Positions 1-64,000 of a DNA stretch of 64,000 nucleotides are shown here, piece by piece. The notes beneath the pieces are model-generated. The model had not been told where the DNA came from. It was given only the letters and a program-made list of their open reading frames with translations, and searched no databases. Each line of letters opens with the position of its first letter. Within the stretch, counting starts at the first letter, position 1. The stretch is from Tistrella mobilis. GTDB lineage: Bacteria; Pseudomonadota; Alphaproteobacteria; Tistrellales; Tistrellaceae. The stretch lies in the NCBI RefSeq assembly GCF_041468085.1, contig NZ_CP121017.1, positions 3,843,501 through 3,907,500 of the forward strand, read 5' to 3'. Made by a program: the position numbers and the translations under genes.

Positions 1-122
1 ACCGGCTGGCCGCCCATGAATACCCGCGCGAGATCGCCTTCGTTACCGAACTGCCGATGACTGCAACCGGGAAGATCATGCGGCGCGTCCTGAAGCAACG
101 CGAGGCGACAATAGGCGATTGA
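1..122 (+). CDS. Acyl-CoA synthetase (AMP-forming), C-terminal end
   Basis: Partial gene cut by the left edge. The open frame beginning at base 3 encodes about 39 residues and stops at 120-122. It reads HEYPREIAFVTELPMTATGKIMRR, which is the C-terminal A10 motif of AMP-binding acyl-CoA synthetases. The Lys of TGKI is the residue that contacts the acyl-adenylate in this family. Substrate cannot be judged from the tail. The stop codon overlaps the Fur-like box ahead of bfd, so the next promoter starts inside this gene's end. Confidence 0.8.
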   Translation, partial: RLAAHEYPREIAFVTELPMTATGKIMRRVLKQREATIGD

Positions 123-142
123 CAATCATTCTCAGCATTGCC
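120..142 (+). promoter_or_regulatory. Fur/Irr-like iron box ahead of bfd
   Basis: TGACAATCATTCTCAGCATT resembles the classic Fur-family palindrome; read on the other strand it contains TGAGAATGATTGTCA. It lies about 90 bases upstream of the bfd start, as expected for an iron-controlled ferredoxin gene. The match is by eye only. It overlaps the stop codon of the preceding gene. Confidence 0.5.
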
Positions 143-229
143 ACTCTATCCATGCGAACGGTTCGCAGTAGCGGCGAAGCACCCCTTCCCGCCGCTGCGA
201 GCAGCCCCCGGATCGGAGTGCGGCTCAGC

Positions 230-439
230 ATGTATGTCTGCATCTGCAACGGATTGACGGAACGGCGTGTGCGCGAGGCCGCCGCCGGCGCGCGGAGTGT
301 TTCGGGTGTCTACCGCGCCCTTGGAACCCGCCCGCAATGCGGCAAATGTGTCGACTGTGTGCGTGCGATGCTGCCCGGCTGCGGCGGGGCTGGTGCCGAG
401 GCTGCGAATGCTGCGGTTCCGGCGTCGATCCGCGCCTGA
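230..439 (+). CDS. bfd: Bacterioferritin-associated ferredoxin (Bfd)
   Basis: Small [2Fe-2S] ferredoxin of 69 residues that in characterised systems docks on bacterioferritin and reduces the stored ferric core to release iron. The N-terminus MYVCICNGLT carries the first CxC pair and the CGKCVDC segment (about residues 38-44) the second pair, the usual Bfd BFD-like [2Fe-2S] layout. The ATG at 230 was preferred to an upstream TTG because homologues begin with M-Y-V-C. It is followed by bfr about 210 bases downstream in the same orientation, which supports the assignment. The Fur-like box at 120-142 suggests derepression under low iron. Confidence 0.88.
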   Translation: MYVCICNGLTERRVREAAAGARSVSGVYRALGTRPQCGKCVDCVRAMLPGCGGAGAEAANAAVPASIRA

Positions 440-465
440 CAGTCAATTTCAGACCCCGGGCACGC

Positions 466-515
466 AGTTGCGACGCAAACTCAAGAAAAGCTCGAAGTTG
501 CGACGCAAACTCAAG
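466..515 (+). repeat. Tandem operator-like 20-bp repeat upstream of bfr
   Basis: The 20-mer AGTTGCGACGCAAACTCAAG occurs at 466-485 and again at 496-515, identical and exactly 30 bases apart. Each copy contains the palindrome TTGCGACGCAA (468-478 and 498-508). Identical palindromes three helical turns apart, upstream of an iron-storage gene, look like a paired operator. The cognate regulator is not identifiable by eye. Confidence 0.6.
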
Positions 516-578
516 TAATTCCTCGATTTTTTGAAGATTTTCGACCTGTCCCGACTGGTCGCGGGGCAGAGTTGTGGC

Positions 579-584
579 TATAGT
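579..584 (+). promoter_or_regulatory. Possible -10 element of the bfr promoter
   Basis: TATAGT at 579-584 lies about 70 bases before the bfr start codon and just downstream of the tandem repeats. The region 17 bases upstream (TGGTCG) is only a weak -35, so the promoter would probably need an activator or be repressor-controlled. Judged by eye. Confidence 0.3.
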
Positions 585-651
585 CTCGTTCAAAGCCGGT
601 GCGCTTTCCCCGCAGCCGGCAGAGGGTCACGAGAACGAGGACGAGACGGCC

Positions 652-1134
652 ATGAAGGGCGATCCGAAGATCATTAAGCATCTCAACACGGTGCTGAAGA
701 ACGAGCTCACCGCCATCAACCAGTACTTCCTTCATGCCCGGATGCTGAAGGACTGGGGCTATCGCAAGCTCGGTCACGTCGAGTACCACGAGTCGATCGA
801 CGAGATGAAGCATGCCGATAAGGTGATCGAGCGGATCCTGTTCCTGGAAGGCCTCCCCAACCTTCAGGATCTCGGCAAGCTGCACATCGGCGAGACGGTG
901 CCGGAGATGCTCCAGGCCGATCTGGATCTGGAGATGAAGGCCGTGGTCGACCTGCGCGTCGCCATCGCCGATTGCGAGACCAAGGCCGACTTCGTGACCC
1001 GCGATCTGCTGCGCGAGATCCTGAAGAGCGAGGAAGAGCATATCGACTGGCTGGAGACCCAGCTGGGTCTGGTCGATCAGCTCGGCCTGCAGAACTACCT
1101 TCAGACGGCCGCCGGCGAGATCGAAGAGCCCTGA
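652..1134 (+). CDS. bfr: Bacterioferritin
   Basis: Ferritin-like iron-storage protein of 160 residues, the usual bacterioferritin length, which assembles as a 24-mer and oxidises and stores iron. The N-terminus [20 protein letters not shown] and the ferroxidase segments [27 protein letters not shown] and EEEHIDWLE carry the Glu and ExxH diiron ligands. The Met that binds haem at the subunit interface is likely in the DEMKHAD region. The ATG at 652 was chosen because homologues start there; an upstream in-frame start would add an unconserved leader. It pairs with bfd upstream and ends at a strong terminator at 1234-1267. Confidence 0.95.
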
Positions 1135-1181
1135 TCGGAACCCGACGGCGCCATGCGGGCGAGCGATCGCCGGCAGAGGCC

Positions 1182-1233
1182 ATCGTCAAAAGAAGACGTT
1201 ATCGTCAAAAGAAGACATCTTTGTCAAAAGAAC
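1182..1233 (+). repeat. Three 19-bp tandem repeats downstream of bfr
   Basis: The decamer GTCAAAAGAA occurs at 1185, 1204 and 1223, a period of exactly 19 bases. Copies 1 and 2 share a longer unit, ATCGTCAAAAGAAGAC. The array sits between the bfr stop and its terminator, so it would be in the 3' UTR of the bfr mRNA. Confidence 0.65.
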
Positions 1234-1267
1234 GGGCCGGCAGTGAAAACTGCCGGCCCTTCTGTTT
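1234..1267 (+). terminator. Rho-independent terminator of bfr
   Basis: An 11-bp perfect stem (1234-1244 with 1249-1259) with a GAAA tetraloop is followed by TTCTGTTT. The stem begins GGGCCGGCAGT. Confidence 0.88.
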
Positions 1268-1293
1268 GAACCCTCGCGGAATATCCGACCGGC

Positions 1294-1677
1294 TCATCCC
1301 TTCGGATCGTGCCACGTCCCTTCGTTGACCATGGCGATCGCGCGGTCGGTCTCGGCCTCGATCTCACGCAGGCGCGCCGCGCGACGGTTCAGATCCTCGG
1401 CAATGCCGCCCAGCTTTTCGACATGGCGGGCCAGCTGGCCCCGCTGGTCATCAAGGCGCCGATGCTGATGGTCGAGCGCGCCTCGGGCCGCAGCCAGATC
1501 GGCACCGGCGGCATCGATCGCCGCCAGGGCTCGCGACAGCCTGTCGACGGCGCGCTGACGTCGATCGAACGCCACCACGACCGGCGCCTTCGCCTCTGCG
1601 ACATCCCTGGGCGGCGCCGTTACCCGCCGGCTCCGATGTCGTCCGAATTCAACGATCTTCGCGCCATCCTCCGCCAT
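1294..1677 (-). CDS. Small coiled-coil protein of unknown function
   Basis: Product of 127 residues that I do not recognise. After a short basic N-terminus (MAEDGAKIVEFGRHRSRR) most of the chain is Ala/Arg/Glu/Leu-rich with heptad-like spacing, predicting a long coiled coil. The C-terminus reads AMVNEGTWHDPKG. The ATG at 1677 was chosen because GGGAGG sits just upstream; a longer frame to 1728 exists. No membrane segment or signal peptide is visible. It lies downstream of a chemoreceptor on the same strand, about 170 bases away, but no functional link is evident. Confidence 0.6.
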   Translation of the reverse strand: MAEDGAKIVEFGRHRSRRVTAPPRDVAEAKAPVVVAFDRRQRAVDRLSRALAAIDAAGADLAAARGALDHQHRRLDDQRGQLARHVEKLGGIAEDLNRRAARLREIEAETDRAIAMVNEGTWHDPKG

Positions 1678-1845
1678 CTGGGCCTCCCTTTCCGGTGGAT
1701 CTGCCGGCCCCGGATGCGGAAGGGCCATGTCGAAAGAGGTGGGGCGACGGTCGCATGACGGAAAGGCGTCAATGACGGGAAAGAGGCCGCCGGATGCGCA
1801 CGTCAGACGACATCTGCCCGCCCCACTCCCGGTTCAGCCCCCGGT

Positions 1846-4107
1846 TCAGGCCCGCCGCAAACGGTCCAGGAAGCCGCTCATCGACCCGTCGAGATTGCGC
1901 GAGGCCGCCCCCAGCGCATCTGCGGCATGCCGCACCTGATCCGCGCCGTCCGAGGTGCGCCGGCTGGCGTCGGCGACGTCGGCGATGGATGCCGACACCT
2001 CGCGTGAGCCCGTGCTCAGCTCGGCGACGCTGCGGGCAATTTCCCGGGTGGAGCTGCCCTGCTGCTCGACCGCTGCCGCGATGGCACTCGCAATCTCGTT
2101 CAGCCTCAGGATGGTGTCCCGCACATCGCGGATCGCCTGTACCGCCTCTCCGGTGCGGCTCTGGATCGCCTCCACCCGCTGGCTGATCCGTCCGGTCGCC
2201 TTGGCGGTTTCGGCCGCCAGGGTCTTCACCTCGCCCGCCACCACCGCGAAGCCCTTTCCGGCCTCACCGGCCCGTGCCGCCTCGATGGTCGCGTTCAGGG
2301 CCAGCAGATTGGTCTGGCCGGCGATCTCGCCGATCAGCCGCACCACCTCGCTGATCTCCTCACTGGCCTTGCCCAGCTCCTCGACCGTCGTATCGGTACG
2401 CTCCACCTGGGCGACCGCTCCCCGGGCGATGGTCGATGCCTCCTGGACCTGATTGCCGATCTCGGCAACCGCACCCGAGAGCTGCCGGGTGGCATCGGAA
2501 ACCGTCTCGGCATTGCGCTCCGCCTCTTCACTCGCCGCCGCCACGGTCTGGGCGCGCTCATTGCCGCGGGCTGCCGCAGCGGTCAGTTCGGACGAGCTGG
2601 CCCCCAGGGCCGAGACCGCCTCTGCCAGCTGATCGACCACGCCCTTGACCTCGGCTTCGAAGGTGGCCGCCAGATCAAGCATCTCGCGACGGCGGATCTC
2701 ACGCTGCCGTTCTTCCTCTGCGGCGGCGCGGGCCTTGGCGGCCTCGACCTCGGCGGTCGTGTCACGGAAGACCCGCAGCGCTTCGGTCATCCGGCCGATT
2801 TCATCGCCGCCCGCCGGCGGCAGTTCGACCGTCAGATCACCGGCCGCCACCGAGCGCATCGCACGTTCCAGACGCCGCAACCGCCCGATGACCCGCCGGC
2901 CGACATAGCCGAGCGCGATCAGCAGCGAGACCGCGACGCTGGCACCGGCCAGTACGATCAGCACCGTACGGCTGCGGGTCAGGTCTTCCGTGGTGCGGCT
3001 GCGCACCTCGGCAATGGCAGCCGAGGTCTGGAAGACCAGGCCGTCGACATCTTCCGCCAGAAGCTGGCCGGCATCGCGGGCCGCCTGAAGGCGCTGGTCG
3101 ACCTGGGTCAGTGCCGTGATTTCGGCCACACGGATCTCGAAGACGTTGTTTTTGTCGCCGGGCGTCGCCGCCTGGGAATAACGGGCCACCGCTTCGAGCA
3201 GGGGGCCCTTGTTCACCCGCTCGTCCAGCGCCTTGGTATCACGATCGAGCGCATAGGCGGCCGCCTGAAGCCGCTGACGCAGACGCTCCAGATGGCCGGC
3301 ATTGGTGATCGTCGCGGTCTCGGCGACGATGCCCTGAGCGGCCGCAATGTCGCCGCGCAGCTGGATGCTGTGCTGAAGGGCCGGAAGCTGCCGGCTGGTC
3401 AGATCATAGACCGCCTCCTGCAGCATGCCGAATTCGAACATGCCCGCGGTCGCCTCCGCCTTGTTGCGGAAGTCCTGGGCGATCCGCTGCGCCCCCGGCG
3501 AGATGGCGGCCAGATAGGTGTCACGCGCCCCGGCCAGTTCGCGGATCGCGGCCTCGCGCCGCGCGGTCAGGGCGTAGCGGTCCTCCACCGCCTTGAGCAG
3601 CTCGTCGAGCCGGGCGATCAGGGCGTCGACATCCTCAGTGACCATGCCGATCAGACCGGCATCCAGCCCGGCCGATTGCAGGGCAGCCAGATCGCCACGC
3701 ATGCCACCGATCGCCGCCGTGATCGCCTGACGTTCACTGTCGAGCGCCTCGGCCGAGCCGGCACTGGCGACGGCCGGCGCCGAGGCTGCCAGAACCTCGG
3801 CCTGCCGCGCCAGACGCAGGGCGGCGGTCAGCGGCCGCACGCCCTGTTCCTGCACCTCTTCGAAGCCGCGCTCCACCCGGCCGTAAGAGATCCAGGCGAC
3901 GCCGCTTGCCACCACAGCCAGCACGGCCACCACGGCAAAGGCCAGAAACAGCTTAGGGCCGAGCCCGATCCGGCCCAGCCTGCCCGGACGGCCCGCTTCT
4001 GCGCGGCTGTCACGTCGGCGGCGCCGGAAGCGGCGACCGCCGGCTTCAGATGCCGTCACCGGCGGATCGGCCTCCGCAACGGGTGCCCGCTGGTCGTTGT
4101 CACTCAT
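1846..4107 (-). CDS. Transmembrane methyl-accepting chemotaxis protein
   Basis: Chemoreceptor of 753 residues. A basic cytoplasmic N-terminus of about 50 residues precedes TM1 (about 53-76). A helical periplasmic sensor region of about 300 residues follows, then TM2 near 390-410 (LVLAGASVAVSLLIALGYVG), a HAMP domain (RLERAMRSVAAGDLTVELPP) and the cytoplasmic signalling hairpin. The conserved tip reads [21 protein letters not shown] near residues 590-615 and would contact CheA/CheW. The ATG at 4107 has GGGAGG upstream; an earlier start at 4131 is possible. The ligand is unknown. The C-terminus DGSMSGFLDRLRRA lacks an obvious CheR-binding pentapeptide. Confidence 0.93.
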   Translation of the reverse strand: MSDNDQRAPVAEADPPVTASEAGGRRFRRRRRDSRAEAGRPGRLGRIGLGPKLFLAFAVVAVLAVVASGVAWISYGRVERGFEEVQEQGVRPLTAALRLARQAEVLAASAPAVASAGSAEALDSERQAITAAIGGMRGDLAALQSAGLDAGLIGMVTEDVDALIARLDELLKAVEDRYALTARREAAIRELAGARDTYLAAISPGAQRIAQDFRNKAEATAGMFEFGMLQEAVYDLTSRQLPALQHSIQLRGDIAAAQGIVAETATITNAGHLERLRQRLQAAAYALDRDTKALDERVNKGPLLEAVARYSQAATPGDKNNVFEIRVAEITALTQVDQRLQAARDAGQLLAEDVDGLVFQTSAAIAEVRSRTTEDLTRSRTVLIVLAGASVAVSLLIALGYVGRRVIGRLRRLERAMRSVAAGDLTVELPPAGGDEIGRMTEALRVFRDTTAEVEAAKARAAAEEERQREIRRREMLDLAATFEAEVKGVVDQLAEAVSALGASSSELTAAAARGNERAQTVAAASEEAERNAETVSDATRQLSGAVAEIGNQVQEASTIARGAVAQVERTDTTVEELGKASEEISEVVRLIGEIAGQTNLLALNATIEAARAGEAGKGFAVVAGEVKTLAAETAKATGRISQRVEAIQSRTGEAVQAIRDVRDTILRLNEIASAIAAAVEQQGSSTREIARSVAELSTGSREVSASIADVADASRRTSDGADQVRHAADALGAASRNLDGSMSGFLDRLRRA

Positions 4108-4263
4108 GACGGCCCAACCTCCCCTGGTCATTCTTCTTCGTCATTCCCGCGTCCTGCCCGCGGCACGCAACGGTCGGAGCCCCCCCGGCCCGGCCGCCCG
4201 TGGATCTTCATCCATACATCAATAGAGGATGAAACTTATATGTCCGTTAACGTCTGGCGATGA

Positions 4264-5271
4264 TCACGCCCGGCTCAGGCCGGCAACGGCGCTCAGAAGC
4301 GCCGCCCGCAACCGGCCGGCATCGCCCTCCACCATCCAGATCGCACGTGGCCCGGCCTCGGGGCCGGTACCGAACGAGGCGAGCGTCTGCCCGCGCGCGG
4401 GACCGTGAAGAACCACCCGCAGCCGCCCCGGCACGGCCCGCACGGCACCGGGTGCCAGCAGATCGGCGATCACGCAGGGATCATGCAGCGGCGCCTCGTC
4501 GGCGGGCGCCCCGCCCATGCCGGGCAGAGGCACCACACGGTGCCGGTCCAGATATGTCGTCAGCATGCCCGCCACGGCCTGTCCCGCCCGGCTGCCGAGG
4601 GCCGCATAGCCTGCGATCTCGGCATGATCGGCGGTCACGGTATGTGTCAGCGTCAGCCCGTAGACGAAGAAGGGCACACCATCGGTGCCGGCCGCATCCA
4701 GGGTCGTTGCCACCCGGTCCAGGGCTTCGGGATCAACATAGGCGTTGAATTCGGCCGCGGGCGTGATGTTGCCCCGCCCGGCACTGCCGATCATCGAGCG
4801 CACCTCCAGCAGGCCGTCGGCAATGTCGGGGGCCATGACCAGCGCCGTCGCCAGATTGGTCAGCGGCCCCAGCGTCACCAGCCGGACCCGGCGCCTCTCC
4901 GCAGCCGCCCGCCGCAACCGCTCGATCAGAAAGGCCACGGCATGAACCGGTTCCACCTCGCCCCGCGGCTCAGGCAGGCCGGCACCATCCAGGCCGTCGG
5001 CCCCATGGACATCGGCAGCATCGGTCAGGGGGCCGATCATGGGGCCCGGGCATCCGGCATAAACCGGAAGCGCCGCCGCATCCAGCCCGGCCGCCTCGCG
5101 GATCCGCAATGCGTTGCGCCGGGTATGGCGGAGCGCCACATTGCCCGCAACGACCGTCACCGCCTCCAGACCGCTTGTCTCCCGGGCACCGATCGCCGCG
5201 AACAGGGCATGGGCATCATCGACGCCCGGGTCGCAGTCGATAATGGTGGGCGGCACGGCAGAGGTGGTCAT
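4264..5271 (-). CDS. Inosine/uridine-preferring nucleoside hydrolase
   Basis: Ribonucleoside hydrolase of 335 residues, which cleaves the N-glycosidic bond of nucleosides to base and ribose. The N-terminal metal-binding motif IIDCDPGVDDAHAL (about residues 10-23) is the hallmark calcium site of the family. Further signatures are VTLGPLTNLATAL and AEFNAYVDPEA (the NxxxDPEA segment), and a C-terminal HDP (PLHDPCVI). The ATG at 5271 is the natural start; upstream sequence lacks family similarity. It is divergent from the MFS gene at 5452 over a 180-base region, suggesting a shared promoter and possibly nucleoside import or export by that transporter (inference). Confidence 0.92.
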   Translation of the reverse strand: MTTSAVPPTIIDCDPGVDDAHALFAAIGARETSGLEAVTVVAGNVALRHTRRNALRIREAAGLDAAALPVYAGCPGPMIGPLTDAADVHGADGLDGAGLPEPRGEVEPVHAVAFLIERLRRAAAERRRVRLVTLGPLTNLATALVMAPDIADGLLEVRSMIGSAGRGNITPAAEFNAYVDPEALDRVATTLDAAGTDGVPFFVYGLTLTHTVTADHAEIAGYAALGSRAGQAVAGMLTTYLDRHRVVPLPGMGGAPADEAPLHDPCVIADLLAPGAVRAVPGRLRVVLHGPARGQTLASFGTGPEAGPRAIWMVEGDAGRLRAALLSAVAGLSRA

Positions 5272-5451
5272 GGGGGCAACTTTCAAATGACGTTCGGGGC
5301 CGACAGAGTGACATGTCCGGCGCCTGACGGGAAAGAGGTCCGATACACGATATGGACGCGGCGGTTTCAACAGGTCAGGATGGTGAAAACAAACCGGGCC
5401 CGCGGATGATGCCGGGCACGCCCCGGACCAGGAAGATGCGGAGTTCCCCCC

Positions 5452-6672
5452 ATGACCGCCACCGTCACCGACCCGGCCCATGCGCCGGGCGGCAGCCGCC
5501 GTGCCATTGCCCTGCTGTCGCTGTCGCAGGGCTTCTACACCATCATGACCATGCTGCTGGTGACGGTGTCGGCCCTGGCCGGCCATATGCTGGCCGAAGA
5601 CAAGAGCCTGGCCACCCTGCCTTTCGCGCTGACCTTCATCGCCAACACCGCGACCACCATCCCGGCATCCATGCTGATGGCGCGGCACGGCCGGCGGGCG
5701 GGGTTCGCATTCGGCGCCTGCCTGGGCGTCGCCGGGGCATTGCTGGCCGCCCTCGCCATCGCCATGGCCAGCTTCCTGCTGCTCTGTGCGGCCATGGTGC
5801 TGGTCGGCATGTCGAACGGCTTCAGCGTCTTCCTGCGCCACGCGGCGGGTGAGGCCGCCCCACGCGGCGGCGAGGCGCGGGCGATCGCCCTCGTCATCTC
5901 GGGCGGGCTGCTGGCCGCCCTGGTCGGCCCCACGCTGGCGGGCGCATCCCGCGATGCGATTGCCCCCTACCCGTTCCTCGGCACCTACCTGGTGATCGCC
6001 GGCGCCGCGGTTCTGATGCTGATCGCCGCCCTGGCCCTGGACCTGCGCAAGCCGGCCGGCACGGTCAAATCGCTCTCGGGCGGGCTGGGCGCCGCCTTCC
6101 GGCGGCCGCGCTTCGTGATCGCCATCCTGGCCGGCATCACCGCCTATACGGTGATGAACCTGCTGATGACCGCAACCCCCCTCGCGATGATTGCCTGCGG
6201 CCTCGACTTCACCTCAACCGCCCAGGTCATTCAATGGCATGTGCTCGGCATGTTCGCCCCGGCGCTGATCGTCGGGCGGCTGATCGAACGTTTCGGTCTG
6301 ATGCCCATCATGCTGGTCGGTTGTCTTCTGATGGCGATGGCGATCGGCGTCGGCGCATCGGGCGTGGGCGTCTGGCATTTCCGGATCAGCCTCACCCTGC
6401 TCGGCCTCGGCTGGTCGGCCCTGTTCGTCGGGGCCACGACCCTGGTGTCGCTGTCGCTGCTGCCGGCGGAACGCGGCCCGGGGCAGGCTGCCAATGATTT
6501 CCTGGTCTTCGGGTTGGTGGCGCTCTCGGCCTTCTTCTCAGGCCAGCTGATCGAGCGCTTCGACTGGGCGACCCTCACCCTTGCGGCCCTGCCGCCGGTC
6601 GCGCTCACGGCCTGTGCGCTCGCCTGGCTCTGGGCCATGGAAGGCTCCCGCCCGCGCGCCGTTGGTGTCTGA
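5452..6672 (+). CDS. MFS transporter
   Basis: Major facilitator of 406 residues with about 12 hydrophobic segments. The loop 2-3 signature is recognisable as LMARHGRRAGFAFGACLG, with a Gly-rich following helix. A basic loop between helices 6 and 7 (RKPAGTVKSLSGGLGAAFRRPRF) separates the two halves. The substrate cannot be read from sequence. Its divergent arrangement with a nucleoside hydrolase hints at a nucleoside- or base-related substrate. A strong terminator follows at 6687-6720, so it is probably monocistronic. Confidence 0.9.
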   Translation: MTATVTDPAHAPGGSRRAIALLSLSQGFYTIMTMLLVTVSALAGHMLAEDKSLATLPFALTFIANTATTIPASMLMARHGRRAGFAFGACLGVAGALLAALAIAMASFLLLCAAMVLVGMSNGFSVFLRHAAGEAAPRGGEARAIALVISGGLLAALVGPTLAGASRDAIAPYPFLGTYLVIAGAAVLMLIAALALDLRKPAGTVKSLSGGLGAAFRRPRFVIAILAGITAYTVMNLLMTATPLAMIACGLDFTSTAQVIQWHVLGMFAPALIVGRLIERFGLMPIMLVGCLLMAMAIGVGASGVGVWHFRISLTLLGLGWSALFVGATTLVSLSLLPAERGPGQAANDFLVFGLVALSAFFSGQLIERFDWATLTLAALPPVALTACALAWLWAMEGSRPRAVGV

Positions 6673-6686
6673 CCCTGATGCCTTGC

Positions 6687-6720
6687 AACGCCCGGATGAA
6701 GCTTCCGGGCGTTTTTTCTT
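6687..6720 (+). terminator. Rho-independent terminator of the MFS gene
   Basis: A perfect 10-bp stem, AACGCCCGGA (6687-6696) with 6704-6713, and a 7-base loop run into a TTTTTTCTT tract. Confidence 0.92.
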
Positions 6721-6857
6721 CCTGAAAAGAAATTCAGGGTAGAATTTCAGATTGAAAAAGAAACATCTCCGTGGAATCTTCTGCTGGCGAAAAGGCAGGG
6801 GGCAGTTCCATCCGCCGCGCGGCCACGCCACCGGTCCGCGCCGCACGGAGACCACTG

Positions 6858-7604
6858 ATGACCGCGATACCGGAGACATCCCGGATCGTGGAGCTGGCCG
6901 CTGGTGACGGCATCGCCGTTGCACCGGCCCGTTGGAGTTTTGCCGGCGACGTCGCCGGCAAGTTCGACGGCCATGTCTCCCGATCCGTGCCGCTTTACGA
7001 CAGCGGCCATGACCTGACCGTCAGACTCTCAGACTATTTCATCCGGGCCGGATCCACGGTCTACGAGATCGGCACCTCCACCGGCACCCTGCTGCGCCGG
7101 CTGGCGGCACGCCATCGCGACCTTGCCGACACCCGCTTCATCGGACTGGATGTCGAGCCCGACATGATCGCCCATGCCCGGCAGGTCCATGGCGACATGC
7201 CGAACATGTTCTTCCAGACGGCGCGGGCCGAGAGCTACGCCTTCGAGCGCTCGGATCTGATCACCGCCCATTACACCGTGCAGTTCATCCCGCCCAAACA
7301 CCGCCAGGCATTGTTCGACCGGATCTGGGATGCCCTCGACTGGGGCGGTGCCTTCATCCTGTTCGAGAAGGTGCGGGCCAATGATGCCCGTTTCCAGGAT
7401 GCCTTCACCACGCTCTACAACGAATTCAAACTCGCCAATGGTTACGACCACCATGAAATCCTGGCCAAGACTTTAAGCCTGAAGGGCAAGATGGAGCCCT
7501 TCACCTCCGAGGCGAATGTCGACTTCATGCGCCGCGCCGGATTCACCGACATCATCACGGTCCAGAAATATCTCTGCTTCGAAGGGTGGCTCGCGATCAA
7601 ATGA
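6858..7604 (+). CDS. CmoA-like class I SAM-dependent methyltransferase
   Basis: Rossmann-fold SAM enzyme of 248 residues. Motif I reads VYEIGTSTGTL, followed by the acidic FIGLDVEPDM. The C-terminal half (QFIPPKHRQALFDRIWDAL, EFKLANGYDHHEI, AGFTDIITVQKYLCFEGWLAIK) closely tracks carboxy-SAM synthase CmoA. No CmoB is adjacent, and wobble-uridine modification is only one option. The ATG at 6858 has ACGGAG upstream; an in-frame start at 6771 would add a basic, unconserved leader. It is the first of four genes joined by 4-base overlaps (ATGA at 7601-7604). Confidence 0.8.
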   Translation: MTAIPETSRIVELAAGDGIAVAPARWSFAGDVAGKFDGHVSRSVPLYDSGHDLTVRLSDYFIRAGSTVYEIGTSTGTLLRRLAARHRDLADTRFIGLDVEPDMIAHARQVHGDMPNMFFQTARAESYAFERSDLITAHYTVQFIPPKHRQALFDRIWDALDWGGAFILFEKVRANDARFQDAFTTLYNEFKLANGYDHHEILAKTLSLKGKMEPFTSEANVDFMRRAGFTDIITVQKYLCFEGWLAIK

Positions 7605-8410
7605 ATGACATGTCCCTCTCCCTGACCAGGTTCGACGTCCGCGGCACCACCTTCACCCTGTACGACCCGGGCGATACGGTTGCGCATGAAACCTTCTCGG
7701 CGCTCGGCTATGAACCCGCGGTGGTCGATCTGCTCGACCGGATCGCGGCCGGGGTGCCGGCCGCGACCTTCTGCGATGTGGGCGCGCTGCACGGCTACTA
7801 CCCCTGCCTCGTTGCCGCCCGCTATCCCGGCTGGCGGGTGGAGGCCTTCGAGCCGAACCCGCAGGCCTTCGAGGTGCTGGCCGGCAACATCCGTCGGGCC
7901 GGCCATGCCCAGGGCAATGCCCATTGCCTGGCCCTGAACGAAACCGGCGACAGCCTGCATTTCCGTGGCCGGACCATCGTCACCCCCGGCACGCCGGATG
8001 CGATCATCGTGCCCGGCCGGCGCTTCGACGATGTAGCCGCACGGCTGCCCGCCGGGCCGCTGGTGGTCAAGATCGACGTGCACGGCGCCGAGGGCGTGGT
8101 TCTGGCCGGCATGACGTCCTGTCTGGCCGGGACCCTTCCCGGAATCGACCTGCACGCCGTGCTGATCGAGGTGCATGCCCATCATCTTCTGGTCGGCGAC
8201 CACGATTATGAAGGCATGCTGGGACGGCTGGAAGGCGCCGGCCTGGAGGTGTTCGAGATCCGGGATTTCCGGGACACCGACACCAGCCTGCTGGTGCCCT
8301 TGAAGGGAGAAACCCGGCGGCGCTTCGTGGATCCGGCTCTCTGGACGCAGGCCCAGATCGACCGCGAGCGGCTGATCGTGGCCGGCCGCCCCGGGATCTT
8401 CCAGCCTTGA
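7601..8410 (+). CDS. FkbM-family methyltransferase
   Basis: SAM-dependent O-methyltransferase-like protein of 269 residues. The FkbM pattern is visible as FCDVGALHGYYPCLVAARYPGWRVEAFEPNPQ (motif I plus the acidic EPN), with VVKIDVHGAEGVVLAGM in the second half, where the family has K-I-D-V-E-G. The usual Glu of that motif is shifted here (HGAEG). The ATG at 7601 overlaps the previous stop, implying translational coupling. FkbM enzymes methylate sugars, lipids or secondary metabolites; the substrate here is unknown. It precedes an exporter gene, compatible with modifying a small exported molecule (inference). Confidence 0.85.
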   Translation: MNDMSLSLTRFDVRGTTFTLYDPGDTVAHETFSALGYEPAVVDLLDRIAAGVPAATFCDVGALHGYYPCLVAARYPGWRVEAFEPNPQAFEVLAGNIRRAGHAQGNAHCLALNETGDSLHFRGRTIVTPGTPDAIIVPGRRFDDVAARLPAGPLVVKIDVHGAEGVVLAGMTSCLAGTLPGIDLHAVLIEVHAHHLLVGDHDYEGMLGRLEGAGLEVFEIRDFRDTDTSLLVPLKGETRRRFVDPALWTQAQIDRERLIVAGRPGIFQP

Positions 8411-9066
8411 CCGCACAGCTGTTGGGGTCGGTGATGCTGCTGGCGGTGGTGCATCTCGCCGCCATGCTCTCTCCGGGGCCGACCGCGCTGATCGTGCTGC
8501 GCCATGGCGCCGAACCCCGCATGGGGCCGATGGCGCCGCTGGTCTCGGGTATCGTCGGGGCCACGGCCACCAATGTCGCGCTGATGATGGCGGGTGTGGC
8601 GGCGGTGATCGCCGCCTCGCCGGCCCTCGGCCTGGCCCTGGCCCTTGGCGGTGCCGCCTATCTGGTCTGGCTCGGCATCCGCAATCTGATGGTTGCGGTG
8701 GCCAAGATGCGGCACCGGCGCGCGGCAGGGCATGCCACGGCCCCGGCCTCGGCCCCGCCGCAGCGCCGCTCGCCGGCCGCGCTGTTTCGCGACGGCTATC
8801 TGGTCAACCTGCTGAACCCCAAGATCGCGATCTTCTATGTCAGCATCTTCTCTCAGGTCGCCACCCCCGACCTGCCGCGTGCAGCCCTTGCGGTCTTCGG
8901 CGGCCAGCTGATTCTGCAATCGGCCCTGTTCTGGTCGTGTTTTGCGATCCTCGCCCGATCGGGCGTGATCGCCCGGGCGGTCGATGCCTCCAATGGCTGG
9001 GTCGATTTCGTCTTCGGCGGCGCGCTGATCGGCTTTGCCACCACACTTGCATGGAGCGCCCTGTGA
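8407..9066 (+). CDS. LysE-family amino-acid/metabolite exporter
   Basis: Integral membrane protein of 219 residues with about six hydrophobic helices and the LysE/RhtB signature LAAMLSPGPTALIVLRHG near the N-terminus. A second conserved segment is GYLVNLLNPKIAIFYVS. Family members export basic amino acids, homoserine lactones or other small metabolites. The start is a TTG at 8407 that overlaps the FkbM stop (TTGA), consistent with coupled translation. Because the two genes before it are methyltransferases, it may export their product. Confidence 0.88.
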   Translation: MTAQLLGSVMLLAVVHLAAMLSPGPTALIVLRHGAEPRMGPMAPLVSGIVGATATNVALMMAGVAAVIAASPALGLALALGGAAYLVWLGIRNLMVAVAKMRHRRAAGHATAPASAPPQRRSPAALFRDGYLVNLLNPKIAIFYVSIFSQVATPDLPRAALAVFGGQLILQSALFWSCFAILARSGVIARAVDASNGWVDFVFGGALIGFATTLAWSAL

Positions 9067-9647
9067 CCGCCCCCTCCCCCGCCAACCAGCCCTCTTTGAC
9101 CCATGTCGACTGGAGCAGCATCCCGGCGCCTGCCGATGACGGCGGCGCCGGCCATCTGGCCGATGCCCGTCTGCCGGACCTGTCCCTGCCCTCGACGGCG
9201 GGTGGCACCGTCCGTCTGGCGGATCTCTCCGGCTGGACGGTGCTCTATTTCTATCCGATGACCGGCCGGCCGGATCAGCCCCTGCCCGAAGGCTGGGACA
9301 TGATCCCCGGCGCACGCGGCTGCACGCCCCAGTCCTGCGCCTTCCGGGACCATGCCGCAGAGCTGGCGGAAGCCGGCGTCTCGGCCATCTTCGGCATCTC
9401 CACCCAGGACACGGCCTGGCAACGCGAAGCGGCAGAGCGGCTGCACCTGCCCTTCCCGCTGCTGTCGGATGCCGATCTGCAGCTGACCCGGGCCCTGAAC
9501 CTGCCGGTGATGGAGGTCGAGGGGCGGAGACTGATCCGCCGGCTGACCCTGATCACCCGGGACGGGCAGGTGCGCCGGGTGTTCTATCCGGTCTTCCCGC
9601 CAGACCGGAATGCGGGTGACGTGCTGGACTGGATGCGCCGGCGCTGA
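9063..9647 (+). CDS. Peroxiredoxin (AhpC/TSA, Bcp-like)
   Basis: Thiol peroxidase of about 194 residues. The thioredoxin-fold segment LPSTAGGTVRLADLSGWTVLYFYPMTGRP leads to GARGCTPQSCAFRDHAAEL, where the second Cys of CTPQSC aligns with the peroxidatic Cys of Bcp/PrxQ and the first with its neighbour. The GTG at 9063 is preferred: it overlaps the LysE stop (GTGA) and has GGAG six bases upstream, whereas the alternative ATG at 9051 has no ribosome-binding site. It closes the four-gene coupled cassette. A redox role for a peroxiredoxin with two methyltransferases and an exporter is unusual. Confidence 0.88.
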   Translation: MTAPSPANQPSLTHVDWSSIPAPADDGGAGHLADARLPDLSLPSTAGGTVRLADLSGWTVLYFYPMTGRPDQPLPEGWDMIPGARGCTPQSCAFRDHAAELAEAGVSAIFGISTQDTAWQREAAERLHLPFPLLSDADLQLTRALNLPVMEVEGRRLIRRLTLITRDGQVRRVFYPVFPPDRNAGDVLDWMRRR

Positions 9648-9788
9648 CCCCTCCGCCGTATACCGGCGGCAGCAGAGGCGGTGGGCAGGCCAGAGACGAG
9701 GCCCGGCCAGCCCGGAAGGCGGCACGCACGCCCGGCGCCCCTGCTGCCACCACTCGCCGCATTGCCGCCCAACCTCGTCCGATTTATG

Positions 9789-9826
9789 ATGATGATCGTC
9801 ATGTTTTTTTGATGATGAAGATCATG
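9789..9826 (+). promoter_or_regulatory. Palindromic AT-rich operator candidate upstream of tetR
   Basis: ATGATGATCGTCAT (9789-9802) is a near-perfect palindrome. A related but less symmetric copy, ATGATGAAGATCAT, follows at 9812-9825 across a T tract. Two similar sites about 23 bases apart, 65-100 bases before a TetR start, fit an autoregulatory operator. Confidence 0.4.
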
Positions 9827-9889
9827 TCCATCGTCAGGGACAGATCGCTGCATGTGCCGCCGCCGGCATCGCAAAAGAGGTTCTGAACG

Positions 9890-10474
9890 GTGAAGGTAAC
9901 CAGGGAACAGGCGGCCGCCAACCGGGCGGCCATCGTCAAGGCTGCCGGCCGGTTGTTCCGCGAACGCGGCTTCGACGGTGTCGGCGTGGCCGAGATCATG
10001 AAGGCCGCCGGGCTCACCCATGGCGGCTTCTATGGCCATTTCGCCTCGAAGGACGCGCTTGCCGCCGAAGCCTGCGGCAAGGTCTTCGACGATACGATCG
10101 AGCGGCTGGAAACCGGGCGCGACCAGGCAGGGCAGGATCTTGGCCGCTATGCCGGGAACTATCTGTCCGAGGTGCATCGCACGCGCCGCGATGTCGGCTG
10201 CCCGATCGCCGCTCTGGCAACCGATGTTCCCCGGCAGGAGGCCGGCGTACAGGCGAGCTATGCCCAAGGTGTCGATCGGTTCATCGACACGCTGGCGGCA
10301 CGCTTCCCGGCGCTTGCCGGCGGTGAAGGCGACCGCAGCCGCGCCATTCTGGTGATGTCGGCCCTGGTCGGCGGCCTTGCCCTCGCCCGCGCGACCGAGG
10401 CCAGCGATCGCGCCCTGTCGGACGAGATCCTGACCGCGGTCCGCGAGGAAATCACCAGGCTTCCCGGGAGCTGA
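9890..10474 (+). CDS. TetR/AcrR-family transcriptional regulator
   Basis: Repressor-type protein of 194 residues. The N-terminal TetR DNA-binding domain is clear: TREQAAANRAAIVKAAGRLFRERGFDGVGVAEIMKAAGLTHGGFYGHFASKDAL (about residues 4-57). The ligand domain contains GCPIAALATDVPRQ, typical of a large TetR subgroup that senses hydrophobic or electrophilic compounds. The ATG (encoded as GTG at 9890) has GAACG nearby but only a moderate ribosome-binding site. No divergent target gene is adjacent, so the regulon is unclear. The palindromes at 9789-9826 suggest autoregulation. Confidence 0.9.
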   Translation: MKVTREQAAANRAAIVKAAGRLFRERGFDGVGVAEIMKAAGLTHGGFYGHFASKDALAAEACGKVFDDTIERLETGRDQAGQDLGRYAGNYLSEVHRTRRDVGCPIAALATDVPRQEAGVQASYAQGVDRFIDTLAARFPALAGGEGDRSRAILVMSALVGGLALARATEASDRALSDEILTAVREEITRLPGS

Positions 10475-10480
10475 CGGTCT

Positions 10481-11422
10481 TCAGCGGCCGGACGGCACGT
10501 GATCCTCGATCCCGACCCGGTCCAGGTCGAAGGGCGTGGTCTGGTAGATCTCGTTGATCCAGTTGCCGACCAGCAGATGGGCATGGCCGCGCCAGAGATT
10601 GTCGGGCAGACGGCTGGGGTCGTCGCCGGGGAAGTAACCGACCGGCAGGGCGACCGGAACCTCGGCCGCGACGTCCCGGTGATATTCCTCGGCCAGCGAG
10701 ACCGTGTCGTATTCCAGATGGTTGAACATGTGCAGCGCCCGGTGCGCCGGATCGTCGAGCAGGCAGAGGCCGGTCTGCTCGCTTTCGGCCAGCACGGTCA
10801 TGCCGCTTGCGGCCGGCACGTCCTCGCGGCGCACCTCGGTCCAGCGCGAGACGGGCGTGGTGAAGAGATCCGGAAAACCGCGCAGCCAGGGCGAGGCCGG
10901 TGCCAGCACCCGATGGGTATAGAGCCCGAAGGCCTTGGCCGGCAGATCATATTTGGCCATGCCGTGGAAATGATGCACCGCCGCCTGCGCACCCCAGCAG
11001 ATGGTCAGGTTGCGATGGACATTGGTCTGGGTCCAGTCGAGGATCCGGCGCAGCTCGTCCCAGTAGGTGACGTCTTCGAAGCGCAGCCGTTCGACCGGCG
11101 CGCCGGTGATCACGAACCCGTCGAAACGCTCGGTCGCAACTTCGGCCCAGGGCCGGTAGAAGGCCGACATATGGTCGGTTGCGGTGTGGCGCGACACGTG
11201 ATCGGTAATCTTGACCAGGGTCAGCTCCAGCTGCAGCGGCGTGGAGCCGAGCAGCCGGGCAAACTGGGTCTCGGTCCGGATCTTGTTGGGCATGAGGTTG
11301 AGCAGGCCGATGCGCAGCGGACGGATATCCTGGCGGACCGCATCGGTCTCACCCATCACCATAACCCCTTCCGCTTCCAGTGTGCGGCGGGCAGGCAAAT
11401 CGTCAGGAATTTTGATCGGCAT
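10481..11422 (-). CDS. metA: Homoserine O-acyltransferase (MetA family)
   Basis: Enzyme of 313 residues that acylates homoserine from succinyl- or acetyl-CoA, the first committed step of methionine synthesis. The start MPIKIPDDLPARRTLEAEGV and LRIGLLNLMPNKIRTE are canonical. The nucleophilic Cys lies in LTICWGAQAAVHHFHG and the catalytic His in HMFNHLEYDT. Many MetA proteins use acetyl-CoA, so succinyl versus acetyl specificity is left open. The start is set by homology; 66 bases upstream on the same strand lies a SAM-I-type riboswitch (11488-11581), implying repression when SAM is abundant. The gene ends 6 bases from the convergent tetR stop. Confidence 0.93.
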   Translation of the reverse strand: MPIKIPDDLPARRTLEAEGVMVMGETDAVRQDIRPLRIGLLNLMPNKIRTETQFARLLGSTPLQLELTLVKITDHVSRHTATDHMSAFYRPWAEVATERFDGFVITGAPVERLRFEDVTYWDELRRILDWTQTNVHRNLTICWGAQAAVHHFHGMAKYDLPAKAFGLYTHRVLAPASPWLRGFPDLFTTPVSRWTEVRREDVPAASGMTVLAESEQTGLCLLDDPAHRALHMFNHLEYDTVSLAEEYHRDVAAEVPVALPVGYFPGDDPSRLPDNLWRGHAHLLVGNWINEIYQTTPFDLDRVGIEDHVPSGR

Positions 11423-11425
11423 CGG

Positions 11426-11458
11426 CGCGTCCCCACTCGGCATTTCGGGGCGGACGCG
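11426..11458 (-). promoter_or_regulatory. Start-proximal hairpin of the metA leader
   Basis: Between the riboswitch aptamer and the metA ATG, CGCGTC and CCCC on the 5' side pair with GGGGACGCG next to the start codon (11426-11434 with 11447-11458). The purine-rich GTGGGGA in the 3' arm could be the ribosome-binding region, so this helix may be the translational expression platform. Confidence 0.45.
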
Positions 11459-11487
11459 GTGGCGTGATCCGTTGAATTGCCGGCTCG

Positions 11488-11581
11488 GCCACATCTTCCC
11501 GATCACACGGATCACCGGGAGTGCCACCTTGCCCGGATGCGGCAGGTTGGCGTTGGGCGTCGCCCCAACTCTTGATGTGGC
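11488..11581 (-). promoter_or_regulatory. SAM-I-clan riboswitch aptamer upstream of metA
   Basis: Read on the minus strand this 94-nt element is closed by a perfect 8-bp P1 (GCCACAUC with GAUGUGGC). The 5' strand runs into AUCAAGAG and the 3' strand is preceded by GGGAAGAUG, both hallmarks of S-box aptamers. Inside are a P2 hairpin (GUUGGG/CCCAAC), the core GCCAACCU, a short P3 closed by ACCU/AGGU, the AAGGUGGCACUCCC joining segment and a P4 with CUCCC/GGGAA. P2 is shorter than in classical SAM-I and lacks its kink-turn, so a SAM-I/SAM-IV-type variant is likely. Confidence 0.75.
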
Positions 11582-11661
11582 GCGGATCATAAGGCCATCG
11601 CCCCCGCTCCGCAATGGCCGCCATGCGCGTCCCTGCGGAGCGGGTGGCAGGGTTTGACCGT

Positions 11662-14600
11662 TCAGTCGCCGCCATCGGCGATGGTGGTCATCAGCCGGGT
11701 ATCGCCGCCGGCCGCGGCGGTGTTGACCGACAGCACACGCTCGACGGCAAACCGATGCAGATAGCGCGGGCCCCCGGCCTTGGGGCCGGTGCCCGACAGC
11801 CCCTCGCCGCCGAAGGGCTGGGTGCCGACGACAGCGCCGATCATGCTGCGGTTGACGTAGAGATTGCCCACCCGGGCGAGCTCCGCCACGCGGCGCACCG
11901 TCCGGTCGATGCGGCTGTGCACGCCCATGGTCAGGCCATAACCATAGGCATTGATCCGCTGCACCACGGCCTCAAGATCCCGCGCCTCGTAACGCCAGAC
12001 ATGGAGCACCGGCCCGAAGACCTCGCGGGTCAGCCGGTCGGGGCCGTCGATCCGCCAGGCGGTCGGGGCGAGGAAGGTCCCGGCTTCGGCCCTGGCCGGC
12101 AGCGGTGCCTCGGCGATCTTGGTCTGGCCGGCCGCCTTCAGCGCCGCCAGATGGGCCTTCAGCCCGTCCAGCGCCTCGGCATCGATCACCGGCCCGACAT
12201 CGGTCGCAAGCCGCATCGGGTCGCCCACCTCCATTACCGCCATGGCGCCGGCCAGCATGGTCTCGATCCGGTCGGCGACATCCTTCTGCACACACAGCAG
12301 GCGCAGCGCCGAACAGCGCTGGCCGGCAGAGCCGAAGGCCGAGGTCAGCACATCGGCCACCACCTGTTCGGGCAGCGCCGAACTGTCGACGATCATGGCG
12401 TTGAGCCCGCCGGTCTCGGCGATCAGCGGCACGATCGGCCCCTCGCGGCCCGCAAGGCCGCGGTTGATCAGCTTCGCGGTCTCGGTCGAGCCGGTAAAGG
12501 CAATGCCGGCGATCCGGTCGTCGGCGACCAGCTTCGCGCCCACCCGCGCGCCATCGCCGGGCAGCAGGGCGATCGCCCCCGCCGGCACGCCCGCCGCCAG
12601 CATGTGGCGCACGGCCCAGGCGGCGATCAGCGGCGTCTGCTCGGCGGGCTTGGCCAGCACCGCATTGCCGGCAGCCAGCGCCGCAGAGACCTGGCCCGTG
12701 AAGATCGCGAGGGGGAAGTTCCAGGGCGAGATGCAGGCAAAGACGCCGCGCCCCGAAAGCCGGATCTCGTTGCTCTCGCCCACCGGCCCGGGCAGGGTGA
12801 CGGGACCGGCGAAATCGGCGCGCGCCCGGGCGGCGTAGTAGCGCAGGAAATCGATCGCCTCGCGGATCTCGGCCAGGGCATCCGGCCAGGTCTTGCCGGC
12901 CTCGCGGATCAGGATCGCGAAGGCACGATGGCGGTCGGCCCAGTAGCGATCGGCGATCGCCTCCAGCACGGTGGCGCGGGCGGGCCCACCCAGTGCATCC
13001 CAGCGTCCCCAGGCGGTCGAGGCGGCGATGATCGCCGCCTCGACCGCGGCATCATCGGCCTCGGCCACACGGCCCACCACCACCGCGCGGTCGGCGGGGT
13101 TGCGGATCTCTGCAAAGCGACCGCCGCGCTCGCGGCCGTCCACGATCGCCGATGCCTCGGCGGGCGTGGCTGCGGCAGTGGCGACGGCAGCGTCCAGCTC
13201 CATCACCACCAGCGGATCGGTCAGATCCAGCCCCTGGCTGTTCGGCCGCTCGGGGGCATAGATCGCGCCCGGCAGCGGGATCGACGGGTTGGGCCGCGAG
13301 ACCCGGCCGGCCAGCTTCGTCACCGGATCGGCGACCAGATCGCCGATCGCCACGCTCTCATCGGCCAGGCGATGTACGAAAGAGGTGTTGGCGCCATTCT
13401 CCAGCAGCCGCCGGACCAGATAGGGCAGAAGGTCTTCATGTGCGCCGACCGGCGCATAGATCCGGCAGCTGACACCGCCCTTCGACGGCGCATCGCCCAG
13501 CGCCGCCTCGTAGAGCGGCTCGCCCATGCCATGAAGCCGCTGATATTCAAAGCGGCGATCATTGCCGGCCATCACGTCGATTGCCGCCACCGTATGGGCG
13601 TTATGGGTGGCAAACATCGGATAGAGCCGGTCGCGCGCCGCCAGCATCCGGCGGGCGCAGGCCAGATAGGAAACGTCGGTCGCCTCCTTGCGGGTGAAGA
13701 CGGGGAAGGAACTGAGGCCGCGTTCCTGCGCCCGCTTGATCTCGGTGTCCCAATAGGCGCCCTTGACCAGACGGGTGGGGATGATGCGGCCGGTGCGCCC
13801 GGCCAGGTCCACCACATGGTCGATCACCGCATGGGCGCGCTTCTGATAGGCCTGAACCGCCAGCCCCAGCCCGTTCCAGCCGGCAAGCGCCGGATCGGCC
13901 GCGGCAGCCTCCAGAAGGTCGAGCGAGATGTCGAGCCGGTCGGCCTCTTCGGCATCGATGGTCAGCCCGATGCCCACCGCTTTCGCCTCGCGGGCCAGCT
14001 CGGCCAGCCGGCCGCCCAGCGCCCGCAGCATGCGGCCGTCCTTGGCCGCCTCGTAGCGCGGATGCAGCGCCGACAGCTTCACCGACACGCTGGGGCGGGT
14101 GATCTCGTCCAACTCCCGCGGGGCCGCCTTGCCGACCGCGCGGATCGCCGTCAGATAGGCCTCGTGATAGCGGCTGGCATCGGCCTCGGTGCGGGCGGCC
14201 TCGCCCAGCATGTCGAAAGAATGGCGCCAGCCCTTCGCCCAGCCGGCGCGGGCGCGATCCAGCGCTTCCTGAATGTTGCGTCCCTGGACGAACTGCTTGC
14301 CCATCATGCGCATCGCGGCATGCAGGGCCTGGCGGATCACCGGCGCGCCGGAGCGCGACACCAGCCGGCCGATGGCCGAAGAGGCACCGCCGGCCACATC
14401 CTCGGGCGCCAGCCGGATCACCCGGCCGGTCAGCATCAACCCCCAGGTTGATGCATTCACGAACAGGCTGTCGGCCCGGCCCAGATGCGCATCCCAGTCG
14501 GCCTCGCCCAGCTTGTCGCGGATCAGCCGGTCGGCGGTCGCGGCATCGGGCACGCGCAGCAGGCTTTCGGCCAGGCACATCAGCACCACACCTTCGCGGG

Positions 14601-14844
14601 TGCCGAGCCCGTATTCCTTGAGAAAGGCCTCGACGCCGCGCGCCGGCTCGTCCCCCGCGCGGACCTTGGCGACCAGCGCCTCGGCACGGCTGCGGATCGT
14701 CGCAGCCATGGGTTCGGGCAGGCGGGCATCCTCGATCAGCTGCGCGGTGATCTCGGCCTCGGGGGCGAGGTTCAGCTCCGCGATCCGGCGGCGGCCGGCA
14801 TCGGTGGTGAGAGCGAAGGGGCGGGCGTCGGTATCGCGGATCAT
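11662..14844 (-). CDS. putA: Bifunctional proline dehydrogenase / L-glutamate-gamma-semialdehyde dehydrogenase
   Basis: PutA of 1060 residues oxidises proline to glutamate in two steps with FAD and NAD. An N-terminal helical region is followed by the PRODH barrel (RLVKGAYWDTEIKRAQERG near 355; YQRLHGMGEPLYE; CRIYAPVGAHEDLLPYLVRRLLEN near 463). The ALDH module has PWNFPLAIFTGQ, the NAD-site GSTETAKLIN, and the catalytic Cys in SAGQRCSALR near 844. No ribbon-helix-helix DNA-binding domain precedes the barrel, so it should not act as its own repressor; the divergent Lrp-type gene is the likely activator. ATG at 14844 has GGAG upstream. Confidence 0.96.
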   Translation of the reverse strand: MIRDTDARPFALTTDAGRRRIAELNLAPEAEITAQLIEDARLPEPMAATIRSRAEALVAKVRAGDEPARGVEAFLKEYGLGTREGVVLMCLAESLLRVPDAATADRLIRDKLGEADWDAHLGRADSLFVNASTWGLMLTGRVIRLAPEDVAGGASSAIGRLVSRSGAPVIRQALHAAMRMMGKQFVQGRNIQEALDRARAGWAKGWRHSFDMLGEAARTEADASRYHEAYLTAIRAVGKAAPRELDEITRPSVSVKLSALHPRYEAAKDGRMLRALGGRLAELAREAKAVGIGLTIDAEEADRLDISLDLLEAAAADPALAGWNGLGLAVQAYQKRAHAVIDHVVDLAGRTGRIIPTRLVKGAYWDTEIKRAQERGLSSFPVFTRKEATDVSYLACARRMLAARDRLYPMFATHNAHTVAAIDVMAGNDRRFEYQRLHGMGEPLYEAALGDAPSKGGVSCRIYAPVGAHEDLLPYLVRRLLENGANTSFVHRLADESVAIGDLVADPVTKLAGRVSRPNPSIPLPGAIYAPERPNSQGLDLTDPLVVMELDAAVATAAATPAEASAIVDGRERGGRFAEIRNPADRAVVVGRVAEADDAAVEAAIIAASTAWGRWDALGGPARATVLEAIADRYWADRHRAFAILIREAGKTWPDALAEIREAIDFLRYYAARARADFAGPVTLPGPVGESNEIRLSGRGVFACISPWNFPLAIFTGQVSAALAAGNAVLAKPAEQTPLIAAWAVRHMLAAGVPAGAIALLPGDGARVGAKLVADDRIAGIAFTGSTETAKLINRGLAGREGPIVPLIAETGGLNAMIVDSSALPEQVVADVLTSAFGSAGQRCSALRLLCVQKDVADRIETMLAGAMAVMEVGDPMRLATDVGPVIDAEALDGLKAHLAALKAAGQTKIAEAPLPARAEAGTFLAPTAWRIDGPDRLTREVFGPVLHVWRYEARDLEAVVQRINAYGYGLTMGVHSRIDRTVRRVAELARVGNLYVNRSMIGAVVGTQPFGGEGLSGTGPKAGGPRYLHRFAVERVLSVNTAAAGGDTRLMTTIADGGD

Positions 14845-15025
14845 GTTGTGTCGTCTCCGGAGGGGCGGCACGCGGTTGAGCGCCGGGGCCGGACCGGAAG
14901 AGACCGGGCAGGCGGGGCGCAATCTCCGGAGATTACCGGTGACCAGGCCGAATGTGCGGCTGTTCTGGCGGTTCCGGCGTTATATTCTCTGCCTGAACCC
15001 CGAATTGACAGCATGAGATACGCCG

Positions 15026-15508
15026 ATGACCGATGATGCCACACCACGCCCGCTCGACCGCATCGACCGGCGCATCCTGGCCGAACTCCAGGGCGACGGC
15101 CGGCTGACCAATGTCGAGCTGTCGCGCCGGGTGCATCTGTCCCCCACACCCTGTCTTGAACGGGTCCGGCGGCTGGAGCGCGAGGGCTATATCCGCGGCT
15201 ATCGCGCCGAACTCGACCCGGCACGGCTGGATCGCGCCCTGCTTGTCTATATCGAGGTCAGCCTGGATCGCACGGACGAGACGGTGTTCGAGGCCTTCAA
15301 GGTGGCGATCCGCCAGCAGCCTGATGTGCTGGAATGCCATATGGTCGCCGGTGGATTCGACTATCTGGTCAAGGCGAGGCTCGCCGACATGGCGGCCTAT
15401 CGCCGCTTCCTGGGCGACTGTCTGGTCAGCCTGCCGGGGGTGCGCAGCACGCATACTTACGTGGTCATGGAAGAGGTGAAGACCGACGCCCGACTGCCGG
15501 TCGACTGA
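15026..15508 (+). CDS. putR: Lrp/AsnC-family regulator (PutR-like)
   Basis: Transcriptional regulator of 160 residues. The winged HTH (LDRIDRRILAELQGDGRLTNVELSRRVHLSPTPCLERVRRLEREGYIRGY, about residues 10-59) is followed by the RAM ligand domain (LLVYIEVSL, VLECHMVAGGFDYLVKARLADMAAYRRFL). It is divergent from putA across 181 bases, the arrangement of PutR, which in alphaproteobacteria activates putA in response to proline. The putR name rests on this context and overall similarity. Confidence 0.85.
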   Translation: MTDDATPRPLDRIDRRILAELQGDGRLTNVELSRRVHLSPTPCLERVRRLEREGYIRGYRAELDPARLDRALLVYIEVSLDRTDETVFEAFKVAIRQQPDVLECHMVAGGFDYLVKARLADMAAYRRFLGDCLVSLPGVRSTHTYVVMEEVKTDARLPVD

Positions 15509-15525
15509 GCCCGGACCGGGCAGAT

Positions 15526-15542
15526 GTGACGACGGTCGTCAC
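15526..15542. promoter_or_regulatory. Perfect 17-bp palindrome upstream of the old yellow enzyme gene
   Basis: GTGACGAC-G-GTCGTCAC is a perfect 8-1-8 palindrome, 17 bases after the Lrp-type stop and about 165 bases before the OYE start. It has no T tract, so an operator is likelier than a terminator. Confidence 0.45.
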
Positions 15543-15706
15543 GCCCTGGAAACGGCCTGTTCACGACCGCGACCACTTCCGCACCGCAACAGGCCGCCCC
15601 ATCTGCACCGATGCATGCCCGCGGCATCTGACGGGTGCGCCCCGGCGCCTCGGCCGGCGGCAGGCCCGCCGCTCCGCATCTTCTTCGTCCGAGGATACCC
15701 GACCCG

Positions 15707-16822
15707 ATGACCGACCAGATTTCCGATGCCCGCCTGTTCCTGCCGGTGACGCTGGGCTCGCTGACCCTCGCCAATCGCATCGCCATGGCACCGCTGACCC
15801 GCTCGCGCGCCGGCGCCGACGGCGTGCCCTCGCCGCTTGCCGCCACCTATTACGCCCAGCGCGCCTCGGCCGGCCTGCTGATCACCGAGGCAACCAATAT
15901 CAGCGCCGAGGGCCGCGGCTATGCCTGGACCCCGGGCATCTTCACGCCCGGGCAGGTGAGCGGCTGGAAGGCCGTCACCGATGCGGTTCATGCCCGCGGC
16001 GGCCGGATCTTCATGCAGCTCTGGCATACCGGCCGGATCTCGCACCCCAGCCTGCAACCGGGCGGCGTTCCGCCGGTGGCGCCCTCGGCCATACGCCCCG
16101 AAGGCCAGGCCTTCACCGAAGCCGGCTTCGTGCCCTTCGAAACCCCGCGCGCGCTCTCTGCCGACGAAATGCCGCGGCTGATCGAGGATTATCGCAAGGC
16201 GGCCGAGAATGCCAAAGCCGCCGGGCTCGACGGTGTCGAGATCCACGGCGCCAACGGCTATCTGCTGGAACAGTTCCTGCGGGATGCCACCAACACCCGC
16301 ACCGACGACTGGGGCGGCAGCATCGAGAACCGCGCCCGGCTGCTGCTGGCGGCAACCGATGCCGCGATCTCGGTGTTCGGCGCCGACCGGGTAGGCGTGC
16401 GGCTCTCGCCGGTGACGCCGGCCAACGATGCCGGCCAGGATTCCGATCCCGCCGCGCTCTACGGTTACGTCGCCGCAGAACTCGGCCGGCGCGGCATCGC
16501 CTTCATTCATGTGATCGAAGGCGCGACCGGCGGCCCGCGCGACAACCAGCCCTTCGACTATGCCGCCCTGCGCAAGGCCTTCGGCCGCCAGGGCTGGATC
16601 GTGAACAACGGCTATGATCGCGAAGCCGCGATCGCCGCCGTCGATGAAGGCCGGGCCGACATGGTCGCCTTCGGCCGGCCGTTCATCTCCAACCCCGATC
16701 TTGTCGACCGGCTGCGCCGCAATGCGCCGCTGGCGCCGCTCGATCGCGACACGCTCTATGGCGGCGGCGCGAAGGGTTATGTCGACTATCCCACGCTTGA
16801 TGGTCGGTTCGCCGCCGCGTGA
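15707..16822 (+). CDS. NADH:flavin oxidoreductase / old yellow enzyme (NemA-like)
   Basis: FMN-dependent ene-reductase of 371 residues. A TIM barrel starts at LFLPVTLGSLTLANRIAMAPLTRSRA; the FMN and substrate signatures are IFMQLWHTGRISHPSLQPGG, GVEIHGANGYLLEQFLRDATN with TRTDDWGGSIENRARLL, and MVAFGRPFISNPDLV. Such enzymes reduce activated alkenes, nitro compounds or maleimides with NADPH or NADH. The ATG at 15707 matches the family start; the nearest purine-rich site (GAGG at 15691) is somewhat far. It appears monocistronic between a palindromic operator candidate and the hairpin at 16854-16897. Confidence 0.93.
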   Translation: MTDQISDARLFLPVTLGSLTLANRIAMAPLTRSRAGADGVPSPLAATYYAQRASAGLLITEATNISAEGRGYAWTPGIFTPGQVSGWKAVTDAVHARGGRIFMQLWHTGRISHPSLQPGGVPPVAPSAIRPEGQAFTEAGFVPFETPRALSADEMPRLIEDYRKAAENAKAAGLDGVEIHGANGYLLEQFLRDATNTRTDDWGGSIENRARLLLAATDAAISVFGADRVGVRLSPVTPANDAGQDSDPAALYGYVAAELGRRGIAFIHVIEGATGGPRDNQPFDYAALRKAFGRQGWIVNNGYDREAAIAAVDEGRADMVAFGRPFISNPDLVDRLRRNAPLAPLDRDTLYGGGAKGYVDYPTLDGRFAAA

Positions 16823-17129
16823 CCTGAGACATCCCTCTGAAGACGTCTCTCAGACGGGCCGGGTGCCGCCTGCAATTGCAGGCGGCACCCGGCCCGTTCG
16901 CATGTCGATGACCGCTGGACGTCCCCCTTGATGGACATGGGTTTCCGCCCGGTGGACGGCAGTGGAAATCTGCCAGGGCCACGGCTTGCGGGAATTGTGC
17001 GGCCGCTCCGGGGCTGGCATGCTGCCCGGCGCGCCGGCCCCCGCAATGACGACCCCCGTGGTGACGACCATTGTAACGACCCGGGAGGGGCCCGGATGGC
17101 GCAACGACCACCAGGGAGGCAAGGAACCC
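16823..17129. other. 307-base intergenic region between OYE and aldehyde dehydrogenase genes
   Basis: Apart from the 44-base palindrome near its left end, no gene, repeat or clear promoter is visible. The right end holds the ribosome-binding site AAGGAA (17121-17126) of the aldehyde dehydrogenase. Confidence 0.6.
16854..16897. terminator. 44-base perfect palindrome, likely terminator hairpin
   Basis: The sequence from 16854 to 16897 is perfectly self-complementary about the centre TGCAATTGCA, giving up to 20 bp of stem with a minimal loop. It starts 31 bases after the OYE stop and is followed by TTCG instead of a T run. Termination is the simplest role. Confidence 0.7.
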
Positions 17130-18608
17130 ATGAGCGGCGCGAACGAGATCAAGCGGAGCTGGCAGCACTATATCGACGGCCGCTTCGTCGACAGCCTGGA
17201 CGGCACCCGCATCCCGGTGGTCAACCCGGCGACCGGTGAGGTCATCGCCGACATCGCCTGCGCAAAGGCCGCCGATGTCGACATGGCGGTGGCCGCCGCG
17301 CGCAAGGCCTTCAACGCCCGCCTGCTGCAGAACATGAAGCCGGTGGAGCGGTCGCGGATGATGCACCGCATCGCCCGGATCCTGCTGGAGCGGACCGAGG
17401 AGATCGCGCTGGTCGAAACGCTCGACAACGGCAAGCGGCTGTCGGCTGCCCGTGGCGACGTCGCCGCCGCCGCGCGCTATTTCGAATATTACGCCGGCAT
17501 GGCCGACAAGCTGGAAGGCAAGTCGATCCCGCTCGGCCCCGACTATATCGACTACACCGTGCACGCGCCCTTCGGCGTGTCGGCGCAGATCGTGCCGTGG
17601 AACTTCCCGCTCCAGATCGGTGCCCGCTCGATCGCCTGCGCGCTCGCCACCTGCAACACCGTGGTGATGAAGACCCCGGAGCTTTCGGCCCTGTCGCTGG
17701 CGGCACTCGCCCAGGCGGTCCACGATGCCGGCGTGCCCGCCGGTGTCGTCAACATCCTGACCGGTTTCGGCCACGAGGCGGGCGCCGCCCTCGCCGGCCA
17801 TGGCGATATCGACCATCTGGTCTTCACCGGCTCGGTGCAGACCGGCAGCCGGATCCTCCATGCCCTGGCCGACCGGGTCGTGCCGGCGGTGATGGAGCTG
17901 GGCGGCAAGTCGGCCGGCGTGGTGTTCAGGGACGCCGATATCGATCAGGTCATCACCTCGACCCGCGGCGGCATTTTCACCAATGCGGGCCAGGTCTGCT
18001 CGGCCTCGTCCAGGCTGGTGGTGGAACGGCCGGTTTATGACCAGGTGGTGGAGCGCATGGCCGCCGCCGCCTCGGCGCTGAAGATCGGCCCGGGGATCGA
18101 GGATGCCGAGCTGACCCCGGTGATTTCGGACGGCCAGCTCGACAAGATTGAGGCCATGTGCCTGCGCGCGGTCCAGGCCGGTGCCACCGCGGCGGCCGGC
18201 GGCCGCCGGGTCGACCGGCCGGGCTATTTCATGGCGCCGACCGTCATCGCCGGCACCACGCCCGACTCGGAAATCGCGCAGCACGAGGTCTTCGGTCCCG
18301 TGTTGACCATCCTGCCCTTCGACGATGCAGAAGAAGCACTCGCCATCGCGAACGGCACCGATTACGGTCTCTGTGCGGGTGTCTACACCCGCGATCTGGC
18401 CCGGGCGCATCTGGTGGCGGACCGCCTGATCGCCGGTCAGGTCTTCGTGAACGAGTGGTTCGCCGGCGGCATCGAAACGCCGTTCGGCGGCATGAAGCGG
18501 TCGGGTTATGGCCGGGAGAAGGGCGTCGAAGCCCTGCTCGGCTATGTCCAGACCAAGAATGTCGCGATCCGGCTGACCGCCGGCGCGACCGGCCGTCCGG
18601 GCGCCTGA
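17130..18608 (+). CDS. NAD(P)-dependent aldehyde dehydrogenase
   Basis: Aldehyde dehydrogenase of 492 residues, oxidising an aldehyde to the acid. Landmarks are the N-terminal YIDGRFVDSLDGTRIPVVNPATGE, QIVPWNFPLQIGARSIACALA, the coenzyme loop FTGSVQTGSRI, the general-base Glu in VMELGGKSAGVVF, and the nucleophilic Cys in NAGQVCSASSRLVVE. The C-terminal GGMKRSGYGREKG is typical of betaine-, vanillin- or semialdehyde-type enzymes. The ATG at 17130 has AAGGAA just upstream. It is followed by a RidA and a ThDP enzyme in the same direction. The physiological aldehyde is not apparent. Confidence 0.94.
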   Translation: MSGANEIKRSWQHYIDGRFVDSLDGTRIPVVNPATGEVIADIACAKAADVDMAVAAARKAFNARLLQNMKPVERSRMMHRIARILLERTEEIALVETLDNGKRLSAARGDVAAAARYFEYYAGMADKLEGKSIPLGPDYIDYTVHAPFGVSAQIVPWNFPLQIGARSIACALATCNTVVMKTPELSALSLAALAQAVHDAGVPAGVVNILTGFGHEAGAALAGHGDIDHLVFTGSVQTGSRILHALADRVVPAVMELGGKSAGVVFRDADIDQVITSTRGGIFTNAGQVCSASSRLVVERPVYDQVVERMAAAASALKIGPGIEDAELTPVISDGQLDKIEAMCLRAVQAGATAAAGGRRVDRPGYFMAPTVIAGTTPDSEIAQHEVFGPVLTILPFDDAEEALAIANGTDYGLCAGVYTRDLARAHLVADRLIAGQVFVNEWFAGGIETPFGGMKRSGYGREKGVEALLGYVQTKNVAIRLTAGATGRPGA

Positions 18609-18653
18609 CAGGGTCCGGGCGTCCTCCCCACGACCGAAGGAGCAAGCTGAGCC

Positions 18654-19121
18654 ATGTCGGGCAAGATCGAGGCGCGTCTCGCAGAACTGGGCATCACCCT
18701 GCCGGTGCCCGCCGTCCCCGTCGCGAATTACGTGCCTTACGCCGTGACCGGCAATCTGGTCTACACCTCCGGCCAGGTCCCGGTCGCCGATGGTGCGGTC
18801 GTCTGGAAGGGCAAGGTCGGCGGCGAGCGTTCGATCGAAGACGGCGCCGCCGCCGCGCGGCTCTGCGCACTGAACTGCATCGCGCAGCTCAAGGCCGCCT
18901 GCGGCGGTGATCTCGACCGCGTGAAGCGGATCGTGAAGGTGGTGATCTTCGTGTCCTCCGCCGCCGGCTTCAACGGTCAGCCGCAGGTGGGCAACGGCGC
19001 ATCGGACGTGCTGGTCGACATCTTCGGCGATGCCGGCAAGCATGCCCGCTCGGCGGTGGGGGTGAACGAACTGCCCCTGGACGTGACGGCGGAAGTCGAG
19101 ATCGTCGCCGAGATCGCCTGA
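18654..19121 (+). CDS. RidA/YjgF-family protein
   Basis: Small trimeric-type protein of 155 residues. The family segments [45 protein letters not shown] and [22 protein letters not shown] are clear. RidA proteins hydrolyse reactive enamines/imines. At 155 residues with [16 protein letters not shown] at the N-terminus it belongs to the longer subgroup, in which the catalytic Arg of canonical RidA is often absent; here SAVGVNEL occupies the corresponding region without an Arg. It lies 45 bases after the aldehyde dehydrogenase and probably shares its transcript. A terminator follows at 19132-19168. Confidence 0.9.
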
Positions 19122-19131
19122 TCCGGATCCG

Positions 19132-19168
19132 AACCGCCGCAGCCCCCCGGGGCTGCGGCGGTTTCGCT
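19132..19168 (+). terminator. Rho-independent terminator after the RidA gene
   Basis: A 13-bp perfect stem (AACCGCCGCAGCC at 19132-19144 with 19151-19163) and a 6-base loop precede TTTCGCTT. It would end the aldehyde dehydrogenase-RidA transcript before the ThDP enzyme. Confidence 0.8.
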
Positions 19169-19196
19169 TGTGCCCCCCGCTGCAGGATCACCGCCC

Positions 19197-20921
19197 ATGA
19201 CCGGAACCGACGCACCCGCGACGACACCGCCCTCGGGCGGGGAAGCCATCATCCGCACCCTGATCGCCCACGGCATCGACACCGCCTTCTGCGTGCCGGG
19301 CGAAAGCTATCTTGCCGTACTGGAAGCGCTGCGCGTCCATGCCGACCGCATCCGCCTGCTGGTCCATCGCCACGAGACCGGCGCCGCCTGCGCCGCCGAA
19401 GCCTGGGCACGGGCCCGCCGCCTGCCCGGCATCGCCATGGTCACCCGCGGGCCCGGCGCCTCCAACGCCGCCCATGGCGTGCATGTGGCAGCCCAGGATT
19501 CCACGCCGCTGGTGCTGATGGTCGGCCAGGTCGCAACCCGCGAGCACGGGCTGGAAGCCTTCCAGGAAGTCGATTACGGCGCCATGTTCGGCCATGCGGT
19601 CAAGGCGGTGATCGAGCCGCGCACCGCCGCCGACTGTGCCGGCGCCACCGCCCGTGCCCTGCGAATCGCCATGGCCGGGCGTCCCGGTCCGGTGATCCTG
19701 GTCCTGCCCGAGGATGTGACCGAAGGCGCGGTCGCCGCAGATACCCTGCCCGATATCGCCGGCGGCGTGCGGGCCAACGGCCCCGATCTCGGCCGGCTGC
19801 GTGCCGCCGCCGGCCTGCCCGGCACCGCCCAGACCATTGCCGCCGCAGAGGCGCTTGCCGCAGCGGCCCGCCCGATCGTAATCGCAGGCGAGATCGCGGC
19901 CTTCGACCGCGCCCATGCCGCCCTGGACCGGCTGGCGCGGGTCAGCGGCTGCGGCCTCGCCACCGCCTTCCGCCGCCAGGATCTGGTGCCGGCAGACCAT
20001 CCGGCCTGGTTCGGCCATCTGGGGCTGGGCCGCAGCCCGGCACAGAAGCGTGCCTTTGCCGAGGCCGATCTGATCCTGGTTGCCGGCAGCCGGCTCGATG
20101 ACGTGACCAGCGAGGGCTGGACGCTTCCCGCCCCGCATCAGACCGTCATCCATCTCTATCCCGATGCCGGAGAGATCGCCCGTGCCGCCGGCCGCGGCGC
20201 CCGCCTGCCGGAGCACATGCTGGTGGCGGATGTGGCCGCCGGGCTCGACGCCCTGGCCGAACACCTGGCCGACCGGCAGCCGCCGGCCGATCGGATCAAC
20301 TGGCGTGATGCGATCCATGCGGGCGTCGCCGATTTCGCGGCCCGGCCGGTCACGCCGGTACTGGGTGCGGTCGACATGGCCGCGGTGGTGACGATGGCCG
20401 CAGAGATGGCCGGCCCCGAGGCCGCGGTTGCGATCGATGCCGGCAATTTCGCCGGCTTCGTCCACCGCTACTGGCCCTTCCGCCGTCCCGACACCCAGTT
20501 CGCCACCCAGGCCGGCGCCATGGGCTATGGCCTGCCGGCAGGGCTTGGAGCCGCCACGGCCGATCGCGATCGCCCGGTGGTGGTCTTTGCCGGCGATGGC
20601 GGCTTCCTGATGACCGGACAGGAACTGGCGACCGCCGTGCTCGAAGATCTGCCGGTCAAGGTGGTGGTGGTCGACAACGGCGTCTACGGCACCATCCTGA
20701 TGCACCAGACCCGGCGCATCGGCCGCGACCGCGGCCACGGTATTGCCCTGTCGCGCCCCGATTTCGCCCTGCTCGCCCGGGCCTATGGTGCCGCAGGCTT
20801 TACCGTGGAGCGGACGGAGGATTTCGCCGAGGCCTTCCGGGCGGCGCTTGCCCATGACGGACCGGCGCTGGTGCATGTGAAGACCGACCCCAGAGACATC
20901 TCGGCCTACGGGCCGCTCTGA
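19197..20921 (+). CDS. Thiamine-diphosphate-dependent enzyme (acetolactate synthase large-subunit-like)
   Basis: ThDP enzyme of 574 residues. The N-terminal Pyr domain has [19 protein letters not shown] and the activating Glu in [15 protein letters not shown]. The central domain follows, then the PP domain with the metal/ThDP motif [13 protein letters not shown] (about 465-477), ending in the Asn of [10 protein letters not shown] near 492. No adjacent ilvN is present, so this is probably a catabolic or specialised carboligase/decarboxylase and not the biosynthetic acetolactate synthase. The ATG at 19197 is preceded by AGGA; an in-frame GTG at 19170 overlaps the previous terminator region and was rejected. 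Confidence 0.88.
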
Positions 20922-21043
20922 CCGCCCCCACCAGAGGGCGATGAGAACCGCTCGCATGAACACAGGGTTGCACGGAGTGCCATACCCGGCTATCTGAGAA
21001 GATCGCCGCGTGCGGCACCCCCGACCTTTCCGAGCCGCGCCCC

Positions 21044-22180
21044 ATGGACCAGACCCCGCTTGCCCCTGTCTCACCCACCCGCTGGACGCGGTTCCACGGC
21101 GTGCGGCGGGCCTTCCGCAACCTGGTCCTCCGGGGTGCGCTGCTTGAACTCGTCACCTTCGGCTTCTACCGCTTCTGGCTGGCCACCGACATCCGCCGGC
21201 ATCTCTGGTCCCATACCCTGGTCGACGGCGATCCACTGGAATATGTCGGGCGTGCCCGCGAACTGCTGATCGGCTTCCTGATCGCGACCGCGATCCTGAT
21301 GCCGGCCTATCTGCTGTATTTTCTGGTCGGCATAGAAGCCGAGCGGGTCCAGGCCTTCGCCAGCCTGCCGCTCTCTCTCTTCCTCTATCTCTTTGCCCGG
21401 TTCGCGATCTATCGCGCCCACCGCTACCGGGTGACCCGGACCGTCTGGCGGGGGCTGCGCTTCACCATGACCGGGTCCGGCATCGGCTATGCCTGGCGCG
21501 CGGCACTCTGGGATCTGGCGGTGCTGCTGAGCCTGGGGGCCGCCCTGCCCTGGCGGCAGGTGGCGCTGGAGCGCTATCGCATGCGCCACACCGCCTATGG
21601 CGACATCGGGGGCGGTTTCGACGGCACCGGACGGGAGCTGTTCCGCCGCGGCTGGCCTCTCTGGCTGCTGACCCTGCCGGCCCTGCTGACCGTCATCCCC
21701 CTGCCCTTCCTGATCGCGGCCTGGCGGGCGACCATGCTGCAGTGGTGGGTGTCCAATGTCCGGTTCGGCGAGGTCCGCTTCCACAGCTATCTTGAGCGCC
21801 GGGCGCTTTTCGGCACCTATTGGAAGGCGACCGGCTGGTGGGTGCTGCTGGGCGTTCTGCTGGGCCTCTGGGTCTCCGGCATTTTCGGTCTTGCCGCCGT
21901 CCTGGCGGAGCCCGCCGCCGACGGCACGCCGGACTATGCCGCCGCCTTCGCCCATCCCCTGGCGCTGGCGGGTCTGGGTCTCGGCTATCTGTTGATGGCG
22001 CTGGCCGCGGGGGTGGTGGTGCGGATCTATCTGACCCGCGACATCTGGGCGCGGATCGTCGAGACCACCGCGGTCTACGGGCTGGAGGCGGCCGATCACG
22101 CAACCGGTCAGGGCGAGGCGGTAGACGCGATCGGCGAAGGTTTCGCCGGCGGGCTCGATCTCAACATCGGGGGTCTCTGA
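21044..22180 (+). CDS. DUF898 (YjgN-like) inner-membrane protein
   Basis: Polytopic membrane protein of 378 residues with about six to eight hydrophobic segments. YjgN/DUF898 features are WTRFHGVRRAFRNLVLRGALLELVTFGFYRFWLATDIRRHLW at the start, an internal TAYGDIGGGFDGTGRELF segment, and a related WWVSNVRFGEVRFHSYLERRALFGTYWK repeat-like unit. Function of the family is unknown. The next gene, an M48 peptidase, starts 2 bases after its stop, so the two are co-translated. Confidence 0.85.
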   Translation: MDQTPLAPVSPTRWTRFHGVRRAFRNLVLRGALLELVTFGFYRFWLATDIRRHLWSHTLVDGDPLEYVGRARELLIGFLIATAILMPAYLLYFLVGIEAERVQAFASLPLSLFLYLFARFAIYRAHRYRVTRTVWRGLRFTMTGSGIGYAWRAALWDLAVLLSLGAALPWRQVALERYRMRHTAYGDIGGGFDGTGRELFRRGWPLWLLTLPALLTVIPLPFLIAAWRATMLQWWVSNVRFGEVRFHSYLERRALFGTYWKATGWWVLLGVLLGLWVSGIFGLAAVLAEPAADGTPDYAAAFAHPLALAGLGLGYLLMALAAGVVVRIYLTRDIWARIVETTAVYGLEAADHATGQGEAVDAIGEGFAGGLDLNIGGL

Positions 22181-22182
22181 CG

Positions 22183-23331
22183 ATGACCGAGGCGTCCGGA
22201 ACCGATGCCCGCGCGATTTTCTTCGACGGCCGGCGCGCGCGCCGACGACAGGTCACGATCATCATCGGCCCGGTGCTGGAGATCCTCGAAGAGGACACGC
22301 CGCTCGCCCGCTGGGCCTGGGACGACATCCGCCGGGCCGACGGCCACGGCCGGCTGCGCCTGAAGACCCTGGCGGGGAGCAACCCGCTGGCACGGCTGGA
22401 GATCGCCGACCCCGAGCTTGCGCGGATTGTCGAAACACGCTGCACGGCCCTCGACCACGGTCAGGGCCGCGGGCGGACCCGCCAGATCCTGGGCTGGTCT
22501 GCGGCCGCCTGCGTCTCGATCGTGCTGCTGGCGGTTTACGGCATTCCCTTCGCCGCCGACCGGATCACGCCGCTGGTGCCGCGTTCGGTCGAAGCCAGGC
22601 TGGGGGATGCCACCGACCGGCAGGTGCGGGCGCTGCTGGGAGGCGAGACCTGCGCCCGGCCCCAGGGCCAGGCGGCGCTGGACCGGATGGTCATGGCCCT
22701 GCTCGATGCCGGCCTGCCGCCCGAGGACGACGAGACCGTCGTCGACGTGGTGGTGCTGTCGTCGGATGTGGTCAACGCCATCGCCCTGCCCGGCGGGCGG
22801 ATCTACGTCTTCGACGGCCTGTTGCAGAAGGCCGAAACCCCCGACGAACTGGCCGGGGTCATCGCCCACGAGATCGGCCATGTCCATCATCGCGACGGGC
22901 TCCGGATGGTGATCCGGGCCGGCAGCACCTCTTTCGTGATCGGGCTGCTGTTCGGCGATGTGGCAGGTGGCGCGGCGATCGTCACCGCCGCCGATGCCGT
23001 GCTGAATGCCGCCTATTCCCGCGATGCGGAAACCGCCGCCGACGACTTTTCGGCCGCGGCCATGACCAGGCTGGGCCGCTCTCCCGCGGCCTTCGGTGAG
23101 CTTCTGGTCCGGGTGACGGGGGAAAGCGAAGGGCATGGCACCCTGCTCGACAGCCACCCCTTCGGCGCAGACCGGCTGGCCCGTCTCGCCGCCGCAGGGA
23201 GGGCAGCGGACGGTCCCGCTCTGCTGAACACGACGGAATGGCAGGCTCTCAAGAGCATCTGCGGCTCGGCCGAAAGGCCCGGCCCGAAGCGCGAGGCGCT
23301 GAAGAACAGCGACAGGCCGGCCCGCTTCTGA
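22183..23331 (+). CDS. M48-family zinc metallopeptidase, membrane-anchored
   Basis: Protease-like protein of 382 residues. A cytoplasmic N-terminal domain of about 105 residues is followed by one TM helix (ILGWSAAACVSIVLLAVYGIPFA). The M48 catalytic domain has LPGGRIYVFDGLL and the zinc motif HEIGH at 229-233, with the third ligand probably the Glu of YSRDAETAADDFS near 282. The C-terminus DSHPFGADRLARL matches the substrate-side motif of the BepA/LoiP group. The ATG at 22183 is 2 bases after the DUF898 stop. The pair is likely one membrane quality-control unit (inference). Confidence 0.9.
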   Translation: MTEASGTDARAIFFDGRRARRRQVTIIIGPVLEILEEDTPLARWAWDDIRRADGHGRLRLKTLAGSNPLARLEIADPELARIVETRCTALDHGQGRGRTRQILGWSAAACVSIVLLAVYGIPFAADRITPLVPRSVEARLGDATDRQVRALLGGETCARPQGQAALDRMVMALLDAGLPPEDDETVVDVVVLSSDVVNAIALPGGRIYVFDGLLQKAETPDELAGVIAHEIGHVHHRDGLRMVIRAGSTSFVIGLLFGDVAGGAAIVTAADAVLNAAYSRDAETAADDFSAAAMTRLGRSPAAFGELLVRVTGESEGHGTLLDSHPFGADRLARLAAAGRAADGPALLNTTEWQALKSICGSAERPGPKREALKNSDRPARF

Positions 23332-23551
23332 TCTGCCGGCGGGTCCGTCGCCGTTTCGCCGTTCAATACATTATCGTCCGCGAGAACCACAACCCAAAAT
23401 AAGGTTGGATATCCATAGAACGTGGGTCTAACCTGATTGAAGCAACCATAGCGTTATTTCGTTTCCCGCACGCCAGCCCCCGCTCGGCGAGAGGCGATGA
23501 TACCGGGCAAATCCCAACCCCAGGGTAATTTCCTCGCCGAGGTTACGCCCC
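23332..23551 (+). promoter_or_regulatory. AT-richer leader ahead of the biosynthetic cluster
   Basis: This 220-base stretch is clearly lower in GC than its surroundings (for example at 23384-23425) and contains an AGGTT/AACCT inverted pair around a GATATC-centred segment. No convincing -35/-10 pair was found. It is the probable promoter region of the SDR-ligase-acetyltransferase-halogenase operon. Confidence 0.35.
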
Positions 23552-24370
23552 ATGGATGAACACGCCCTCGTTCCGGCTGAGGATGAGCTGTCAGGGCCCG
23601 CCGCCCGTGCCGGTGGGCGGGCCGGTGCGGTACCGGGGCGGATTGTGCTGGTGACCGGGGCAAGCAAGGGGATCGGCCGGCGCACGGCCGCCCATTTTCT
23701 CGACCGGGGTGATCTGGTGCATGGCTGTGCCCGCAGCCCCTCGCCCATTGAGCATCCCGCCTATGTCCATCACCAGCTGGACGTTGCCGATGAAGGGGCC
23801 GTGAAGGCGATGATGACGACCATCCGCCGCACCCATGGCCGCATCGACGTGCTGATCAACGCCGCCGGCGAAGCCTCGATGAACCACGCGCTGCTGACCC
23901 CGGCCGAAACGCTGGAGACCCTGCTGCGGACCAATGTGATCGGCAGCTTCGTCTGCGCCCGGGAGGCCGCGCGGCTGATGCGCCCCGATGCGCGCCGCCG
24001 GGATCAGGATCCGCCGGACATCCCCGCGGCCGGCCGCATCGTCAACCTGACCAGCGTCGCCGTCCCCCTGAAGCTCGCCGGTGCGGCGGCCTATGCAGCC
24101 GCCAAGGCTGCGGTCGAAAGCCTGACCCAGACACTGGCGCGGGAACTCGCCCCCATGGGCATCACGGTCAATGCCGTCGGCCCGGGGCCGGTGCGCACCC
24201 GCATGACCCGGACCGTGCCGTCCGAGACCATCGACCGGCTGCTCGCCGCCCAGACCGTGTCGCGGCTGGCCACCGCCGACGAGGTGGTGCGGGTGATCGA
24301 TTTTCTGGCCGACCCGGCGGCCGCGATGGTCACCGGCCAGATCATCTATCTGGGAGGGGTGTCCCGATGA
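23552..24370 (+). CDS. Short-chain dehydrogenase/reductase (FabG-like)
   Basis: SDR of 272 residues. After a 28-residue leader the NAD(P) motif GASKGIG lies at 36-42, NAAG in the middle, Ser168 in NLTSVAV, and YxxxK as Y181-AAA-K185. The C-terminus AMVTGQIIYLGGVSR is typical of FabG-type 3-oxoacyl reductases. Within this cluster it could set the oxidation state of a carrier- or CoA-bound acyl group or make an aromatic/hydroxy acid. It is the first gene of a set joined by ATGA overlaps, so stoichiometric co-expression with the ligase is expected. Confidence 0.9.
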   Translation: MDEHALVPAEDELSGPAARAGGRAGAVPGRIVLVTGASKGIGRRTAAHFLDRGDLVHGCARSPSPIEHPAYVHHQLDVADEGAVKAMMTTIRRTHGRIDVLINAAGEASMNHALLTPAETLETLLRTNVIGSFVCAREAARLMRPDARRRDQDPPDIPAAGRIVNLTSVAVPLKLAGAAAYAAAKAAVESLTQTLARELAPMGITVNAVGPGPVRTRMTRTVPSETIDRLLAAQTVSRLATADEVVRVIDFLADPAAAMVTGQIIYLGGVSR

Positions 24371-25743
24371 CCGAAAGCCTGCTCGACCGGATCGCCGGGC
24401 TCGGCGATGCGGTCGCCCTCATCGACGATGCGACCGGCATCGAGACCTCTTTCGCAGCGCTCGCCGGGCAGGCCCGGGGCGCGACGGATCTGTTGCGGAC
24501 CGCTGGAATTTCCACCGGCGATGTGGTCAAGCTGGACGGCGAGGCCGGCGCCCGGACGCTCGCCCTGCTGCTGGCCCTGCAGGCGCTGGGCGCGGTCGTG
24601 GCGCTCGACACCTCGACCGTGACAGCGGAACGCGTCGACAAGGCCGTCCTTGCCCGCGCGGTCTGGCAGCTGCGCCCCGAGACCGGCCATCGGCCGGAAG
24701 CGATCGCCCCCGACGGTGACGAGGCAGCGCTGGTCGCGCAACTCCGCGAGGCAGGCAGGGCCGGGCTGATCCTGTTCAGCAGCGGCACCACCGGCAGGCC
24801 CAAGGCGATGCTGCACGACCTGGACCGGCTGAGCGCGAGCTATCTGGGCGGCGCCCCCCGTGCCAAGCCCCTGCGCCTGCTGCTCTTTCTGATGTTCGAC
24901 CATATCGGTGGCATCAACACGATCTTTTCGAGCCTCGCCCAGGGAACCACCCTGGTACTGCCGGCGGAGCGCACGCCGATGGCGGTGGCCGGCGCCATCG
25001 CCCGGCATCGGGTCCAGGTGCTGCCCGCATCGCCCACCTTTCTCAATCTGATGCTCATGAGCGGCGCGATCGACGCCCACGACCTTTCGACCCTGCGGAT
25101 GATCACCTACGGCACCGAACCCATGCCCGAAGGGCTGCTCGGCCTGCTGCGCAGCCGCCTGCCCCGCGCCCGGCTGCTCCAGACCTTCGGCACCTCTGAA
25201 ACCGGCATCGTCTCCACCGTCAGCCGCGCCTCCACCAGCCTCGCCATGCGCTTCGACGACGAGGCGGTCGAACATCGCATCGTCGACGGCGAACTCTGGC
25301 TGCGCAGCCGGCGGCGGATCGTCGGCTATCTCAACCACCCGATGGATGCCTTCACCGATGACGGCTGGTTCCGGACCGGCGATCTGGTCGAGGAAACGCC
25401 CGACGGCTTCCTGACGGTGAAGGGACGCGCCAAGGAGATCATCAATGTCGGCGGCGAGAAGGTATTCCCGGCCGAGGTCGAGGGCGTGCTGATGGCCTCG
25501 GGCCTGGTCGCCGACTGCAAGGTGTTCGGCCAGCCCAACGCGATCACCGGTCAGGCGGTGATGGCCGAGATCGTGCCGGCCCCCGATGCGGTGCCCGCCG
25601 ATCCCGCCGCGCTGGTCAAGGCGGTGAAGGCCCATGCCCGGGGGCGGCTCGACCCGTTCAAGGTACCGGTCCGGGTGAAGATCGTGGCCGATATCCCCTA
25701 TTCGGCCCGGTTCAAGAAACTCATTTCGCGGGAGGCATCATGA
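24367..25743 (+). CDS. AMP-forming acyl/aryl ligase (class I adenylate-forming enzyme)
   Basis: ANL-superfamily enzyme of 458 residues, shorter than typical acyl-CoA synthetases because the N-terminal region is compact. The P-loop LFSSGTTGRPKAM is at 136-148; later motifs are FGTSETG, GWFRTGDLVEE and KGRAKEIINVGGEKVFPAEVE. The A10 Lys is in PYSARFKKLI at the C-terminus. With a free carrier protein and NRPS downstream, the likely job is to adenylate an acid and load it on the carrier; CoA ligation is the alternative. The A4 region FDHIGGIN does not identify the acid. ATGA overlaps join it to genes on both sides. Confidence 0.88.
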   Translation: MTESLLDRIAGLGDAVALIDDATGIETSFAALAGQARGATDLLRTAGISTGDVVKLDGEAGARTLALLLALQALGAVVALDTSTVTAERVDKAVLARAVWQLRPETGHRPEAIAPDGDEAALVAQLREAGRAGLILFSSGTTGRPKAMLHDLDRLSASYLGGAPRAKPLRLLLFLMFDHIGGINTIFSSLAQGTTLVLPAERTPMAVAGAIARHRVQVLPASPTFLNLMLMSGAIDAHDLSTLRMITYGTEPMPEGLLGLLRSRLPRARLLQTFGTSETGIVSTVSRASTSLAMRFDDEAVEHRIVDGELWLRSRRRIVGYLNHPMDAFTDDGWFRTGDLVEETPDGFLTVKGRAKEIINVGGEKVFPAEVEGVLMASGLVADCKVFGQPNAITGQAVMAEIVPAPDAVPADPAALVKAVKAHARGRLDPFKVPVRVKIVADIPYSARFKKLISREAS

Positions 25744-26447
25744 TGGATCTGGTCATCTTCGGGTCGGGCGGCTTCGCCCGCGAAGTCGCCGCCTATGCCG
25801 TCGATGCCGGCTTCACGCTCCGCGGCTTCCTCGACCTGTCCCGTACGGCCTGGGAAGAGCATGGCGCACCGGCCCCCGCCTGGCTGGGGCGGCCCGAGGA
25901 CTATCAGCCGGCGCCGGGCGAGGTGTTCGCGCTCGGCATGGCCGAGATCGCGGTGCGCGCCGAGATGATCGCCCGCTGGTTCGACGACGCCGGCTGGCCC
26001 GCCGCGACCATCATCCACCCCACCGCGACCGTCATGCCGGGCGCGGAGATCGGCCCGGGCTCGGTGCTCGGCCCCCGGGTGCATATCGGCGTCAACGCCC
26101 GGCCCGGCCCCTTCACCGTGATGAATTACGGCTGTTCCTTCGGCCATGACGGCGTCTCGGGCCGCAACAACGTGTTCTCGTCGGGCGTGCAGCTTGCGGG
26201 CTATGTCACGCTCGGCGCCAACAACTTCTTCGGGATTGCCGCCTCGGTTCAGCCGCGGCTGACGCTGGGCGACGGCAACCGCATCCAGGCGGGCGTGTCG
26301 GTCGCGGCCAATGTCTCGTCCGGTGCCTTCGTCTTCCGCAAGGACCAGCCAAAAACCGCCTTCCTGTTCGCTCCCCAGCCCGCAGCCCCCCAATCCGCCA
26401 CGCCCACCCCGTCGCCAACCCCGTCCATCGAGGTCACGACCCCATGA
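25740..26447 (+). CDS. Left-handed beta-helix acetyltransferase (PglD/NeuD-like)
   Basis: Protein of 235 residues. The N-terminal Rossmann-like part (LVIFGSGGFAREVAAYAVDAG) and the hexapeptide-repeat domain (IHPTATVMPGAEIGPGSVLGPRVHIG onward) match PglD-type sugar acetyltransferases. The catalytic His is in CSFGHDGVSG. The C-terminal Pro/Thr-rich tail (about 25 residues after FLFAPQP) is unusual. In PglD the acceptor is an amino-sugar nucleotide; here an amine or hydroxyl on a small metabolite is plausible. Starts at ATG 25740 within the ligase stop, with GGAGG upstream; a second ATG follows directly at 25743. Confidence 0.85.
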   Translation: MMDLVIFGSGGFAREVAAYAVDAGFTLRGFLDLSRTAWEEHGAPAPAWLGRPEDYQPAPGEVFALGMAEIAVRAEMIARWFDDAGWPAATIIHPTATVMPGAEIGPGSVLGPRVHIGVNARPGPFTVMNYGCSFGHDGVSGRNNVFSSGVQLAGYVTLGANNFFGIAASVQPRLTLGDGNRIQAGVSVAANVSSGAFVFRKDQPKTAFLFAPQPAAPQSATPTPSPTPSIEVTTP

Positions 26448-28168
26448 GCGATCCCGTGCTGATCATCGGCGCCGGCCCGGCCGGCTGCGTTGCCGCCCTC
26501 ACCCTGCGTCGCCGCGGCCGCGACGTCGTCCTGCTCGAACGCGCCACCGAACCCGCCTATAAGATCGGCGAGAGCCTGCTGCCCGGCACCCTGTCGCTGC
26601 TCGACCGGCTGGGGCTGATGGACCGGATCATGGAGCGCGGCTTCGTACGCAAGCCGTCGGCCACCTTCGTCTGGGGGCTGGGCCAGGCGCCCTGGACCTT
26701 CTCCTTCGCCACGCCGCGGCCCGAGCCCTGGATCTACGACCATGCGATCCAGGTCTACCGCCAGGAATTCGACGGGCTGCTGCTGGATGCCGCGCGCGAT
26801 GCCGGGGTGGATATCCGCATGGGGCATGCCGTCACCTCGGTCGATTACGACCATGGCGACGGCGTGCTGGTCCGCGCAAGGCGGGTGGCCGATGATGCCG
26901 AGATTGTGCTGCCCGGATCCTATGTGGTCGATGCCACCGGCCAGAACGGGCTGATCGCCCGCGAGCTGGGGCTTCGCCGGTATGATGAGTTCTATCGCTC
27001 GCTCGCGGTGTGGAACTACTACCCCTCGATCCGCAAATTCACCGGCGACCTGGACGGCACCACCTTCTCGATCACCTTCGAGAAGGGCTGGGTATGGATG
27101 ATCCCGCTCAAGGACGGCACCTATTCCGTGGGCGCGGTGGTCGATGTCGACAATGCCGCCGAGATCAACGCCCGCGGCCGGCAGGCCTTCCTGGAAGACT
27201 GCCTGCGCGCCGCCCCGGAAGTTGCGTCCATCGTCGACCTGGACGATCCCCGCGCCGAGGCCCGGATCATCCGCGAATGGTCGTATAATGCCGAACGCAT
27301 GTCGATGGGCCGGGCCTTCCTGGCCGGCGACAGTGCCTGCTTCACCGACCCGCTGTTCTCGCAGGGCGTGCATCTCGCCACCCAGTCCGGTGTCTATGCC
27401 GGGGCGGCGATCGACTTCCTGATCGACCATCCCGACCGGGCCGACGACGTCCATGCCTGGTATGATGCCGCCTATCGCGAAAGCTATTCGCAGTATCACG
27501 AGTTCCTGGCCTCGTTCTACAGCTATGCCTCGGAAGTGATGCCGGCATCGAGCTTCTGGTCGAAGCGTCGGGTGCAGGGGCTGGAAGACAAGCGCTTCTC
27601 GGACAAGACCTGGTTCGCCCGCCTGACCGGCCAGGCCGAAGAGGTGGACGAGGACGAACTGCTGCGCAAATTCGTCAACCGTTCCGGCAACATGATCAGC
27701 CTCGGCCAGCATCTGCGCACCGAACTCACCGACGATTTCACCGAGGAGGAACTCGCCGCCAAACGGGTGCAGTGGATCGGGGCGCTGACCCGCAATCTGA
27801 ACGCGATCAAGCGCTTCGAATGGACCGGGGGCGAGGTTGCGCTGGTGCCGACCTTCAAGGTCGACCCGATGGATTTCGGCCTGGTCGAGCGCCAGCTGGT
27901 CGCCGACGGGCGTGGCCGGCGGATGATGAAATACGCCATGACCGAAGCCCATCGTGACGTCCTGGCGGGGCTCTCGCACGAGACCGTCGGCTATCGCGAG
28001 CTGGTCAAGCGGCTGAAACACGCCGATGACGGCCCCGACCTGTCGTCGCAGATCGTGATCCGCCTGATCGAGGCCGGGATGCTGAAGGGTTATGACGGCG
28101 ACGACCAGCCGGTCGAGATCCAGCACCGGCTGCGCTTCGACGGCGTCGGCGCGGAATACGAGGTCTGA
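26444..28168 (+). CDS. Flavin-dependent halogenase (carrier-protein/phenol type)
   Basis: FADH2-dependent halogenase-like enzyme of 574 residues. GAGPAG (9-14) binds FAD and WVWMIP (216-221) is the WxWxIP motif separating halogenases from monooxygenases. Lys70 in GFVRKPSATFVWG aligns with the catalytic Lys that forms the haloamine, and GESLLPGTL is shared with CndH/PltA-type enzymes, which halogenate carrier-bound pyrrole or phenol groups. The C-terminal 200 residues form the extra helical domain. A flavin reductase is not encoded nearby. ATG 26444 overlaps the acetyltransferase stop. Proximity of ligase, carrier and NRPS supports a carrier-bound substrate; tryptophan in the nearby peptide cores is an alternative. 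Confidence 0.87.
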   Translation: MSDPVLIIGAGPAGCVAALTLRRRGRDVVLLERATEPAYKIGESLLPGTLSLLDRLGLMDRIMERGFVRKPSATFVWGLGQAPWTFSFATPRPEPWIYDHAIQVYRQEFDGLLLDAARDAGVDIRMGHAVTSVDYDHGDGVLVRARRVADDAEIVLPGSYVVDATGQNGLIARELGLRRYDEFYRSLAVWNYYPSIRKFTGDLDGTTFSITFEKGWVWMIPLKDGTYSVGAVVDVDNAAEINARGRQAFLEDCLRAAPEVASIVDLDDPRAEARIIREWSYNAERMSMGRAFLAGDSACFTDPLFSQGVHLATQSGVYAGAAIDFLIDHPDRADDVHAWYDAAYRESYSQYHEFLASFYSYASEVMPASSFWSKRRVQGLEDKRFSDKTWFARLTGQAEEVDEDELLRKFVNRSGNMISLGQHLRTELTDDFTEEELAAKRVQWIGALTRNLNAIKRFEWTGGEVALVPTFKVDPMDFGLVERQLVADGRGRRMMKYAMTEAHRDVLAGLSHETVGYRELVKRLKHADDGPDLSSQIVIRLIEAGMLKGYDGDDQPVEIQHRLRFDGVGAEYEV

Positions 28169-28188
28169 GCGTCGAGGCAGGAGATCCC

Positions 28189-28737
28189 ATGGTGACCCCA
28201 ACCGTTCTGATCGTGCCGGGGCTGGGTGGATCCGGCCCCGATCATTGGCAAAGCCTGTGGCTGGAAGAAAACCCCGCCTGGCGGCGGGTGGAACAGCGCG
28301 ACTGGGACCACCCGGTCGCGTCGGAATGGCTTGCAGCGCTGGACGAGGCGGTGGCGCTGGCACCCGGACCGGTGGTGCTGGTGGCGCACAGCCTGTCCTG
28401 CGCGCTGGTGGTGCGCTGGGCGGAAACCTCCGCCCGCGCCGGCCGGGTGAGGGGCGCCCTGCTCGTCTCTCCGGCCGATGTCGACAGCCCCGATCACACA
28501 CCGGAAGAGGCAAGGGTCTTCGCCCCGATGCCGACCCTGGTTCTGCCCTTCCGCACGCTGGTGGTGGCGAGCGACGACGACCCCTATGTCGCGCCCGAGC
28601 GGGCCGCCGGCTTCGCGGCCGCCTGGGGCGCCGATCTCACCATCATTCCCGGTGCCGGCCACATCAACGCCGATTCGGGCTTCGGCCATTGGCCGCTCGG
28701 CCAGGATCTGCTGAGAGAACTGACGGAGGACATCTGA
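28189..28737 (+). CDS. RBBP9/YdeN-family serine hydrolase
   Basis: Alpha/beta hydrolase of 182 residues. TVLIVPGLGGSGPDHWQSLW is the family start, the nucleophile is Ser68 in VAHSLSCAL, the acid is in VVASDDDPYV, and the His is in GAGHINADSGFG. RBBP9-type proteins are small esterase-like hydrolases with poorly known substrates. Lying 20 bases after the halogenase and ahead of the NRPS, it could act as a proofreading or release hydrolase (inference). Confidence 0.88.
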   Translation: MVTPTVLIVPGLGGSGPDHWQSLWLEENPAWRRVEQRDWDHPVASEWLAALDEAVALAPGPVVLVAHSLSCALVVRWAETSARAGRVRGALLVSPADVDSPDHTPEEARVFAPMPTLVLPFRTLVVASDDDPYVAPERAAGFAAAWGADLTIIPGAGHINADSGFGHWPLGQDLLRELTEDI

Positions 28738-28830
28738 GCGGCCCCGCACATCAACATCCCTCCCCCCTGCCTGCAGCTCCCCCGCACATTCCCTCAACGG
28801 GCGCAGATGCCCCGTCCGGGAGGCAGCCAC

Positions 28831-31800
28831 ATGCTGCATCACCTCAATCTCGCCCAGCGCGACATATTCTTCGATCGCACGCTCAACCCCGACCGGCTGT
28901 ACCTGGTCGGGGGCGAGATGCAGGTGGACGGCGCCTTCGACGATGGGGTGGCGGCAGCGGCCTATCGGACGGTGATGGGCGACGTGGCGGCGATGCGGGC
29001 CCGGCTGGTGGTGCAGGATCATCAGCCGATGCTGGCGGTGGCACCACCGGACGACACCACCCCTGCCCCCTTCCGGCTGGAAGATTTCAGCGCCGGACCG
29101 GACCCCGCGATGAGCGTCGCCGCCCGGGCCGCCGCCCTCTGGGCCGAACCGATCCGACCCGAGGACGGCCGGGTCATGCACGACATGTGGGTCCTGAAGG
29201 CGGCGCAGGACCGGCGGACCATTCTGTTCCGCTGCCATCATCTGATCGCCGACGGCTGGGCAGGGCTTGCCCTTTTCGATCGGTTCCGCCGGGCCTATGA
29301 CGCCATCCTGACCGGCGGGATACCGGTACCGGAGCCGGCACCGCTGCCCGATCCTGCGGTCGAGCTTGCCTGGATCCAGGGGCCGAAAGCCGCAGAGGAC
29401 GGTGCCTTCTGGGCCCGTGAGCTGGCCGATCTGCCCGCCCGGGCCTTTCTGCGCCGCCCGCCCTTCGGACCGTCGCTCAAGGCCCGGATCACCCGCGACC
29501 GGGCGGCCTTTGCCCGGATCGAGGCGGTCGCCACCGCCGCCGGCGTTCCTCTGCCGGCCCTGCTGCTCACCCTGTTCGCGACCCTGGTCCACGAGTTGAC
29601 CGGCCGGGTGGCGATGATCGTCGCCACCCCGGTTCGCAACCGGATGACCGCGGCCGAACGCGCGGCCATCGCCCCCTTCGTCCGGCTGATGCCGCTTGGC
29701 CTGCAGATCGACCCGGCCGGACGGCTGGGCGAGGCCGCAGCCGCGGTTCAGGCGGCGATGCGTCGTGGCTTCCGCCATCAGCGCCTGCCCATGGGCGCGA
29801 TCGGCAAGGCGCTCGGCCGCAGACCCGGGGCCGGTGATGCCATGCTCGGCGATGTGCTGTTCTCCTTCGAGACCCGGCCGGCCACACAGGGCTTCGCCGG
29901 CTGCCGCACCCTGCTCCACCCGGTCAGTCACGAGGGCGACAAATACGCCCTCGCCCTCCATGTCCGCGATCTGGGGGGTGAGGGGCCGGTCGATTTCGAT
30001 CTGGCACTGGATGCCGCCCATTGGGGACCACTTGGGGCGGCGCCGGTGGTGGAGCGGCTGGGGCCGATGCTGGATGCTCTGGAACAGGCGACACCCGACA
30101 CACCGCTCGCGCGACTGATCCCGCCCATGCCTGCGGCCGAACGGGCCTTGATCGCGCGGGTGAACGATACCGCCCGACCATTGCCGGGCCGGGCCGGCGG
30201 CGCGGCGAGCGTGGTGGAGCTGATCCGCGAGACCGCGCGTCTCAGATCTGCCGAGCCCGCCCTGGTGACCGCAGCGGGCGAGGTCACGAGCTTCGCGGCC
30301 CTCGACCTCTGGTCCGACAGGGTCGCCCGGGTCCTCGTCGCGCTGGGCGCCGGCCCCGACCGGATCATCGGGGTGATGATCGACCGGCGGCCCGAAATGA
30401 TTGCCGCGGTTCTGGGGGTGCTCAAATCCGGTGCGGCCTTCCTGCCGCTCGATCCCGCCCTGCCGCCGGCGCGGCTGGCCGAGCTGGCGGCGGATGGCGG
30501 GGCGATGACCGTGATCACCTGCCGGGACTTCGCGACAATCGCGACGGGCCGGCCGCTGCTGGTGATGGATGATGCAGGCGCGCTCGACGCACCGGAGGTG
30601 GCGCTGCCGGCCCCGGCCCCCGACCATCTGGCCTATCTGCTCTACACCTCCGGCACCACCGGCCGGCCGAAGGGGGTAATGGTCGACCATGCCGCCCTGC
30701 TCAACCGGCTGGTCTGGCAGTGGCACGCACTTGGCCATCGACAGCACGAACCGATCCTGCACCGCACGACCGCAAGCTTCGACGTCTCGGTCTGGGAGAT
30801 GCTGATGCCGCCGGCCATGGGCGCGCCCATGGTGCTCTGCCCCGCGGTCACCGCCCATGATCCGCAGGCATTGGCCAGGCTGATCGAGGCGCGGGACATT
30901 GCCTGCCTGCATTTCGTGCCCGGCGCCCTGGATGCCATGCTGGCCGGTCTGCCCGCAGCCGATGACGAACGCCTGTCGCGGCTGCGGCTGATCGTGACCA
31001 GCGGCGAAGCCTTGCGGTCGGAAACCGTGCGCCGGGTCGCAGCCCGCTGGCCGGGTGTCCGGATCGTCAATCTCTACGGGCCGACCGAGGCCGCGATCGA
31101 CGTCGCCCGCCATGATGCCGATCCCGAAGAGACGGTGGTGCCGATCGGCCGGCCGGTCTGGAACACCCGGCTGCTGGTGGTCGACCCCGATACCCTGCGA
31201 CCGGTCGCGGTGGGTCGGCCGGGGGAGCTGGTGATCGGTGGCGTTCAGCTTGCCCGCGGCTATCTGGGCCGGCCGGACCTGTCGGCCGACCGTTTTCCCG
31301 AAGATCCGGCAAGCCCGGGGGCCCGACTCTACCGCACCGGTGACGAGGCTTTGCTGACGCCGGACGGGGTCTTCCTCTATCTGGGCCGGCTGGATGATCA
31401 GGTGAAGATCGATGGCGCGCGGGTGGAGCCGGGCGAGGTCGCAGCACGACTGGCCAGCCATCCCGCCGTACAGGAGGCGGCGGTCAGGGCCATCATCGGC
31501 CCCCGCGGCCCAAGGCTCGCCGGCTGGTATGTCGGCGAGACCGTCTCCGCGGCCGAGCTGCGGAGCTGGGCCGCCGGGCGCCTGCCGGGCTGGATGGTTC
31601 CGGCGGTGCTCACCCGCATGGATCACCTGCCCCGCCGCCCCAACGGCAAGCTCGATGCCGCCGCCCTGCCGGCGCCGGCCCTCGCCGAGGGGCCGGTCCG
31701 CACCGCCCCGGCCACCGCCCTTGAAGCCGCCATCGCCGGCGCCTTCGCCCGGGTGCTGGACGGGGTAGCGGTGGATGCGGCCACCGATTTCTTCCTGGCA

Positions 31801-32670
31801 GGCGGACATTCGCTGACCGCGCTCCGGCTCACCGGCGAGATCCGGGCGGCGACCGGGCTTGAGACAGATCTGAAGCAGCTGTTCCTCAACCCGACGCCGC
31901 GGCTGCTGGCCGCGGCCCTGGATCAGGCCCGCATCACCGCCGGTGATCACGAGGATGACGGGCCGCTGCCGCTGTTCCGGCCGGCGACGGGGCGGACGGC
32001 ACCGGTCTTCCTGATCCCGCCGGTCGCCGGAGAGCCGGCCATCTTCCTGGATCTTGCAGCACGGCTCGGCCACACCGCCTGGGGGCTGCGCTTCCCGGCG
32101 CATCCGGCGGCGGGCCTGCCGGAATTCGCCCGCCATCTTGCCCGGACGGTGCTGGAGATCGCCCCCCGGGGACCGTGGTATCTGATCGGCTATTCGCTCG
32201 GCGGCATGGCTGGCTTCGATGCTGCGCGGCTGATCGAGGCGGAGACCGGCGGCCGGGTGGACCTGGTGCTGCTCGACGTCTCGGCCGCACCGGTCCCCCT
32301 GCATCCCGACGCGGTCGCGGCAAAATTCGAGCGTGAATTCGCCCGTATCGCGGCGGGCGGCAACGACGCCATGGGCCGCCTCGCCGCCGGTCTCGGCCGG
32401 CCGGCGATCGCCCGGCTGAAGGCCCGGGTGCTGCGCAACGCCCGGGCGACGACCGGATGGCAGGCGCGCGGCGCCATCCGCGGCGACATCACCATGATCA
32501 CCGCCCTGCGTGATCCGGCCGAGCGCCGCCCCGAATGCTGGGCCGCCCATACCACCGGCCGCTTCCGGCTGATCGGACTGGATGCCGGCCATTTCGACCT
32601 GCTGTCGGACCGGATGATACCGGATCTGCTCCGGGCGCTGTCGCCAATGCCCGAACCGGTCCCCGCCTGA
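28831..32670 (+). CDS. NRPS module C-A-T-TE, serine-type A domain
   Basis: Nonribosomal peptide synthetase of 1279 residues, the size and architecture of EntF. Condensation domain: HHLIADG at 136-142. Adenylation domain: YTSGTTGRPKG at 605-615 and Lys940 in PNGKLD. The pocket residues D651, V652, W655, H694, V722, S724, L748, I756, D757, K940 read DVWHVSLIDK, one change from the serine code DVWHLSLIDK. Carrier: Ser994 in GGHS. Thioesterase: Ser1122 in GYSLGG, Asp1149, His1254. ATG 28831 has GGGAGG seven bases upstream; the frame opens at 28807. The C domain probably takes an acyl group from the free carrier protein at 32713 and joins it to serine. Confidence 0.95.
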   Translation: MLHHLNLAQRDIFFDRTLNPDRLYLVGGEMQVDGAFDDGVAAAAYRTVMGDVAAMRARLVVQDHQPMLAVAPPDDTTPAPFRLEDFSAGPDPAMSVAARAAALWAEPIRPEDGRVMHDMWVLKAAQDRRTILFRCHHLIADGWAGLALFDRFRRAYDAILTGGIPVPEPAPLPDPAVELAWIQGPKAAEDGAFWARELADLPARAFLRRPPFGPSLKARITRDRAAFARIEAVATAAGVPLPALLLTLFATLVHELTGRVAMIVATPVRNRMTAAERAAIAPFVRLMPLGLQIDPAGRLGEAAAAVQAAMRRGFRHQRLPMGAIGKALGRRPGAGDAMLGDVLFSFETRPATQGFAGCRTLLHPVSHEGDKYALALHVRDLGGEGPVDFDLALDAAHWGPLGAAPVVERLGPMLDALEQATPDTPLARLIPPMPAAERALIARVNDTARPLPGRAGGAASVVELIRETARLRSAEPALVTAAGEVTSFAALDLWSDRVARVLVALGAGPDRIIGVMIDRRPEMIAAVLGVLKSGAAFLPLDPALPPARLAELAADGGAMTVITCRDFATIATGRPLLVMDDAGALDAPEVALPAPAPDHLAYLLYTSGTTGRPKGVMVDHAALLNRLVWQWHALGHRQHEPILHRTTASFDVSVWEMLMPPAMGAPMVLCPAVTAHDPQALARLIEARDIACLHFVPGALDAMLAGLPAADDERLSRLRLIVTSGEALRSETVRRVAARWPGVRIVNLYGPTEAAIDVARHDADPEETVVPIGRPVWNTRLLVVDPDTLRPVAVGRPGELVIGGVQLARGYLGRPDLSADRFPEDPASPGARLYRTGDEALLTPDGVFLYLGRLDDQVKIDGARVEPGEVAARLASHPAVQEAAVRAIIGPRGPRLAGWYVGETVSAAELRSWAAGRLPGWMVPAVLTRMDHLPRRPNGKLDAAALPAPALAEGPVRTAPATALEAAIAGAFARVLDGVAVDAATDFFLAGGHSLTALRLTGEIRAATGLETDLKQLFLNPTPRLLAAALDQARITAGDHEDDGPLPLFRPATGRTAPVFLIPPVAGEPAIFLDLAARLGHTAWGLRFPAHPAAGLPEFARHLARTVLEIAPRGPWYLIGYSLGGMAGFDAARLIEAETGGRVDLVLLDVSAAPVPLHPDAVAAKFEREFARIAAGGNDAMGRLAAGLGRPAIARLKARVLRNARATTGWQARGAIRGDITMITALRDPAERRPECWAAHTTGRFRLIGLDAGHFDLLSDRMIPDLLRALSPMPEPVPA

Positions 32671-32712
32671 CCCTTCGCCACAGACCCCGCCCAAGACAGA
32701 GGAGGCCCGAAG

Positions 32713-33048
32713 ATGGCCGATGAAGCAGCAATCCGGGACATGATCCTGGCCACCCTCGCCGAGGTGAACGAGGAACGCGAGGAACCCTTCGACCTTGCCC
32801 CTGGTCCCGCGCTCATCCTCTATGGCAGCGGCGGCGTGTTCGACAGCATGGGGTTGGTCAATTTTCTGACCACGGTCGAGGAAAAGCTCGACGACGATTT
32901 CGGTGTCACCGTGTCGCTGACCTCCGAGAAGGCGGTGTCGCGCAAGGTGAGCCCGTTTGCGAGCGTCGAGGCGCTCACCGCCTTCGTGATGGAAGAAATT
33001 TCCGAGGCCGACGGTGCCGACACCCCGCTGCAGGCGGCCGCCTCTTGA
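32713..33048 (+). CDS. Free-standing acyl/aryl carrier protein
   Basis: Carrier protein of 111 residues. The phosphopantetheine site is Ser45 in LYGSGGVFDSMGLVNFL; helices on both sides and EALTAFVMEEI near the C-terminus fit the ACP fold. It is longer than FabD-type ACPs and resembles stand-alone carriers of specialised pathways. Strong GGAGG at 32701-32705. Placed 42 bases after the NRPS, it is the natural partner for the ligase (loading), the halogenase (tailoring) and the NRPS C domain (donor). The stop overlaps the TTG start of the next gene. Confidence 0.88.
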   Translation: MADEAAIRDMILATLAEVNEEREEPFDLAPGPALILYGSGGVFDSMGLVNFLTTVEEKLDDDFGVTVSLTSEKAVSRKVSPFASVEALTAFVMEEISEADGADTPLQAAAS

Positions 33049-33443
33049 ACCGCCGGGCGCTCATCCTGGGCACCGCCTCCGGCCTGCTCTATGGCGGCTG
33101 GGCCTTCTTCGCCAATCACGGCGCAGGAATGCCGGCGGGGCTCAGGGCCGCCGCGGTTCAATTCCTGCTGAGTTTCGGCGCGACCGCCGTGCTCACGCTC
33201 GCCATGGATGCGATCCTGGCGCGACGGCTTCGGGCCGGCGCAATCGTGGCGGCGGTGGTACCGATCACCCTGCTCGCCCTGGTCTTTGCCACGGCACATG
33301 CCCTGGCAGGCACACCCCATGTGCTGGCCACCATCGCCCCCTCCTATGGCATCGGGCTCATCTTCTGCACCGTCTATGTCCGGGCGCGGCGGGCGGCGGT
33401 GGCGCGAGAGGCTTGCCCATCGCCGGCCGGGCGCCAAGTATAG
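33045..33443 (+). CDS. Small four-helix membrane protein
   Basis: Protein of 132 residues with four hydrophobic stretches (about residues 7-25, 32-57, 62-84, 92-113) separated by short loops, e.g. ALILGTASGLLYGGWAFFANHG and TLLALVFATAHALAG. No family was recognised. It starts with TTG at 33045 inside the carrier-protein stop codon (TTGA), so it is translationally coupled to the carrier gene. A transport or membrane-tethering role for the cluster product is possible but unsupported by motifs. Confidence 0.65.
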   Translation: MNRRALILGTASGLLYGGWAFFANHGAGMPAGLRAAAVQFLLSFGATAVLTLAMDAILARRLRAGAIVAAVVPITLLALVFATAHALAGTPHVLATIAPSYGIGLIFCTVYVRARRAAVAREACPSPAGRQV

Positions 33444-33482
33444 GAGGCCTGCCGCCCACCCGATCCGCCGGAACCGGAGCCG

Positions 33483-34655
33483 ATGACCGACCAGGACCAG
33501 CGCCTGACCCTGACCACTGCTGAAAGTATGGCGGAGATCGCCCCCGAAGCGTGGAATGCCCTTGCAGGCGCCGACAATCCGTTTCTGTCTCACGCCTTTC
33601 TGCACGCGCTGGAGGTTTCCGGTTCCGTCTCGGAACGCACCGGCTGGCTGCCGCGCCATCTGCTGCTCAACACCGCCGACGGACGGCTGATCGGGGCGGT
33701 GCCGCTTTATCTCAAAGCCCATTCCTGGGGCGAATACGTCTTCGATCAGGCCTGGGCGCGCGCCTATGAACAGGCCGGCGGCGCCTATTATCCCAAGCTT
33801 CAGGCGGCCGTGCCCTTCACACCCGTGCCCGGCCCGCGCCTGCTGGCCGGCAACGGCCCCGAGGCGCCGGCAATCCGCCGCACCCTGGCCGACGGGCTGG
33901 CTGCGGTGGCCGGCAGCCTCGGCGTCTCGGGCGTGCATGTCACCTTCCTGACGCCGGAAGACATGGCACCGCTCGCCATGGCCGGCTTCATGCCCCGACA
34001 TGACGTTCAATTCCACTGGCACAATCGCGGCTATGGCAGTTTCGATGACTTCCTGGCCGCACTCTCGGCTCGCAAGCGCAAGATGATCCGCAAAGAGCGG
34101 GAAAAAGTGCGCGAGAGCGGCCTGATCTTCCGCGCGCTTTCGGGCGATGCCCTCACGCCAGTCACCTGGGATGCCTTTCACCGCTTCTACCGCGCCACGG
34201 TCGACCGCAAATGGGGCGAGGCCTATCTCACCCGCAGCTTTTTCGACCGGCTGGGCGAAACCATGCCCGACCGGGTGGTGCTGATCATGGCCTATGACGG
34301 CGACCGGCCGGTGGCCGGTGCGCTCAACCTCGTCGGCAACGACACCCTCTACGGCCGCAATTGGGGGGCTGTGGTCGATTTGCCCTTCCTGCATTTCGAA
34401 ACCTGCTACTACCAGGCCATGGAGGTCGCCATCGACCGTGGTCTGGCGCGGGTCGAGGCCGGCGCGCAGGGTGGCCACAAGCTGCTGCGCGGCTACGAAC
34501 CCGTCACCACCCGCTCGGCCCACTGGCTGGCGGATCCGCGACTTGCCCATGCGGTCAGGGACTTCCTGGACCGCGAGCGCGCCGCGGTCGACGCCGAGGC
34601 CGAGGCGCTGGGCGAGCATCTGCCCTTCCGTCGGGATCAGAGCGGCCCGGAATAG
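33483..34655 (+). CDS. DUF482 GNAT-like (peptidogalycan-type) acyltransferase
   Basis: Protein of 390 residues. The family pattern is clear: NPFLSHAFLHALEVSGSVSERTGWLPRHLLL, VPLYLKAHSWGEYVFDQAWARAYEQAG, FLAALSARKRKMIRKEREKVRESG, and GLARVEAGAQGGHKLLRGYEPV. DUF482 proteins have two GNAT/FemX-like lobes and are common in proteobacteria as housekeeping genes of unknown acceptor. It starts 40 bases after the membrane protein and could be part of the cluster transcript, but similar proteins also occur alone. It lies directly upstream of the precursor-like peptides. Confidence 0.85.
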   Translation: MTDQDQRLTLTTAESMAEIAPEAWNALAGADNPFLSHAFLHALEVSGSVSERTGWLPRHLLLNTADGRLIGAVPLYLKAHSWGEYVFDQAWARAYEQAGGAYYPKLQAAVPFTPVPGPRLLAGNGPEAPAIRRTLADGLAAVAGSLGVSGVHVTFLTPEDMAPLAMAGFMPRHDVQFHWHNRGYGSFDDFLAALSARKRKMIRKEREKVRESGLIFRALSGDALTPVTWDAFHRFYRATVDRKWGEAYLTRSFFDRLGETMPDRVVLIMAYDGDRPVAGALNLVGNDTLYGRNWGAVVDLPFLHFETCYYQAMEVAIDRGLARVEAGAQGGHKLLRGYEPVTTRSAHWLADPRLAHAVRDFLDRERAAVDAEAEALGEHLPFRRDQSGPE

Positions 34656-34768
34656 GGACCGCGCCGGATAAACGACGGGCAACGCGGCACGACGGACGGG
34701 CTGGGCAGAAACAAGGATCGGGCGCATGCTCGGCTCCACGATCCGCCACCGCCGATGGAGCCGCCGCC

Positions 34769-35047
34769 ATGGTGCCCACCTCTCACCTGCTGATGCTGAC
34801 CTCAGATCCGACCGTCGCCTGGGCACTTGCCTCTGCCATCTCTGCCGAAGAGGCCGCCAAGGTGCTGGGCGATGCCGGTGAAGCCAAGGGCTTCAAGTTC
34901 GACTGGCGCTCGCTGATCCCCCGGCTCAAGCGGCGGTCGGAAGACACCGAGATCGACGATGCGGCGCTGGAAGGCGTGGCCGGCGGCGTCGCGGTGAACA
35001 GCGCCTATATGCCGCTGGGTGGCGGCTGGATGATTTCCGGCAACTGA
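34769..35047 (+). CDS. Nif11-like leader precursor peptide 1
   Basis: Protein of 92 residues with a long leader (1-73) ending in DDAALEGVAGG and a 19-residue core-like tail, VAVNSAYMPLGGGWMISGN. The leader shows LTSDPTVAWAL, ISAEEAAKVLGDAGEAKGFKF and the acidic stretch before the double glycine, the pattern of Nif11/NHLP RiPP leaders. GGAG lies 9 bases upstream of the ATG. A paralogue with an identically long leader follows 18 bases later. No Cys, Ser/Thr-rich or Lys-containing core is present, so lanthipeptide or acyl-lysine chemistry is unlikely; Tyr, Met and Trp are the reactive side chains. Function as a RiPP precursor is inferred. Confidence 0.7.
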   Translation: MVPTSHLLMLTSDPTVAWALASAISAEEAAKVLGDAGEAKGFKFDWRSLIPRLKRRSEDTEIDDAALEGVAGGVAVNSAYMPLGGGWMISGN

Positions 35048-35065
35048 GCGGCGGAGCCCGACGAT

Positions 35066-35335
35066 ATGATCTCGACCTCGCAGCTGATGGCACTTGCCAG
35101 CGACCCGGCCACCGCCGCGGCGCTGATCGCCGCCATGACCCCGGAAGAGGCCGCCCGCATCCTGGGGGAAACCGGTGATGCCCGGGGCTTCAGGTTCGAC
35201 TGGCGTGCCCTGATCCCGCGGCTGAAGCGCCGGACGGATGATGCCGCACTCGACGACGCCGCCCTGGAAGGCGTCGCCGGCGGGGCTGCCTCGGCAGCAA
35301 TGATCCTGCCGGGCGGCTGGACGTTCGGCGGTTGA
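35066..35335 (+). CDS. Nif11-like leader precursor peptide 2
   Basis: Paralogue of the preceding peptide, 89 residues. Its first 73 residues align to peptide 1 without gaps, 46 identical by eye, including FDWR-LIPRLKRR and DDAALEGVAGG. The tail is AASAAMILPGGWTFGG. Cores share SA, Met, Leu and GGW, but differ in length by three residues. Strong leader conservation with core drift is the signature of RiPP precursors. GGAG at 35053 precedes the ATG. The next gene, a DUF6445 oxygenase-like protein, starts 73 bases after the stop and may modify the core. Confidence 0.7.
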   Translation: MISTSQLMALASDPATAAALIAAMTPEEAARILGETGDARGFRFDWRALIPRLKRRTDDAALDDAALEGVAGGAASAAMILPGGWTFGG

Positions 35336-35408
35336 GCGAGCGGGTTGAAGCCGGTTCGCGGGCATGGTGGAATGCGCGCGAACCGGAGGCTTCAGCGGAG
35401 CGCGTGCC

Positions 35409-36077
35409 ATGCATCAGTCGATGATCGTCGTCGACGACTTCTACGAGAACCCGCTCGAAGTGCGGGCACAGGCGCTGAAGCTCGATTATCCGCATCTGTC
35501 GGGGCCCGAGATTTATTATCCGGGCCGCAATTCGAAACAGTTCATGCTGCCGCCCGACAGCGATCGCATGTTCAGCTACATCGTCCGCGAGCCGGTGATC
35601 GGCAATCGCGAGATGGCACATGGCAAATGCCGGCTGTCCTTCGCCTCGGACACCCGCGCGGGCGTGGTCCATATCGATCCGGGCTGCGCCTGGGCCGGGA
35701 TTGTGTTCCTCAGCCTTGATGAACACGCACAGGGCGGCACTGAATTCTTCCGCCACAAAGAGAGCGGTACCGATCGTGCGCCCCTGACCGATCAGGAGGC
35801 GCAGGAGAAATTCGGCCTTCCTACCCGTGAAGCCGTCCTGGACACGGTGTTGAAGCGCGATGGCGGCGACCGGTCCAAATGGGACCAGATCACGGTCCTG
35901 CCAATGAAGTTCAACCGGCTGATCCTGTTCCGTCCCTGGCTGTGGCACACCAGCGGCGTGGATTTCGGCGACGCCCCCGAAAACGGCCGGCTTGTCCAGA
36001 TCCTGTTCTTCAAGCCCGGCCCGACGCCGGCCCCGTCAACCCGCCCGACCGTGATGCCGCCGTCACGGCAACGCTGA
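35409..36077 (+). CDS. DUF6445 protein, putative 2-oxoglutarate/Fe(II) oxygenase
   Basis: Protein of 222 residues starting MHQSMIVVDDFYENPLEVR, typical of DUF6445. A double-stranded beta-helix iron site is visible: His88 and Asp90 in VVHIDP, His180 in PWLWHTSG, and Arg194 in NGRLVQILFF as the likely 2-oxoglutarate anchor. Relatives are often encoded with tryptophan halogenases, and a halogenase lies 8 kb upstream here. GGAG precedes ATG 35409 by 8 bases; an in-frame start at 35364 was rejected. Its 3' end overlaps a convergent gene by 68 bases. A hydroxylase acting on the peptide cores or on the NRPS product is inferred. Confidence 0.75.
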   Translation: MHQSMIVVDDFYENPLEVRAQALKLDYPHLSGPEIYYPGRNSKQFMLPPDSDRMFSYIVREPVIGNREMAHGKCRLSFASDTRAGVVHIDPGCAWAGIVFLSLDEHAQGGTEFFRHKESGTDRAPLTDQEAQEKFGLPTREAVLDTVLKRDGGDRSKWDQITVLPMKFNRLILFRPWLWHTSGVDFGDAPENGRLVQILFFKPGPTPAPSTRPTVMPPSRQR

Positions 36078-36717
36078 CCGGACGGCGCCAGGCGGGATTT
36101 CGGGCCGCCGTCAGGGTCTCACGCAACACGTTCTCGACAAAGGGGCCAAGTCCGCCCTCCATGGCCGGGCCGATGACCAGCAGGGTCAGGCCAAGCGCCG
36201 CCCGGAGCGTCTCGGAGGCCATCGCCACCTCAGGCCCGGACATGCCGTCGAGGCGCAGCAGGATGCCGGCGATGGGCAGGCTGAGCCGCACCATGCTGGC
36301 AACGAGCAGCCCCTCGCTGCAGAGCGCGGCGCCCCCGGCCGGCGGCATCTGATCGACCCCCTCCGGATCCAGCACCGCCGAGACCCGGTCGAGTTCCGTC
36401 GCCAGCCTGGCCAGCTTGAGATCCAGCGGGATCGGCGCACAGGGCAGCGCACAGGCCCGGATCTGATGTGCCAGATACCGCACCTCCTCCGCCGCCCAGA
36501 TGAGTGCGGCGGCCCGGCTGTCATGGGCCGGAACGAGCACCGGTGCGGGTGTCCCGGCCGCAATGGCCGCCCGGACGACGGCGCGGCGATAGGGCCCTGG
36601 CGGCAGAGGATCGCCAAGTCGCGGATCTTCGGCGGTGATCGCAGGAATCATGGGGTGTGCCGATCTGACGACGGTCCCGGCGGTCTGGCCCGGCATGCCC
36701 CGCCGGCGATCGGGCAT
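36010..36717 (-). CDS. Hypothetical protein, helical
   Basis: Open frame of up to 235 residues that I do not recognise. Ala/Leu-rich helical segments (AALIWAAEEVRYLAHQIRACALPCAPIPLDLKLARLATELDRVSAVLD) dominate; no signal peptide or clear TM helix is present. The start is uncertain: 36717, 36696 (with a GGCGGGG upstream) or 36651 (MIPAITAEDPRL). The last 68 bases run antiparallel to the DUF6445 end. The region 36718-36780 upstream is AT-rich and promoter-like, supporting expression on the minus strand. Confidence 0.5.
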   Translation of the reverse strand: MPDRRRGMPGQTAGTVVRSAHPMIPAITAEDPRLGDPLPPGPYRRAVVRAAIAAGTPAPVLVPAHDSRAAALIWAAEEVRYLAHQIRACALPCAPIPLDLKLARLATELDRVSAVLDPEGVDQMPPAGGAALCSEGLLVASMVRLSLPIAGILLRLDGMSGPEVAMASETLRAALGLTLLVIGPAMEGGLGPFVENVLRETLTAARNPAWRRPVSVAVTAASRSGGLTGPASGRA

Positions 36718-36835
36718 GCCGTTGTCACAACGTTCATCCGTGCGGACATTTTTCTACTATAGGTTATTCGGGAATTGACCATCCGGTCAAGAGCTTCCCC
36801 ATGACCCGACGCCGATGGCCCTCCCGGACGCAAAC

Positions 36836-36862
36836 ACGGCCGCATGCATCGCATGCGGCCGT
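36836..36862 (-). terminator. Terminator hairpin downstream of clpA
   Basis: Perfect 12-bp stem (ACGGCCGCATGC at 36836-36847 with 36851-36862) with a 3-base loop. On the minus strand it is followed by GTTTGCG, a poor T tract. It lies 30 bases after the clpA stop. Confidence 0.7.
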
Positions 36863-36891
36863 GCAGGGAGACGTACGGGCTGTGCAGAAGG

Positions 36892-39302
<2,411 letters not shown>

Positions 39303-39303
<1 letters not shown>

Positions 39304-39665
39304 CAGTCCTTTTCCATCGTGCACTGGAGCGGATGCTGGTTGCGGCGGGCGTAATCCATCACCTGGTTGACCTTGGTCTCGGCCACCTCGAACGGAAACA
39401 CGCCGCAGACACCGACGCCGTGGTTGTGAACATGCAGCATGATGCGGGTCGCTTCCTCCGCACCCTTGCTGAAGAAGCGCTGCAGAACGTCGATCACGAA
39501 CTCCATCGGCGTGTAATCGTCATTCAGCAGCAAAACCTTGTACATCGACGGCTTTCGGGTTGCCGCCTTCGGTCGGGTCGCGACCTCCGTCACCGTCCCG
39601 AAGCCGGGGCGGTCGTCATCGGATCTGCGTTCGCCGCTCATGCCCATTCCGTCGTGTTCGGCCAT
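39303..39665 (-). CDS. clpS: ATP-dependent Clp protease adaptor ClpS
   Basis: N-end-rule adaptor for ClpAP, about 120 residues. The core reads [24 protein letters not shown] (ligand pocket Asn-Asp-Asp and Met), [22 protein letters not shown] and the C-terminal [11 protein letters not shown]. The N-terminal 40 residues (up to ATRKPSM) are a flexible extension typical of alphaproteobacterial ClpS. The start is uncertain: ATG 39665 is listed, with alternatives TTG 39683, ATG 39647 and ATG 39641. Translated ahead of, and coupled to, clpA. Confidence 0.94.
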
Positions 39666-39833
39666 TCCGTCGCAATCGATCAAGGTTCCGGCACCCTTCC
39701 TCGGAATGAGGATATTGGATTCGCCCCGGGCAGGAAAAGACCTTGAAAACAGTGATGCGTCGCCCTATCGGCGCAATGGGGCCCGAGAAATTTTCAAGGG
39801 GCCGCTCCGGATGTCGCTTCCCTGCAACGACGA

Positions 39834-39866
39834 AGACCCGCAACCGGGCAAGCCGGCTGCGGGTCT
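39834..39866 (-). terminator. Hairpin downstream of the phasin gene
   Basis: AGACCCGCA (39834-39842) pairs with TGCGGGTCT (39858-39866), with an inner CCGG/CCGG helix. On the minus strand it lies 60 bases after the phasin stop and is followed by TTCGTCGTT, a weak T-containing tail. Confidence 0.55.
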
Positions 39867-39925
39867 GGTCGGCGGAGCACCGGGATCTGTCGCCCGGTAC
39901 CCGATCCTTCAAAGGCTGAAAACGG

Positions 39926-40780
39926 TCAGACCCGCGGCCGGGCCGACGGCGGGGTGAAGGCGTTCTGCCACTGCCGGTTCAGCGGGGCCAGCGCCGCGCC
40001 GGCCAGGCGGATGCCCACCTCGGACATCTTGGCCGCGTGCTCGACATAAAGATCGACCAGCCCGCGGGCATAGCGTTCCTGCACCGCGGCCATCTCTTCG
40101 AAAGACTGCGCGGCAAAAGCCTCGCGGGCGGTGTTGACGCCGAAATCGATCCGGGCCTGGGTGAAGGCGATGATGCCGTCCGTGGCATCGCTCAGCGCCT
40201 TGGCGGTCTCGTTGGAGGCCTCCATCAGATCCTCGACCGCGCGCTCGCGGAGCCGGTTGGCCTCGTCGAGCATCACGGTGCCGTCGGCCATGCCTTCGGG
40301 GGCAACCGACTTCTTCACGCCGTCGAACACTTCCATGGCCGCCTTGGCCGACCGTTCGGCGATCGCGCTGGCGGTGCGCACCGCCTCGGCGGCGATATCG
40401 GCCGCGGTGGTGGCGGCGGCCATCGCCGCCATCTCTTCCATCAGCGCGGCGCCGCTCTTCATCGCCGGTACGGCCGGGGCCGCCGACGCCGGAGCCGGCG
40501 TCTCCGCCGCGGCCTCAGTCACGGCCGGCGCAGCCTCGGCCGCCGCCTCGGCGGTGGCCTCGACCGTCTCGGCGGCGGTCTCGGTTGCCGCCGTCACCGT
40601 CTCGGCGGCGGTCTCGGCCACGTTCTGCGTCGCTTCGGCTGCGGTCTCGACGGCTGCGGGCTCGGCGGGCGCAGCCTTGGTGGCGGCGACCTTGGGCGTC
40701 GCGGTACCGGTCGCGTCGGACGCGGTGCCGCGGGTGGTCCGGCCACGGGTGCCGGTGCCGGGAGTCTTGCGGGTGGTCAT
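39926..40780 (-). CDS. Phasin family protein (PHA granule-associated)
   Basis: Protein of 284 residues. The N-terminal 105 residues are low-complexity, Ala/Thr/Glu-rich with repeated ETAAETV-type units, after a basic TTRKTPGTGTRGRTTRGT segment. The C-terminal 170 residues carry the phasin helical domain (ERSAKAAMEVFDGVKKSV, EASNETAKALSDATDGIIAFTQARIDFGVNTAREAFAAQSFEEMAAVQERYARG, EHAAKMSEVGIRLAGAALAPLNRQWQNAF). Phasins coat polyhydroxyalkanoate granules. Start ATG 40780 has GGAGAGAG upstream. The basic N-terminus could bind DNA, as in some AlaPro-rich phasins (inference). Confidence 0.88.
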   Translation of the reverse strand: MTTRKTPGTGTRGRTTRGTASDATGTATPKVAATKAAPAEPAAVETAAEATQNVAETAAETVTAATETAAETVEATAEAAAEAAPAVTEAAAETPAPASAAPAVPAMKSGAALMEEMAAMAAATTAADIAAEAVRTASAIAERSAKAAMEVFDGVKKSVAPEGMADGTVMLDEANRLRERAVEDLMEASNETAKALSDATDGIIAFTQARIDFGVNTAREAFAAQSFEEMAAVQERYARGLVDLYVEHAAKMSEVGIRLAGAALAPLNRQWQNAFTPPSARPRV

Positions 40781-41014
40781 GCGTCTCTCTCCGTTCGGTT
40801 CCGCGTAGAGCGGGCTGCCGATCCTGGGCGGCAAAGCGCGGGTCCCTGTATCCGGTCGGCCCCGGGCGAACGGCCGGGGCGGTGGGGCTGCGGAACAATG
40901 AAACCGGACAGCGAGGCCGAGGCATGCAGTTACCCAAGCCATGCTGCGCTGCAACATAACTTAACGCCTTCATACCACTCAGGTCAAGCCGGCGTGGTTG
41001 TCGCGGTGCAGCCG

Positions 41015-41770
41015 TCAGCGGCCGTAATCGACCCCCGCAATGCCGTTTTCCACCACCGTCAGGGTGAAGGGCGAATGGCCGTTGACCAGCCCGCCATCCT
41101 GCGACCGTGTGGGCGGGTTGGTCACGGTCGGCCGCGGTTCCTGCGGCGGCACGGGATTTCCATCCACCGAAAACAGGATCTGCGGATGGAAGGCCCGGAA
41201 CGCAGGATCGGGATATTCGGCGGCCCAGAAACCGAACCGCCCATCCACACAGCGTGCCACCGTCCAGTAGAAGCCGAGGGAATGCAGCCGCTCGCCCGCA
41301 GGTGCAGGCTCGAAAGCCCCGCCAGCCGCCAGCCGGTCCAGGATCGCGGCGGTCTGTGCGGCATCCAGGCGCACCCGCGCCTCGACCGGCGCCCAGGGTG
41401 CCCCCAGCTGCGGGACCCGGATCCGGGTCAGGTCGGCCCGCTGCCAGACATTGGTGGTGAGTTCGGATCCGGAGATGCGGGCCCGGCCATCGCGGATGAC
41501 GACCAGATCATAGGTTCGGACCTGCTCGGGGAAGACGGCGTTGTAGACCAGCCGGTAGCGGTCCGGCGCCCCGATCATGCAGCTGCGGGCAAGTTCGCCG
41601 CCGCCGACATAATCGAACCAGGTGAAGCTGCGGGTGATCGGATCGCCCGCGGGCCCGGTGGCGGCACAACCGGTGGTGACAAGCGCCACCACCGTCGCAG
41701 CGAACCAGGCGAACCGCCGGGGCCGCGTTGCGCGGCCGGCGGCGGGGTTCGGGGGCATCTTTCCTGACAT
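41015..41770 (-). CDS. Predicted lipoprotein of unknown function
   Basis: Protein of 251 residues with a signal peptide (about residues 15-34, RRFAWFAATVVALVTTGC) and a lipobox-like LVTTGC, so it is likely lipidated at Cys34 and anchored in the cell envelope. The mature part (GGELARSCMIGAPDRYRLVYNAVFPEQVRTYDLVVIRDGRARI; FYWTVARCVDGRFGFWAAEYPDPAF) has no domain I recognise. ATG 41770 has GAAGGAG upstream; an in-frame ATG at 41788 is less likely. It is divergent from the carboxypeptidase gene across 377 bases. Confidence 0.7.
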   Translation of the reverse strand: MSGKMPPNPAAGRATRPRRFAWFAATVVALVTTGCAATGPAGDPITRSFTWFDYVGGGELARSCMIGAPDRYRLVYNAVFPEQVRTYDLVVIRDGRARISGSELTTNVWQRADLTRIRVPQLGAPWAPVEARVRLDAAQTAAILDRLAAGGAFEPAPAGERLHSLGFYWTVARCVDGRFGFWAAEYPDPAFRAFHPQILFSVDGNPVPPQEPRPTVTNPPTRSQDGGLVNGHSPFTLTVVENGIAGVDYGR

Positions 41771-42147
41771 GCGCGCTCCTTCGGTCACACCCTGGGCGAG
41801 GAAACAGAATTAAGCCCATACACAACAAGAATTTTCGGGTTGCCGCAACCACCCGGGCATGGCTAGGATGCAAGTCCACGGATCAACAGCCGTTCATCCA
41901 CCGCATCACGCCGGGTTGCTCCTTTCCGCTGATGGAACGGGTCCGGGTGCGGCGGATGCGGATGGGTTGCGCGCGGATGTTCCACCATTCGCGTGAAACC
42001 TGCGGTCGTGCCTTCGTGCAGAGCGACCGGCCGACGGGAGGCCGGGCCTTCTGCCTGCAGGACAAGGTCGGGATCCGGGGCGCGGAGATCAATGGTTCCA
42101 GCCCGGCCGGGATGCACGGCCGGGCGAAAACGACGGGGACGGACGCT
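41771..42147. other. 377-base divergent region before the D,D-carboxypeptidase gene
   Basis: An in-frame extension of the downstream gene is open across this region, but it lacks family similarity and no good ribosome-binding site supports an early start. The stretch 41800-41850 is AT-rich and probably holds promoters for one or both divergent genes. No repeat or RNA motif was recognised. Confidence 0.5.
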
Positions 42148-43728
42148 ATGATATTCGGTCGCAACAGCCGGCTGCGGATTGCCCTGCCCGACGGATGCGC
42201 CCGGTCTGGCGCGTCCGCCCGCGGGTCCGCCGCCCTGCCCGCATCCGGCCTGGTCCGGCTGATGATGGTGCTGCTGGTGGCGCTGATCGCCGGCACCGGC
42301 TTCGCCCGCACGGCTGCCGCCGGCTATGCCGCATTGATCGTCGAGGCAGAGACCGGCCGCGTGCTCTATGCGAAGAACGCCGACGTGCGCAACTACCCGG
42401 CGTCGCTCACCAAGATGATGACGCTGTACATGACCTTCGAGGCGCTGAAGGCAAAGCGGCTGACCATGGACCAGGCGCTGCCGGTCTCGGCCCGCGCGGC
42501 CGGCATGGCGCCCACCAAGCTGGGCCTGCGCGCCGGCCAGACCATCAAGGTCGAGGATGCGATCTATGGCCTGATCACCAAATCGGCCAATGACGCGGCC
42601 GTGGTGCTGGCCGAGGCTCTGGGCGGCAGTGAAATCGCCTTCGCCCGGATGATGACCGCCAAGGCCCGCAAGCTGGGGATGGACAAGACCACGTTCCAGA
42701 ACGCCAACGGCCTGCCCAACCGGCACCAGTTTTCCACCGCCCGCGACATGGCGACGCTGGCCGTGCACCTGATGAACGACTTCCCCCGGGAATACGCGAT
42801 GTTCTCGACCAAGTCGTACAACTACAAAGGGCAGCCGCTTCGCAACCACAACCGGATGCTCAGCTCCTATACCGGCACGGACGGGATCAAGACCGGCTAC
42901 ACCCGCGCCTCGGGCTTCAACATCGTGGTCTCGGCCGTGCGCAACGACCACCGCCTGATCGGTGTCATCTTCGGCGGGTCCAGCGCCGCATCCCGCGACC
43001 AGACGGTTGCCGGGCTTCTGGACAAGGCCTTCGTGCGTCTCGCGGCGGAAAGCCCGGCCGAACGGCAGCGCGCCATCGCCCAGGCGCGCGCCCGCGGGGA
43101 GCTGCAGATCGCCAGGCTGGACCGTGATCTGGATGATATCGGCGGAGCCTCGGTCAAGGTCGCCTCGATCAGCGCCGCCCAGATCGCCGCCGCCGAGCGT
43201 GACATGACCGGAGAGGCCGCAATCGCCGCGGTGGATGAAGACGATGCCGAGTTCGGCAATGATGCGGCACCGCAGGCCATCGTCCAGACCGCCGCACTCG
43301 ACGTGCCCGCCGCAACGCCAGTCGCCGCAGCCCCAGTCGCCGCAGCACCCGTCGCAACCGCGCCAGTGGCCGCGGCCCCTGCACCGCAGCCCGTCGCCCA
43401 GGGCGACACCCAGTACGCCGCCATTGCGCCGAAGCCGCGGGTTTTCGATACGCAGGGCCGCTGGGGCATTCAGTTCGGCGCCTTCGGTCGCGTCGATGCA
43501 GCCCAGGGGCTGGTGACCCGCGCCCAGGATCTGCTGCCGGCTGATCTGCGCGCCGGTGCTCAGACGGCCGTGGAGCCGCATTCGGTCGGCGGCCGTTACA
43601 TCTATCGTGCCCGCATGATGGGCTTCGAGGGCGAGCGCCCGGCCCGCCAGGCCTGCGCCTTGCTCGACAAGCGCGGCATCGCCTGCATTCTGGTGCCGCC
43701 GATCACGGCGCTGTCGGCCGCCGGCTGA
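42148..43728 (+). CDS. D-alanyl-D-alanine carboxypeptidase with C-terminal SPOR domain
   Basis: Penicillin-binding protein of 526 residues that trims the terminal D-Ala of peptidoglycan stem peptides. An N-terminal signal segment (VRLMMVLLVALIAGTGFARTAAAGYAAL) precedes the S11 peptidase domain with SLTK at 86-89, SAN at 146-148 and KTG at 248-250. A disordered Ala/Pro/Val linker (residues 380-420) leads to a SPOR domain (WGIQFGAFGRVDAAQGLVTRAQDLL onward), which binds denuded glycan at the division site. The ATG at 42148 gives a sensible signal peptide; the frame opens at 41728. A strong terminator follows. Septal localisation is inferred from SPOR. Confidence 0.93.
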   Translation: MIFGRNSRLRIALPDGCARSGASARGSAALPASGLVRLMMVLLVALIAGTGFARTAAAGYAALIVEAETGRVLYAKNADVRNYPASLTKMMTLYMTFEALKAKRLTMDQALPVSARAAGMAPTKLGLRAGQTIKVEDAIYGLITKSANDAAVVLAEALGGSEIAFARMMTAKARKLGMDKTTFQNANGLPNRHQFSTARDMATLAVHLMNDFPREYAMFSTKSYNYKGQPLRNHNRMLSSYTGTDGIKTGYTRASGFNIVVSAVRNDHRLIGVIFGGSSAASRDQTVAGLLDKAFVRLAAESPAERQRAIAQARARGELQIARLDRDLDDIGGASVKVASISAAQIAAAERDMTGEAAIAAVDEDDAEFGNDAAPQAIVQTAALDVPAATPVAAAPVAAAPVATAPVAAAPAPQPVAQGDTQYAAIAPKPRVFDTQGRWGIQFGAFGRVDAAQGLVTRAQDLLPADLRAGAQTAVEPHSVGGRYIYRARMMGFEGERPARQACALLDKRGIACILVPPITALSAAG

Positions 43729-43752
43729 TCCATCTGCATCTTCACACGCAGG

Positions 43753-43782
43753 GGCGCCCGCCTTCCGGCCGGGCGCCTTTTT
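43753..43782 (+). terminator. Rho-independent terminator of the carboxypeptidase gene
   Basis: GGCGCCCG (43753-43760) pairs with CGGGCGCC (43770-43777), followed by TTTTTC. Confidence 0.9.
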
Positions 43783-43934
43783 CATGGAGGATGCCGGGTT
43801 TCATGGGGTGCGTCGAGCCGGATACAGCGAGCCGCCCGCCCCTTGACCGGCGCAGCGGCAGACGCCACCCTTGACCCCTCATTCACGCCCGCCGGCCCCG
43901 CCCGGAGGGCACCGGCCGACGGGACCCGCATCGC

Positions 43935-44090
43935 ATGAAAACCTATCTGATCGTCATGGCCCCGGTGCTGCTCGGCATCCTGTTGCTGGGGCTTTCGGTG
44001 GGGGCGGTCGACTGGCTGTCGGTGATCGTGGTCGTGGCGATCATGACCGTGCTCTTCGCCTTCACCATGTGGTACCGGCCCCGCCGCTGA
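43935..44090 (+). CDS. Small two-helix membrane protein (51 residues)
   Basis: Short open frame starting MKTYLIVMAPVLLGILLLGL and ending TMWYRPRR. Two hydrophobic segments (about residues 4-24 and 27-45) are joined by a short loop containing VDW. The ending YRPRR is positively charged, suggesting a cytoplasmic C-terminus. No strong ribosome-binding site precedes the ATG (CCCGCATCGC). It sits between a terminator and ribokinase on the same strand. The codon pattern and amphipathy look genuine, but the gene is unsupported by recognised homology. Confidence 0.5.
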   Translation: MKTYLIVMAPVLLGILLLGLSVGAVDWLSVIVVVAIMTVLFAFTMWYRPRR

Positions 44091-44143
44091 GGCTTATACG
44101 CCGCTCGGATACATACCTCGCCGACCTGCGGAGACCATGTCCC

Positions 44144-45163
44144 GTGAACACTCCCTCCGCCACTCCGAAGGGCCAGCGGCCAGATGGCCGTGTGCTGGTT
44201 TTCGGTTCGGTCAATCAGGATCTGGTGCTCGCCTGCCGGCATCTGCCGGCGGCAGGGGAAACCGTGGCCGCGGGCGATCCCCTGCAATTGCCGGGCGGCA
44301 AGGGCGGCAATCAGGCTTTCGCCGCAGCCCGCGCCGGCGCCCGCACCTCCCTGGTCGCCGCAGTCGGCGATGATGCGGCGGCAGATACGGCCCTTGCCGG
44401 CCTTGCTGCTGCCGGCTGCGACATCTCGGGCGTGATCCGCACACACCGCCCCACCGGTCTCGCCATCGTCGCCGTGGGACCGCGCCGGGCGGGTGATGAC
44501 CGCACCGACAACCAGATCATCGTCTCCCCCGGCGCCAATGACGACCTGGACGATATGGCGGTGGAGGGCGCGCTGCTTGCAGGCGCCGTGCTGGTCACCC
44601 AGAATGAGACCCCCGCCGCTGGCATCGCCCGGCTCCAGGCCCGCGCCGCCGCATGCGGCGCCGTGGTGATCCACAACGCCGCCCCGGCCCGTGGGGCGGA
44701 TGAACTGCCGCTGGCTCCGGTGGATCATCTGGTGGTGAACGAGACCGAATGGGCGGCCTTCGCTGGTGACGCCCCGGATCCCGACGCCCCCGATGCGGTC
44801 CTGGCCGCCGCCATCCGGTCCGGCCGTCGCGCCGCGGGGCTCCGCCCCGAACAGGTGGTGGTGATGACGCTGGGGGCAGCCGGCGCCCTGATTGCCGACG
44901 ACACCGCACTGGTGCGCCAGCCATCGGCCCCCGTGCCGGTGGTGGACAGCACCGGGGCGGGTGATGCCTTCGTGGGCGCCTATGCGGCCGCTCTCGCCCG
45001 CGGTGCGGATGCGGCCCGGGCCCTGGCCGAAGGGGTTGCGGCCGGCGGACTTGCCTGTGCCGCACTGGGGGCACGTGCCGCAACCCCGGATATCCTGGCG
45101 ATCCGGGCAGCAGCGGCGGCCCTGCCCGCCGCGCGCCACATCGCCCTCAATCGGATCGGCTGA
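44144..45163 (+). CDS. Ribokinase (PfkB family sugar kinase)
   Basis: Carbohydrate kinase of 339 residues, phosphorylating ribose at O5 in characterised relatives. The N-terminal substrate motif GSVNQDLVLACRHLPAAGETVAAGDPLQLPGGKGGNQAFAAARAGA and the C-terminal PfkB signature DSTGAGDAFVGAYAAAL (catalytic Asp) are both present, with NETEWAAFAG in between. GTG at 44144 is chosen (GGAG ten bases upstream); no in-frame ATG is close. With the nucleoside hydrolase far upstream, ribose salvage is plausible in this organism, but the two are not linked here. Confidence 0.9.
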   Translation: MNTPSATPKGQRPDGRVLVFGSVNQDLVLACRHLPAAGETVAAGDPLQLPGGKGGNQAFAAARAGARTSLVAAVGDDAAADTALAGLAAAGCDISGVIRTHRPTGLAIVAVGPRRAGDDRTDNQIIVSPGANDDLDDMAVEGALLAGAVLVTQNETPAAGIARLQARAAACGAVVIHNAAPARGADELPLAPVDHLVVNETEWAAFAGDAPDPDAPDAVLAAAIRSGRRAAGLRPEQVVVMTLGAAGALIADDTALVRQPSAPVPVVDSTGAGDAFVGAYAAALARGADAARALAEGVAAGGLACAALGARAATPDILAIRAAAAALPAARHIALNRIG

Positions 45164-45179
45164 CCATCCGGCCGCCCGC

Positions 45180-46604
45180 TTATTCCGCCCGATAGGCCAG
45201 ACGCATCGCCCCCCAATGGCGGCCGCGAATCGTGATCGGCACGGCCAGATCCTTCATCAGCGTAAACTGCCCGCCTCCCATGTCGCGACGATAGGTCTGC
45301 AGCAGGAACCGCTTGGTGCTGCGGGCCGCACGCAACCCCGTGCGGTCGTCGAACTTCCGTCGGTTGCGGGAATTGGCCGCGTTCCACATCGGATCGCGCC
45401 CCTGGGGCTTCGAGAACTTCGCATTATGGGTGGGCAGATAGCCGTTGCGATCCACAGCGGCGCAGAACACCACCCTGGGATCGATTGCCAGAACCGGTTC
45501 CTGAATCGCCGGAAGGACCCGATCACAAAGCTCGGTGAACCGGGTGGTGTACTGCACCGGATCCGATCCCGGGACCGGCCGGTAGCTTTCGTCGAACACA
45601 TCCGCGATATCGATCCGCCCGGCAGCCAGTGCCGTTTCGAACGCCTCGATCGCCTGTGCCGCAGCCCGGGTTGCGGCGGCGATGAACGGTGTGTCGACGG
45701 TCTCGGCTCCGGCACCGGCCGTCAGCTCGATCAGGTTCTCGGACAGATCGAGCAGCTCCACCAGACGCGCATCGGCCTCGTCGAGCCGGGCGCGCGACTG
45801 GGCGACGCCCGTGTTCAGCTCGCGCATTTCCGCGCTGACCTGATTGCAGACGGTGGTGTTGGATGCCGCCTGGCCGGCGATACGGCCGACCTCGCCGCCG
45901 ATCATGCCCACGGCATCCGCCAGCCCGTCGATGACACCGCCGATCCGCCCGGTGCCCTCACGCACATGCTCCGCCTTGCCGAGTGTCCGCCCGCTGGCAT
46001 CGACCAGCGCCCTGACCTCCAGGCCCAGCTCGCCCAGGGTCTGCGAGATCTGGGCGGTGGCTTCCTGGGTGGACCGGGCGAGGCTTTTGACCTCTCCGGC
46101 CACCACGGCAAAGCCGCGGCCGGCCTCTCCGGCCCGCGCCGCTTCGATCGTGGCATTGAGGGCCAGCAGGTTTGTCTGTTTGGCGATGCCGTCGATCTGG
46201 CTTGAGACCTTGCCCACCCGGTCAAGCGCCTGGGCCAGCACATCAAGCCTGCGGGCGATGTCGGCTACGCTGCCCGTCAGCTCGCGGATCTCGTCCAGCG
46301 TCTGTGCCGCTTCGGCGCGGGAGCTGGCGGCCTGACGAGCCGCTTGCGCCGCCCGCTCATCGGCGGTCCGGGCCGCCTGATCGATCGCGCGGTTGTCTTC
46401 GGCCATGCGGTCGACCAGGCCGGTCAGTCCGCCAAGGCCGTCAGACTGGCCACGCAGGGCGCGGGTCACCTCGTCAACCTTGCCGACGATGTCGGCAATC
46501 CGCACCCCCAGCCCTCCGGCCCGATCGGCCAGCCGGGCGATCGTGTCGCTCATCGACAGGCCGTCACCACGGGCAGAGTGATCCATCATGGTCATTGTGG
46601 TCAT
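45180..46604 (-). CDS. Soluble methyl-accepting chemotaxis protein with C-terminal sensor domain
   Basis: Chemoreceptor-like protein of about 474 residues without any TM helix. The N-terminal half is the signalling coiled coil ([35 protein letters not shown] near 145-180). The C-terminal 170 residues form a sensor-like domain with [50 protein letters not shown] and the ending [20 protein letters not shown]. This signalling-first order is the reverse of classical receptors and occurs in cytoplasmic alphaproteobacterial MCPs. Several near-N-terminal Met codons leave the exact start open. The ligand is unknown. Confidence 0.88.
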
Positions 46605-46898
46605 CTATCCTCCCCAGGATTCGGCGCCCCCATACGGCTTGATGCGCTTCGCACGCATTCTTTCCGTCATGATGTCGCAACTGTACCGTTCGTGCCAGCC
46701 TGCCGGCCCGGAAGCCAAGGACCCCGGGACCAAGGTCGGGGGTGACAGAGGGGCCGGGCAGGTACCTGGCCTGTGGAGCAGGGCTTGTGAAGGCCGCCGG
46801 GCAGGCATAGAACAGGGGCGCGCGCCCCTCCCTGCACCCGAGGGACGCCCGTCTCCCGCGGCCCAAGTCGTCCGGGCCGCTGCACGAAGGTTGGGATC

Positions 46899-47579
46899 TT
46901 GCCCGAATTCCTCGTCTCCGCCGACGGCCTCGGCGCGCTTCTGACCGTCATCATGATCGACGTCGTGATGTCGGGCGACAATGCGGTGATCATCGGCATG
47001 GCCGCCGCCGGCCTGCCCGCAGCCCTTCGCCGCAAGGCGATCATCTACGGCATCCTGGCAGCCACGATCCTGCGCATCACTTTCGCGGCGGTCACGGTCG
47101 AACTGCTGGCGATCATCGGCCTGACGCTGGCCGGCGGCATTCTTCTGCTCTGGGTCGCCTGGAAAATGTGGCAGGAACTGCGCCACGCCCGCAGGGCTGC
47201 GGCCGCCGAAGCCGCCGCTGCGGCAACCGCCCCAGGCTCAGCCCCCGCCGATGGCGTGGACGACCTTCCGGCAGAGACGGCGGCAGCGCCCAAGACCATG
47301 CGTCAGGCGTTGACGGCCATCATCATCGCCGACGTATCGATGTCGCTCGACAACGTTTTGGCGGTGGCTGGTGCCGCGCGTCATCACATGGAGGTTCTGG
47401 TCATCGGCCTGGTGCTGTCGATCGCGCTGATGGGCCTTGCCGCGAACTATGTCGCCAAGCTGCTGGAACGCCATCACTGGCTGGCCTATGTCGGCCTCGC
47501 CATCATCAGCTATGTGGCGCTCGACATGATCTGGCGCGGCAGCAACGAGGTGATGCACGCGGCCGGCGCCGGCTTCTGA
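46899..47579 (+). CDS. TerC/YjbE-family integral membrane protein
   Basis: Membrane protein of 226 residues with about seven hydrophobic helices. TerC hallmarks are the paired GDNAVIIGMAA (in DVVMSGDNAVIIGMAAAG) and SLDNVLAVAGAA motifs, whose acidic residues lie in the membrane. Family members are implicated in metal (often manganese) efflux or metalation of exported proteins. The loop between halves (about residues 100-130) is Ala/Pro-rich. Start TTG 46899 is preceded by GAAGG. No convincing yybP-ykoY riboswitch was found in the 294-base leader. It converges on pgm with a shared terminator. Confidence 0.88.
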   Translation: MPEFLVSADGLGALLTVIMIDVVMSGDNAVIIGMAAAGLPAALRRKAIIYGILAATILRITFAAVTVELLAIIGLTLAGGILLLWVAWKMWQELRHARRAAAAEAAAAATAPGSAPADGVDDLPAETAAAPKTMRQALTAIIIADVSMSLDNVLAVAGAARHHMEVLVIGLVLSIALMGLAANYVAKLLERHHWLAYVGLAIISYVALDMIWRGSNEVMHAAGAGF

Positions 47580-47607
47580 CCGCCACCATCCCTGCCGACG
47601 CAAAGAA

Positions 47608-47640
47608 AAAGGGCCGCCCCTGACCGGGAGCGGCCCTTTC
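47608..47640. terminator. Bidirectional terminator between terC and pgm
   Basis: AAAGGGCCGC (47608-47617) pairs with GCGGCCCTTT (47630-47639). A-rich sequence on the left and TTTC on the right give a usable T tract on both strands. Confidence 0.85.
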
Positions 47641-47665
47641 CATGTCGGATCAGGCGGCAGGCGGA

Positions 47666-49075
47666 TCAGGCGGCGAGAGCCGCCGGCACCTCGACGCCGG
47701 CCGCCGTCAGCACCCGGGCCAGCTCACCCTTCAGCGCCGCCAGCCGGGCATCATCGGCCGCCTCGGCCCGGGCCACCAGCACCGCCTGGGTGTTGGAGGC
47801 GCGCAGCAGCCACCAGCCGCCGTCGACCTTCACACGCACACCGTCGGTCCGGTCGACCAGGGCACCCTCGGCGGCAAGTGTCGCGGCAATCTCGGTGACC
47901 ACCTGGAACTTGCGATCGTCGGCGCAGGGGATGCGGATCTCGGGCGTGTTGACCATGTCGGGCAGGCCATCGCGGATGGCGGTGATGCTCTCGCCCGTGG
48001 TCGCCAGCTGGTCCAGCAGGCGGACGGCGGCATAGAGCGCGTCGTCATAGCCGTAATAGCCATCGGCGAAGAAGACATGGCCGCTCATCTCGCCGGCGAG
48101 CGGGCTTGCCGTCTCCTTCATCTTGGTCTTGATCAGCGAATGGCCGGTCTTCCACATCACCGGCGTGCCGCCCAGACGGGCGATCTCGTCGAACAGGGCC
48201 TGGCTCGCCTTCACGTCGGCGATGATGGTCGCGCCGGGGATGCGGTCGATGATCGGGCGGGCCAGGATCATCAGCAGCTGATCGCCCCAGAGGATACGCC
48301 CCTTGCCGTCGACCACGCCGATGCGGTCGCCGTCGCCGTCGAAGGCGATGCCCAGATCGGCACCTTCCTCGGCCACCTTCGCGATCAGATCGACCAGGGT
48401 GTGCGGCTCGGTCGGGTCGGGGTGATGGTTCGGGAAGGTGCCGTCGATATCGGCATAGAGCAGCACATGGCGGCCGGGAAGGTTGCGCACCACCATGGTC
48501 AGCGCCTCACCCGCGGCGCCGTTGCCGGCATCCCAGACCACCACGGGTTCGCGGGCGACCGTCTTGAACAGCCCCTCGGTCAGCCGGGCGACATAGGCCG
48601 ACAGCACATCGGGCGCATCATTGTCGGCCCCCGTCGCCGGTGCCGGCAGAAGCCCGCCCTCGGCCGCGATCCGGCCCATCTCGCGGATATCTTCTCCGAA
48701 GAAGGGCTTGCCGAGCATGACCATCTTGAAACCGTTCTGGTCCGGCGGATTGTGCGAGCCGGTAACCATGATGCCGCCGTCGACGCCACGGGTCTGGGCG
48801 GCGTAGTAGAGCATCGGGGTGGGGCCCAGACCCACACGGATCACATCGACGCCGCCTTCGGTCAGCCCGCGCACCAGCGCCGCTTCCAGGTCGGGCGAGC
48901 TTACCCGGCCATCACGACCGACGGCGGCGGACGCGCCGCCGCGGGCCTTCAGCATATAGGCGAAGACCCGCCCGATGGCATAGGCGTCCTCGGTCCCCAG
49001 GGTCTCGCCGATGATGCCGCGGATGTCGTATTCGCGCAGCACGGTCGGATGGAAGCGGTGGACGAGCTTGGTCAC
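47666..49075 (-). CDS. Phosphomannomutase/phosphoglucomutase
   Basis: Alpha-D-phosphohexomutase of 469 residues interconverting hexose 6- and 1-phosphates. The active-site serine loop is [13 protein letters not shown] (about residues 100-112), the metal loop AFDGDGDR, and the sugar-binding loop GEMSGHVFF. The C-terminal phosphate-binding domain has [26 protein letters not shown]. The GTG at 49075 with GAGAGG upstream fits the family start ([20 protein letters not shown]); the frame opens at 49219. It follows ugd by 64 bases. Together with galU the operon supplies UDP-glucose and UDP-glucuronate for cell-surface polysaccharide. Confidence 0.94.
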
Positions 49076-49139
49076 GAACGGCCTCTCAGGGTCGGTTGGA
49101 AGAATGGCTCGGGGGGGTAGAATGGCAGCAGCAACCGGT

Positions 49140-50459
49140 TCAGCCAAGGCCCGGGGCCGGGCGGCCGATCGAGCTGTAGTCGAAGCCGCGGGCGGCCATC
49201 TCTTCCGGCTTGTAGACATTGCGCAGATCGACCATCACCGGAGCCTTCATCACCGCCTTCACCCGATCAAGATCAAGGGCGCGGAACTGGTTCCATTCGG
49301 TGACCAGCACGGCGACATCGGCTCCGGTGACGGCATCATAGGCATCCTCGGCCCAGACCACACGGTCGAGCAGGCGGCGCGCCTCGGTCATGCCCTCGGG
49401 ATCATAGGCCCGGACGGTGGCGCCGGCGCGGGTCAGGGCCGGCACGATGTCCAGGCTCGGCGCCTCGCGCATGTCGTCGGTATTGGGCTTGAAGGTCAGG
49501 CCCAGCACACCCACGGTCTTGCCGGCAAGGCTGCCGCCGGCGGCCGCGATCACCCGGTCGGCCATGCGGCGCTTGCGGGCCTCGTTGGAGACGACGACCT
49601 GCTCCACCAGCGAGAGCGGCGCGTTGTATTCCTGGGCCGTCGAGACCAGGGCGCGGGTGTCCTTGGGAAAGCAGGATCCGCCGAAGCCCGGGCCGGCATG
49701 CAGGAACTTGCGACCGATGCGACCGTCCAGGCCGATGCCGCGGGCGATATCCTGTACGTTTGCGCCCACCTTCTCGCACAGATCCGCCACCTCGTTGATG
49801 AAGGTGATCTTGGTGGCGAGGAAGGCGTTGGCCGCATATTTGATCAGCTCGGCGCTCTCGATCGTGGTGTGGACGATCGGCGTCTCCATCAGGAAGAGCG
49901 GCCGGTAGAGCTCGGTCATCATTTCGCGCGCCCGCGCCGTCTCGGTCCCCACCACCACGCGGTCGGGGTGCATGAAGTCTTCGATCGCCGAACCTTCCCG
50001 AAGGAATTCCGGGTTCGAGGCCACATCGAAGGACAGATCCGGGCGGGTTTCGGCCAGAAGGGCCTTCACCTTGGCACCTGTGCCGACCGGCACGGTAGAC
50101 TTGGTCACCACCAGCCGGTAGCCGTCGGCAGCCATGGCCACCTGGCGCACGGCCTCGAAAACATAGCTGAGATCGGCATGGCCGTCACCGCGGCGACTGG
50201 GCGTGCCGACCGCGATGAACACGACCTCTGCATCGCGTACCGCCTGGGCCAGATCGGCGGTGAAACCCAGATGGCCCGAGCGCACATTGCGGGCGACCAG
50301 ATCGTCGAGCCCGGGCTCGTAAATCGGGATCTCACCACCGAGCAGCCGCTCAATCTTCGGCCGGTCATGGTCGACACAGACGACCGAATGGCCGAATTCG
50401 GAGAAGCAGGTGCCCGACACGAGGCCGACATAGCCCGTGCCGATCATCGCGACGCGCAT
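49140..50459 (-). CDS. ugd: UDP-glucose 6-dehydrogenase
   Basis: NAD-dependent enzyme of 439 residues making UDP-glucuronate. The N-terminal Rossmann motif is [24 protein letters not shown]; the catalytic Cys is in [22 protein letters not shown] and [24 protein letters not shown] are conserved. The C-terminal UDP-binding domain has [23 protein letters not shown] 50459 has AAAGGAA upstream. It lies in the order galU-ugd-pgm on the minus strand. Confidence 0.96.
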
Positions 50460-50490
50460 GGAAGTCAATTCCTTTGCCAGTGAGCGCGAA

Positions 50491-50548
50491 CGGCGCGCAG
50501 GGCCCCCGATCCCGTCCCGAAAAACGTGACCGCGGGCCCTGCGCGCCG
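50491..50548 (-). terminator. Large hairpin between galU and ugd
   Basis: CGGCGCGCAGGGCCC (50491-50505) is perfectly complementary to 50534-50548, a 15-bp stem with a 28-base loop. It follows the galU stop by 11 bases. No T tract follows on the minus strand, so it may attenuate, protect the 3' end, or terminate partially. Confidence 0.6.
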
Positions 50549-50558
50549 AACTATAGCC

Positions 50559-51458
50559 TTACTGGGCGGCGTCGCGGTAGGCCGAAAGGCGCTCGGCCAG
50601 GAAGTCCTTCACCTGGTCGCGCAGATCGACGCGAGCCAGCGAGAAGGCGATATTGGCCTGGATGAAACCGGCCTTATCGCCGCAATCGAAGCGTTCGCCG
50701 TCGAAGCGCACCGCATGGAAGGGGTGGCTTTCGACCATGGCGCGGATCGCGTCGGTCAGCTGGATCTCGCCACCCGAACCGCGCTCGTGGCGGCCCAGAT
50801 GATCGAAGATCTCAGGCTGCAGGATGTAGCGGCCGATCACCGCGGTGCGCGACGGCGCCTCGTCGGATTTCGGCTTCTCCACCATGCCCCGGGCGGTGAC
50901 CAGACGGCCATCGTCCTGAGCGATGTCGATGATGCCATAGCGGGAAGTATGCTCGGGCGAGACATCCATCGCGGCCACGACATTGCCACCCTTCTGCTCG
51001 TAGACCTCGACCATCTGGCTGAGGCACGGGCGGTCGGCAAGCACCAGATCGTCCGCCAGCAGCACGGCAAAAGGCTCGTTGCCGACAAGATGGCGGGCGC
51101 ACCACACGGCATGGCCCAGGCCCATCGGCTCCTGCTGACGGGTATAGGACACGTTGCCAGCCTTCGGCAGCCAGCGACGCAGCTGGGTCAGCTGGTCGTG
51201 CTTGCCGCGCTCCTGCAACGTCCACTCCAGTTCAAAAGACTGGTCGAAATGGTCTTCAATGGCGGTCTTGTTCCGGCCGGTGACGAAGATCAGCTCTTCG
51301 ATGCCGGCGGCGCGCGCTTCTTCCACAGCGTACTGGATCAGCGGCTTGTCGACGACCGGCAGCATTTCCTTGGGCATGGCCTTCGTGGCCGGAAGGAAGC
51401 GCGTGCCCAGGCCACCGACGGGGAAGACGGCTTTGCGAACGGGCTTGGTGTTGCTCAT
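50559..51458 (-). CDS. galU: UTP-glucose-1-phosphate uridylyltransferase
   Basis: UDP-glucose pyrophosphorylase of 299 residues, making UDP-glucose from UTP and glucose-1-phosphate. The N-terminal nucleotide loop is AVFPVGGLGTRFLPATKAMPKEMLPVVDKPLIQYAVEEA; the family also shows QQEPMGLGHAVWCARHLVG, LADDLVLA and VEKPKSDEAPS. ATG 51458 is the canonical start (MSNTKPVRKAVFP). First gene of the UDP-sugar operon. Confidence 0.96.
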   Translation of the reverse strand: MSNTKPVRKAVFPVGGLGTRFLPATKAMPKEMLPVVDKPLIQYAVEEARAAGIEELIFVTGRNKTAIEDHFDQSFELEWTLQERGKHDQLTQLRRWLPKAGNVSYTRQQEPMGLGHAVWCARHLVGNEPFAVLLADDLVLADRPCLSQMVEVYEQKGGNVVAAMDVSPEHTSRYGIIDIAQDDGRLVTARGMVEKPKSDEAPSRTAVIGRYILQPEIFDHLGRHERGSGGEIQLTDAIRAMVESHPFHAVRFDGERFDCGDKAGFIQANIAFSLARVDLRDQVKDFLAERLSAYRDAAQ

Positions 51459-51808
51459 GGACCTAATCGCTGGATCGAATTCTTGAGGCGTTCTTCGGAA
51501 CGATCGTCCGACCGGTCACGTGTCATTCGATATCGCGGCCCATGCTGCCCACATGGTCCGCAGCGGATGCACGGCACTTCCTCGCCTCGGGCAGGCGTGC
51601 CGTCGATCCGCCGATCGACCCGACATATATTGCATCGCAGCAGAACACGATGCGACGCCTTTTTTGACCTGCCCCCATTTTGTCACCAGAGGCAATCATA
51701 CGGCATCAAAGGTCACATGTCTGACCGACGAACGGCACAACTTATAGCCTTGAACGGCCGCCAACGCAAATGAGGCCCTGAGCGCAGGGGGCGACGGCCG
51801 CGTTCAGA
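51459..51808. other. 350-base intergenic region upstream of galU
   Basis: Moderately GC-rich sequence with an AT-rich patch near 51640-51720. Short frames on the plus strand lack features of genes. It should contain the galU promoter, but no element stands out. No repeat or structured RNA was recognised. Confidence 0.5.
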
Positions 51809-52591
51809 TCATGCGCGCGAACGCGATCCGAGAAGGCGGTCACGGGCTGCATTTACCCGCGCCGCAAGCGCTGCACTGCCCCCATGATCGGGATGAACCC
51901 GGGCCATCATCCGCCGCCAGGCGGCGGTGATTTCGGCGGCCCCTGCACCGGGCTCCACCCCCAGGATGGCGCACGCCTCGGCCTCGGACAGCTCGTCCGC
52001 AACCCCGGCATCGGCCCGGGCCCCGCCATTGCCCGCAGGTTGGTCGGACCAGCCCGGCCCATAGGTCCGTTCCCCCCAGTTTTCCAGCAGGCGGGCACCG
52101 TCGACATCCTCCACCCGCAAGCGTCGCAGCAGCGCGGTGAGGGTATCGACATCCAGTTCCTCAAGGTCGCGCCCCCGCTCCGGCCCGTCGAGCACCACGC
52201 CCGACATCATGCCGGTATCGGGATCGAGCGTCATGCGCAGGCTGCGGGTCTCGATCGTACGCGGACGGCTGCGGGCTGTACCAGCCGCCCCCAGACCGGA
52301 TGCAGATCCGGCCCGCTGATTCCGGGCTCTGCGCAACAGGTGCCAGACCGGCATCAGCCCAAGGGCCGTGCGGGCCAGGCGCGCGGCCAGTGGCAGGGCG
52401 GCCGCCACCACGGCAGCCACGGCCGGCCATTTGCCGGTCACGGCAAGCAGCACGGCAGCGATCGCCGCCATCACCACCAGCCCCCACAGGCCGGCACGCT
52501 TCAGCACAGCCCGATCCAGCCGTCCAAGACGTCCACCCAGGATCAGGGCGGCGATCAGGCTGGCGAGACCGGCAAGAAGGGCCCAGATCAC
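51809..52591 (-). CDS. Membrane-anchored J-domain protein
   Basis: Protein of 260 residues. The N-terminus has two or three hydrophobic segments (IWALLAGLASLIAALILGG; GLWGLVVMAAIAAVLLAVTG; VAAVVAAALPLAARLA). A middle region (MTLDPDTGMMSGVVLDGPERGRDLEELDVDTLTALLRRL) is conserved in alphaproteobacteria. The C-terminal J domain (SEAEACAILGVEPGAGAAEITAAWRRMMARVHPDHGGS) has HPD, so it can stimulate a DnaK-type chaperone. GTG start at 52591 with GGGGATGAGC upstream. It begins 21 bases after the VWA gene and probably shares its transcript. Confidence 0.88.
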   Translation of the reverse strand: MIWALLAGLASLIAALILGGRLGRLDRAVLKRAGLWGLVVMAAIAAVLLAVTGKWPAVAAVVAAALPLAARLARTALGLMPVWHLLRRARNQRAGSASGLGAAGTARSRPRTIETRSLRMTLDPDTGMMSGVVLDGPERGRDLEELDVDTLTALLRRLRVEDVDGARLLENWGERTYGPGWSDQPAGNGGARADAGVADELSEAEACAILGVEPGAGAAEITAAWRRMMARVHPDHGGSAALAARVNAARDRLLGSRSRA

Positions 52592-52612
52592 ACGCTCATC
52601 CCCATCATGCGC

Positions 52613-53341
52613 TCAACGCCCGCCCATGCGCCCGACCAGCAGACGCAGGGCCGCAGGGTCGGCCCGACCGGGACGATCCAGGGCGGCCGGGCCGTGGGTC
52701 GCCACCGCGGCAACCGCGCCCAGCAGGGCCCGCAGGCGGTCGGGGGCAGCCGGATCGAAGGGCAGCAGCGCGCCGCCGGTGATCCGGGCGATATGCCCGA
52801 AGGCGGCGGCGACCTCGGGATTGCGCCCTTCCTGGAACATGAAGGCCCGCACCCCGAGCATGGCCAGGTCTGCCGCCCCCGCCTCCAGCGCCGCCATCGG
52901 TTCCTCCACGGCATCTCCCACGAAGATCAGCCCGCGGACGGGGACAGCCCGCGCTTCGGCCACGGCATGGACGAGGACACGGGCCAGCTGGGTCCGGCCC
53001 GCCCGACAATCGATCCGCGACATCACGCGCGCCAGCGCCAGTGCGTCGCCGGCCCATCGGCTGGCGCGGCATTCATCGATGCCCCGGTAATAGACCAGCT
53101 GGACCGTAAGCCCGCCATCACCGGCGACACGGAACATCTCTCCCTGCAACCCCTGGGCAAGATCCCAACCGGGCTGTCGGCTCTGGGTCGCATCCATTGC
53201 CAGAATCAGGCGCGCCGCGGCACCGCCGGAGGCAGCCGGTCGGGCCGGCACGCTTCGCCGCGCCTCGGCCAGAAAGCCTTCGACCTCGGCAGAGGTGGCC
53301 GGCGGGCGCGCGGAGCCGCCAGGACGAAGGTCTCGGGTCAT
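52613..53341 (-). CDS. VWA-domain protein
   Basis: Protein of 242 residues with a von Willebrand A-like fold. The metal-site start is RLILAMDATQSRQPGW (DxTxS), followed by GGLTVQLVYYRGIDECRAS, SRIDCRAGRTQLARVL and PVRGLIFVGDAVEEPM. No signal peptide is visible. ATG 53341 has GGGAG upstream. It sits between mipZ and a J-domain gene, an arrangement I recall from other alphaproteobacteria; its partner is unknown. Confidence 0.82.
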   Translation of the reverse strand: MTRDLRPGGSARPPATSAEVEGFLAEARRSVPARPAASGGAAARLILAMDATQSRQPGWDLAQGLQGEMFRVAGDGGLTVQLVYYRGIDECRASRWAGDALALARVMSRIDCRAGRTQLARVLVHAVAEARAVPVRGLIFVGDAVEEPMAALEAGAADLAMLGVRAFMFQEGRNPEVAAAFGHIARITGGALLPFDPAAPDRLRALLGAVAAVATHGPAALDRPGRADPAALRLLVGRMGGR

Positions 53342-53450
53342 GCCGGTCTCCCGCAGGTCTTACGGCGCATGAAGCGGATCTCCACACGCTCGTTTCCTAC
53401 ATGGGGAGTCAGAGCGCCGCGGAAAGGGGCCGTATGCAGAGAGGCGGGGC

Positions 53451-54287
53451 TCAGAGGATCAGGTCGCGGCCGTCCAGCATCGGCAGACGCAGGGCCTCGA
53501 TCAGGCCGCGCACCTCGTGCCGGGCGGCGATGTGCGACATGGAGAGCGAGATGTTCGCATCCACGTCACGCAGGTCGAGCATGGTGAGCCCGCGCAGGAA
53601 CAGCTCGCGATAGATGACCCGATCGCCGAAACCCGGTGCGACGCGGAAGCCGACCCGGCGCGACAGCTGCTCCACCACCCGGCTCATATCGCGCTTGTTC
53701 CGGCTTTCCGTCGACGACAGGCGATTGCGCATGACCACCCAGTCGATGGTGCCGCGATCGCGGATCGCACGGGTCTTCTTCTCGTTCCAGACCATCTCGG
53801 CATAGACGCTGGGGCCCAACACCTTCAGCGTTTCCGGGTCCACCCGGGCCAGCACGTCCAGATCGATGAAGCTGTCATTGATCGGGGTGATCAGGGTGTC
53901 GGCGAAGGAATGGGCCAGGCGGGCGAGAAAGTGGTCACTGCCGGGGCTGTCGATGATGACGACGTCGTTGTCGCGGGCCAGACGCGCGAGGGCGCCGACG
54001 AAGGCCTCCCGCTCATCCGCCTCCATCTCGGCCCGGCTCGGCTTGTCGGATCGCGGGATGACCGCGCTTTCCGGCACCGGCATCCAGGCCTGCTGCTCAC
54101 GGGCGAAAGCGGCACGATTCTCGATATAGCGGCTGATGGTGCGCTGGCGGCTGTCGATATCGATCACACCCACCTTCTGGCCAAGCTTCATCAGCCCCAC
54201 TGCCAGATGCATGGCCGTGGTCGACTTGCCGGAGCCACCCTTCTCGTTGCCCAGCACGATGATATGCGCAGGGATCTGACCGCCCAT
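53451..54287 (-). CDS. mipZ: Division-plane positioning ATPase MipZ
   Basis: ParA-superfamily ATPase of 278 residues. The deviant Walker A is GNEKGGSGKSTTAMHL with signature Lys16 and Lys21, then GVIDIDSRQRTISRYIENR and VVIIDSPGSD. The segment DSFIDLDVLARVDPETLKVLGPSVYAEMVWNEKKTRA and NRDMSRV-like KRDMSRVVEQLS are typical of MipZ, which forms a gradient from the poles and inhibits FtsZ away from mid-cell. ATG 54287 fits MGGQIPAHIIVLGNEKGG. Essential in Caulobacter; here it leads a cluster with VWA and J-domain genes. Confidence 0.93.
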   Translation of the reverse strand: MGGQIPAHIIVLGNEKGGSGKSTTAMHLAVGLMKLGQKVGVIDIDSRQRTISRYIENRAAFAREQQAWMPVPESAVIPRSDKPSRAEMEADEREAFVGALARLARDNDVVIIDSPGSDHFLARLAHSFADTLITPINDSFIDLDVLARVDPETLKVLGPSVYAEMVWNEKKTRAIRDRGTIDWVVMRNRLSSTESRNKRDMSRVVEQLSRRVGFRVAPGFGDRVIYRELFLRGLTMLDLRDVDANISLSMSHIAARHEVRGLIEALRLPMLDGRDLIL

Positions 54288-54509
54288 GCCTCGCTTCCCC
54301 TCAGCCCGCGCGAACCCGGTCCTTCCGGCCGCCTCCGCCCCGTCCGGACGTCATCATGACCTGAAACGTCCTGCCCCAGAAGAGGCCGCCGCACGATAGC
54401 CGGGTGAGACGGCGGGTCAAGCGCGCGTTGGCCGCATCGTTCAGGAAAATCCCTGCCCTGACAGAGGAATATGGCGGGCCGGGCGGCAGCAGCCGGCACC
54501 GACAAAGAA

Positions 54510-54542
54510 ACGGCCGGCGGATCACATGATCCGACCGGCCGT
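54510..54542 (-). terminator. Intergenic terminator-like hairpin (minus strand)
   Basis: ACGGCCGG (54510-54517) and GGATCA pair with TGATCC and CCGGCCGT (54535-54542). On the minus strand the stem is followed by TTTCTTTG. No annotated gene lies just upstream on that strand; the nearest is the PaaA-like gene 600 bases away. Confidence 0.6.
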
Positions 54543-54843
54543 AAAGTCGACAGTGTGGAGAGGTAACCGAAGAGCCTAAGCAGAAGATGGATGAAGAGGC
54601 ACCAAAACTTCGAGAGTCGATCCGGGTTGAGGGTCGAGCGGAAAGCACTCACCCCCGCTTCAAGCACTCCGTCCGTGCCCTCAACCCGGCCAGTCCTGCC
54701 TTTCGGAAGGACATTCAGTCTCGTGAAGCCGTCCCTTCGAGGTGATTAGACCAACTTTACTTCCGTCGGTCAAATCTTTTTTTCGCCCTCTTGGTTTTGA
54801 TACCATTTCGTCTTCATAAGACCAGCAGGCGACACATCGAATA

Positions 54844-54868
54844 CTGATGATGCGCTGTGCATCATCAG
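54844..54868. other. Perfect stem-loop of unknown role
   Basis: CTGATGATGC (54844-54853) and GCATCATCAG (54859-54868) form a perfect 10-bp stem around GCTGT. It has no T tract on either strand and lies in the mipZ-PaaA intergenic region. Confidence 0.6.
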
Positions 54869-54931
54869 AACCCGATCGGGGCGCTCCCCGCCCCGCCACC
54901 TGCGTCGGGGATATTATTAGCAATGGCCGTG

Positions 54932-54967
54932 CCAAATCCCCCAAAGCCCGGAATCGCAGGGGTTTGG
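54932..54967. other. Imperfect stem-loop of unknown role
   Basis: CCAAATCCCC (54932-54941) pairs with GGGGTTTGG (54959-54967) with one bulged T. Part of the same hairpin-rich intergenic stretch. Confidence 0.5.
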
Positions 54968-55084
54968 GTGCTACATCCGGCCCCTTGTTCCAGCCTCGGC
55001 CTCGTTTCTGCACATTTTTAAGGCGATACATGCATGTCCGACGGAGTATCGCCCATTCATTGTGCAATGCACCCTCGCAATAGC

Positions 55085-55118
55085 GAAGGGGCGCCGCCCT
55101 CGCAGGCGACGCCCCTTC
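55085..55118 (-). terminator. Terminator hairpin of the radical SAM operon
   Basis: GAAGGGGCG (55085-55093) pairs with CGCCCCTTC (55110-55118), and CGCC with GGCG inside. It starts 18 bases after the PaaA-like stop. The following minus-strand sequence CGCTATTGCG lacks a T run. Confidence 0.65.
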
Positions 55119-55135
55119 CGATGCAGACGGACGAA

Positions 55136-55891
55136 TCAGAGGAACTTGCGGCCCCGGGTCCAGTCGTCCGGCACGTCGAGGCCCAGTTCACGCAGCTGCG
55201 GCACGATATGGGCGCAGTAGCGCTGGCGGGCTTCCTCGTTGGTGTATTTGCGCAGGCCCCACTTCACGTAGAGCTTCGAGCGCTCGCTCTCGGAGCGGCC
55301 GAAGAGGTCGAGCATCGTCGACCACCACACACCTTCCAGCTCGGCCTGCACCAGGGCGCGACCTTCGGGCGTGGCGCAGAACTGCTTCACGATGCGGCGG
55401 CCCTGGGCGACATGGTTGTATTCGTCCATGACGATCGAGATGCACATGTCGGCGATCGGCTTGTACGAGGACTGGGCCATTTCCTCGATCATGGCCAGCA
55501 CCGCGCCTTCGCCGATCATCGAGAACAGGCCGCGCTGCACCCAGTTGTCGATCTTGCGCACCGCATCGGTGCGATAGTGCTGCCGCTCCTGGAAGTGCTG
55601 ATCCATCATATAGTAGACGTCGATGCCCAGATCCTTGAGCACCTCGGCACCGCGGATGAAGTGGTCGACCTCTTCGGCGGCGCGCTCGCAGCACATCTTG
55701 CGCTCATACGGATCCGGCGCCATCGGATAAAGCAACTGGGTGTAGTCGTCGGCACCGGTCAGCTCGCCCTCGGTATGGGCCCGGAGCTGATGGATGACCA
55801 GCTCCTGATACTCCTTGGGCATCTTGTAGAACTGCTCGGGCCCCTCGACGACCAGGGGGGCTTCGGCGGCGCTTGCAACGGACTCGTTCAT
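55136..55891 (-). CDS. PaaA-like diiron oxygenase family protein
   Basis: Ferritin-like protein of 251 residues of the phenylacetate-catabolic family, whose PaaA member epoxidises phenylacetyl-CoA. Two ExxH iron motifs are visible, E74-V-D-H77 in AAEEVDHF and E157-Y-N-H160 in VMDEYNHVAQG, with further candidate Glu ligands at 41 or 43 and near 128. The N-terminus PEQFYKMPKEYQELVIHQLRAHTEGEL resembles PaaA. No PaaB, C, D or E subunit is nearby, so a classical Paa complex cannot be assembled from this locus. ATG has GGAGACAGGAC upstream. Third gene after a radical SAM enzyme and a thioesterase. Confidence 0.85.
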   Translation of the reverse strand: MNESVASAAEAPLVVEGPEQFYKMPKEYQELVIHQLRAHTEGELTGADDYTQLLYPMAPDPYERKMCCERAAEEVDHFIRGAEVLKDLGIDVYYMMDQHFQERQHYRTDAVRKIDNWVQRGLFSMIGEGAVLAMIEEMAQSSYKPIADMCISIVMDEYNHVAQGRRIVKQFCATPEGRALVQAELEGVWWSTMLDLFGRSESERSKLYVKWGLRKYTNEEARQRYCAHIVPQLRELGLDVPDDWTRGRKFL

Positions 55892-55985
55892 GTCCTGTCT
55901 CCGGATTTACCTGTGATTGAGAATATGGCCACAGTTTCCCCCTGAGGCCGATCGGCTGGCGGTGCATGGCCGCCGGCTCGTTGGA

Positions 55986-56426
55986 TCAGATCCGGGCGAC
56001 CAGCCCCGTGGCGGTCGCACCGATCCGGCCCTGATCATCGACGACCGTCACCTCGACCGTGAACAGGTCGCCCTGCCGGCCGACCACCCGCCCCCGTCCC
56101 TGGAAGGGGCCGGGGCTGAGTGGTTCCGCCAGCTTGATGGCGCTTTCGAGCGTGGCACACCGCGCTCCGCCGGCCGCCAGAATGGCAGGCACGGCAAGGG
56201 CGCAATCGGCCACCCCCATGATCATGACCACGTTGATCGCCGGCCCCGCCGCCCCCGGCTCGACATGCTCGGGCCCCGGATCCGCCACCCGAGCCACCAC
56301 TGCCCCATCGGGGCCGGCGGTCACCCGGATGCCGGAATGGACCAGCACATCAAGCGCGTTCAGGCGGCTGAGCACGGCATCCAGGGTTTCCCCCTCCGGA
56401 CCCGCGGCCAGATCTGCAGCCGTCAT
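55986..56426 (-). CDS. PaaI-like hotdog-fold thioesterase
   Basis: Protein of 146 residues with a hotdog-fold pattern: VHSGIRVTAGPDGAVVARV, GPAINVVMIMGVADCALAVPAILAAGGARCATLESAIKLAEPLSPGPFQGRGRVVGRQGDLFTVEVTVVDDQGRIGATATGLVARI. The Asp of GVADCA may be the catalytic acid that in PaaI activates water on an acyl-CoA thioester. ATG 56426 has GGGGAGGGGAGGG upstream; the frame extends to 56573 without support. It lies 40 bases after the radical SAM gene and 94 before the PaaA-like gene, so a CoA-thioester substrate for the operon is likely (inference). Confidence 0.8.
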   Translation of the reverse strand: MTAADLAAGPEGETLDAVLSRLNALDVLVHSGIRVTAGPDGAVVARVADPGPEHVEPGAAGPAINVVMIMGVADCALAVPAILAAGGARCATLESAIKLAEPLSPGPFQGRGRVVGRQGDLFTVEVTVVDDQGRIGATATGLVARI

Positions 56427-56466
56427 ACCCTCCCCTCCCCGCAAGGTGCGTCCCGCAGGATGGCGA

Positions 56467-57693
56467 TCAGTGTCCGACACCCTGGAACTGAGCAGAGACG
56501 GGGATCGCCGGTGCATGTGGCACACGCGCCGGCACGTCACTGTTGTCCTCGGCCTCTTCCATGGGGCCGGCACGCTCCGCCTTCATCGCCTGATGCGCCA
56601 CGGCATAGGGGTTGAAGGGTGTCCAGATGAACTGGTTCCAGTACCCCTCGGCGATGCCGATCCAGGTCTCCAGCATCTCGCGGCTGTCCAGGAAACGGTC
56701 CATGCTGACCATCAGCCAGGAATTGACCGCCTGGCTGTCGCGGCAGCCGTCGCAATGGCCCGAGGTGCAGCAGAACTTCACCGTCTTGAGGTCCGCCGCC
56801 CAGGTGTTGAAGAAGGGCAGCACCGGGTTGCCGTTCTCCAGCCGTTCGGCATGATCCGGATGGTCGATGCTGATCGACGGGCAGACGTCGTAGCCGAAAT
56901 CGGCGCCCCAATGTGTCCGGCCGGTGATCATCGCCTCGATATAATAGGGATGGCTCAGCACCACATCCGGATAGAGCGCCTTGACCCTCAGCGCCTCGGC
57001 CAGCAGGGCATCCTGATGGGCCTGGGCGGTTGGATCGTCGGTCCCGTATTTGCTGTAGAAGTTGAACGACAGCCGGTTGCCGTTCGCCGCGATGCGCCGG
57101 ACGGTCTCCTCGATGTATTCGATGCCGTCCTCGGTCAGCGCATAAACGAAATTCGCCCGCGGATCCTGGTGATAATTTTCGAGCACCGTCTCGAACAGAC
57201 CGGTGAACTGCCGGCCGCTCGGCTTGATCGCGCGCAGTTCGTCATCGAGCTTGCCGCCGCCAAACAGGGTCAGCATCACGTTGACGTCCTCGAAGCCCTC
57301 CCAGGGCAGACGCCGGAGGCCGTTCGACGAGACCGTCACATAGCGCAGGTGCTTCACGAACAGCCGCAGACGATCCGGGAACAGCGTCGGCTCGCCACCG
57401 ATCACCAGCGCGGCGTTCACCCGCCGGCGCTTCGTCTCGTCGATGAGGAACGTCTCCAGCGTCGCCAGGTCCTTGACCTCGCGGGTCGCGGTATCGTGGC
57501 CGTATTCGAAGAACCAGCAGCCCTTGCAGCGGATGTTGCAGGCGTTGGTCAGATGATACTCAGTGACCCTGACATTCCGGGCATGAGTCAGGATGCGGTT
57601 GAGACGGGCCCCGAGGACGGGGTCGTCCGCCGTCAGAGCCTGGACGCGCGCCACACGTTCACGCGACCGGGCCTTTCGCAGCTCGGATTTCAT
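56467..57693 (-). CDS. Radical SAM protein with auxiliary-cluster-like C-terminus
   Basis: Radical SAM enzyme of 408 residues. C52-x3-C56-x2-C59 in TNACNIRCKGCWFFEYG binds the SAM-reducing 4Fe-4S cluster, and LVIGGEPTLFPDRL is the GGE motif that contacts SAM. A second Cys-rich region (DVCPSISID and VKFCCTSGHCDGCRDSQAVNSWL) suggests a SPASM/twitch-type auxiliary cluster. The C-terminal 50 residues are Pro/Ala-rich. ATG 57693 has AAGGGGGAC upstream; the frame opens at 57726. The substrate is unknown. It heads an operon with a thioesterase and a PaaA-like diiron protein, a combination I do not recognise. Confidence 0.88.
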   Translation of the reverse strand: MKSELRKARSRERVARVQALTADDPVLGARLNRILTHARNVRVTEYHLTNACNIRCKGCWFFEYGHDTATREVKDLATLETFLIDETKRRRVNAALVIGGEPTLFPDRLRLFVKHLRYVTVSSNGLRRLPWEGFEDVNVMLTLFGGGKLDDELRAIKPSGRQFTGLFETVLENYHQDPRANFVYALTEDGIEYIEETVRRIAANGNRLSFNFYSKYGTDDPTAQAHQDALLAEALRVKALYPDVVLSHPYYIEAMITGRTHWGADFGYDVCPSISIDHPDHAERLENGNPVLPFFNTWAADLKTVKFCCTSGHCDGCRDSQAVNSWLMVSMDRFLDSREMLETWIGIAEGYWNQFIWTPFNPYAVAHQAMKAERAGPMEEAEDNSDVPARVPHAPAIPVSAQFQGVGH

Positions 57694-58029
57694 CGTCGTC
57701 CCCCTTTTCTCCGCCGTCGCCGGCAATGGCTGTGCCGGCCGTGCCGATGCGGCGGTTCATGTCGTCCCGATCAAAAAGGGTCGGGTGCCCCGCGCGGGTT
57801 GGGTCCGGTATCGGCCCGCTGTCGCTTTCATTGAGGGCGTCTACATCCCTGGCGTGTATTAGAGCAACTTCCAGGATGTATTCTCAACACAAAAAGCGAT
57901 TGGATTTCGCATCATGAACGCAGAAGGGGAGTTGGATCTGTACACAGCCTGGCGCGTTTCATATCGCGCAACGCGCGCGCCCATCCGAAAAATCAAGAAT
58001 GAGAACCGGTAATTATCTGATTTAAATAC

Positions 58030-58068
58030 AAAAAGGCGAGGCATCCGCATGCTGGAGCGGCCCTCGCC
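58030..58068 (-). terminator. Rho-independent terminator of the amidase gene
   Basis: On the minus strand GGCGAGG (58062-58068) pairs with CCTCGCC (58035-58041), followed by TTTTTG. It lies about 90 bases after the amidase stop. Confidence 0.8.
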
Positions 58069-58090
58069 TGATGGTCTATGAAATGGAAGA

Positions 58091-58131
58091 ATTGCATTCC
58101 AATGCATTCAATAAACATGCAATAGAATGCA
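58091..58131. repeat. Inverted GCATT repeats between amidase stop and terminator
   Basis: TGCATT-CC-AATGCA (58093-58106) is a perfect palindrome, and GCATTC (58104-58109) is inverted as GAATGC at 58125-58130. The cluster lies in the 3' UTR of the amidase gene. Operator or RNA-structure role unknown. Confidence 0.5.
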
Positions 58132-58159
58132 GAGTACCGACCTGCCCGGATAGGCAGTC

Positions 58160-59581
58160 TCAGCCCGGAACCCGAGGATCCACGGGCACTTCCCGTACAG
58201 GTGTGAAGATCGTCTCCATCCAGGATGCATGGGTCAGCAGTGCTGCCTCATCCGCCGGCCGGCCGACCAGTTGCAGACCGAAGGGCAGATCGCCCGCCAT
58301 GCGTCCGGCCGGCAGCGACATCGCCGGCGTGCCGGTCAGCGTGATCGCGAAGGTGAGCGCCAGCCACGAGACATAGGTCTCGAACCGATGGCCTTCGATT
58401 TCCTCCAGCGCCCGGATGGTGTGGGGGAAGGGCGGCGTCAGCACGGTGGGGGTCAGCACCAGATCGACGCGGGAAAGCTCGTCGATCAGATCCAGCGTCA
58501 TCTTCGCCCGCGCCCGCTCGGCCCGGCCCAGGGTTGCCGCATCCAACCCCAGCCCGTGTTCGATGTTCCAGACCAGGTCCGGCTTCAACCGGTCGCGATG
58601 GGTATGCAGCATGTCCTCGTGCAGGGTGGCCATCAGCCCGGCGCGCAATGCCTTGAAGGCGCTCTCTGCCTCGGCGAAGCTGGTCTTGAGCGGCACGATC
58701 TCGACCCCCTCGGCCGCCAGCCGGTCGATGGCGCGGCCGAAGGCGGCGCGCACCTCCGCCGCCACCGGCACGATGCCCAGATCGACCGAAACCGCCACCC
58801 GCCGCGGCTTGCGCGGTGCAGCCGCGGCTGCCTCGAACTGCCCCGCCCCGGCCTCACGCGACAGCGGATCGCGCGGATGAACGCCGGCCATGGCATCGAG
58901 CATCAGCCCCAGATCGGCCACATCACGCGCCATCGGCCCTTCGACCGACAGCGTCGAGAAGGGAGAAACCGAGGGGCCGTGCGGCACGCGGCCCGGCGTC
59001 GGGCGCAGGCCCACCACCCCGGTAAAGGCCGCGGGAATGCGCAGCGAGCCGCCCAGATCCGAACCCTGCGCCAGCCAGGCCGTACCGCTGGCCAGCGCCA
59101 CCGCCGAGCCGCCCGATGATCCGCCGGGGGTCAGGCTGGTGTTCCACGGATTGGTGGTGGTACCGAAGACCTCGTTGAAGGTCTGGGCGCCGGCGCCGAA
59201 TTCGGGCGTATTGGTCTTGGCGTAGATGATGCCGCCACGCTCTTCCAGCCGGGCAGCGACATTGTCGGACTGCGTCGGCACATTCCCGGCGAAGATCGGT
59301 GAGCCATAGGTGGTTCGGATGCCGGCGGTCGCGGTCAGATCCTTGATCGCCACCGGCAGGCCGTGCAACCGGCCGGGCTGGCGGCGGCGATCGGCGGTCG
59401 GCATCCAGTGGCGGGCGGCTGCGCGGGCCTGATCGAAGGCGCGGGTGACGACGGCGTTGACGGCGCCATCCACCGCCTCGACCCGTCGCTCCAGCGCCTC
59501 CAGCAGGTCGTTCGGGGTCACCTCGCCGCGCGCCAGCCGCGCGACCAGATCGCGGGCGGTCGCCCTGATCAGCTCGTCCAT
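58160..59581 (-). CDS. Amidase (amidase signature family)
   Basis: Amidase of 473 residues. The Ser-cisSer-Lys triad is recognisable: Lys in GLPVAIKDLTATAG, and the Gly/Ser-rich signature SLTPGGSSGGSAVALASGTAWLAQGSDLGGSLRIPAAFTGVVGLRPTPGRVP. It hydrolyses an amide of unknown identity; GatA is unlikely without gatB/gatC neighbours and because the C-terminus differs. ATG 59581 (MDELIRATARDLV) has GAGGAAA upstream; ATG 59599 is the alternative. A terminator follows. Confidence 0.92.
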   Translation of the reverse strand: MDELIRATARDLVARLARGEVTPNDLLEALERRVEAVDGAVNAVVTRAFDQARAAARHWMPTADRRRQPGRLHGLPVAIKDLTATAGIRTTYGSPIFAGNVPTQSDNVAARLEERGGIIYAKTNTPEFGAGAQTFNEVFGTTTNPWNTSLTPGGSSGGSAVALASGTAWLAQGSDLGGSLRIPAAFTGVVGLRPTPGRVPHGPSVSPFSTLSVEGPMARDVADLGLMLDAMAGVHPRDPLSREAGAGQFEAAAAAPRKPRRVAVSVDLGIVPVAAEVRAAFGRAIDRLAAEGVEIVPLKTSFAEAESAFKALRAGLMATLHEDMLHTHRDRLKPDLVWNIEHGLGLDAATLGRAERARAKMTLDLIDELSRVDLVLTPTVLTPPFPHTIRALEEIEGHRFETYVSWLALTFAITLTGTPAMSLPAGRMAGDLPFGLQLVGRPADEAALLTHASWMETIFTPVREVPVDPRVPG

Positions 59582-59670
59582 GGGAATTTCCTCAGGCATC
59601 GGTTGCAGATCCCGGCCTCTTGCGGGCCGGGTTGTCGGAGGGGCCGGTCGTCGGATCGCAACGCCCCCGA

Positions 59671-60057
59671 TCAGGCCAGGCTGGTGGATATCGCGAGGCC
59701 GGATTTGAGCGTCAGCGTCACCGGCGTGCGCTCGGCGATATCGGCGAGGCGCGCGCGCTGATCAGCGTCGAGCGGGCCGTCGAGCGTCAGCACCCGCTCG
59801 ATCCGGCCGGTGCCGTTCTCGACCAGATAGTGCAGCGCGACCCTCGCCTCGGCGAGCGGCCACTGCTTGCGCTCGGCATACATCTTGAGGGTGATCGCGG
59901 TGCAGGCACCCAGGCTCGCCAGCAGCAGGTCATAGGGCGCCGGGCCGGCATCGCCGCCGCCCAGTTTCTGCGGTTCGTCGGCAACGAGTTGATGATTGCC
60001 GGTCCGGATCGAGACGGCATAGCGTGCGGCACCGATTGCCGCCTCTGCTCTGGCCAT
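59671..60057 (-). CDS. OsmC-family peroxiredoxin-like protein
   Basis: Protein of 128 residues. Family segments are VADEPQKLGGGDAGPAPYDLLLASLGACTAITLKMYAERKQWPL with the first catalytic Cys, and VLTLDGPLDADQRARLADIAERTPVTLTL. The second Cys of OsmC (usually in RCPVH) is absent: the chain reads AERTPVTLTL there, so thiol peroxidase activity may be altered or lost. Located upstream of the amidase on the same strand. Confidence 0.88.
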   Translation of the reverse strand: MARAEAAIGAARYAVSIRTGNHQLVADEPQKLGGGDAGPAPYDLLLASLGACTAITLKMYAERKQWPLAEARVALHYLVENGTGRIERVLTLDGPLDADQRARLADIAERTPVTLTLKSGLAISTSLA

Positions 60058-60180
60058 GGGTCGGGGTCTCCTGCACGTCGGTCGGTGCCCCCATCAGACC
60101 CCCACAGGCGGCCGACTGCAAGCCGGACGGAGGTGGCGCGAGCATGCGCTCTCTCCCCCGGGCCCTCCCCCGGGCCGATC

Positions 60181-60972
60181 TCAATCGGCGTAGTCGGGCT
60201 CGCTGCGTGCCAGGATCCGCTTCACGCTTTCCAGATGCAGCCGGGCGCTTTCGGCATCCTCGCTGCGCATCTGGGCGGCGGTCATGGCGGCAACAGCCGC
60301 CGGCACCGGGATCAGCGGCCGGCCGGTCTGCAAAGCGCGGATCTGCACCTCGGCGGCACGCTCCAGATAATACAGATCGTCCCAGGCCTCGGCGATCGAG
60401 GGGGCGGTCACCATCACGCCATGGCTGCGCATGAACAGGATGTCGGCATCGCCCATCGCCGCGGCGATCCGGTCGCCTTCGGCCGCATCCAGCGCCAGCC
60501 CGTTATAGACCGGGTCTACCGCCGTCCGGCCGAGGAATTTGAGGGCGGTCTGCCCGGCATGAGAGAGCGGCTCGCCCTCGATCATGGTGAGCGCGGTGGC
60601 ATTGGGCATATGGGTATGAAAGGCGGCGCGTGCACCCGGCTTCTTCATGTGCAGCCGGGCGTGGATGTAGAAGGCCGTCGCCTCGGGCCGGCCCTCACCC
60701 TCGACGACATTGCCGTGGAAATCGCAGACCAGCAGGCTGGAGGCGGTCACCTCGGCGAAGGCCAGGCCATAGGGGTTGACCAGGAACAGGTCATCCCGCC
60801 CGGGGACCAGCGCCGAGAAATGATTGCAGATCCCTTCGGCGAAGCCCAGCCGCGCCGCCATGCGCAGGCTGGCGGCCAGATCGATGCGTGCCTGAGCCAG
60901 CGCCGCCCGGTCGATGGAGGAATTGCGCAGCACCGCGGGTGCTGCGCCGGTGGCGGTCAGTTCATGGGCCAT
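60181..60972 (-). CDS. Class II aldolase/adducin-family protein
   Basis: Protein of 263 residues. The zinc-site motif HTHMPN (in AAFHTHMPNATAL) and the distal His of FMRSHGVMV match class II aldolases such as fuculose-phosphate aldolase. GICNHFSALVPGRDDLFLVNPYGLAFAEVTASSLLVCDFHGNVVEG is typical of the adducin-like subgroup of unknown substrate. It lies between SufE and OsmC, same strand, 36 bases after sufE, so co-transcription is likely. Confidence 0.9.
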   Translation of the reverse strand: MAHELTATGAAPAVLRNSSIDRAALAQARIDLAASLRMAARLGFAEGICNHFSALVPGRDDLFLVNPYGLAFAEVTASSLLVCDFHGNVVEGEGRPEATAFYIHARLHMKKPGARAAFHTHMPNATALTMIEGEPLSHAGQTALKFLGRTAVDPVYNGLALDAAEGDRIAAAMGDADILFMRSHGVMVTAPSIAEAWDDLYYLERAAEVQIRALQTGRPLIPVPAAVAAMTAAQMRSEDAESARLHLESVKRILARSEPDYAD

Positions 60973-61008
60973 GATCGGGCAGCACTCCGCAAAAGGGCTT
61001 GGCGGGTA

Positions 61009-63796
<2,788 letters not shown>

Positions 63797-63803
63797 TTGA
63801 GCC

Positions 63804-63852
63804 CCAGGAAGCGCCGAGAAGCAAAGGCGAATTTCGGCGCTTCCTGGTTTTA
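63804..63852 (+). terminator. Rho-independent terminator of katG
   Basis: CCAGGAAGCGCCGA (63804-63817) pairs perfectly with 63834-63847, then TTTTAAT. Confidence 0.92.
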
Positions 63853-63883
63853 ATCAATGGTCACGTCCCGCCGAATGGTGTAA

Positions 63884-64000
63884 CAGCGTTTGTCTGGGGA
63901 TGATGTCGCAGGGCGCGACCGCTATAGGCGCGCCCTCGCCCTCTGCCAGGCGAACGGCGAGGATCTGGGCGCCCGGCTGGTGCGCGACGGGCTGGCGCTG
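63884..64000 (+). pseudogene. Thermonuclease (SNase)-like C-terminal fragment, cut by window end
   Basis: After an in-frame TAA at 63881 the frame reads DDVAGRDRYRRALALCQANG and EDLGARLVRDGLAL to the window end. This resembles the D-x-Y-x-R ... C ... VxxGxA segment of the C-terminal half of staphylococcal-nuclease-like proteins. There is no ATG and no room for the N-terminal half, so it is probably a 5'-truncated remnant, or a short protein starting at TTG 63890. The similarity is short and tentative. Confidence 0.4.

Follow-up and report, generated by a model that had tools for sequence, protein, structure and literature searches.

Among described systems, the locus analysed here is closest to the N11P precursor peptides (TIGR03798). 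These Nif11-derived precursors (Haft et al. 2010, PMC2887384) have a leader of about 70 residues, with a motif 2 given as ELSDEELEAVAGG, and a short tail after Gly-Gly; they come as paralogues, with an NHLM exporter in the genome. The two peptides studied here, A and B, resemble N11P in each of these respects, and the last 13 residues of their leaders, ALDDAALEGVAGG in B and EIDDAALEGVAGG in A, are close to that motif in sequence. They differ from N11P in scoring below the family cut-off, in having tails without Cys, and in their neighbourhood, where no LanM, cyclodehydratase or exporter adjoins and a DUF6445 oxygenase is found instead. For the cleavage site, PMC6363468 describes recognition by the C39 peptidase LahT, with Gly-Gly directly before the cut and hydrophobic residues at -4, -7 and -12, and quotes a ComA consensus of Leu-12, Glu-8 and Leu-7.

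The window, which is the whole stretch of 64,000 nucleotides of Tistrella mobilis DNA that was analysed, lies on the largest contig of its genome (G000), whose nearest relatives in the comparison are two further Tistrella species (G001 and G002). It carries the following features at this locus.

34769..35047, + strand: gene A, a putative Nif11-like double-glycine precursor of 92 aa; leader residues 1-73, ending in EIDDAALEGVAGG; tail VAVNSAYMPLGGGWMISGN
35066..35335, + strand: gene B, a putative Nif11-like double-glycine precursor of 89 aa; leader residues 1-73, ending in ALDDAALEGVAGG; tail AASAAMILPGGWTFGG
35336..35408, + strand: gap between B and DUF6445, 73 bases, with a strong conserved hairpin at about 35344-35396
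35409..36077, + strand: DUF6445 protein (PF20043), 222 aa, predicted 2OG-Fe(II) oxygenase fold; H88, D90, H180, R194

Genes A and B are separated by 18 bases. Their leaders align without gaps over residues 1-73 with 46 of 73 positions identical and both end in ALEGVAGG, which confirms the sequence-only reading of two adjacent small genes with a common leader. Comparison of the whole proteins in register gave 49 identities, against 6 to 15 in six other registers (-3 to +3). The leader codons (n = 73) differ 21, 9 and 32 times at first, second and third positions, respectively, a pattern that points to protein-coding paralogues and disfavours chance. Similarity between A and B falls off past the GG. 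Their tails, 19 residues in A and 16 in B, both lack Cys and Lys, as had been claimed. The further claim that the tails diverge holds for sequence and length, but they are not unrelated: when aligned they have A-x-M-x-L-x-G-G-W in common. Unlike as the two tails are, each is nearly invariant across three Tistrella species and is not hypervariable: no species pair differs by more than one residue in either tail, and silent changes number 1 to 5 in B and none in A. An AlphaFold model of B was poor (pLDDT 59.1) and uninformative.

The family model TIGR03798 scored A at 13.4 bits (E 0.071) and B at 16.5 bits (E 0.0076), both under its cut-off of 32.3. Profile comparisons gave a clearer result. The A/B profile matched a set of 11 Nif11 leaders, taken from three further genomes of the Alphaproteobacteria, with an hhalign E of 1.7e-8 and a probability of 95%; these leaders were drawn from 13 family matches (11 over the cut-off) after two short proteins without Gly-Gly had been dropped, and 10 of the 11 used exceed the TIGR03798 cut-off. 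An unlinked Nif11-like Tistrella peptide, taken with its two orthologues, was matched with an E of 2.1e-8. For both comparisons the leader columns 1-60, without the GG region, beat 100 of 100 column shuffles, and because these comparisons were limited to columns 1-60 the shared GG motif could not drive the score. The probabilities for these columns alone were 39% and 70%, so that the N-terminal part taken by itself gives a weak signal that still exceeds chance. When 7,892 ORF fragments from 74 loci were searched with an HMM built on the 11 foreign leaders, seven came back at E<=1: six were the A and B copies of three genomes (E 2.8e-4 to 4.3e-3), and the seventh was the unlinked peptide (E 3e-7). 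As a yardstick, a LanM-adjacent precursor with a Nif11 leader in the window's own genome (L180:6380-6661) obtained 16.8 bits from TIGR03798, no better than B. This precursor is similar to A and B in its leader end (DDELDDQALDQVAGA) and score range, and differs from them in lying directly behind a LanM and in its Cys-rich tail, GSPWCMFTNGCYCFFTK, where the tails of A and B have no Cys. The sequence-only reading had proposed a search against Nif11/NHLP leader models; the formal TIGR03798 cut-off is missed by both peptides and the model itself lends weak support, but the Nif11-like character of the leaders is borne out by profile homology. On the profile-profile comparisons, the foreign-leader HMM and the yardstick, we class A and B as Nif11-type by homology, and consider them very probably a duplicated pair of Nif11-type (N11P-like) double-glycine precursors. 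The unlinked peptide (L003:1483-1770, minus strand, C4 about 4,561,500) stands alone in three Tistrella species and has the tail AGIDWISVAQGQIYGS; no maturase was recognised among the ORFs of the surrounding 3.2 kb.

Counted back from the end of Gly-Gly, both leaders have A-3, V-4 and L-7, with Ile at -12 in A and Leu in B. Both carry the residues that LahT would recognise, in keeping with the double-glycine ending noted in the sequence-only reading, whereas position -8 is Ala in both peptides against Glu-8 in the ComA consensus. Strong C39 domains number two per genome in each of three Tistrella genomes; those of the window's own genome (G000) lie about 1.7-1.8 Mb from A and B on the same replicon, in exporters at L116:9220-11448 and L115:7056-9197. 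The first NHLM set (L116:8048-17140, C4) scored 1042 bits with TIGR03796 (cut-off 853), 835 with TIGR03797 (cut-off 709) and 237 with TIGR03794 (cut-off 156). About 2.3 kb from it lies an NHLP precursor (16799-17140, minus strand; TIGR03793 67.3 bits, cut-off 50.9) whose tail ends in GGVTFTLGGG. The second set (L115:4201-11115, C4), for which two models were scored, reached 247.6 bits with TIGR03794 and 849.5 bits with TIGR03796, just below the cut-off of 853.3; next to it is a protein of 192 aa whose N-terminus is short and of the GG type. No exporter is adjacent to A and B and both NHLM sets are distant, so export would be in trans. We propose that the leader would be recognised by an NHLM-type C39 peptidase-ABC exporter encoded elsewhere, which would cut after VAGG and export the Gly/Trp-containing tails of 19 and 16 residues. 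That NHLM cleaves and exports A and B in trans is probable, and the description of a precursor pair that would be cut and exported in trans is, at the level of sequence, well supported.

The HxD...H...R arrangement is the motif of 2OG-Fe(II) families of the PHD2/P4H/OGFOD1 type. The gene behind B scored 56.9 bits with Pfam PF20043 (cut-off 24). An in-frame ATG exists at 35364, but the stretch that can be aligned to relatives starts at 35409, and the starts of the relatives were chosen from their match to this start. The predicted metal and cosubstrate residues, H88, D90, H180 and R194, do not vary among 17 aligned sequences. The structure model (pLDDT 89.0) matched PIUC, OGFOD1, prolyl hydroxylases and natural-product oxygenases in the PDB with Z of 10.9 to 12.2 over 144-186 residues; Foldseek gave a best E of 8.3e-6, and most TM-scores, normalised by model length, were 0.4-0.54. 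Of the solved structures, PHD2/P4H/OGFOD1-type peptidyl hydroxylases rank near the top (Z 10.9 to 12.1) and share the motif, but their sequence identity to DUF6445 is 10-19% and their TM-scores are about 0.4 to 0.54. Small-molecule oxygenases are among the fold matches too, and the substrate is therefore not readable from the fold. The double-stranded beta-helix fold, the invariant residues and the 73-base distance on the same strand all agree with the putative 2OG-Fe(II) oxygenase that had been noted within 75 bases of the pair, and DUF6445 is very likely an active 2OG oxygenase. In a library of 5.39 million papers, most subscription papers being outside its scope, none names DUF6445, and no published function was found for it.

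The gap between B and DUF6445 folds at -43.8 kcal/mol (z -4.93), and none of 200 shuffles was as low. Of its 73 sites, 3, 2 and 1 have changed in the three species pairs, compared with 53, 54 and 10 of 223 third positions in DUF6445 (Fisher p = 5.9e-5, 9.2e-6 and 0.30); in the closest pair, G001-G002, the gap is thus no more conserved than the DUF6445 third positions. The gap ahead of A shows 20/113, 13/101 and 14/101 differences in three pairs, with indels. Each of the three Tistrella genomes has one full-length copy of the hairpin, and Rfam gave no match to the gap up to E 1. Three other explanations of the hairpin were tried and rejected. As a terminator it has no T tract, and no terminator-like site was found; as a dispersed repeat it has, beyond the three orthologous copies, partial matches with a best E of 0.009; and as coding sequence from the ATG at 35364, which is open in three species, two of three substitutions are residue-changing and similarity starts at 35409. 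Hairpins can act as dosage elements between precursor and enzyme genes. The conserved hairpin suits an A-B-DUF6445 operon with reduced read-through, in which DUF6445 would probably be on the A-B transcript at a lower level, across the hairpin, but it might just as well stabilise the A-B message at its 3' end. The literature search returned no paper on a stem-loop between lantibiotic genes.

Strand and order of A, B and DUF6445 are kept in all three Tistrella species. This conservation is within one genus and perhaps reflects one event, and with A and B in one genus only there is no independent co-occurrence with DUF6445. Among 385 genomes of the class, 10 outside Tistrella have a DUF6445 relative, nine with 40-60% identity and one with 31%; so do 19 of 397 further genomes sampled across the phylum and 48 of 250 from one order. 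One genome (G739) is in both the phylum and order samples, and another (G146) was already among the class matches. The sequence-only reading had proposed to survey the neighbourhoods of DUF6445 homologues for similar peptides, and had counted a lack of co-occurrence in other genomes as a refuting outcome. No Nif11-like leader was found at any of 61 scanned places outside Tistrella, which is such an outcome. Some of these places are incomplete genes or end early at a contig border; the flanks scanned are mostly 1.5 kb (wider for ten), and 30 of the 49 DUF6445 places matched in the order sample are covered. The best E of the HMM scans outside Tistrella was 0.42. At 10 DUF6445 loci, tblastn with A and B yielded short matches alone (E 0.22 or worse), and a regular expression for GG peptides in the flanks of 10 loci found nothing leader-like by eye. 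Neighbours were read with a simple composition-based gene caller that made few calls at low G+C, leaving several loci uninformative; where readable, as in eight of the 10 class genomes, they were peptide-unrelated in appearance.

One member of the family is an exception. A search of plasmid and phage collections detected the family on one plasmid and in 11 records of phages; the plasmid and one phage region were read for gene content. On the plasmid, NZ_CP136338.1 of Piscinibacter gummiphilus, the DUF6445 gene overlaps a TfuA gene in a YcaO/TfuA/MNIO cluster. Like that of Tistrella, this protein is an oxygenase of PF20043 and has HxD, H and R at matching alignment positions, but identity is 30-33%, no Nif11-like leader was found there, and other maturases adjoin. 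The cluster (L067:7122-15198) comprises a carbamoyltransferase-YcaO fusion ORF of 1,438 aa (the annotated start is shorter), TfuA, MNIO, DUF6445, GNAT and a 57-aa peptide. The phage matches are DUF6445-like proteins of cyanophage and marine virus records, one of them (L068:4001-4543) beside genes with the annotations FkbM methyltransferase, beta-mannosyltransferase and tail fibre.

Because the readable neighbours elsewhere, the Piscinibacter cluster excepted, look unrelated to peptides, the adjacency of DUF6445 in Tistrella could be incidental. This DUF6445 branch looks mainly like an orphan oxygenase, and a peptide association would be a local recruitment. A and B would then be unmodified double-glycine peptides, either similar to a two-peptide bacteriocin or acting as a signal, exported by NHLM, with DUF6445 as an unrelated orphan neighbour. 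Besides the class neighbours and the 61 places without a leader, this explanation draws on the resemblance of the locus to a two-peptide system, with its adjacent gene pair, conserved leaders and short Gly-containing tails, and on PMC2887384, which remarks that the ends of the leaders resemble their counterparts in unmodified class II bacteriocins. We nevertheless consider it rather unlikely, as the gap ahead of DUF6445 is conserved far above its flanks in two of three pairs and holds a strong hairpin found once per genome, gene order is kept in 3/3 species, and a distant DUF6445 sits among RiPP enzymes.

On balance we favour, with moderate confidence, the reading in which a Nif11-type pair would be exported by NHLM in trans, with DUF6445 downstream as its candidate local tailoring enzyme. 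For the single step in which DUF6445 acts on A and B our position is tentative, and leans slightly to the doubtful side. Among local genes DUF6445 would be the most likely tailoring enzyme of the A and B tails, and might, speculatively, hydroxylate Pro, Trp or another tail residue. A more specific version, in which A and B are matured by this lone hydroxylase with a dosage set by the hairpin and NHLM export in trans, and which would define a hydroxylation-only RiPP group, seems unlikely. The pair beside DUF6445 is a directly testable candidate substrate for a family without a found function. If the favoured reading is true, DUF6445 would be a peptide-tailoring oxygenase family, its first function, and Nif11-type peptides would be processed and exported by proteins encoded at scattered places in the genome. 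If it is false, an orphan Nif11-type pair is added to Tistrella, beside the LanM-Nif11 locus and the NHLP locus in the genome.

The neighbourhood of the pair has no LanM, YcaO or radical SAM maturase, as the sequence-only reading had stated, but such enzymes are encoded elsewhere. The window's genome and G001 each encode 2 LanM-type proteins and G002 encodes 1; YcaO proteins number 1 in each of the three Tistrella genomes, and SPASM proteins 2, 1 and 1 in the window's genome, G001 and G002. With these and two NHLM-type exporters in the genome, a minimal class does not follow from the neighbourhood; the proposed minimal, unusual RiPP class is not established, and the term is premature. One LanM of the window's genome lies in the region L180:3545-6661 (C4 about 3,002,500-3,005,700; TIGR03897 390 bits, cut-off 304), followed by the Cys-rich precursor with a Nif11 leader. 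The second is on replicon C2 (L181:4246-7269), with no Nif11-like peptide in the 12 kb covered.

A and B could be substrates of a maturase acting in trans, such as the LanM on C2, much as scattered Nif11 peptides are processed by ProcM, and it is consistent with this that one of the two LanM-type proteins has no Nif11-like peptide in the 12 kb around it and that YcaO and SPASM proteins are present as well. We consider this improbable. The tails have no Cys and could not form lanthionine, so that Ser and Thr dehydration alone would be possible, and G002 keeps A and B with one LanM, which in its start and length is like the precursor-paired LanM.

Searches for A and B themselves gave full-length strong matches in 3 Tistrella only, among 385 genomes of the class. 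Identities among the three are 98-99% for A, 97% for B and 92-95% for DUF6445. A scan of a species-level genome collection added one further A/B locus, in T. mobilis (285 pattern matches, 1 confirmed), and B had no match in the plasmid collection. The A1 profile also had weak matches (E 1.6e-4 to 0.006) in ten further genomes, within open frames 198 to 1,100 aa long; the match in G052 sits in a tandem Nif11 array. The peptides thus appear genus-specific as far as the searches reach. A structural or regulatory role for A and B, as small proteins with a fortuitous GG ending, would fit the conservation of whole proteins, tails included, in the genus and the missed TIGR03798 cut-off, but it is very improbable given that leader homology persists without the GG region, that A/B similarity falls after GG, and that the residues recognised by LahT are present.

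Between G000 and G001, third positions differ at 6/93 sites in A, 20/90 in B and 53/223 in DUF6445, and at 12.6-26.7% in six upstream genes. Gene A is low compared with the others pooled (p = 0.0015), which might reflect strong codon preference due to high expression, a hidden RNA element or a recent exchange. Elsewhere, the window holds a nonribosomal peptide cluster (23552-33048) with an AMP ligase, an SDR and a carrier-protein-like ORF, a CmlS-type FAD halogenase at 26444-28168, and an NRPS at 28807-32670 with condensation, AMP-binding, carrier and thioesterase domains.
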